From Bacteroidales bacterium (GTDB taxonomy: Bacteria > Bacteroidota > Bacteroidia > Bacteroidales > AUK083), in NCBI GenBank assembly GCA_021158345.1, contig JAGGUV010000179.1:1-33384 (forward strand): a stretch of 33,384 bases of DNA, written 5' to 3'. This document shows positions 1 through 33,384 of the stretch, piece after piece. Every line of letters starts with the position of its first letter. The first letter of the stretch is position 1. The notes below the pieces were generated by a model that had not been told where the DNA came from, did no database searches, and worked only from the letters and a program-made list of their open reading frames with translations. A program made the position numbers and the translations under genes.

Positions 1-1147
1 TATTATTACCTTTAAATAAATTATAAGCATTATCAATAAAACCAAATGAAAAATTAGAAAGATTACATTCTGTTGCCAGTAAAACAATTACATCTGTATT
101 AATTATTGATTGATAGAGATTCAGGTCTTGAACTTCTTTAGGTTTTTTTTGCCCCTTTACTAAAGGGTATTCTTTTTTATTATAATACCAAAAATTATTT
201 TTACGGAAAAGTTTTTTTGGTAAACCTGACATAAAAATACCCCAATAATAACTATCAGCGACAGAAAGAAGATTTAATTTTTTATTTTCTGAATTTTCTT
301 CAACCTTAAATTTGGGATAAGCCATATTATCATGTGGCATTTCCCATAAAAGGTTCATTGTTTGTTCAATGTCATATTCTCCTGATTTTATATCGTTTGA
401 TATTCTTACTCCATTCCAATGAATATGAGGAAGTTTTGTTTTATGAACTTCTTCAATATAATTTATTAATGAATCTGTACATAATAGCATTCCATAATTA
501 CTCCAATGAGTTCCACATTTTGAATATAATGGATATCTTGATGTATCCTTTATTTTTGTGAAATAAGTGTTAAAATCAATATAATTAAGTTTTAGTTCAT
601 CTGATATTTTAATAAAATTATCAAAATTTGTAGTCTCATTATTTTTTATTTTATATGAATCCGGAATATATTCCGGGTAAAAACGTGCTTTGCTAGGGGC
701 ATAAACAAGTATAAGATCTGTATTATTCTTTTTAAGAGTGTCTTGTAGAAATTTTGCTTTTAATAAAAGATTTTTAATTTTATTATTTCCAATAAAGTCA
801 TCACCCTTTAAACTTAGTATATATTTTTCTTCATATAAATAGCCATCTTTTCCAATAATAATATCATCTGCATTAGAAATATTGAAAAATGAATAATCGA
901 TTTGATTTTGTATTCTTATCAGTATTTTTCTAAAACCAATATGTTGTTCAATAGCATCGTTAAATTTTTTTTGGAAATCACCCTCTAACCATGATTTTAA
1001 TTTCATGTCTTTAATTGAGGGTTGAGAAGCAAGAATATATGCACCCTTTAATTTCCGTATATTAAAAAAGTGAAATTGTTTTTGTAATTCCGGAAGTACA
1101 AGCGTTAAAATTATTAATATGTATAAACTTACTTTTAATTTCTTCAT
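1..1147 (-). CDS. AlgJ/AlgX-like SGNH acyltransferase, C-terminus cut by window edge
   Basis: This reading frame starts with ATG at 1147 and stays open for 382 codons to the window edge, so its stop lies outside. It begins with a short positive N-terminus and one hydrophobic segment (about residues 5-20), suggesting a membrane-anchored periplasmic protein. The body resembles the AlgJ/AlgX family, which transfers acetyl groups to exported polysaccharide: a GTHWSNYG motif at 212-219 and an ADSYYW motif at 297-302 match the family's His and Ser motifs, and ATECNL at 358-363 is also typical of these proteins. The usual catalytic Asp two residues before the His (DTHW) is Gly here. It starts 5 bases after the MBOAT gene's stop, so the two are almost certainly co-transcribed and act as an acyl carrier/transferase pair. 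The acceptor polymer is unknown. The family call is firm, the substrate is not. Confidence 0.82.
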   Translation of the reverse strand, partial: MKKLKVSLYILIILTLVLPELQKQFHFFNIRKLKGAYILASQPSIKDMKLKSWLEGDFQKKFNDAIEQHIGFRKILIRIQNQIDYSFFNISNADDIIIGKDGYLYEEKYILSLKGDDFIGNNKIKNLLLKAKFLQDTLKKNNTDLILVYAPSKARFYPEYIPDSYKIKNNETTNFDNFIKISDELKLNYIDFNTYFTKIKDTSRYPLYSKCGTHWSNYGMLLCTDSLINYIEEVHKTKLPHIHWNGVRISNDIKSGEYDIEQTMNLLWEMPHDNMAYPKFKVEENSENKKLNLLSVADSYYWGIFMSGLPKKLFRKNNFWYYNKKEYPLVKGQKKPKEVQDLNLYQSIINTDVIVLLATECNLSNFSFGFIDNAYNLFKGNN

Positions 1148-1152
1148 TTGTT

Positions 1153-2577
1153 TTAAAATCTAAAATAAATGAATGGATTGAAACCTGAAGAAGTAATTGC
1201 TGATAAACTTATAATAAACATAATTATTGAAGAAATTACCATAATTATTATTGTTTTATTATTTTGTTTTTTATCAAAAAGTCGAACTTGCCAGTCTTCG
1301 ATTTTTTTAAAACTACCCCAAAACGAGAAGAAAATAGCAATAATGAGTATAGTAAAAAATTTTAGATTGAAATTGAAATCTGTTGCCATGAATTTAAATT
1401 CAAACATTTTGCTCATAAAACCAAAGGCATGAGTAAGATTGTCAGATCTAAACAACACCCAGCCAATAATTACAATAAAAAATGTGATTATAGTGCTTGG
1501 AATTTTACCTATGCGTTTATAAAATTTTAAAAGGAACATTCTATCAGCAATAAGAAAAATACCGTGAAAAGCACCCCAGAGGACAAAATTCCATGCAGCG
1601 CCATGCCATAATCCCGAAACAAGAAATACAAACCAAAGGTTAAAATATAGTCTTACAGGTTTTACTCTGTTGCCACCCAAAGGGATATATAAATAGTCTT
1701 TCATAAACCTGCCAAGTGTCATATGCCAGCGACGCCAGAATTCGCTTATGCTTCGTGAAATATATGGATTATTGAAGTTCTCGGGAAAATCAAAACCTAT
1801 CATTCTGCCTATTCCAATAGCCATATCTGAATAACCTGCAAAATCAAAGTATATCTGAAAAGTATAGGCCAGCGTTCCTAACCATGCTATGCCTGATGTA
1901 ACTTCGTTTGGCGACATGGCAAATATTTTATCAGCCTCTTCGCCTAAAACATTTGCTATTAAAACTTTTTTAGCTAACCCAAGAGTAAATCTAAAAAAAC
2001 CTGTTAATTTATTATCAATATTTTCATTCCATTTTCTATCTTCAATTTGGTCAGCTATTTCGTTAAATCTAACAATAGGTCCGGCAATTAATTGAGGAAA
2101 CATTAAAATATATAAAGCATAGTCGCTAATTTTTTTTAGTGGCGAATGAACTTTTCTGTATACATCAACAGAATAAGTTAATTTTTGAAATGAAAAAAAT
2201 GAAATTCCTATAGGTAAAGCTACTTTAGTCCAGGCAACTGAAGTACATCCAAAATTATTTAAAATAGCATTTAAATTTTCAACAAAGAAATTTGCATATT
2301 TAAAATATGCTAGCAAACCTATATTTAAAATTACAGATAAAGAAATAAGAATATTTTTTTTATTCCCGGGTTTTGTCTTATTCATTTTTTCTACAAGGTA
2401 GAAATCAATAATAATAGATGCCAAAACTATAAAAATAAATTTTGGAGCTCCCCAGGAATAAAAAAATATGCTTGCAATTAATGCAAAAATATTTTTGTAT
2501 TTTGTATTAATTAAACTGTAAATTATTAAAAATACAGGTAAAAAATACAAAAGGAATAAACTTGAACTAAATACCAT
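1153..2577 (-). CDS. MBOAT family membrane O-acyltransferase (AlgI-like)
   Basis: The 474-residue protein is a polytopic membrane protein of normal length for the AlgI/PatA/DltB branch of MBOAT acyltransferases. These move acyl groups across the inner membrane for transfer to polymers outside. Visible family motifs are AGPIVRFNEI (165-174), FWRRWHMTLGRFMKDY (280-295, His285) and GLWHGAAWN (322-330, His325, the position of the conserved MBOAT histidine). The start is ATG at 2577, 10 bases after the VTC gene's stop, and the AlgJ-like gene follows 5 bases after its own stop. Pairing of MBOAT with an SGNH protein is the standard alginate or cellulose acetylation arrangement. Here the pair shares a transcription unit with a polyphosphate polymerase domain rather than with recognisable alginate genes, so the acceptor may be a different polymer. 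Function as an acyltransferase is well supported; the substrate is inference. Confidence 0.92.
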   Translation of the reverse strand: MVFSSSLFLLYFLPVFLIIYSLINTKYKNIFALIASIFFYSWGAPKFIFIVLASIIIDFYLVEKMNKTKPGNKKNILISLSVILNIGLLAYFKYANFFVENLNAILNNFGCTSVAWTKVALPIGISFFSFQKLTYSVDVYRKVHSPLKKISDYALYILMFPQLIAGPIVRFNEIADQIEDRKWNENIDNKLTGFFRFTLGLAKKVLIANVLGEEADKIFAMSPNEVTSGIAWLGTLAYTFQIYFDFAGYSDMAIGIGRMIGFDFPENFNNPYISRSISEFWRRWHMTLGRFMKDYLYIPLGGNRVKPVRLYFNLWFVFLVSGLWHGAAWNFVLWGAFHGIFLIADRMFLLKFYKRIGKIPSTIITFFIVIIGWVLFRSDNLTHAFGFMSKMFEFKFMATDFNFNLKFFTILIIAIFFSFWGSFKKIEDWQVRLFDKKQNNKTIIIMVISSIIMFIISLSAITSSGFNPFIYFRF

Positions 2578-2587
2578 TTAATTTTTT

Positions 2588-3295
2588 TTAAATAGCTATA
2601 TTTAAATGAAATTTTTCTATACCATTTACATATTTTGAGCTTTTTGTCATTCTAAAAGGCAAATTATTAGTAATAAAATCCGCTTTATTATCTTTATTAT
2701 TTTCGTATTTTAGCTCAACTACATTGTCAATATAATTAATATCGTGTTTAATAAAATTATTGTTTCTTCTTGAGATATCGTGATATTCCAGATCGGTATC
2801 AATAGTAAGCCTGAAATTTTTGTCTATTGTCTGAAAATATTTTCTTGAATAACGGTTAAGCAGGGTGGGTTCTAATGTTAAAATTTCGTCCATAACCCGA
2901 TCAGGCAAATCCGATTTTTTGAATATATTTTTTAATAAATCAATATTAAAATTTTTATCTAAAACAAAAGGTTTTAAGAAGAATGAGTGTTTATCGCCAA
3001 CAGCCCCTGTTTTTAATTTAAACTCCAGTATAGGATGTTCAATATATCCAAGTAAATCGCCATACCATCTGATACGAACTTTTTTTCTATGGCTTTTCCC
3101 AACATTATTATCAATATACGACATTAAATTGTGTGAGTCGAGATAAATATTATTAATATATCTCTCATGATATATTTCTGAAAAAGCAGCAGGATGTGCT
3201 CTTACAATTTGTTCTATATTTGCTTTTGAGAGCTGGGATACAACAAATTTACGTTCATATCTGCTTTTTTTTAATGCTGTATATTCATTAGCCAT
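2588..3295 (-). CDS. VTC domain protein (polyphosphate polymerase domain)
   Basis: This 235-residue protein is essentially one VTC domain, the triphosphate-tunnel fold that in yeast Vtc4 polymerises polyphosphate from ATP. The charged strands lining the tunnel are visible: RYERKF (12-17), NIYLDS (49-54), KVRIRWYG (72-79), LEFKLK (90-95), LNRYSRKYF (146-154), TIDTDLEY (164-171), VVELKY (192-197) and KSSKY (218-222). No SPX domain or membrane segment is present, unlike eukaryotic VTC subunits. The frame could open three codons earlier at a TTG (3304), but ATG at 3295 is the likelier start and leaves 18 bases after the upstream gene. It sits between the DUF4956 membrane protein and MBOAT genes, so the membrane protein may provide the anchor or export path. 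Fold assignment is firm; polyphosphate as the actual product is inferred from the family. Confidence 0.88.
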   Translation of the reverse strand: MANEYTALKKSRYERKFVVSQLSKANIEQIVRAHPAAFSEIYHERYINNIYLDSHNLMSYIDNNVGKSHRKKVRIRWYGDLLGYIEHPILEFKLKTGAVGDKHSFFLKPFVLDKNFNIDLLKNIFKKSDLPDRVMDEILTLEPTLLNRYSRKYFQTIDKNFRLTIDTDLEYHDISRRNNNFIKHDINYIDNVVELKYENNKDNKADFITNNLPFRMTKSSKYVNGIEKFHLNIAI

Positions 3296-3313
3296 AATCA
3301 ACAAAAAAATTTA

Positions 3314-3994
3314 TTAATAACTTTTATTGTCGATAAATGTAACTTTAATATTATCGTGTAATTTTTGTAATTCTTCTTTACACTTTTGAATTTTTTCAGT
3401 TTTATCAATTTCAACTAAAAAAGAAGCTTCAATAATATTGTCACCTTCGTCGAAACGTTTTAGCTCTGAAGTTTTAAAATTTTCTTTTACAATTTTAATA
3501 ATATCATTTAATTGTATTGATTTAGAGCTGTTTCCTGATACTGTAAAATAAAGGTTCTGGCTTTCGTTTTTATGTGATATGAAATATCTTGCCCAAACAA
3601 TTATAAGCATAACAAAAAATGCTACCACAACAATCACTCTTTGATTAGCACCTAATCCCAAACCTATTGAAATTGCAAAAAACAAATATGCCAGTTCTTC
3701 AGGCTCTTTTATGGCAGCTCTGAAACGAACTATTGATAATGCACCTACTAATCCTAATGATAATGCTAAGGATGATTTTACTATAGAAATTATAAGCATT
3801 GTTGTAAAGGCAATTAATAAAAAGTTTGCTGAGAATGTTTTTCTATTCGACAAGCTTTTTGCACATTTTGTATATGTGCGTTCTAATAATAATGAAAGTA
3901 TTATTATTATTACTGAATTTATAATAAAATCACTAACAGAAACTTGTGCACTTTCAGTAATTAAAAATTTTTGAAATAAACTCCATTTTCCCAT
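3314..3994 (-). CDS. DUF4956 family membrane protein
   Basis: The 226-residue protein has about four hydrophobic segments (roughly 22-38, 57-72, 78-115 as one long or two short segments, and 119-138). Between them lies the family's signature GLVGALSIVRFRAAIKEPEE (81-100), followed by AYLFFAISIGLGLGA (102-116). The last 85 residues are soluble, with an alternating strand-helix pattern that could be a small ACT-like regulatory domain. No biochemical function is established for DUF4956 that I know of. It is first in a tight operon ahead of the VTC polymerase domain, and a good promoter lies just upstream. My inference is that it is the membrane partner of the VTC protein, perhaps anchoring it or passing its product across the membrane, as membrane subunits do in the yeast VTC complex. 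The start is ATG at 3994. Confidence 0.88.
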   Translation of the reverse strand: MGKWSLFQKFLITESAQVSVSDFIINSVIIIILSLLLERTYTKCAKSLSNRKTFSANFLLIAFTTMLIISIVKSSLALSLGLVGALSIVRFRAAIKEPEELAYLFFAISIGLGLGANQRVIVVVAFFVMLIIVWARYFISHKNESQNLYFTVSGNSSKSIQLNDIIKIVKENFKTSELKRFDEGDNIIEASFLVEIDKTEKIQKCKEELQKLHDNIKVTFIDNKSY

Positions 3995-4018
3995 ATTATC
4001 GTTTTTTTAATTTGTTTG

Positions 4019-4048
4019 CAAAAATAATTTTAATTTATAGATTACAAA
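4019..4048 (-). promoter_or_regulatory. Promoter of the DUF4956-VTC-MBOAT-AlgJ operon
   Basis: Read on the minus strand, TATTTTTG (4026-4019) matches the Bacteroidota -7 element TAnnTTTG exactly and lies 24 bases before the DUF4956 ATG. A TTTG (4048-4045) sits 18 bases upstream, close to the expected -33 position. A second TATTTTTG overlaps it at 4052-4045. This suggests the operon is transcribed independently of the CotH-like gene 124 bases upstream. Confidence 0.5.
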
Positions 4049-4118
4049 AATATTTTCATTCTTTCTTAATTTAGTCAATATTTAAAATTGTCACAGATTC
4101 ACAGATTATAATTTTTTT

Positions 4119-7100
4119 TTATTTATTGTAGAAAATATCTGCAACATCTTTTTTGTCTCCCGGTATTTGTTTTTGGTTTAAATTTAATAACGAATTTGTT
4201 TCTATCAGATATAAAGTATCATTATTATTATAAGTTATTTTTTTTGCAATAATAGTAGCAGGGCCATATTCAGGCTTTTTCTGAAAAGCAGTAAATGCAT
4301 ATTTGCAATTTTTTATTTTAGATGATTTTATTTCAACTAATGACAAATCTTTTGATGCAACACCGATATTGCAATTATTAATATTAGTATTTGACACTGA
4401 TAGTGTTGAATTTTCGCCACCACTTATCCCTTTATCATTAATATTGTTGATATTACAATTTTCAATATTTATTTTGCTGCCTGAAAAGTCTACTGCATCA
4501 TTGCCGATTTTTGTGAATTTTGTATTTTTTACTATTCCTGTACTAAAGTCAGAGTCAAAAGCATCTGCAAAAGTATTATAGAATTCGCAATTGTCAATAA
4601 TAAAATCCGAACGTACAATGTTTAACTGGTCATCGCAGGCTTTATTGTTTTTTAATGTTGTGTTATAGATTTCAACATTAGATTCATAAAAACAAACAGC
4701 AGCTGTTAAAGCCCAGCCTTTGTAATTGAGTCTGCTTAAATTATCGAATATTGCATTTTTAACAATAGATCTTCCTCCTGCCTGCAATACGTTAAAGCCC
4801 ATTGCCGAGCTGTCGCTAGAATATATTTTAACGGGATTTTGTTTTGTGCCGAGAATATAAACAGGTGAATATGAAAGAAAACCTCCTTTATTTATGAAGT
4901 CAATTTCAGCACCTTGTTCAAATTTTACTTTATAATTTTTCGGAATAATAATAAATTCATTAACAATATGTTTTCCTTTTTTAAAGAGAATTGTATTATT
5001 TTTTAAAATCGTATAAGCTTTATTTTCAGGGAAAGTAGATTTTGCCATAAGCTCTTGCAAAGGTGTAGAAGCATAAGGCGAATTCCATTGAAAAATATCT
5101 GTGGTAAAAGTTTTGAAATGCCCTTTTACCATAAAAAATAAATATTTTGCTGTTGTGTCTGAATCAACTTCAATAGGTTTGTTTTCAGGATTATTATACG
5201 AGCAGATGTTTGGTTCGGGATGAAAGAAATAATTAATTTTCCTTTTATTTTTTCCTGTCCCAAGTATAATAATGTCGTTTGGATAATAATTATAGATTTT
5301 AATTATTGAATGATTTTTTGTATTTTCCTTTTTTTCTATGAATGCGTTCACATAATATTCAGGGAAGCCCTCGTAATATATAGTGTCGTAGGTTTTCTCG
5401 TTAGTTTGGAATTTTTTATAGTTTTCAGCATAATGCGGATTATCCCTGAATTTCTTTTTATATGCAGGTAAATCTTCTCTTATGGCTTTAGCATTTTTTA
5501 ATAAAAATAATGAGTCGAAATGATAATATTGAAATTCTTGTCTGATTAAATTTTCGTACTTATTAATTTCAGGTTTAAATTCTGACAAAATATTTTTAAT
5601 GTAATTTTCGTCAGAATATTTTTCAAGATAATGGATATAAAGTTTAACAAAACTGGTATCAGTAAAAAGATTATAACGCATAGTTGCTCTAATAGTTTTG
5701 TTTTGATCAAAATCTGAATTTGCAGCAATAGCACGATGAACAAAGTCAAAAGGACCGCCTTCGGTGTAGCAATCGAAAAGAATAGGCTCTAGTTTACAAG
5801 TAACCGGATTATAATAAAATCGTTGATTATGAAAAATAAATCCATGATAGCCTTTTGTTAAATCTATTAAAGCAAAATATTTTGCCATCAGATTAACATC
5901 AAAAATCTCAGAAGCAGATTTTAATCTGTTTTTATATTCAAAATACAAATTTTGTGCTATTAAAAATTCTTGTTTTAATACTGGAGATTCAATCGTTTTG
6001 TTTTGTTTAAAAGGCAAAATGTCTGAAGCATCAAAATAAGGTAATTTATAGAATTTGTTTTTTGTTTTACTGAGTTTTTGTATTGCCCACAAACCATAAT
6101 CAGATAATTTTAGTATAGGTCCTTCTCTACGGTTTTTAGCTTCTACCAATTGTTTTTCAAAATGTTCCTCATAAGCATATAATCCCAGACTTTTATTGTT
6201 TAATATTACAGGGACAAAATCGTAACGTGGAGTTAAAAGATCTTCTTTCTCATATATTTTGTGAGCCAGATATCCTTTTAAAAAATCTCTTGTAACAGGA
6301 TTTTGTATAGAGAATGTTTTAAGGTTTTTCCATGATTTATTTTTCCTGATTTTTATTCTAAAAGACCATTTTTTCCCATGGAGATGGTCAAGCCAATCGC
6401 CTTTTAATCTTACTTTGGCTTTCATCATATCTTCTCCGTAGAATATCATTGCCTTAACCCAATCATCATCAGCAGTTTCAAGAACACCATTTTTAAATGC
6501 AATATCACGTTTTTTGTATAATTTTAGCATGTCAAGGGTGTCAATAAATATCCTCAAAGATTTTTCTTTGAATCTCGGATATACTTTTTCAGGTAATTTT
6601 TCTATTGTTAAATCATCAAAATATGCAGGCTCTTTGTCAGGATTCCACATATAAATTTTTATGTATTCGTTTCTAATACAATGAGGTATTTCAACATCTG
6701 CCTGTAACATCTCCCAGCCATTTTTTTCTGTTTTCACAGGCTTACGTATTGGTACGTAGAATTTTTCTGCTGTTTTATCTGCAATTACAAGTATGCCTTT
6801 GTTGTTTTTGCTTTTTCTCCATACAGTAATTTTATAATAATCGCCGGCTTGAACATTATTTATTTTATATGAAAAAGTATAAGGATGTTTTTTATTTATT
6901 TTTGCCGAAAATTTCCCTGAATGCGCAGCTTCTTTGCTTCGAGTATATGCTCCTGAAAAAAATTCATTATCTTTAACAGAGATAAAAAATTTCTTATCTT
7001 TGCTAAGAATTTCTGCATTACATATTATTTTTTTATTTAATTTTAATGAGCTTTTTTGTTTACAGCTAAAAGATATTATTAATATTAAAAAAATAAAAGA

Positions 7101-7145
7101 TAAAGCAGTTATAATTTTTTTTAAATTATATTTTGTCTTTGTCAT
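4119..7145 (-). CDS. CotH kinase-like surface lipoprotein with C-terminal beta-helix
   Basis: This 1008-residue protein is an apparent lipoprotein: a hydrophobic signal ends in SFSC with Cys28 as the lipidation site. Residues about 65-185 look like a carbohydrate-binding-type beta sandwich (HSGKFSAKI, then GDYYKITVWRKS and FDDLTIEK). Residues about 195-500 are CotH-like: RLKGDW (246-251), SFRIKI (261-266), GLYAYEEHFEK (321-331), DLTKGYHGFIFHN (428-440, the probable catalytic loop) and LFDCY (456-460, the position of the metal-binding Asp). CotH of Bacillus is an atypical kinase that phosphorylates a spore-coat protein. Residues about 735-950 form a right-handed beta-helix with repeated short Asn-rich strands, a fold common in polysaccharide-binding or -cleaving proteins. 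CotH genes recur near VTC and DUF4956 genes, as here. A phosphotransfer role on a surface polymer or protein is inference. Confidence 0.85.
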   Translation of the reverse strand: MTKTKYNLKKIITALSFIFLILIISFSCKQKSSLKLNKKIICNAEILSKDKKFFISVKDNEFFSGAYTRSKEAAHSGKFSAKINKKHPYTFSYKINNVQAGDYYKITVWRKSKNNKGILVIADKTAEKFYVPIRKPVKTEKNGWEMLQADVEIPHCIRNEYIKIYMWNPDKEPAYFDDLTIEKLPEKVYPRFKEKSLRIFIDTLDMLKLYKKRDIAFKNGVLETADDDWVKAMIFYGEDMMKAKVRLKGDWLDHLHGKKWSFRIKIRKNKSWKNLKTFSIQNPVTRDFLKGYLAHKIYEKEDLLTPRYDFVPVILNNKSLGLYAYEEHFEKQLVEAKNRREGPILKLSDYGLWAIQKLSKTKNKFYKLPYFDASDILPFKQNKTIESPVLKQEFLIAQNLYFEYKNRLKSASEIFDVNLMAKYFALIDLTKGYHGFIFHNQRFYYNPVTCKLEPILFDCYTEGGPFDFVHRAIAANSDFDQNKTIRATMRYNLFTDTSFVKLYIHYLEKYSDENYIKNILSEFKPEINKYENLIRQEFQYYHFDSLFLLKNAKAIREDLPAYKKKFRDNPHYAENYKKFQTNEKTYDTIYYEGFPEYYVNAFIEKKENTKNHSIIKIYNYYPNDIIILGTGKNKRKINYFFHPEPNICSYNNPENKPIEVDSDTTAKYLFFMVKGHFKTFTTDIFQWNSPYASTPLQELMAKSTFPENKAYTILKNNTILFKKGKHIVNEFIIIPKNYKVKFEQGAEIDFINKGGFLSYSPVYILGTKQNPVKIYSSDSSAMGFNVLQAGGRSIVKNAIFDNLSRLNYKGWALTAAVCFYESNVEIYNTTLKNNKACDDQLNIVRSDFIIDNCEFYNTFADAFDSDFSTGIVKNTKFTKIGNDAVDFSGSKINIENCNINNINDKGISGGENSTLSVSNTNINNCNIGVASKDLSLVEIKSSKIKNCKYAFTAFQKKPEYGPATIIAKKITYNNNDTLYLIETNSLLNLNQKQIPGDKKDVADIFYNK

Positions 7146-7164
7146 GAATAATATAAATTTTCTG

Positions 7165-7172
7165 CAAAAATA
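7165..7172 (-). promoter_or_regulatory. -7 promoter element of the CotH-like gene
   Basis: On the minus strand this reads TATTTTTG, an exact TAnnTTTG match, 19 bases ahead of the ATG at 7145. No clear TTTG is seen at the -33 position, so only the -7 half is supported. The 89-base gap is shared with the divergent gene at 7235. Confidence 0.4.
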
Positions 7173-7234
7173 GAACTATTTTTATTTAATTTAAATTTTA
7201 AAAGTAAAAACATAAAAAAAATAGCTATATTGAG

Positions 7235-8698
7235 ATGAGGGTAATTTATTTATTTTTTGTATTTATTTTGATTTCAATTAAAATAATTGCACAAAATTTT
7301 CCTGGAAGAGTTATTGGAGGTACTGAAGATGATAATGGTGTGTCTTTTTGTATGTCAGATGATGGAAATTATATCATTGTAGGTGATACTAAAAGTCAGG
7401 GACAAGGCAGTACTGATGTTTATATAAGTAAAATAGATAGTTTTGGAAATAAAATATGGTCAAAAGTTTATGGCTCTGTACACCAGGATTATGCTATGTC
7501 AATTATTAGAACTTCAGATAATGCATATCTTGTTTTAGGATATTCCTGGGATTTTGGTTTTTGGAATGAAGATATGCATCTTATAAAAATTGATGAGAAT
7601 GGTGATAAGCTCTGGGATAAATATTATGGTGACTATCAAAGAGATCAGGGATTTTCTATTAAAGAATTAAATGATGGTGGATATATTTTAATTGGTTATT
7701 CAAAAAGTTTTGAACCTAGAGGCGATTTTTATGTAGTACGTATTGATTGTTTAGGTGATGAACTTTGGTCGAATAATTATGGAACAAATTATGTTGATTA
7801 CGGTTTTGATGTTTTAGAAACTGATGAGGGCTTTATCTTGCTTGGAACTGCAGGAGGTTTTTATAATCCTGTTCAGGCTGATTTTAAAAGTCATGATGCT
7901 GACGTTTTGATGATTAAAATTGATAAAAATGGTAGTGAAATTTGGAGGAAAACTTATGGCGGAAATCAGCATGATTTTGGAAATGCTATTTTAGCTGCTG
8001 CTGATGGATATTATATTTTAGGGTCTACTCAAAGTGAGGGAAACGGAAGTTTTGATATTATGTTGATGAAAGTGGATAAATCGGGTAATAAACTTTGGTC
8101 AAAAACTTATGGTAATAAAAGTTTCGATTATGGTTATTCCTTTGATATTACTTCTGATACTTGTTTATATCTTTTAGGTGCTACTGATAATTCAGACATT
8201 GGAAATTCTATTGACATGTATTTAATTAAATCTGATATGTCAGGAAAAATAATCTGGGAAATGTCTATTGGAGGTACAGGTTCAGAATATGGCTATTCTG
8301 TCAGAGCTACAGAGGATAGTGGATGCGTTTTAATTGGGAATACAAATTCTTATGGTAATGGTAACAATGATATTTATTTTTTGAGACTTGATAAAGATGG
8401 AAACTTGTTAATTTTTAATGATATTGCTGATACAATTACAGATAAATTTTATGCTTCTGTTTATCCTAACCCAATGAATAATAAAGCAATATTTGATGTT
8501 AAACCTAATAATTTTGCTTCTTCGTATGAATTTAAATTATTTGATATTAAAGGAAATTTAGTGAGACATTATTCAGTAATAAATGCAAATAAGTTTGATT
8601 TTAATAGAAATACTTTAAAGTCGGGTATTTATATTTATACTATTAGTTTGAAAAATAAACCGGAACAAATTATCAGAGGTAAATTAATTATTAAGTAA
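7235..8698 (+). CDS. Secreted seven-bladed propeller protein with T9SS type A sorting domain
   Basis: The 487-residue protein starts with a signal peptide (hydrophobic 4-18, cut near IIAQ-N). Residues 25-395 hold about seven repeats of roughly 50 residues, each with a glycine-rich G-x-T/S turn, then D-(V/I)-x-(L/I)-x-K-(I/V)-D and ending in patterns such as GNKIWSKVYG (71-80), GDKLWDKYYG (123-132), GSEIWRKTYG (233-242) and GNKLWSKTYG (284-293). This is the pattern of a beta-propeller. Residues 407-487 are a type A T9SS C-terminal domain: SVYPNP (408-413), KLFDIKGNLVR (434-444), LKSGIYIYTI (461-470). The protein should therefore be exported by T9SS to the cell surface or medium. The propeller's ligand cannot be told. 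It is divergent from the CotH-like gene, and its last 15 bases overlap the end of the gene on the other strand. Confidence 0.9.
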   Translation: MRVIYLFFVFILISIKIIAQNFPGRVIGGTEDDNGVSFCMSDDGNYIIVGDTKSQGQGSTDVYISKIDSFGNKIWSKVYGSVHQDYAMSIIRTSDNAYLVLGYSWDFGFWNEDMHLIKIDENGDKLWDKYYGDYQRDQGFSIKELNDGGYILIGYSKSFEPRGDFYVVRIDCLGDELWSNNYGTNYVDYGFDVLETDEGFILLGTAGGFYNPVQADFKSHDADVLMIKIDKNGSEIWRKTYGGNQHDFGNAILAAADGYYILGSTQSEGNGSFDIMLMKVDKSGNKLWSKTYGNKSFDYGYSFDITSDTCLYLLGATDNSDIGNSIDMYLIKSDMSGKIIWEMSIGGTGSEYGYSVRATEDSGCVLIGNTNSYGNGNNDIYFLRLDKDGNLLIFNDIADTITDKFYASVYPNPMNNKAIFDVKPNNFASSYEFKLFDIKGNLVRHYSVINANKFDFNRNTLKSGIYIYTISLKNKPEQIIRGKLIIK

Positions 8699-9577
8699 TT
8701 TTTGTTGCTTTTGAACATTTAATAAAGAATCCAGGTTTTGAAATTCCCATGTTATTTTTTGTTCAGATAAAATATGATTAAAAATAAGTACAACATCAGT
8801 GGGTTCATTGCATAATCCGCATCCCATAAAATTAATGCTGTCAACAGATTGCATAAAGAATTTTTTGCCATTGCATCCCATATCTCCCAGAATACAATAA
8901 ATTTCAATGCCTCTTTTTTTTACTTTTTTTAGTAAAGGATAAACTACTTCAGCAAAAGAAGTGTTTACAGAATCGCAATTGGCATTCCAATAAATAAGAT
9001 CGCTATGTGCATAGGTGCCAGGTGGAGGTAAGTTTGGCACATTACGCCATATTCCATGATGCATTATCATAAATAAATAAGAAGATTTTGTAATTGTATC
9101 ACATACATTTTTGATTATGTTAAATTGGTTATTTAAATTTTCACAATCACTGGGTACTAAATTTGTGTTTAATACAATTGCAGTTATCCCATCTTGATAA
9201 TGTGCAAAATATGTTTTTCTATGCGTAAATTCACTAATCCAGTTATAATTTCTATTTCTGGCATCATGATTGCCTAATGCCCAATAATTACCTGGCTTTG
9301 ATAAATCAAAAATACTGTCAAGGTATTGTAGTGTAGAGTAGTCTTGGGTAGTCTCAGTACAAACATCACCACCTAACCAAATTCTGTCGTATTTTGTTTT
9401 GTCGAGTTCTTCAATACGTGGGTCAATTTTGTATTTACTTTTAGTGGGATTTACTTTTTTTATATGCCCGGTAAAAAAATAATGTAAAGTATCGCTATTA
9501 ATTTTAGAGTGATTTTGAGAGTATGTATATGTTATTGTCAATAGAATAACAAGAAAAGTAACAGAGATTTTTTTCAT
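8684..9577 (-). CDS. Exported metallophosphoesterase-like protein with altered metal motifs
   Basis: This 297-residue protein has a signal peptide (cut near TYS-Q, residues 20/21) and the core of a calcineurin-like phosphoesterase: GGDVC (69-73), GNHDAR (102-107) and MHHGIW (172-177). Two motifs deviate. The first DxH reads TGH (36-38), losing the Asp, and the last GHxH reads GDMG (231-234), losing the His. It may keep one metal site, have an altered specificity, or be inactive; the sequence cannot decide. Several cysteines are present, including a cluster near 228-260, unusual for a small exported protein of this kind. No sorting domain is present. It converges on the T9SS propeller gene with overlapping 3' ends and has its own start at ATG 9577. 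Family membership is fairly sure; activity is not. Confidence 0.78.
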   Translation of the reverse strand: MKKISVTFLVILLTITYTYSQNHSKINSDTLHYFFTGHIKKVNPTKSKYKIDPRIEELDKTKYDRIWLGGDVCTETTQDYSTLQYLDSIFDLSKPGNYWALGNHDARNRNYNWISEFTHRKTYFAHYQDGITAIVLNTNLVPSDCENLNNQFNIIKNVCDTITKSSYLFMIMHHGIWRNVPNLPPPGTYAHSDLIYWNANCDSVNTSFAEVVYPLLKKVKKRGIEIYCILGDMGCNGKKFFMQSVDSINFMGCGLCNEPTDVVLIFNHILSEQKITWEFQNLDSLLNVQKQQKLLNN

Positions 9578-9672
9578 TTGTTTATATTTTAAAAATTAAT
9601 ATTAAATATAATCCTGAAAGCTTTTGAAATAAAAATTCCATTATTTTATTTGTGTTTAAAATAAAATTTCAA

Positions 9673-11919
9673 TTAAAACACTTCCATATCAGTATCTGAA
9701 TTAGTATTGTTTTCTTCATCATATTTATCACAATCAATTTCAACAGATAAAGGTGTTAAAGGTTTTTCAAAGTCTCCCTTAGAAATATTAAGAGTTGAGT
9801 CGGCATAAATTTTTTTCATATAAATAGCCCAGATAGGCAGAGCCATATTAGCGCCTTGTCCTAAACGGATAGTTCTGAAATGCACGCTTCTGTCTTCACA
9901 GCCAGTCCATACTCCTGTAACAAGGTCTGGAGTTATACCCATAAACCAGCCGTCGGAATTGTTTTGTGTAGTTCCTGTTTTCCCGGCTATGGGGTTATTC
10001 AAATGATATTTGTATCTTAACCTGATTCCTGTACCGCTTTGTACAACACCTTTTAACAGACTGAGCATAAGATAAGCAGTCTCTTCCGACATAGCTTCAT
10101 TTTGTTTCGTAGTAAATTTTTCAATAATATTACCACGTTTATCTGCAATTTGTTTAATAAATAATGGTTTAATATATATGCCTTTACTTGCAAAAGTGTT
10201 CATTGCAGCAGTCATTTCGTATAAAGAAATATCGGGTGTGCCAAGGCATATAGAAGGAACAGGTGCAATATAGCTTGTAATGCCCATTTTTCTAGCCATT
10301 TTAATAACATTTAACGGTGTATAGCGTTTTATCAGATATGCTGATATCCAATTATTTGAATTTGCCAGTGCCCATTTCAGACTAACCATTTCGCCTAATC
10401 TTTTCTTGGAGTCGTTTCTTGGTGCCCATGTTTCGCCTGATGGCAAATCAATAACGGGTTGTATGTTAGGAACTTTTGTACATGGTGATTCTCCTTCCTG
10501 CATTGCCAGAGAATAAAGGAATGGTTTAAATGTTGAACCTACCTGACGTTTTCCCTGTGTAACATGATCGTATTTAAAATATTTGTAGTCAATACCTCCA
10601 ACGTATGCCCTGACAAATCCAGTACCTGGTTCTATTGACATTAAACCCGACTGTATAAAATATTTATAATATTTTATTGAATCCATAGGACTCATAACTG
10701 TATCAATATCTCCATGCCATGAGAACACTTGCATTTTTACAGGTGTATTAAAAACTTTATTAATAGAATCTTCAGAAACATTATTTTTTACTAAATGTTT
10801 ATATCTGCTGGTTCTGTGCATTGCCTGCATTAATATTGTGTCAATTTTACCCTGAGTAAATTCCTGCTCAAAAGGGGCTTTATCATAACCTTCCCAATGT
10901 TTAAAAAAAACATCTTGTAATTCTCCACCTAAATGTTCTTTTATGGCTTCTTCGGCATATTCCTGCATTTTGTAGTTGATAGTGGTATATATTTTTAAGC
11001 CGTCTTTAAACAAATTATATTCACTGCCATCAGCTTTGTAATGAGTTTTACACCATTGTTTTAATTGTTTTTTCAGGTATTCTCTAAAATATGTGGCTAA
11101 GCCTGTGTTATGATCTTGTATTTTGTATCTTGACATATCAATAGGAATATTGATAACAGAGTCATAGACTTCTTTTTTTATAAAATTACATTTCATCATT
11201 CGATTCAAAACAAGATTTCTTCTTTTTAAGGCATTATTTGGGTTTCTTACAGGACTGTATCTTGTAGGAGCATTAACAATACCCACCAATAAAGCAGCTT
11301 CTTCTATTTTAAGCTCCATAGGAGTGGAGTTGAAAAATGTTTTAGCAGCAGATTTTATTCCAAATGATTGACTGCCAAAATCAACAGTATTAAAATACAT
11401 GGCAATAATTTCGTCTTTGGTATAATTTCTTTCAAGTTTTACAGCAGTAATCCATTCTTTGAATTTTCGTAGAATAAATTTAGGCTTGGAAAGATTTTCG
11501 CCTCTTGGAAACAAGTTTTTGGCAAGTTGTTGGGTTATTGTGCTTCCTCCTCCTTTATGTTTCCCTGATATTAATCCATAAGCAACTCTTAATATTGCTT
11601 TTGCGTCAATACCTGAATGTTGCCTAAAACGAACATCTTCTATTGCTATTAAGGAATTAACAAGGTTGGGAGATAAATCCGAATAGTGTATGTTTGAACG
11701 ATTTTCAATATAAAATTTACCAAGTATTTTATTGTCTGACGAATATATTTCAGATGCTAAATTACTTTTAGGGTTTTCTAATTCTTCAAAACTAGGCATA
11801 AATCCAAACCAACCGGCAGAGATTCCTGTAAAAAATATTATTATTGAAGTAAGTAGAAGAATAAATATTATCCATAATGTTGTTATAGATTTTCTATAAT
11901 TTTTCTTCTCTTTTGCCAT
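9673..11919 (-). CDS. mrcA: Penicillin-binding protein 1A, bifunctional glycosyltransferase/transpeptidase
   Basis: The protein polymerises and cross-links peptidoglycan in the periplasm, anchored by one N-terminal membrane segment (12-33). The GT51 glycosyltransferase domain (about 55-230) shows EDVRFRQHSG (94-103) with its catalytic Glu, GGGSTITQQLAKNLFPRG (123-140) and KDEIIAMYFN (168-177). The transpeptidase domain (about 425-700) has STFK (462-465) with the acylated Ser, SNN (521-523) and KTGTT (647-651). At 748 residues the length is normal for class A PBPs of this phylum. The C-terminus is short and acidic. The gene is third in the ricT-gldH-PBP1A order seen across Bacteroidota, 99 bases after gldH. 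I saw no clear promoter in that gap, so read-through from ricT is likely. The start is ATG at 11919. Confidence 0.96.
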   Translation of the reverse strand: MAKEKKNYRKSITTLWIIFILLLTSIIIFFTGISAGWFGFMPSFEELENPKSNLASEIYSSDNKILGKFYIENRSNIHYSDLSPNLVNSLIAIEDVRFRQHSGIDAKAILRVAYGLISGKHKGGGSTITQQLAKNLFPRGENLSKPKFILRKFKEWITAVKLERNYTKDEIIAMYFNTVDFGSQSFGIKSAAKTFFNSTPMELKIEEAALLVGIVNAPTRYSPVRNPNNALKRRNLVLNRMMKCNFIKKEVYDSVINIPIDMSRYKIQDHNTGLATYFREYLKKQLKQWCKTHYKADGSEYNLFKDGLKIYTTINYKMQEYAEEAIKEHLGGELQDVFFKHWEGYDKAPFEQEFTQGKIDTILMQAMHRTSRYKHLVKNNVSEDSINKVFNTPVKMQVFSWHGDIDTVMSPMDSIKYYKYFIQSGLMSIEPGTGFVRAYVGGIDYKYFKYDHVTQGKRQVGSTFKPFLYSLAMQEGESPCTKVPNIQPVIDLPSGETWAPRNDSKKRLGEMVSLKWALANSNNWISAYLIKRYTPLNVIKMARKMGITSYIAPVPSICLGTPDISLYEMTAAMNTFASKGIYIKPLFIKQIADKRGNIIEKFTTKQNEAMSEETAYLMLSLLKGVVQSGTGIRLRYKYHLNNPIAGKTGTTQNNSDGWFMGITPDLVTGVWTGCEDRSVHFRTIRLGQGANMALPIWAIYMKKIYADSTLNISKGDFEKPLTPLSVEIDCDKYDEENNTNSDTDMEVF

Positions 11920-12018
11920 TTTAATAAAATTTGTTTTTTTAAATTATATCTTTAAATATTAAAACTTTGTTTTTATTTAATTATTACATAATGTACTGAC
12001 TTTCTTTATAGATAGATA

Positions 12019-12486
12019 CTAATTAGATTTTTTTATTGTAATGCCAATATTTTTAATGCCATTAAGATTTCGTGTGCGCATAGCCTGTTGTATTTCAAAA
12101 GAATAAACACCTTTTTGTAGAAATTTTATTTTTCTTTTTAATAAATAGGAGTTGCTTTTTACTTTTCCGATACCGCTGCCATACCATTTGCCTTTTTTAT
12201 CAGATAATAAACATTCAACAGTATCTTGTGTGTGGTTTCCGTCAGGAAATTTTGTGTCTATAAAGAAATAAATATTTGAATATTTGTAATCTGTTGTATT
12301 TCTGAGGTTAAGATAAAAATCAAAATAATTTATGGTGTCTTCTACTGTAACATTAAAAATTGCAGTGCTGTCTGTGTTCCATACACTGTTATTTATTTCA
12401 ATATTTTTATCATAAAAAATATTTGAAGTACAAGAGAATAATATTATACTTATTGTAAGGATAAATAAATTTTTTTTAATAACCAT
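12019..12486 (-). CDS. gldH: Gliding motility-associated lipoprotein GldH
   Basis: The 155-residue product carries a lipoprotein signal (hydrophobic 6-17, lipidated Cys19 in LFSC). The rest is a small beta-rich domain with the GldH pattern: FYDKNIEI near the N-terminus, VTVEDTINYFDFYLNLRN in the middle, FFIDTKFPDG, and GVYSFEIQQAMR near the end. GldH was defined as a lipoprotein needed for gliding in Flavobacterium and is widely kept in Bacteroidota, including non-gliders. Its molecular role is not established. Its ATG overlaps the last 11 bases of ricT, so the two are translationally coupled. Position between ricT and PBP1A matches the conserved order and supports the identification. Confidence 0.88.
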   Translation of the reverse strand: MVIKKNLFILTISIILFSCTSNIFYDKNIEINNSVWNTDSTAIFNVTVEDTINYFDFYLNLRNTTDYKYSNIYFFIDTKFPDGNHTQDTVECLLSDKKGKWYGSGIGKVKSNSYLLKRKIKFLQKGVYSFEIQQAMRTRNLNGIKNIGITIKKSN

Positions 12487-13621
12487 TATTTTTTTTATTC
12501 TTTTTTTTATTTTTAGTTTTATTAAATCTGTCTAAATCAGAGATTTCAGAAAAGTTTTTAAAATCAATTATTTCATCTTCAACTGTTTCAACAAAGTTTT
12601 CGAGTTTTTCAGGCTTTTTATTTTCGGAATTTAATTTTATAATTTTTTTAACATTATTAAGTTTAATAGGGTGCATTACCCCGGGTTCATCAACGTAAGA
12701 ATACCATAATATTTTTTTAAATATATTAGCTTTTTGATAAACAGCATCTCCTTTTTTTGTTTTTAAAACAATATTTAATTCAGGAAATTGTTTAAGAGCA
12801 TCAATATACACAGGGTATTCAAAGTTAAGACAACATTTTAGTTTGCCGCATTGTCCTGTTAATTTTTGAGGATTTAATGATAGTTGTTGAGTTCTGGCAG
12901 CAGATGTACTAACAGATTTAAAATCAGTAAGCCAGGTAGAGCAACATAATTCTCTGCCACAAGGACCTATGCCGCCTATTCTGCATGCTTCCTGACGAAC
13001 TCCTATCTGTCTCATTTCTATATGTACTTTGAATTCTTCGGCATATCTTTTTATTAATTCTCTGAAGTCAACTCTTTCTTTTGCAGTATAATAAAAAGTT
13101 GCTTTAGCATTATTCCCTTGATATTCAACATCATTGATTTTCATATTTAGGTTTAACTCAGAAGCAATTTGTCTGGCTTTAATTTTTGTAGGTTCCTCTT
13201 CTTCTACTGCTAATATCCAATTTTCAATATCGTTTTGCCTTGCTTTGCGATAGACTTTTTTTATCTCTGAAGGATCAGGGATAACTTTTTTAGCTTTCAT
13301 TTGAAGTTTTACTAATTCTCCTGTCATTGATACAACGCCTATATCATGTCCCGGAGATGCTTCTACTGCTATAATATCGCCGATTTTCAAATTTAATTCT
13401 AAAGGTGCTTTATAAAAATCTTTTCTTGAATTTTTAAATCTAACTTCTATTATATCAAATGGAACTTTATTTTGTGGTAAAGGAATATCTTGTAACCAAT
13501 CATATGTGTCAAGCTTTGCACTTGTATGATGGAATGTACTTTTATCATCAGATTCATCTATTGGTGTTTGTATAAATCCCCTAGATAAAAAAGCATTATT
13601 TTTTTCCGAGTTATCTTGCAT
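12476..13621 (-). CDS. ricT: PSP1-domain protein RicT
   Basis: This 381-residue protein belongs to the PSP1/RicT (YaaT) family. In Bacillus RicT joins RicA and RicF in an iron-sulfur complex affecting RNA processing and development. The PSP1 C-terminal domain is seen around 110-200, followed by the family's cysteines: C213, C221 (IGPCGRELCC), C226, C227, then C258, C263 and C264 (GQCGKLKCC). The C-terminal tail is lysine- and asparagine-rich. The longest frame opens at a TTG (13645), but ATG at 13621 is preferred because that TTG lies inside a TAnnTTTG promoter element and the eight extra residues are not family-like. It heads the ricT-gldH-PBP1A group and overlaps gldH. Its role in Bacteroidota is not well defined. 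Confidence 0.9.
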   Translation of the reverse strand: MQDNSEKNNAFLSRGFIQTPIDESDDKSTFHHTSAKLDTYDWLQDIPLPQNKVPFDIIEVRFKNSRKDFYKAPLELNLKIGDIIAVEASPGHDIGVVSMTGELVKLQMKAKKVIPDPSEIKKVYRKARQNDIENWILAVEEEEPTKIKARQIASELNLNMKINDVEYQGNNAKATFYYTAKERVDFRELIKRYAEEFKVHIEMRQIGVRQEACRIGGIGPCGRELCCSTWLTDFKSVSTSAARTQQLSLNPQKLTGQCGKLKCCLNFEYPVYIDALKQFPELNIVLKTKKGDAVYQKANIFKKILWYSYVDEPGVMHPIKLNNVKKIIKLNSENKKPEKLENFVETVEDEIIDFKNFSEISDLDRFNKTKNKKKNKKNNGY

Positions 13622-13642
13622 AATTTTTTTTGTAATTTCCTG

Positions 13643-13650
13643 CAAAGGTA
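13643..13650 (-). promoter_or_regulatory. -7 promoter element of ricT
   Basis: On the minus strand this reads TACCTTTG, an exact TAnnTTTG match, 21 bases before the ATG at 13621. It overlaps the alternative TTG start at 13645, which argues against that start. No convincing -33 TTTG is visible. Confidence 0.45.
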
Positions 13651-13717
13651 AGTAAAAATATAATTTTAGATTTATATTATCTGATAAATGAAATGAGTCC
13701 TTTGCAATTTTTTATTG

Positions 13718-13734
13718 TTAACGATTAAATAAAT
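13718..13734. promoter_or_regulatory. Near-copy of the palindromic site upstream of the PorE-like gene
   Basis: TTAACGATTAAATAAAT here differs at one base from the sequence at 17512-17528. It lies 97 bases upstream of the ricT ATG. It could be a shared operator half, or chance in AT-rich DNA; the second is quite possible. Confidence 0.2.
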
Positions 13735-13791
13735 CATCCTGATTATTAATATCGGGAAGATTTTTTATGTTAAAATTATAATATTATTATT

Positions 13792-14958
13792 TTAATAATA
13801 GAATTCTCCGAATTCTGATTTTATTGTAAGTTTTTTTGTTTCAGCTTTTTCGCAATGTCCAATTATTTTTGCATCAACGTTAAAGCTTTTTGAGATATTA
13901 ATAATATCGTCAGCAATTTTTTCAGGCACATATAATTCCATTCTGTGTCCCATATTAAAAATTTTATACATTTCTTTCCATGGAGTATTCGATTCCTGAT
14001 GAATTATTTTGAAGAGTGGGGGCAAAGGGAACATATTGTTTTTTATAATATGTATTTTTTCAACAAAGTTTAAAATTTTTGTTTGTGCACCACCGCTGCA
14101 ATGAATAATCCCGTGTATTTCTTTTCTGTATTTTTTAATTATTTCTTTCATTACGGGAACATAAGTTTTTGTTGGAGAGAGCACCATTTTCCCTATATTA
14201 ACATCAGCAATTTCTGTTTTGTCACATAATTTTTTATTTCCTGAATATACAAGGTCAGCATCAATAGCATGGTCAAAACTTTCGGGATATTTTTCAGAAT
14301 AAATTTTATTAAAAACATCATGACGTGCCGAGGTGAGTCCATTGCTGCCCATACCACCGTTGTATTCTTTTTCGTATGAGGCTTTACCAAATGAAGCTAA
14401 GCCCACAATTACATCACCAGCCTGAATGTTATTAGTAATTACCTCAGAACGTTTCATCCTGCAAGTAACTGTAGAATCAACAATAATTGTTCTTACCAAA
14501 TCTCCTACATCAGCAGTTTCGCCACCTGTAGAATATATGTTTATACCAAGGTCTCTTAAGTTCTTTAAAAAGCTTTCAGTTCCATTTATTATTTCCGATA
14601 TTATTTCACCCGGGATTAAATTTTTATTTCTTCCTATTGTTGATGAAAGTAAAATATTATCATAAGCACCAACACATAAAAGATCATCAATATTCATTAC
14701 AATAGCATCCTGAGCAATACCTTTCCACACAGATAAATCGCCTGTCTCTTTCCAGTATAAATAAGCTAATGATGATTTTGTGCCTGCACCGTCGGCATGC
14801 ATAATATTGCAATATTTTTTGTCGTTGCCAATGATATCGGGAATGATTTTACAAAAAGCGTTTGGAAAAATCCCCTTGTCAATGTTTTTTATTGCATTAT
14901 GTACGTCTTCTTTTGATGCTGATACTCCTCTTTTATTATATTTAAGTTCTTCTGACAT
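13792..14958 (-). CDS. purM: Phosphoribosylformylglycinamidine cyclo-ligase (AIR synthase)
   Basis: PurM closes the imidazole ring in purine synthesis, making aminoimidazole ribonucleotide from FGAM with ATP. The 388-residue protein shows the PurM fold's signatures: HADGAGTKSSLAY (54-66), MNIDDLLCVGA (88-98), STGGETADVGD (143-153), SNGLTSAR (205-212), SPTKTYVPV (261-269) and FNMGHRMELYVP (334-345). The canonical HITGGG motif reads HCSGGAQTK (286-294), and the protein is about 40 residues longer than E. coli PurM. As I recall, this longer form is usual in Bacteroidota. The start is ATG at 14958, 17 bases after the stop of the PorE-like gene, so both probably share a transcript. The functional pairing has no obvious logic. 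Co-transcription with an envelope gene is an observation, not evidence for a link. Confidence 0.9.
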   Translation of the reverse strand: MSEELKYNKRGVSASKEDVHNAIKNIDKGIFPNAFCKIIPDIIGNDKKYCNIMHADGAGTKSSLAYLYWKETGDLSVWKGIAQDAIVMNIDDLLCVGAYDNILLSSTIGRNKNLIPGEIISEIINGTESFLKNLRDLGINIYSTGGETADVGDLVRTIIVDSTVTCRMKRSEVITNNIQAGDVIVGLASFGKASYEKEYNGGMGSNGLTSARHDVFNKIYSEKYPESFDHAIDADLVYSGNKKLCDKTEIADVNIGKMVLSPTKTYVPVMKEIIKKYRKEIHGIIHCSGGAQTKILNFVEKIHIIKNNMFPLPPLFKIIHQESNTPWKEMYKIFNMGHRMELYVPEKIADDIINISKSFNVDAKIIGHCEKAETKKLTIKSEFGEFYY

Positions 14959-14975
14959 TATTTTTAATAATCCAT

Positions 14976-17444
14976 TTATTTAAAAATTATAATATTTTTT
15001 TTGGTATCAATATTAAAATCACCAAATTCAGATAAAGCTGTTTTGCCTAATATTATATTTTCTTTTAATTTGTGAGAAACAATAAATTCAATATTATTAA
15101 GTGTTTTATCTCCGATTCTAAAATTTTTGATTACAATAACAGCTTTGTCTGCTATAGTTCCGTTAGCAAGAATTTTTTCTATATCACCTTTGAAATCGAA
15201 TTTTGAGATAGCGCCTTTTCTTAAAAGTTTTTTAGCAGTTTCGAGAGAAATATATATTTTATTAATTTTTTCATTATAAGTAAAATGCTGGTTAAATTCA
15301 TTGATAATACAAGGGACAACAATATTGTGTTTATTATCATAAGCGAATTTTACGATATTTTCTTCAGGATTTAAAATAATATTTACTTTTTTAGTTTTAT
15401 TTTTCCCTGCAATATTTCTTGGTATATAATCTTTGCTAATAACAGTGAAATCTGTCCTACGATTAAGTTGATGAGCAGCTTCTTTTTCTTCATCTGTTTT
15501 TAATGATTCAATAAAATCATCATCTAAAACAACGCCTTTTTTAAAAGTAAAACCATTAATGGTGATATCTTTACTGAGTTTTCTGGGAACTCTTTCTCCA
15601 TAACCTTTTGCTATTAATCTGTCAGGATCGATGCCTCTTAAAATCAGATAATTTACAACCGATTCGGCACGTTTTTGTGATAAAATATCATTTCTTTCTT
15701 TTGTGTCACGTGAGTCGGTGTGAGATGCCAGCTCAATAACAATGTTTGGATTTTCACCTAAGGTTTGTATTAATCCTTGTAAAGAATCTTGATATTGTGG
15801 TTTTAAATCCCATTTTGCAAGATCGTAAAGAATATCAGGTAACACAATAGGTTCTTCTGATATTGGGTTCAACATATAATCTTTGACAAAATCTTCGCTA
15901 TGTTCAAGGCCAACTGTAGTTATTTTAGAAACAATGTTAAAATAATTATCTTTAGAAATAGTTAATTCATAAGTTGTATTAGGGAAAACCTGATTTTTAT
16001 TAAAAGTAAAGGTACCGACAGTAGAAGTATTTGTTTGAATGGATGAGCCATCAGACCCAACTAAAGTCACTTTGGCGCCAGTAACAAACTGAAGTGTTCT
16101 GTTATCTTTAACAGTACCTGAAATTGAATAGAGTAAAGGAGGGTTAACAAAGAAATAAATATCGTCATGACCCAGTCCGCCTTTTCTGTTTGAACAAAAG
16201 TAACCTTCTTCTTTTTCTTCAGGATTAAAGATAATAGCAAAGTCGTCTGCGTTTGAATTGATAGGATATTTTAAATTTTCGGGTTTTTGCCATTTCCCGT
16301 CAATTTTTTGTGTTTTAAAAATATCGAGACCACCCATACCAGGATGCCCGTTAGAGGCAAAATACAAAGTGCTGTCGTTTCTTAAAAAAGGGAACATTTC
16401 GTCAGCTTCGGTATTAATAATGCTACCTAAGTTTTCAGGTCTTTTAAAATTATCTGTTTTTGATTCTCTTGTGGCGACCCAGATGTCTTTTCCTCCTTTA
16501 CCACCTCTAATATTTGAAACAAAATATATTGTGAGCTCATCATCACTAAGACTGGGATGTGCAAAAACAGAAGTGCTGTCTCCACCTTTTAAACTAAGAT
16601 AAACAGGTTTACTAAAACTTTTACCTGCTCTGTTTGAGACATAAATTTCGCATCCGTGTTTTCCCGGTGAATTTTTACATCTTGTAAAATACAGTTTATT
16701 AAATTTACTGTTGATAAATGGGCTACCCTCATTAGTTTCCGTGTTAATATTTTTTTCTTCATCTAATAAAACAGGAGTACTCCAGTCTCCTTTTCTGTCT
16801 TTTCGAGTGTAGAATAAATCGCTAAAATTTTGCCCTGTCCATTCATCTTCGTCTTTCCCTGTTGATTCTTCCCTTGAAGATGTAAAAATTAAAGCCTGAT
16901 GATTTCTGTCAGCATAAGTAGGAGCAAAGTCATCGAATTTAGAGTTTATTTTTTTTATTTTTAAGATTTTATAATTTGTAGGATTTTCTGTCCATTTTTT
17001 TGCAAGATTACACGATTCAATACCAAAATCTGCTTTTTTATCTTCAGGATATTTATCTTTATACTCCTGATATTGTTCAATAGCTTCATCATATTTACCG
17101 TTAGCTTTTAGCACATCTGCATAATATAAATATACTTTGGGTTCGTGTCTGTAATATTTTAATCTGATAAGTCTTCTGTATGCAGGTTCTGCTCTGCGCA
17201 TATTATTTGTTAACCTGTAACATTCAGCTAATTGAAATGATATTCTCGTTTTCTCTGCTCTGTTATGTTTTGTTTTTGAATAGGCTTTTTTGTATTTTGT
17301 TATTGCATAAGAATATTTTTGACTTTTAAATGCATTATCAGCAGCAATTGTATATTTATTGTGTTTCCTTTGTGCATTTACATTTAACAAAGTAAAAAGT
17401 ATTACAACTATTGTTAAAAATATTGGCTTTTTTAAAATTATCAT
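14976..17444 (-). CDS. PorE-like TPR/propeller/OmpA protein with C-terminal retropepsin-like domain
   Basis: The 822-residue exported protein (signal cut near NVNA-Q, residue 24) has TPR repeats (about 32-150), a PD40 six-bladed-type propeller (165-432, repeated TLYFASN-like strands), a carboxypeptidase-regulatory-like beta sandwich (438-525) and an OmpA peptidoglycan-binding domain (535-672; ELASHTDSRD 571-580, LSQKRAESVV 588-597, NRRTDF 661-666). This is the architecture of PorE, which links the T9SS to peptidoglycan. Residues about 695-822 are extra and resemble retroviral-type aspartic protease domains: KIYISLETAKKLL (729-741), FRIGDKTLNNIEFIV (775-789), and the closing ILGKTALSEFGDFNID (798-813). 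The catalytic D-T/S-G is missing; NEKIN occupies its place, so protease activity is unlikely. The domain may have become a binding module. Read from ATG 17444; purM follows 17 bases later. Confidence 0.85.
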   Translation of the reverse strand: MIILKKPIFLTIVVILFTLLNVNAQRKHNKYTIAADNAFKSQKYSYAITKYKKAYSKTKHNRAEKTRISFQLAECYRLTNNMRRAEPAYRRLIRLKYYRHEPKVYLYYADVLKANGKYDEAIEQYQEYKDKYPEDKKADFGIESCNLAKKWTENPTNYKILKIKKINSKFDDFAPTYADRNHQALIFTSSREESTGKDEDEWTGQNFSDLFYTRKDRKGDWSTPVLLDEEKNINTETNEGSPFINSKFNKLYFTRCKNSPGKHGCEIYVSNRAGKSFSKPVYLSLKGGDSTSVFAHPSLSDDELTIYFVSNIRGGKGGKDIWVATRESKTDNFKRPENLGSIINTEADEMFPFLRNDSTLYFASNGHPGMGGLDIFKTQKIDGKWQKPENLKYPINSNADDFAIIFNPEEKEEGYFCSNRKGGLGHDDIYFFVNPPLLYSISGTVKDNRTLQFVTGAKVTLVGSDGSSIQTNTSTVGTFTFNKNQVFPNTTYELTISKDNYFNIVSKITTVGLEHSEDFVKDYMLNPISEEPIVLPDILYDLAKWDLKPQYQDSLQGLIQTLGENPNIVIELASHTDSRDTKERNDILSQKRAESVVNYLILRGIDPDRLIAKGYGERVPRKLSKDITINGFTFKKGVVLDDDFIESLKTDEEKEAAHQLNRRTDFTVISKDYIPRNIAGKNKTKKVNIILNPEENIVKFAYDNKHNIVVPCIINEFNQHFTYNEKINKIYISLETAKKLLRKGAISKFDFKGDIEKILANGTIADKAVIVIKNFRIGDKTLNNIEFIVSHKLKENIILGKTALSEFGDFNIDTKKNIIIFK

Positions 17445-17506
17445 AATGTCTATAATTTTTTCAATAAGTATAATTTTTATTTTTTAGCTAAAATAATTTA
17501 TTTATT

Positions 17507-17527
17507 TTTATTTAACGGTTAAATAAA
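17507..17527. promoter_or_regulatory. Perfect 10-base inverted repeat upstream of the PorE-like gene
   Basis: Arms TTTATTTAAC and GTTAAATAAA face each other around a single G, 63 bases before the PorE-like ATG. One-base spacing suits a dimeric protein-binding site rather than an RNA hairpin. A one-mismatch copy of 17 bases of it lies upstream of ricT at 13718. It is AT-rich, so chance cannot be excluded. Confidence 0.3.
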
Positions 17528-17577
17528 TGTTTTTATTTCAATTTAAAAATTAACAAATGCCTATTTAAAATAATTTG

Positions 17578-17603
17578 TTTTTGAAAGATTTATTTTTCAA
17601 AAA
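17578..17603 (-). repeat. Second inverted repeat beside the secDF terminator
   Basis: Arms TTTTTGAAA and TTTCAAAAA (9 bases each, 8-base loop) lie directly beyond the main secDF terminator hairpin. It may be a backup terminator or chance in AT-rich DNA. Confidence 0.3.
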
Positions 17604-17605
17604 TA

Positions 17606-17639
17606 AAAAAAGTCCTGTAAATATTTACAGGACTTTTTT
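17606..17639 (-). terminator. Rho-independent terminator of secDF
   Basis: A perfect palindrome centred between 17622 and 17623 has the GC-containing core AGTCCTGTAAAT facing ATTTACAGGACT, flanked by A and T runs on both sides. It lies 20 bases beyond the secDF stop. Because it is symmetric, with a T-run on either strand, it could stop transcription both ways. Confidence 0.9.
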
Positions 17640-17659
17640 ATTTAAAAATTTTCAGAAAA

Positions 17660-20600
17660 TTATTTTCTTTTTTTTGATTTTTTTGCAAGTAATTTTTTAT
17701 CCCTTTTTTTGTTCAAAAGCATAGAAAAATCATATGCAATAGGAGAAGAAATAAATACAGAAGAATAAGTACCAACAATAACACCAACCATAAGAGCGAA
17801 AGAGAATCCTCTGATAGTTTCGCCTCCAAAGATGAATATGGCAATAAGAACAATTAAAGTAGTACTTGATGTCATAAAGGTTCGTCCTAAAGTACTGTTA
17901 ATAGCAGCATTGAAATTCGATTTTAATTCACGTTTGGGGTAAAGGTGATTGTATTCCCTGATTCTATCATAAATGATAACAGTATCATTAATAGAATACC
18001 CGATAATAGTTAATATAGCTGCAATAAATGATTGGTCTATCTCCAGACTGAAAGGTAAAATACCATAGAAAAGAGAGTACATTGAGATTGTGATAATAGC
18101 ATCGTGAATAAGAGTTAAAACTCCGCCTACTCCATATTGCCACTTTTTAAATCTGGCAACAATATAAAGGAATATTACAACTAATGAAAACATAACAGCC
18201 ATATATGCAGCGTTTTTTATGTCATCAGCAATTGTTGGACCTACTTTTTGTGAACTTAATTTACCAAGCAATTTATTTTCTGTGTCAGATAAAAATTGTT
18301 CTTTTGAAATAGGTGTTTTATAATAAGATTTTAATCCTTCATATAATTTAGATTCTATTAATGAATCAACAGCCATTGAATTATCATTAATTAAATATTT
18401 AGTTGTAATTTTAACTTGTTTTCTAGGACCAAAAGTTTTTACCTCAGGTGTGCTTTTAAAAATCTTTGATAAGTCTTTTTGAATATTTTTAGTGTTAACG
18501 TCATTATCGAATCTTACAACATAAGTTCTGCCACCTGCAAAATCAACACCCTGATTTAAGCCTCTTGTTAATAATGATATTATACCAATAGTTATTACTA
18601 CAGCAGAGATAATGTAGAATAGATTTTTTTTGCCAAGAAAATCTAATTTTATATTAGTAAAAGCTTTTAAACTGAATTTATTACCAAAAGTAATAGATTT
18701 GTTTTTCTCAAGCATTCTGTCAAATATTAACCTTGAGATAAAGATAGCAGAGAACAAAGATGATAAGATACCAATAATAAGTGTGGTAGCAAATCCCTGA
18801 ACAGGTCCTGAACCGAAAATATACAGAACAATACCAGCTGAAAGTGTTGTTACATTACCATCGATAATTGCAGAATAAGCATTTTTGTATCCGTCATTAA
18901 TTGCCAGCCTAACGCCTTTGCCTGCTCTTGTTTCTTCTTTAATACGTTCGTAAATGATAACATTTGCATCAACAGCCATACCGAGTGTTAACACAATCCC
19001 TGCCATACCCGGTAATGTTAATACAGCACCTAATGATGCCAGTACTCCAAATAAAAAGAAGACATTAGTAGCAAGACATACATCGGCAACATAACCTGCT
19101 TTATTATAATAAAATATCATAAACAGAAGCACTAAGACGAAAGAAAATATTAATGACAGTAAGCCTTCGTTGATAGCTTCTTTACCTAAAGAAGGTCCAA
19201 CAATTTCTTCCTGAACAATATGAGCTGGAGCAGGTAATTTACCGGCTTTAAGAATATTGGCTAAATCTTTTGCTTCTTCTATAGTGGTTGAGCCACCTGA
19301 TATTGAAGAACGACCATTAGAAATTTCAGTGTTTACAACAGGAAAAGAATAAACATAATTATCAAGGACTATAGCTATTTGTTTCCCTATGTTATCAGCA
19401 GTAAGACGTTTCCAAATTCTTGTTCCTTCATTGTTCATGCTCATAGTAACTTCTATTTTGCCGTTTTGATCATAATCTTGACGAGCATCAGTGATAACAT
19501 CACCATTTAATGGAGGAGTACCATCGCGTGAAGTAATTTTTAAAGCAATAAGTTGTAAAATGTCAGGTTGATCTTTTTCAGGTTTAACAGTCCATGCAAG
19601 TTTTAAATTTCTTGGGAAAACATCCTTAACTTTTTTAAGCATATTATTTACTCTTGCAGTATCTTTTATAGCAGCAAAGCCAACTCTGGCACCTCTGCCA
19701 GGTGTATATTGTCCTTGTTTGTCTTTATAAAAGGCAGGTGTTAAATATGCATACAAAGGATATTTTTTTGCATATTCTTTAAAAGATTGTTCTTTTTGTT
19801 GTTCAATATTTGTTGTATCGCTTTCAAGCTGTTTTTCTAATTCTGATTTTTCTTCTGTAGTATCAGTTTTAACAGTTTCTTTTTTAGCAGTTTCTTTTTT
19901 AGCTATTTCTTTTTTTGTCTCAGTTTTATTTTCTGTAGATTTGCTTTCTACAGATTGGGCTTCTGTTTGTTTTGATTCTTCTGCAAGCAATGAACGAAGT
20001 TTAACATTTGCTTGATCAAAATACGATGTTAATTCGCTAAATTCGTATGTTTCCCAGAATTCTAATTTAGCAGTACCTTGTAATAATTTACGTACACGTG
20101 AAGCATCTTTTATGCCTGGGAGTTCGACTAAAATTCTGCCTGCAGATGTTTGTGATTTTTGAATGTTAGGTTGAGCAACACCAAATCTGTCAATACGTGT
20201 TCTTAAAATTTTATATGATCTGTCTATAGCGTCATTACTTTCTTCACGTAAAACCTTTATTACTTCTTCGTTTGTGGATTTGTAATTTATTTTGTCTTTA
20301 AGCTCAACTGTATTGAAAAAAGAAGCAAGTTTAGCATTTGGATCTATCTCTTTAAAAGTTTCTTCAAAAAGAGTAATAAAATCACTTTGACTATTTTTCT
20401 GTTTTTGAATAGTTGTATTAATTACTTTAACAAAAGTAGGATTATTACAATTTCCTGATAATGCTTTAATAATGTCTGCAACAGAAACCTCAAGTGTTAC
20501 GTTCATGCCACCTTTTAGGTCAAGTCCAAGGTTTATCTCTCTCTGCAAACATTCTTTATAAGTATATTTTCTTATAAGTATATTATAAATTACCTGATTA

Positions 20601-20836
20601 GACATTGAGTCTTTATAAAATTTTTCTCTTACTTTTGCAAGTGAATCAAGATAATATCCTTCTTTAATTTTATCTCCTTTTGAAAGTTTTGCCGCTAATT
20701 CTATTGCTTCTTTATTTCTTGCATATTCTTTTGCACGATTTTCTACCCTTTTTGTGAAAAAAGTAAAAGATAATTGAAAAATGCAAACAATAGCAAAAAC
20801 AATAGCAAAGAATTTTAAAATACCTTTATTTTGCAT
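17660..20836 (-). CDS. secDF: Protein translocase subunit SecDF (fused SecD and SecF)
   Basis: SecDF uses the proton gradient to pull proteins through the SecYEG channel on the periplasmic side. SecD is residues about 1-710: an N-terminal membrane segment (8-27), LGLDLKGG (103-110), the large periplasmic domain ending in AGKLPAPAHI (531-540), then membrane segments with GMAVDANVIIYERIKEE (619-635, conserved Asp623). SecF is about 735-1058: VDFAGGRTYVV (764-774) and YSINDTVIIYDRIRE (947-961, conserved Asp951). The single-chain form is normal in Bacteroidota. Residues about 285-350 are a low-complexity insertion rich in Lys, Thr and Glu, not found in standard SecD. The C-terminus is very basic. 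The start is ATG at 20836, with a strong promoter match upstream and a hairpin terminator 20 bases after the stop, so it is probably a single-gene transcript. Confidence 0.97.
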   Translation of the reverse strand: MQNKGILKFFAIVFAIVCIFQLSFTFFTKRVENRAKEYARNKEAIELAAKLSKGDKIKEGYYLDSLAKVREKFYKDSMSNQVIYNILIRKYTYKECLQREINLGLDLKGGMNVTLEVSVADIIKALSGNCNNPTFVKVINTTIQKQKNSQSDFITLFEETFKEIDPNAKLASFFNTVELKDKINYKSTNEEVIKVLREESNDAIDRSYKILRTRIDRFGVAQPNIQKSQTSAGRILVELPGIKDASRVRKLLQGTAKLEFWETYEFSELTSYFDQANVKLRSLLAEESKQTEAQSVESKSTENKTETKKEIAKKETAKKETVKTDTTEEKSELEKQLESDTTNIEQQKEQSFKEYAKKYPLYAYLTPAFYKDKQGQYTPGRGARVGFAAIKDTARVNNMLKKVKDVFPRNLKLAWTVKPEKDQPDILQLIALKITSRDGTPPLNGDVITDARQDYDQNGKIEVTMSMNNEGTRIWKRLTADNIGKQIAIVLDNYVYSFPVVNTEISNGRSSISGGSTTIEEAKDLANILKAGKLPAPAHIVQEEIVGPSLGKEAINEGLLSLIFSFVLVLLFMIFYYNKAGYVADVCLATNVFFLFGVLASLGAVLTLPGMAGIVLTLGMAVDANVIIYERIKEETRAGKGVRLAINDGYKNAYSAIIDGNVTTLSAGIVLYIFGSGPVQGFATTLIIGILSSLFSAIFISRLIFDRMLEKNKSITFGNKFSLKAFTNIKLDFLGKKNLFYIISAVVITIGIISLLTRGLNQGVDFAGGRTYVVRFDNDVNTKNIQKDLSKIFKSTPEVKTFGPRKQVKITTKYLINDNSMAVDSLIESKLYEGLKSYYKTPISKEQFLSDTENKLLGKLSSQKVGPTIADDIKNAAYMAVMFSLVVIFLYIVARFKKWQYGVGGVLTLIHDAIITISMYSLFYGILPFSLEIDQSFIAAILTIIGYSINDTVIIYDRIREYNHLYPKRELKSNFNAAINSTLGRTFMTSSTTLIVLIAIFIFGGETIRGFSFALMVGVIVGTYSSVFISSPIAYDFSMLLNKKRDKKLLAKKSKKRK

Positions 20837-20877
20837 GTTATAAGTTTTTTAAATAAAAAATTAAAAATTTGAGCCTG

Positions 20878-20909
20878 CAAATATAAAATAACATTTGTAA
20901 TTTAACAAT
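20878..20909 (-). promoter_or_regulatory. Promoter of secDF
   Basis: On the minus strand TATATTTG (20885-20878) matches TAnnTTTG exactly, 41 bases before the ATG. ATTG (20909-20906), one base off TTTG, lies 20 bases upstream at the -33 position. Confidence 0.5.
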
Positions 20910-20919
20910 TATTATAAAT

Positions 20920-21012
20920 ATGAATAGTAAAAAATATTTAATAACTTTAATTTTTATGTTTGTAGTTTTTACTTTAATGAAAATTTTTAGTAAGTTGTTT
21001 TGTAAAAGATGA
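20920..21012 (+). CDS. Possible 30-residue single-pass membrane peptide
   Basis: An ATG at 20920 opens 30 codons ending in TGA. The peptide has a short basic start (MNSKKY), about 18 hydrophobic residues, and a basic end (KLFCKR), as expected of a small single-span membrane peptide. It reads divergently from secDF and towards the LOG gene. No TAnnTTTG element is found at a sensible distance. AT-rich DNA readily encodes hydrophobic residues, so this may be chance. Confidence 0.25.
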   Translation: MNSKKYLITLIFMFVVFTLMKIFSKLFCKR

Positions 21013-21043
21013 ATTTTTCATATAATAAGTGTTTTTCGATTTT

Positions 21044-21763
21044 TTAAAAATTGGGTTTTAAAGAGTATTTTTTATAAAAAATATCAATTTCTTTAACAGC
21101 TTGTTCAGGTGTATCCACTAAAGTAATTATTTTTAAATTTTCTGCGGATATATTTTTCTCTTTTAAAGCATGATTTTTTATCCAGTCAATTAATCCTGAC
21201 CAGTATTTTTTCCCAAATAAAATAATTGGAAATTTAACCATTTTATGGGTTTGAATTAAAGTAACGGCTTCGAATAGTTCATCAAGAGTTCCAAAACCTC
21301 CGGGAAAAACTATATATCCTTGTGAATATTTCATAAACATAACTTTTCTGACAAAGAAAAAATCGAAATTTAAAAATTTATCATTGTCAATAAAAAGATT
21401 TGGATGCTGTTCAAAAGGGAGATTGATATTAAGCCCTACTGATTTTCCTGATGAAAAATGAGCTCCTTTGTTAGCAGCTTCCATAATTCCCGGACCTCCA
21501 CCTGTAATTATTCCAAAGCCTTTTTTCGTCAGTAAATAAGCGGTTTCTTCTGCTAATTTATAATATTCATTCTCAGGTTTTGTCCTTGCCGAACCAAAAA
21601 TACTTACGCAAGGTCCTATCCTTGATAATTTTTTAAAACCTTCTACTAACTCTGACATTACATTAAAAACCTCCCAGGAATCTGATGTTTGTGTCTCATT
21701 CCAATTTTTGGGCTTAATGGCTTCTCTTATTTCCTCTTCTTGTGTTTTGTCTTTTTCTTCCAT
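21044..21763 (-). CDS. LOG family protein (nucleoside monophosphate phosphoribohydrolase type)
   Basis: The 239-residue cytosolic protein has the LOG Rossmann fold. Signatures are SIFGSAR (54-60), GGGPGIMEAANKGA (88-101) and PGGFGTLDELFE (154-165), the last carrying the nucleotide-binding and catalytic Glu. Characterised relatives split a nucleoside 5'-monophosphate into base and ribose phosphate; in plants and some bacteria this releases cytokinins, while in most bacteria the natural substrate is unclear. Older annotation as lysine decarboxylase is wrong for this family. The N-terminal 30 residues are charged and likely flexible. It lies 110 bases after uvrA on the same strand, and read-through from uvrA is possible, since I find no clear promoter in that gap. 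The start is ATG at 21763. Confidence 0.9.
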   Translation of the reverse strand: MEEKDKTQEEEIREAIKPKNWNETQTSDSWEVFNVMSELVEGFKKLSRIGPCVSIFGSARTKPENEYYKLAEETAYLLTKKGFGIITGGGPGIMEAANKGAHFSSGKSVGLNINLPFEQHPNLFIDNDKFLNFDFFFVRKVMFMKYSQGYIVFPGGFGTLDELFEAVTLIQTHKMVKFPIILFGKKYWSGLIDWIKNHALKEKNISAENLKIITLVDTPEQAVKEIDIFYKKYSLKPNF

Positions 21764-21873
21764 GTTTTTTTTACTTTCTTTTTATTTTTTACTATAGCCT
21801 AAGTTTAGAGTATAATTGTATGTAAAAATTAAATCTAAAATCATAAATCAAAATTCTAAAATCAAAATCCCTT

Positions 21874-24747
21874 TTACTTATGAATGTTTTTATAAAAATT
21901 TTTCAGATATTTAGCTGTATAACTATAACCGTTATTTATAATATCTGAAGGAGGGCCTTGGCAGATAATCTCACCACCGCGTTCACCACCTTCCCGACCT
22001 AAATCTATAATATGGTCTGCAATTTTTATTACTTCTAAATTATGTTCGATAATTATAATTGTATTGCCTTTATCTACTAATTTGTTGAGAACCTCCAACA
22101 AAATTTTAACATCCTGGAAATGAAGTCCGGTAGTAGGCTCATCAAGAATATATAAAGTTTTTCCTGTATCACGTTTCGAAAGTTCCGATGCTAATTTCAC
22201 TCTTTGAGCTTCACCGCCTGATAATGTTGTAGATGACTGTCCTAATGTTAGATACCCTAAGCCGACTTCTTGCAGGGTTTTTATTTTATGTAATATTGAA
22301 GGAATATTTTTAAAAAATTCTACAGCTTGATTAATGGTCATGTTTAAGATATCATTAATAGATTTTCCTTTGTATCTTACTTCAAGGGTTTCTCTGTTAT
22401 ACCTTTTTCCATGACATGATTCGCATTGTACAAGAATATCAGGTAAAAAATCCATTTGAATAATCTTTAATCCTGCTCCTTTACACTCTTCACATCTTCC
22501 ACCTTTTACATTAAAAGAAAATCTGCCAGGTGAATAATTTCTTATTGCTGACTCCGGTAAACGGGCATATAAATTTCTTATATCCTGAAAAACGCCTGTG
22601 TACGTTGCAGGATTCGACCTTGGTGTTCTGCCTATTGGCGATTGATTTATTTCTATTACTTTATCAATATTTTCAAGCCCTGTAATAGAATCGTATTCTA
22701 AAGGTTGCTTGTTTGATCTGTAAAAATGATTACTTAAAATCGGATATAAAGTGTAGTTTATCAGAGTTGATTTTCCACTGCCTGAAACGCCTGTTATGCA
22801 GATAAATTTTCCGAGAGGAAGTTTCAGGTCAATATTTTTTAAATTATTGCCTTTAGCTCCTTTTAAGGTCAGATATTTACCATTACCTTTTCTTATTTTA
22901 TCTGGGATTGGAATTTCTTTTTTCCCGTTTAAATAATCGGCAGTCAGAGTATTGGATTTTTTTATTTCTGCGGGACTTCCCTGTGCAATAATTTCTCCAC
23001 CATGAATACCTGCTCCCGGACCTAAATCAATAATATGATCTGCTGATAATATCATTTCCTGGTCATGCTCAACAACAATAACTGAATTTCCTATGTCTCT
23101 TAAATGTTTAAGAGAATTTATCAGTCTGATATTATCTCTTTGGTGCAAGCCTATGCTTGGCTCATCTAAAATATATAAAACATTTAATAATTGTGTCCCT
23201 ATCTGTGTTGCAAGTCTTATTCTCTGTGCCTCTCCGCCTGAAAGTGATTTTGTAGGTCTGTTTAAAGTTAAATATTCTAATCCTACATCTAATAAAAATT
23301 TAAGCCTTGTCTGTATCTCACGTGTTATTTCATAAGCAATTTTTTTCTTGTTCTCGTCAAGGTTTGTTTCTAAGTTTTTAAACCAATTATAAAGGTTAAC
23401 AAGATCCATATTAGCGAGGTCAGCAATGTTTTTGTTTGCTATTTTAAAGTATAATGATTCTTTTTTTAGCCTTGTTCCATTACAATCAGGACATACAACA
23501 GTATTCATAAATTGTATAGCCCATTTTTTTATTGATTTTGATTGTGATACAGAATATTGATTTAAGATAAAATTTACTATTCCCTCAAAATTCAAATTGT
23601 ATTTTGTTGTAACACCAAGATATTCATTTTTAATATTTAATATTTCAGTAGAACCATATAATATTATGTCTATGGCTTTTTCGGAGATATTTTTTATAGG
23701 AGTATTAATATCGAAATTATATTTTTTCCCTATTACTTCAATTTGTTTGAATATCCATGATTCTTTATAATTGCCGAGAGGGGCAATGCCGCCATTTGCT
23801 ATGCTTTTTGATTTGTCGGGGATAATTTTATTAATATCGATTTTAGTGATGTAACCCAGTCCGTTGCATTTTGGACAGGCACCATAAGGCGAATTAAATG
23901 AAAAATTGTTCGGTTCAGGAATTTCATAAGAAATGCCGGAAACAGGGCACATAAGCTCTTTGCTGAAATTTCTCGCCTGATTTGTTTCATCATCAATAAT
24001 AATAATGTTACCTTTACCAAATTTCATTGCTGTTTTAACCGATTTTGTTATCCTGAATTTTGAGGAATCTTTAACGTTTATCTTGTCAATTATTATTTCA
24101 ATATTATGAATTTTGTATCTGTCGGTTTTTAAACCCTGAGTTAAATCAGTAATTACACCATCAATTCTTACTTTAAGAAAACCTTGTTTTAGAATTTGTG
24201 TAAACAACTCCTTGTAATGACCTTTTCTACCTTTTATAACAGGTGAAAGTATTGTAATGTTTTTCCCTGAATATTTTTCAATAATTAAATTTATTATTTG
24301 GTTTTCAGAGTACTGAACCATTTTTTCGCCTGTAACATAAGAATAAGCATCAGAAGCTTTTGCAAATAAAAGTCTCAGAAAATCATATATTTCTGTTATA
24401 GTACCAACAGTAGAACGGGGATTTTTTGTAGTGGATTTTTGTTCAATAGCAATCACAGGGCTTAGCCCTGTAATTTTATCAACATCAGGACGTTCGAGTT
24501 TGCCGATAAAATGACGGGCATAGGCAGAGAATGTCTCCATATATCTTCTTTGTCCTTCAGCATATATTGTGTCGAAAGCTAATGATGATTTTCCACTCCC
24601 GCTTAATCCTGTTATGACTACTAATTTATTTCTTGGAATTGTTAAATCAATATTTTTTAAATTGTGAACACGAGCCCCTAAAATATTTATACAGTCGTTA
24701 GTATTATAATCAGAATTTTCAATATCAATAATAGACTCTTTTCCCAT
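21874..24747 (-). CDS. uvrA: Excinuclease ABC subunit A
   Basis: UvrA finds DNA damage and loads UvrB in nucleotide excision repair. The 957-residue protein has two ABC ATPase modules: Walker A GLSGSGKSS (47-55) and a second GVSGSGKST, two LSGGEAQR signatures, and two ILDEP Walker B motifs. The second zinc site is complete (CEECKGAG ... CESCHGKR). In the first, the leading pair reads CPVS (Cys267, Ser270) instead of CxxC, while CPKC (291-294) is intact; I recall this as common in Bacteroidota. Motif FSFNSPYGACPKCNGLG is otherwise canonical. The start is ATG at 24747 with a TAnnTTTG element 25 bases upstream. rfbC ends 52 bases before this start, so transcription from rfbC is also possible. 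Confidence 0.97.
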   Translation of the reverse strand: MGKESIIDIENSDYNTNDCINILGARVHNLKNIDLTIPRNKLVVITGLSGSGKSSLAFDTIYAEGQRRYMETFSAYARHFIGKLERPDVDKITGLSPVIAIEQKSTTKNPRSTVGTITEIYDFLRLLFAKASDAYSYVTGEKMVQYSENQIINLIIEKYSGKNITILSPVIKGRKGHYKELFTQILKQGFLKVRIDGVITDLTQGLKTDRYKIHNIEIIIDKINVKDSSKFRITKSVKTAMKFGKGNIIIIDDETNQARNFSKELMCPVSGISYEIPEPNNFSFNSPYGACPKCNGLGYITKIDINKIIPDKSKSIANGGIAPLGNYKESWIFKQIEVIGKKYNFDINTPIKNISEKAIDIILYGSTEILNIKNEYLGVTTKYNLNFEGIVNFILNQYSVSQSKSIKKWAIQFMNTVVCPDCNGTRLKKESLYFKIANKNIADLANMDLVNLYNWFKNLETNLDENKKKIAYEITREIQTRLKFLLDVGLEYLTLNRPTKSLSGGEAQRIRLATQIGTQLLNVLYILDEPSIGLHQRDNIRLINSLKHLRDIGNSVIVVEHDQEMILSADHIIDLGPGAGIHGGEIIAQGSPAEIKKSNTLTADYLNGKKEIPIPDKIRKGNGKYLTLKGAKGNNLKNIDLKLPLGKFICITGVSGSGKSTLINYTLYPILSNHFYRSNKQPLEYDSITGLENIDKVIEINQSPIGRTPRSNPATYTGVFQDIRNLYARLPESAIRNYSPGRFSFNVKGGRCEECKGAGLKIIQMDFLPDILVQCESCHGKRYNRETLEVRYKGKSINDILNMTINQAVEFFKNIPSILHKIKTLQEVGLGYLTLGQSSTTLSGGEAQRVKLASELSKRDTGKTLYILDEPTTGLHFQDVKILLEVLNKLVDKGNTIIIIEHNLEVIKIADHIIDLGREGGERGGEIICQGPPSDIINNGYSYTAKYLKNFYKNIHK

Positions 24748-24771
24748 TTTTTATTTTATTACTTCGGAAGG

Positions 24772-24779
24772 CAAAAGTA
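24772..24779 (-). promoter_or_regulatory. -7 promoter element of uvrA
   Basis: On the minus strand this reads TACTTTTG, an exact TAnnTTTG match, 24 bases ahead of the uvrA ATG and within the short gap after rfbC. A -33 element is not clear. No LexA-type box was recognised. Confidence 0.42.
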
Positions 24780-24799
24780 TTAAGTTTTTTATTAAAAAA

Positions 24800-25348
24800 T
24801 TAATATTTAAACGGGCTTATAAAATCTTTAAATAATGGTGCGTTAATATCTTTATCCGATAATATTGGATTATCAATATCCCATTTAATGTTAATATCAG
24901 GATCATTCCATAGAATACTTCCTTCTGATTCTTTATTATATACTTGAGTACATTTATAAAAAAACACTGTATCATCTTCAAGAGTAACAAAGCCGTGAGC
25001 AAAACCTTCGGGGATCCAGTACATGAATTTATTTTTGTCAGTGAGAACAACAGAAACCCATTTGCCGTAATATGGAGAATTTTTTCTTATGTCAACGGCA
25101 ACATCCAAAACAGCACCTTTCATAACCCTTACTAATTTTCCTTGTGCAAAAGGAGGTTTTTGAAAATGCAATCCTCTTAATACTCCTTTTTGTGATTTCG
25201 ACTCATTGTCCTGAACAAAGATGTGATTAAAACCTTTTTCAAGAAATTTAGCATGATTATAAGATTCAAAAAAATATCCCCTTTTATCAGAAAAAACCCG
25301 GGGTTTTATTATCATTACATCAGGTATGTCGGTTTTGATGAATTCCAT
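24800..25348 (-). CDS. rfbC: dTDP-4-dehydrorhamnose 3,5-epimerase
   Basis: RfbC/RmlC inverts C3 and C5 of dTDP-4-keto-6-deoxyglucose on the way to dTDP-rhamnose for surface polysaccharide. The 182-residue length is standard. The cupin shows SQKGVLRGLHFQ (52-63) with the catalytic-base His61, Lys71, VLDVAVDIR (80-88), YWIPEGFAHGFVTLEDD (110-126), the Tyr131 acid and Asp167 in SDKD as the His partner. All expected catalytic residues are present, so it should be active. No rfbA, rfbB or rfbD is in this window, so the rest of the pathway must be elsewhere. It is the only sugar-nucleotide gene near the surface-polymer genes of the first 7 kb, but 18 kb away. The start is ATG at 25348. Confidence 0.96.
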   Translation of the reverse strand: MEFIKTDIPDVMIIKPRVFSDKRGYFFESYNHAKFLEKGFNHIFVQDNESKSQKGVLRGLHFQKPPFAQGKLVRVMKGAVLDVAVDIRKNSPYYGKWVSVVLTDKNKFMYWIPEGFAHGFVTLEDDTVFFYKCTQVYNKESEGSILWNDPDINIKWDIDNPILSDKDINAPLFKDFISPFKY

Positions 25349-25414
25349 ATTTTTTTTATTTTATATGAATATTAAAATTTGTAAGATTAAAATTGTTTTA
25401 AGATTTTTTTATTG

Positions 25415-25422
25415 CAAATTTA
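25415..25422 (-). promoter_or_regulatory. -7 promoter element of rfbC
   Basis: On the minus strand this reads TAAATTTG, an exact TAnnTTTG match, 66 bases before the rfbC ATG, giving a longer leader than its neighbours. No clear -33 element. Confidence 0.35.
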
Positions 25423-25462
25423 CTAAAATAGACAATAAAAATTTACTAAGAAAAAACTAATT

Positions 25463-26599
25463 CTATGGTTTTTTTTTAAGCAAGTAAATTAATTTTATTG
25501 AAAGATCCATAAATAATATCGAAGGGTTAGCATTTCTTTCAATATAATAAACTGCTTTATCACATTCATCAGTTATTTGCAAAATGTTTGAAGAATTAAT
25601 AAAAGGAGAAAAATTACGGATAAAAGTTAAATCATCGCCTTCAAATTTTAGCTTATTTTTATCTTTATCATAATTATAAATAAGACATAATCTAAGAAAT
25701 TTTAAACTGTTGATAAGGAAGTTTTTTTGTTTTTCTCTTCCGATTTTTGAAATTCTAATAACGAATTTATTTATTTCAAAAAAATCACTTTTGTAACATA
25801 ATCGCATCCATTCAATAAAATTATCAATATTATATCTTTCATCAGGACTTTGTTCAATCAATCGCAGAGCCTCTTTATAATTGCCTCCCGAAAGATTTAT
25901 TATTCTGCTTATATCTTTTTCGCGTAAATCAAAGTTGTCTTTTATTGCTTTATAAATATCTTCATCTTTGATTTTAGGGATTTTTATTAGTTGTGTTCTT
26001 GAAATAATAGTGCTAATAATTTGTTCTTGATCTTCGGAGATAAGTATAAAAAGAGTTTTTTCAGGTGGTTCTTCAAGGATTTTAAGGATTTTCGGTGCTG
26101 CCGAATGATACAGTTTTTCTGCCATCCATATTATCATTACTTTATATTCTGCCTCAAAAGATTTGTAACTCAGAGTTTTAATTATGTTGTTGCAGTCTTC
26201 GGTTTTTATTATGCCTTGTTTTTTTTCTATTCCTATTTCTTTTAACCATTCATTCAGAGTGATATGATATTTGTTTTTTATTAAAAAGTTTCTCCATTTA
26301 GGTAAAAAATCAATACTGGTAGCTTTTTTTATTTCTTTGGTATTTGCAACAGGGTAGATAAAATGCAAGTCGGGATGAATAAGTTTATTGTATTTTTTGC
26401 ACGAAGGACATTCACCACAAGAGTCATTATCTTGTTTGTTAGTACAATTAATATATTGAGCATAAGCAATAGCCAAAGCCAATTTTTCGTTGCCCTCGGG
26501 ACCTAAAAACAATTGTGCATGGCTTATCCTGTTATCTTTTACTGTTTTTATCAGCCTTTTCTTTATCTCTTCCTGTCCTATGATATCTTTAAATTGCAT
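25463..26599 (-). CDS. holB: DNA polymerase III delta' subunit
   Basis: Delta' is part of the clamp loader that places the sliding clamp on DNA at replication. From ATG 26599 the protein is 378 residues and opens with the usual MQFKDIIGQEEIKKRL. RISHAQLFLGPEGNEKLALA (24-43) is the family's degenerate P-loop region. Cys52, 61, 64 and 67 form the zinc module (CGECPSCKKY). ILKILEEPPEKTLFILIS and ISRTQLIKIP are clamp-loader AAA+ signatures. The frame extends 28 codons further to an ATG at 26683, but those residues are unlike the family and would cross a TAnnTTTG element at 26621-26628, so the shorter start is chosen. It is separated from ricT-gldH-PBP1A here, although holB sits beside ricT in some relatives (from memory). 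Confidence 0.93.
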   Translation of the reverse strand: MQFKDIIGQEEIKKRLIKTVKDNRISHAQLFLGPEGNEKLALAIAYAQYINCTNKQDNDSCGECPSCKKYNKLIHPDLHFIYPVANTKEIKKATSIDFLPKWRNFLIKNKYHITLNEWLKEIGIEKKQGIIKTEDCNNIIKTLSYKSFEAEYKVMIIWMAEKLYHSAAPKILKILEEPPEKTLFILISEDQEQIISTIISRTQLIKIPKIKDEDIYKAIKDNFDLREKDISRIINLSGGNYKEALRLIEQSPDERYNIDNFIEWMRLCYKSDFFEINKFVIRISKIGREKQKNFLINSLKFLRLCLIYNYDKDKNKLKFEGDDLTFIRNFSPFINSSNILQITDECDKAVYYIERNANPSILFMDLSIKLIYLLKKKP

Positions 26600-26620
26600 A
26601 ATATTTTTGTTTATAATGTT

Positions 26621-26628
26621 CAAAAGTA
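26621..26628 (-). promoter_or_regulatory. -7 promoter element of holB
   Basis: On the minus strand this reads TACTTTTG, an exact TAnnTTTG match, 21 bases before ATG 26599. It lies inside the 28-codon extension of the longest frame and so supports the shorter start. No clear -33 element. Confidence 0.45.
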
Positions 26629-26844
26629 TAAAATAATAAGTATTTGAAAGTATTTTTTTGTTTATGCTTTTTTTTATATCCATAGAAATCCGTAATCAAT
26701 TTTTTTATACGATGAATATCAAATATCTACATAAATTATATTTTATGCACTTGGAGAAAATTAAATTACATATTAGTGTATTAGCGGCTGTTTATTTGTG
26801 GAATTAAGAAAATATTTAAAAATAAATGAAATGAATAATTTTTT

Positions 26845-26878
26845 TTTGTAATTATTATAATAATATTTTTTATCTTTA
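26845..26878 (+). promoter_or_regulatory. Candidate promoter of the sensor gene
   Basis: TTTG (26845-26848) is followed after 22 bases by TATCTTTA (26871-26878), one base off TAnnTTTG. It lies 43 bases before the ATG at 26922. The match is imperfect. Confidence 0.35.
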
Positions 26879-26921
26879 AGGTTTCAATCACATTAGTTTG
26901 ATATAAGATTAAAAATGTTAT

Positions 26922-29342
26922 ATGAGGAGTTTTAAAAATATATTAATATTTAGTTTTCTTTTATTATTTTCTGTTGTACAGGCAGGAAGAATTAATTTAA
27001 CAAAAGAAGAAGAACAATGGCTGACAAAGCACAAAACCATCAGGATAGCACCTGACCCTGATTTTCCACCTATAGAATTTTTTAATAATAATGGGAAATA
27101 CTCAGGTATAGCAGCAGATTACATGAAAATTATTGAGAAGGAGTTAGGAATAAATTTTCAGGTTGTCAGATGTAATAGTTGGGAAGAAGTGTTAGAAAAG
27201 GCAAAGAACAGAGAGGTTGATTTATTACCTGCTGCTGGCCAGAGCCCGCAACGAGCAAAGTATTTGAATTATTCTTCTTTTTATCTGAAATTTCAGGGAA
27301 TCATTATCACTAAAAAAGATTCTAAAATTAATTCTTTAAAACAATTATCAGGTAAAGACGTTGCCATTGTTTCGGGATATATTTGGCAGGAGTTGGTCTC
27401 AATAAATAATCCTGAGATTAATATTAAACCTGCTGATAATATTTTGGATGCTCTTATTGATGTTTCTATGGGCTCTGTTGATGCAATGATTGCAACTATG
27501 CCAATTGCTTTGTATTATATTGAAAAACAAGGAATATTAAATCTTCGTATTGCAGGAAAAACAAATTATTATACTAATTTATGTGTACAAACACGAAAAG
27601 ATTGGCCAATTTTAAATTCAATAATTGAAAAAGCTCTTAAAAATATTCCTGATAATGAAAAGAAAAAAATACTCCAAAAATGGGTACCTCTCAAGCAAAA
27701 AAGTTTTTTTGAAAATAAATTATTTTGGATAATTATTAGTGGTTTATCATTAATTTTTATTATTTCTTTATTTGTATTTTTATGGAACAGAGTTTTAAGA
27801 AAACAGATAAATAAAAAAACAGAGGAATTAAGAGAAGATATTGCCAAAAGAAAAATAATAGAAGAAAAATTAAAGGATACCTTAATTTTGCTTGAAACAA
27901 CTCTTAATGCCATTCCTGATATTATTGGAATTCAGGATGATAAATACAGAATTATCAGGTATAATGCTGCAGGATATAAGGTTTTGAATAAGAAATTAGA
28001 AGATGTTAAAGGTAAAAAATGTTATGAGCTTATTAACAGAGATAGGGAATGTGAAATTTGTGCTACATCAAAAGTATATAAAAGTAAAAAACCTGAACAT
28101 GTAATTCGTTATGAAAAATATTTGAATGCATGGCTTGATGTCAGAGCATATCCGGTTTTTGATGAAAAAGGAAATATTGTAAAAATTGTTGAACATTTAC
28201 GTGATATCACAGAGCAAAAATTAGTTGAAAAGGCTTTAAAGGAAAGTGAAAAACAATACAGGGAATTATTAGAAAATGTTCCTATTGGTATTGTTATTCT
28301 TACAAGTGGAAAATTAAAATATATAAATAAAACAGGGAGAAACATTATGCAGGTTGATACAGAAGATAATGTCCTGGATATTAATACAATTGATTTTGTT
28401 TATGATGATTTTAAGAAGTTGGTTAAAAAAAGGATTGAAAATATATTAAAAACAGGGAAAATTCAGAGATTAATAGAAGAAAAATATGTAACTTATAAAG
28501 GTAAAGTGTTTGATGTTGAGTCTGTTTCTATGCCTGTGATTTTTAACGGAGAAAAAAGCATTTTAGTGTTGTTTAATGATATAAGTGAGAGAAAGAAGAA
28601 CGAAAAAGAGATTTATGATAAGAACAAATATCTTCAAATAATAAATGAACTTTCTGATAAATTACGTTTTACTTTGGATTTAAAGTCTGTTGCCAAAGAA
28701 TCGGTAAAGGCTATGATGGAGTTTAGTAATTCACCGTCAGTTGCTCTTTTTTTAGTAAATAAAGAAACAGATTGTTTGGATGCTATTTATACGAATGGGT
28801 TTTCAGAAGAATCACAGAGAGCCGCAAAACATTTACCTCTTAAAGGTAGTTTAACAGGTATTACTATAAAAGAAAAAAGAATTGTTACAAGCAAAGAAAT
28901 AGAAGAGGATAATCGCCTTGAACCTGAGGTGAAAAAATCCCTTTTAGGTGAAAATCTTAAAAGTGTTATCTCTATACCATTATTATATAAAGATGAAATT
29001 TTAGGCGCTATAAATTTAATATTTAAAGAAATGCCTGACTTAAAAGTTTCTGATTATAAGACTTTATCAGGGATTTCATCTGCTATTGCAATGTCATTAA
29101 AAAATGCTCTTTATGTTTCAGAAATAAAAGAAGAAATGGAAATGCGTAAAAAAGCGGAGGAAAAGCTTAAAGAGTATTCTGAAAAATTAGAGAAAATGGT
29201 AAAAGATAGAACTTCTGAATTAGAAGAGAAAAATAAGAAGTTACAACATTTTAATGATTTGTTTGTAAACCGTGAATTCAGGATAAAAGAACTTAGAGAT
29301 AAGGTTAATGAATTAAAGAAAAAAATTGAAGAAAAGGATTAA
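26922..29342 (+). CDS. Membrane sensor: periplasmic binding domain, two PAS, GAF, no output domain
   Basis: The 806-residue protein starts with a signal peptide (hydrophobic 7-19). Residues about 28-256 are a family 3 solute-binding domain as found in BvgS-type sensors (TIRIAPDPDFPPIEF 39-53, REVDLLPAAGQSPQRAKYLNYS 97-118, GSVDAMIATMP 184-194). A membrane segment (268-288) leads to a coiled linker, a PAS domain (about 320-432) with CEIC at 377-380, a second PAS (about 440-555), a GAF domain (about 580-735) and a terminal coiled coil (735-806). The frame ends there: no histidine kinase, GGDEF, EAL, HTH or phosphatase domain follows. The tail FVNREFRIKELRDKVNELKK resembles the natural ends of other PAS/GAF sensors, and the next 124 bases are non-coding, so truncation by frameshift is not evident. 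It may signal through a partner kinase. No regulator gene is adjacent. The ligand is unknown. Confidence 0.88.
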   Translation: MRSFKNILIFSFLLLFSVVQAGRINLTKEEEQWLTKHKTIRIAPDPDFPPIEFFNNNGKYSGIAADYMKIIEKELGINFQVVRCNSWEEVLEKAKNREVDLLPAAGQSPQRAKYLNYSSFYLKFQGIIITKKDSKINSLKQLSGKDVAIVSGYIWQELVSINNPEINIKPADNILDALIDVSMGSVDAMIATMPIALYYIEKQGILNLRIAGKTNYYTNLCVQTRKDWPILNSIIEKALKNIPDNEKKKILQKWVPLKQKSFFENKLFWIIISGLSLIFIISLFVFLWNRVLRKQINKKTEELREDIAKRKIIEEKLKDTLILLETTLNAIPDIIGIQDDKYRIIRYNAAGYKVLNKKLEDVKGKKCYELINRDRECEICATSKVYKSKKPEHVIRYEKYLNAWLDVRAYPVFDEKGNIVKIVEHLRDITEQKLVEKALKESEKQYRELLENVPIGIVILTSGKLKYINKTGRNIMQVDTEDNVLDINTIDFVYDDFKKLVKKRIENILKTGKIQRLIEEKYVTYKGKVFDVESVSMPVIFNGEKSILVLFNDISERKKNEKEIYDKNKYLQIINELSDKLRFTLDLKSVAKESVKAMMEFSNSPSVALFLVNKETDCLDAIYTNGFSEESQRAAKHLPLKGSLTGITIKEKRIVTSKEIEEDNRLEPEVKKSLLGENLKSVISIPLLYKDEILGAINLIFKEMPDLKVSDYKTLSGISSAIAMSLKNALYVSEIKEEMEMRKKAEEKLKEYSEKLEKMVKDRTSELEEKNKKLQHFNDLFVNREFRIKELRDKVNELKKKIEEKD

Positions 29343-29383
29343 AAAATAAAATAAATATTTCAATATGGTTAAAGTTTGCCCTG

Positions 29384-29404
29384 TGAAATGCTAAGCATAT
29401 TTCA
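29384..29404. repeat. Imperfect hairpin between convergent sensor and mfd genes
   Basis: TGAAATGCT faces AGCATATTTCA with a two-base bulge and a very small loop. No T-run follows on either strand. It may be a structured end of the sensor transcript or chance. Confidence 0.2.
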
Positions 29405-29433
29405 TAGTGTTAAATTGTTTTTATCTTTAATTG

Positions 29434-29459
29434 ATAAAATTTCAGAATTTTATTTTTTG
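29434..29459 (+). terminator. Probable terminator of the sensor gene
   Basis: An 8-base stem (ATAAAATT / AATTTTAT) with loop TCAG is followed by a run of Ts on the plus strand, 92 bases after the sensor stop. The stem has no GC pairs, which makes it weak. The minus strand lacks a T-run, so it is not a good terminator for mfd. Confidence 0.38.
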
Positions 29460-29466
29460 ATACGAA

Positions 29467-32400
29467 TTAATTTTTTACTGACTTTAAGGCATTAATAGCA
29501 TCTTTTATATTGTTTATCTTGTAAAAAGTTAAAAAAAGAATATTGTTTTCTTCTTTCATTTTACATTTGCCGGGAAATTTTTGAAGGTGTTGTAATATGC
29601 CTGTAAATATTTCAGACTGGAAATATGATGAATCGGGTTTGTTGATAAAATAGCCTGTCATTTTTGAATTTTTAAGAACGATTTTTTCAAAACCTAATTT
29701 TTTTGCAAGCCATCGTAATCTGATTGTTTCAATTAATTCCAGACTTTGTTTTGGTATCTCACCAAATCTGTCAATAAGTTTTTCTTGAAATTTAATTAAT
29801 TCATCTTCGTCTTTAACACTGTCAAGTTCTTTATATAAACTTAAACGTTCGGTTGTATTGTTAACATAATCATCAGGAATAAGGATATCCATATCTGTTT
29901 TAATCTGACAATCTTTAACAAATTCAGTTTCTTCAAGAATATTATCTTTATAAAGATTTTTAAATTCAGTTTCTTTAAGTTCAGTAATAGCTTCGTCGAG
30001 GATTTTATGATACATTTCAAAGCCAATATCAGATATAAAGCCGGATTGTTCGCTACCGAGAATATTTCCTGCACCTCTTATGTCGAGGTCGCGCATGGCA
30101 ATATTAAAACCGCTGCCAAGGTCTGAAAATTCTTCAACAGCTTTTAGCCTTTTTCTTGCTTCATCGGTTAATGTTGACAAAGGAGGCGAAAGCAAATAGC
30201 AGAAAGCTTTTTTGTTCATTCTGCCCACACGACCTCTTAGCTGATGTAGATCGCTTAAGCCATAGTTTTGTGCATTGTTGATGATAATAGTATTTGCGTT
30301 TGGAATGTCAAGACCCGACTCAATAATACTGGTGGCAATAAGAACGTCATAGTTGCCTGCAATAAAGTCAAGCATAATTTTTTCCAATTTAACGCCTTCC
30401 ATTTGTCCATGAGCTACAGCAGTATTAACATTAGGACAAATACGTGTTATCATTTCCTGTATCTTTAAAATATTTTGAATCCTGTTGTTGACGAAAAATA
30501 CCTGTCCACCACGTGAAATTTCATAATTAATGGCATCACTAATAATATCTTCGTTAAAAGTATGAATTTCTGTTTGTACAGGATATCTGTTGGGAGGAGC
30601 TGTGTTGATTATTGAAAGATCTCTGGCACCCATAAGCGAAAATTGAAGTGTCCGCGGTATTGGCGTTGCCGTTAACGTCAATGTGTCGACATTAATTTTT
30701 AATTGTTTGAGCTTTTCTTTTGTGCTAACACCAAATTTTTGTTCCTCATCAATAATTAAGAGCCCTAAATCTTTAAATTTGATGTCTTTACTCGCGAGCC
30801 TGTGTGTCCCGATAATAATATCTGTTTTTCCGGAAGTAATATTTTCAAGACTTTGTTTTAAGGCTTTTCCTTTTTTAAATCTGTTAATATAATCGATGTT
30901 GCAAGGGAAGTCTTTCAACCTGTTTGTGAAAGTGTTATAATGTTGCAAGGCAAGAATTGTTGTTGGCACAAGCACAGCCACCTGTTTACTGTCGGCAACA
31001 GCTTTAAAAGCAGATCTGATGGCTATTTCTGTTTTTCCAAATCCCACATCACCACAAATAAGTCTGTCCATAGGACTCTCTGCTTCCATGTCTTTCTTTA
31101 TGCTTTTTGTGGCTTTCAATTGATCGGGGGTGTCTTCGTATATAAACGATGCCTCCAGTTCGTTTTGCATGTATGTGTCGGGAGTATAACTAAATCCTTT
31201 TGTGGCTTTTCGTTCAGAATAGAGTTTTATCAGGTCTTTTGCAATATCCTTGACTTTATTTTTGGTTCTGTTTTTTAATTTATTCCATGCATTAGAACCT
31301 AATTTGTTAAGAACAGGGACTTTACCTTCTTTACCCACATATTTTGAAATCCTGTGCAAAGAGTGAATGTTCACATAAAGCAAGTCATTATTTTTGTACA
31401 CCAAGCGTATGGCTTCCTGGATTTTTCCGTTGTTGTTGATTTTTTCCAGACCATCGAACCTGCCTATTCCGTGTTCAATATGGGTTACATAATCACCGGG
31501 TTTTAAATCATATAATTCTTTTAAACTTATTGCAGTTTTATTTATAAACTTATCTTTCAGATGATATTTGTGAAAGCGTTCAAAAATTTGATGATCAGTA
31601 TAACAGGCAATCCTTAAGTCGTGGTCAATAAATCCTTTGCTTAATGAAATATTAAGTGTGCTTAGAAAAATATCTTCTTCTTTGTCTTCAAAAGTTTTAT
31701 CCTCAATAATGTCATTGATTCTTTTAATTTGTTTTTCATTATCGGAGACAATAATATTTTTTATGTTTTTATTTTTATTGTCGATAAGATTTTGAATGAG
31801 GATATCAAAGTTTTTATTAAAAGAGGGCTGTGGTGTGATGTTATAATTGATGATGGTGTTGTTTCTGTTAAAATAAAAATGTTTTCCAAATTCAATTATG
31901 TTAAAATTTGTAATATTTTTATTAAAATCATTTTCAGAGATGAATAATTCCTGAGCATTGATATTATCAATTTCATAGTCTTGTTCTGCAACATTGTTTT
32001 TAGCTTTTTCAAATTTTTTATTTATCCTTTCGGATGAAAAATTAATGTCTTCAAACCAGAGATTGGATTTTTTAGGGATATAAGAAAAGAAAGATTCTTT
32101 TTTTGTTTCAGCATATTCATTATTAATATTTGGTATAATACTTATGCTATTAAACTGTTCTATAGAAAGCTGTGAGCCGGGGTCAAAGGTTCGCAATGAT
32201 TCTACTTTATCGCCAAAGAATTCAATTCTAAAAGGATTTTCATTAGCAAAAGAAAAAACATCAATTATTCCGCCTCTTAAGGCAAATTGTCCGGGCTCTA
32301 TCACAAAATCAACACATTCAAAATCGTATTCCATCAAAAGGTCTGTAATAAAATCTATTGATACGTCTTCGTTTAGATGTAATTGCAGAATGTTTTTTTT

Positions 32401-32838
32401 GAAATAGTTTTTTAAAATAACTTTTTCGCAAACAGCTTCAGGATAAGTGATTATAATGCTTTTTCTGTTGCTTAAGCTGATACGCTTTAATACTTCGGTT
32501 CTTAATAAAATATTTGTATTGTCATTTCTTATTATGTCATCAGGTTTTTTATATGAATCAGGGAAGAAGACAACCTTTTTTTTGTTGTTATTAGCATCTT
32601 TTTCATCAAAAATATTCTCAAGGTCATTATAAAAATATGCAGCAGATTCTTTATCAGATAATATTATAATATTTAAAAATGATGTTTTGTTAAATATTGC
32701 AGCGGCAAGTATTGATGTTGATGAGCCTGTAAGTCCTTTTAATTGTATTAGTGAAGGAAAATCGGTTTTTAGATTTTTTATTATTAAATCTGTTCTGCTA
32801 TCTTTTGAATATATTTCTGTGAGGTCTTTTGTCTTCAA
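29467..32838 (-). CDS. mfd: Transcription-repair coupling factor
   Basis: Mfd pushes stalled RNA polymerase off damaged DNA and recruits UvrA. The 1123-residue protein is of normal length. In order: a UvrB-like N-terminal module (about 1-330), the RNA polymerase-interacting CarD-like domain (LKPGDYVTHIEHGIGRFDGL, 445-464), a RecG-type translocase with Walker A GDVGFGKTE (596-604), DEEQ box (697-700), TATPIPRT (723-730), SGLDIPNANT (841-850) and LRGRVGR (867-873), then the TRCF C-terminal domain (about 980-1080). All motor motifs are intact. It works with uvrA, which lies 5 kb away on the same strand but in a separate unit. The start is ATG at 32838, with a TAnnTTTG element 23 bases upstream. 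Confidence 0.97.
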   Translation of the reverse strand: MKTKDLTEIYSKDSRTDLIIKNLKTDFPSLIQLKGLTGSSTSILAAAIFNKTSFLNIIILSDKESAAYFYNDLENIFDEKDANNNKKKVVFFPDSYKKPDDIIRNDNTNILLRTEVLKRISLSNRKSIIITYPEAVCEKVILKNYFKKNILQLHLNEDVSIDFITDLLMEYDFECVDFVIEPGQFALRGGIIDVFSFANENPFRIEFFGDKVESLRTFDPGSQLSIEQFNSISIIPNINNEYAETKKESFFSYIPKKSNLWFEDINFSSERINKKFEKAKNNVAEQDYEIDNINAQELFISENDFNKNITNFNIIEFGKHFYFNRNNTIINYNITPQPSFNKNFDILIQNLIDNKNKNIKNIIVSDNEKQIKRINDIIEDKTFEDKEEDIFLSTLNISLSKGFIDHDLRIACYTDHQIFERFHKYHLKDKFINKTAISLKELYDLKPGDYVTHIEHGIGRFDGLEKINNNGKIQEAIRLVYKNNDLLYVNIHSLHRISKYVGKEGKVPVLNKLGSNAWNKLKNRTKNKVKDIAKDLIKLYSERKATKGFSYTPDTYMQNELEASFIYEDTPDQLKATKSIKKDMEAESPMDRLICGDVGFGKTEIAIRSAFKAVADSKQVAVLVPTTILALQHYNTFTNRLKDFPCNIDYINRFKKGKALKQSLENITSGKTDIIIGTHRLASKDIKFKDLGLLIIDEEQKFGVSTKEKLKQLKINVDTLTLTATPIPRTLQFSLMGARDLSIINTAPPNRYPVQTEIHTFNEDIISDAINYEISRGGQVFFVNNRIQNILKIQEMITRICPNVNTAVAHGQMEGVKLEKIMLDFIAGNYDVLIATSIIESGLDIPNANTIIINNAQNYGLSDLHQLRGRVGRMNKKAFCYLLSPPLSTLTDEARKRLKAVEEFSDLGSGFNIAMRDLDIRGAGNILGSEQSGFISDIGFEMYHKILDEAITELKETEFKNLYKDNILEETEFVKDCQIKTDMDILIPDDYVNNTTERLSLYKELDSVKDEDELIKFQEKLIDRFGEIPKQSLELIETIRLRWLAKKLGFEKIVLKNSKMTGYFINKPDSSYFQSEIFTGILQHLQKFPGKCKMKEENNILFLTFYKINNIKDAINALKSVKN

Positions 32839-32860
32839 GAGAAAATAATTTTTTGATGTG

Positions 32861-32868
32861 CAAAAATA
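32861..32868 (-). promoter_or_regulatory. -7 promoter element of mfd
   Basis: On the minus strand this reads TATTTTTG, an exact TAnnTTTG match, 22 bases before the mfd ATG. No clear -33 element. Confidence 0.42.
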
Positions 32869-32953
32869 TAAAATGATTTTATATCTGATAAATTAATAAT
32901 TAATATTTTATTTCAGATTGTTTTTGGACTTTAATATGGGAAATGTTTTTAAA

Positions 32954-32990
32954 AGTGGCTAAAGTGCATAGAGTTTGGAGTGGCTAAAGT
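32954..32990. repeat. Short direct repeat, two copies of a 12-base word
   Basis: AGTGGCTAAAGT occurs at 32954-32965 and 32979-32990, a 25-base period. It is noticeably richer in G than the surrounding DNA. It may be the remnant of a larger intergenic tandem repeat. Confidence 0.6.
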
Positions 32991-33225
32991 ATTTAGAGAG
33001 ACCGAAGTTAAAAAAATAAAGTGTAACAGAAAGTGATGAGTGACTTTTTCATATAGCAATCGCTTGTAACTTTGCTCTTAATTGCTAATACTCTAAATCA
33101 TACTACTAAAGATTTATTTTTATTACATTTTATTATTTCTAATTATGTTTTATTTATAGAATAAAATAATTTTAAACCTTCAAGGTTGAATCTTATTAAA
33201 AAGATTATTTATATTCATAAAAAAT

Positions 33226-33384
33226 TTATTCTTTCAAAATTTTAGCTGTTGCAACTGTTTTTCCGTTGTTTATTAGCTTTGCGAGATACATTCCTTTGTG
33301 CCAGGTGCTGATATCTATGCTTATTTTTTCCTGGGATAAAGGCAGTGTTATTTGTTTTACTTTTCTTGCGTAAATATCGTAAAA
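33226..33384 (-). CDS. C-terminal end of a T9SS-sorted secreted protein (partial)
   Basis: The frame is open from the right window edge to a TAA at 33226, giving the last 52 residues of a larger protein whose start is outside. It opens with FYDIYARKVKQI, then ISIDISTWHKGMYLAKL and ends TVATAKILKE. This is the closing half of a type A T9SS C-terminal sorting domain: the x-YD-x-x-G-R-x-V strand (Ala replaces the usual Gly), the L/W-x-x-G-x-Y-x strand and the final K-(I/L)-L/V strand. The parent should be exported to the surface or medium; its cargo domain cannot be seen. It fits the other T9SS cargo gene at 7235. Confidence 0.85.
   Translation of the reverse strand, partial: FYDIYARKVKQITLPLSQEKISIDISTWHKGMYLAKLINNGKTVATAKILKE

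Follow-up and report, generated by a model that had tools for sequence, protein, structure and literature searches.

The left end of the 33,384-nucleotide Bacteroidales stretch analysed here (the window), together with the contig that continues it, appears to hold two neighbouring but separate envelope modules, CotH-beta-DUF4956-VTC and MBOAT-AlgJ-AlgJ, each with its own role. We assign this reading a probability of approximately 0.6. The window is an entire contig (C71 of genome G000) of a draft genome in 190 contigs, and its left edge is an assembly end. Gene calls and Pfam matches confirmed the five genes originally described here, including their order, minus-strand orientation and families (Table 1). 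From CotH-beta to AlgJ, the intergenic gaps are 124, 18, 10 and 5 bases, the VTC gene being more likely to start at the ATG at 3295 than at the TTG at 3304. The tight spacing of 5-18 bases proposed for the set thus holds for DUF4956-VTC-MBOAT-AlgJ, but not for CotH-beta, and on the basis of these gaps the genes from DUF4956 to AlgJ are likely co-transcribed in the window. A promoter-like TTTG-N18-TATTTTTG match at 4019-4048, in the gap before DUF4956, was rejected as a promoter, as matches of this kind are not enriched over chance expectation (3 observed, 4.2 expected); generic promoter and terminator scans of the locus yielded nothing informative.

Table 1. Features at the left end of the window.
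Feature	Coordinates	Strand	Matches and remarks
AlgJ/AlgX-like SGNH protein	1..1147	-	PF16822 4.8e-13; 3' end cut by contig end
MBOAT O-acyltransferase	1153..2577	-	PF03062 6.5e-35
VTC-domain protein	2588..3295	-	PF09359 2.2e-27
DUF4956	3314..3994	-	PF16316 4.5e-14
CotH-beta (CotH/beta-helix lipoprotein)	4119..7145	-	PF08757 40 bits (six-frame search); PF13229 8.5e-9
Secreted beta-propeller protein with T9SS sorting domain	7235..8698	+	PF18962 6.7e-9
Calcineurin-like metallophosphoesterase	8684..9577	-	PF00149 1.3e-4
Housekeeping block	9673..13645	-	PBP1 9673-11919, GldH 12019-12486, PSP1 12476-13645

We surveyed 57 VTC loci across Bacteroidota, taking genes within five genes of VTC as linked. 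DUF4956 was linked in every one of these loci, being the immediate neighbour of VTC in 54, and CotH was linked in 23. This strongly supports the VTC-DUF4956-CotH association given in the initial annotation, which is already published for Gram-positive Pel clusters. MBOAT/AlgJ was linked in 2/57 loci, namely the window and one relative, with different gene orders. The initial annotation had joined all five genes into one pathway, whereby a polymer made or modified by VTC is exported, after which MBOAT/AlgJ acylate it and CotH phosphorylates it. While the shared strand, the short gaps from DUF4956 to AlgJ and the proximity of the modules in G074 and G082 are in keeping with that model, the acylation pair is not kept beside VTC/DUF4956, and we rejected the five-gene pathway, which we consider unlikely, on the strength of the survey. 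Further points against it, described below, are the wide occurrence of the pair without VTC, a second likely source of glycan and the loss of the CotH catalytic Asp.

Within the order, 12 of 149 genomes contain close VTC relatives. CotH-beta is present in 11 of these 12 and in 15/149 overall, an association with p ~1e-12 (relatedness not corrected); the two occur on different contigs in G084, G098 and G126. Orthologous-type MBOAT was found in 5/12 VTC genomes and 35/149 overall, a difference that is not significant (p = 0.12). A contig search using the VTC protein as sole query returned only three loci. The loci of four genomes (the window and relatives in G082, G074 and G064) have a beta-propeller/T9SS protein beside CotH-beta, and protein comparison places a metallophosphoesterase in the CotH-beta loci of the same four; a DNA-level search found no relatives of the metallophosphoesterase.

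The two modules lie about ten genes apart or less in the three nearest cases with both (window, G074 and G082). MBOAT-AlgJ is found directly beside PSP1-GldH-PBP1, with no VTC between, in G075, G082 and G093, and DUF4956-VTC is found beside the same block without MBOAT in G013, G098 and G097. Our reading is that the modules are adjacent because both occupy a variable envelope-gene region by PSP1-GldH-PBP1, although some functional tie between them may exist.

The MBOAT protein ends in the motif FIYFRF, which is of the acyl-shuttle type, and FIYFRF or FIYFQF terminates 25/25 MBOAT proteins compared. An acyl-shuttle role has been reported for the Tyr of this C-terminal hexapeptide (PMC12148441). 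The SGNH partner carries GxH in place of DxH, leaving the triad incomplete, with Ser and His kept; in PaAlgJ, D193A abolishes alginate acetylation (PMC4148444). MBOAT is present in 120/149 genomes of the order, and MBOAT-AlgJ is widespread without VTC, often beside GT2/PMT-type glycosyltransferases, with GT2/PMT-like genes also near the pair in several relatives.

Contig C115 (L123) continues the left end of the window, with which it shares a 10-base overlap. The AlgJ tail is in frame on C115, and a second AlgJ comes 4 bases after it, beyond which lies a facing pair of a PMT-like membrane glycosyltransferase and a GT2. The possibility of a polysaccharide synthase just left of the window, raised initially as a result that would count against the single pathway, is borne out in part, by this pair; no Pel family was detected among the window genes or the scanned parts of C115. 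That the modules were brought together by assembly or binning is highly improbable: the genome is indeed a draft in many contigs, but a single contig holds the genes, with short gaps and similar GC, the in-frame continuation onto C115 has matching homology, and in G074 and G082 the two modules likewise share a region.

The VTC domain spans the whole protein (PF09359 profile, residues 2-235 of 235). The family invariants K16, R74, R76, E91, K93, K102, R151, E194 and K221 are all kept as tunnel residues, some of them corresponding to catalytic residues of Vtc4. The family profile matches yeast Vtc4 (3g3q) at 5e-20, with the invariants lining up. Judged by these residues, the VTC active site is kept, in contrast to that of CotH-beta, and the probable activity of the protein is the cytoplasmic synthesis of polyphosphate, or of a similar phosphate polymer, from NTP. 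PPK1 was not found in the draft genome of the window, an absence that is at most suggestive. We rejected the idea that polyphosphate is made solely by VTC given this absence, as PPK1 is present in 5/13 genomes tested and the window genome is a draft. No PDB matches were obtained from single window sequences.

DUF4956 has five predicted membrane helices, MgtC-like in character, and a C-terminal ACT-like domain. Weak MgtC matches occur in 13/22 family members (best 8.9e-5), and the structure model shows 5 helices followed by beta-alpha-beta-beta-alpha-beta, with ACT domains among its Foldseek matches. In our reading DUF4956 is the obligate membrane partner of VTC, most likely moving or gating its product. 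In other Bacteroidota, VTC-DUF4956 is flanked by HlyD-like adaptors in 22/57 loci, the call for the larger cluster (~17 loci) coming from sequence reading with only a weak SHOCT match in Pfam, and by a DUF2490 outer-membrane barrel in 14/57; these neighbours fit an envelope-spanning system. It is possible, though we lean against it, that VTC and DUF4956 instead form a regulatory or phosphate-handling pair controlling envelope glycan synthesis, with VTC a triphosphate-binding enzyme, DUF4956 an MgtC-like sensor with an ACT domain and CotH-beta a surface adhesin-like protein. Such a role would suit the MgtC/ACT features and the fact that the trio accompanies glycan clusters, such as Pel in Gram-positives (PMC7112168) and, in C. 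perfringens, one with a chitin-synthase-like GT (PMC2879425). It is less easily reconciled with the kept VTC catalytic residues, or with the adaptor and barrel neighbours of other clades, which suggest export.

CotH-beta begins with a lipoprotein signal (LIISFSC), followed by a domain of unknown function (~40-185), a CotH kinase-like region (~245-540) and a right-handed beta-helix (~750-990). The CotH domain of the window protein was not detected by hmmscan, which found it in 5/7 orthologues, but was recovered by the six-frame search (2.6e-10; Pfam cut-off 23.8 bits); its structure model was unusably poor (pLDDT 38). By alignment, the catalytic-Asp position (B. subtilis D228) is His in 17/19 CotH-beta proteins (H434 in the window), and the second essential Asp (D251; D458 in the window) is kept in 17/19. 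The Asp-pair spacing of 23 in PDB 5jd9 agrees with D228/D251, and B. subtilis CotH D228Q is inactive (PMC7821199). This His-for-Asp change in the CotH-beta branch is a new detail. It makes ordinary phosphorylation by CotH-beta doubtful and weakens the earlier suggestion that a polymer is phosphorylated outside; a binding or altered-phosphotransfer protein is more likely than a normal kinase. A far more speculative option, to which we give little credence, is that VTC/DUF4956 exports polyphosphate as an outside phosphate source or substrate for an ATP-less surface CotH, the His of CotH-beta, perhaps as a phospho-His carrier, phosphorylating a surface polymer held by the beta-helix.

For the two-module arrangement, the analysis shows gene order, protein families, conserved residues, co-occurrence and the absence of linkage; we infer the substrate, export and direction as follows. 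VTC, with its conserved tunnel, would use NTP to make its phosphate polymer (polyphosphate or a related one) in the cytoplasm, DUF4956 would move or gate this product, and surface CotH-beta would bind or process it, or a surface polymer that it modifies. Separately, MBOAT-AlgJ-AlgJ would pass acyl groups by a PatA/PatB-type Tyr shuttle to an envelope glycan, for which the facing GT2/PMT-like pair is the most likely maker, and not to the VTC product. In the Bacteroidota loci sampled, VTC and DUF4956 always occur together, and the pair tracks the presence of CotH proteins. This points to a bacterial system dedicated to exporting or controlling a phosphate polymer, for which no experimental test was found in the literature searched. 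Setting the acylation pair apart avoids inferring a wrong pathway from gene adjacency, and the Asp-to-His change offers a clear test of whether all secreted CotH relatives are kinases.

The window pair shares the MBOAT FIYFRF shuttle motif and the SGNH His and Ser with the PatA/PatB and AlgI/AlgJ/AlgX pairs (PMC12148441, PMC4148444), but differs in having Gly for the triad Asp and two AlgJ copies, and in lacking a neighbouring synthase for alginate or cellulose. CotH, a polyphosphate polymerase and DUF4956 form an accessory set of Gram-positive pelDEA(DA)FG clusters (PMC7112168), where these families, likewise encoded contiguously, are tied to an exopolysaccharide; the window belongs to a different phylum, has no pelDEA(DA)FG genes among those scanned in it and on C115, and its CotH forms part of a lipoprotein with a beta-helix and lacks the catalytic Asp. 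In C. perfringens NELoc-2, too, genes with a VTC domain lie close to CotH and to a glycosyltransferase (PMC2879425), with membrane neighbours of 222-226 aa that are probably DUF4956, but that cluster has a duplicated VTC pair, its GT is chitin-synthase-like and no beta-helix fusion is reported there. Yeast VTC (Vtc4; PDB 3g3q, 5iiq) shares the tunnel domain, conserved basic residues and metal Glu with the window protein, which is in contrast a free-standing 235-aa protein without SPX or VTC1-type membrane domain, and beside which DUF4956 would fill the membrane role.

The five minus-strand genes recognised in the initial annotation, and their families, were confirmed by gene calls and a Pfam scan of the window, C71, a complete contig of the 190-contig G000 draft genome. 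In transcription order they are separated by gaps of 124 bases (CotH to DUF4956), 18 (DUF4956 to VTC, counted to the VTC ATG at 3295), 10 (VTC to MBOAT) and 5 (MBOAT to AlgJ). To survey their neighbourhoods, VTC loci were collected from genomes of the order (149) and of the phylum (395), and their genes were identified with profiles built from the window proteins. Using a simple ORF caller, and with some neighbourhoods truncated by contig ends, DUF4956 was found within five genes of VTC in 57/57 loci, without exception on the VTC strand; in 54 the two genes are immediate neighbours. CotH occurred within five genes in 23/57, and MBOAT and AlgJ in 2/57 each. The proposal that all five genes form a single surface-polymer pathway is therefore not supported. 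The two loci with MBOAT near VTC are the window and genome G074, where the order is unlike that of the window: the MBOAT–AlgJ pair is found upstream of CotH, with an opposite-strand gene intervening. Among 14 control genomes, VTC and DUF4956 were both detected in exactly the same three. HlyD-like proteins lie within two genes of VTC in 22/57 loci (two protein clusters, the label resting on a Pfam-supported representative for the 5-protein cluster and on sequence reading for the other), and a DUF2490 outer-membrane barrel within three genes in 14/57. Cluster 7 of the HlyD-like proteins (about 355 aa) directly precedes VTC–DUF4956 in ~17 loci of other Bacteroidota.

Across the order, 12/149 genomes carry a close VTC relative (E below 1e-50) and 15/149 carry CotH-β, the CotH/β-helix lipoprotein (E at most 1e-75), including 11 of the 12 VTC genomes (Fisher p about 1e-12, kinship uncorrected); some of these carry each gene on separate contigs. 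In G088, the CotH-β gene instead adjoins a second, divergent VTC–DUF4956 pair. MBOAT is found in 120/149 genomes (E at most 1e-30), and its orthologous form (35 genomes, author-set cut-off) in 5 of the 12 VTC genomes (p = 0.12).

The AlgJ gene is interrupted by the contig end, and a search of G000 found its in-frame remainder opening contig C115; the two contigs abut, with 10 exact bases common to both ends inside this gene. A second AlgJ (PF16822, 3.6e-11) follows 4 bases later, facing a GT2 glycosyltransferase (PF00535, 3.9e-32) and a 619-aa membrane protein that has no Pfam match of its own and, from its opening sequence, appears similar to PMT-type proteins in relatives. The scanned parts of C115 yielded no processive synthase; a glycosyltransferase pair of lipid-linked type adjoins the acylation genes there. 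The same order (MBOAT, AlgJ, then facing GT2 and PMT_2 proteins) is seen in G082.

MBOAT–AlgJ directly follows the PSP1–GldH–PBP1 housekeeping block in G075, G082 and G093, while DUF4956–VTC lies beside it in G098 (directly), G013 (past two opposite-strand genes) and G097 (facing). Both modules follow the block in G074, as in the window. The simplest reading is that one variable envelope-gene region received both. The modules are no more than about ten genes apart in G074 and G082, and may therefore have a loose functional tie.

Features of the window and related loci
Feature	Location	Profile match
AlgJ-like proteins with Gly for Asp	window 1-1147 (-); L123:203-1504 (on C115); relatives	
MBOAT	window 1153-2577 (-)	
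CotH-β	window 4119-7145 (-)	
T9SS beta-propeller and metallophosphoesterase genes	window 7235-9577; L111, L033, L109	
PSP1–GldH–PBP1	window 9673-13645 (-)	
Second, canonical CotH of G000	C74:19294-20181	5.3e-70
Cluster 7 HlyD-like proteins	L042, L043, L044, L066-L086	Pfam: weak SHOCT match, nothing more

The window VTC is probably an active enzyme, because it keeps residues that are invariant in 26 relatives and align with those of yeast Vtc4. PPK1 was not found in the G000 genome, where VTC is present. Predictions for DUF4956 give five membrane helices and, at the C-terminus, an ACT-like domain, and 13/22 relatives have a weak MgtC match.

An hmmscan of full-length CotH-β missed its CotH domain; the domain lies above the cut-off in a six-frame profile search, and orthologues give clear CotH matches. 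Within the CotH fold region the second essential Asp is retained (D458), and the first, the catalytic Asp of the CotH kinase (residue 434 in the window protein), is replaced by a near-invariant His (17/19 relatives) in this β-helix-fused branch; Gln at this position inactivates B. subtilis CotH (PMC7821199). Most CotH proteins adjoining VTC in other Bacteroidota keep both Asp residues, and some bear T9SS sorting domains. G000 also encodes a second, canonical CotH. In four genomes CotH-β is accompanied by a beta-propeller protein of T9SS type and by a metallophosphoesterase of secreted type; a phosphatase would be in keeping with a phosphate-polymer system.

The MBOAT ends in FIYFRF; in PatA, the Tyr of such a motif carries the acyl group (PMC12148441). 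Whereas AlgJ has DxH, the AlgJ-like partners of this MBOAT have GxH, with Gly at the catalytic Asp position (GIHWS/GTHWS) and His and Ser kept. The family as a whole may rely on a dyad or on a different acid.

Gram-positive Pel clusters have been described that carry CotH, a polyphosphate polymerase and DUF4956 as accessory genes (PMC7112168), and VTC/CotH genes occur in a C. perfringens locus (PMC2879425). The trio was therefore already known, and that of the window is a variant form of this gene set, notable for the changed active site of its CotH and for the nearly obligate pairing of VTC with DUF4956.
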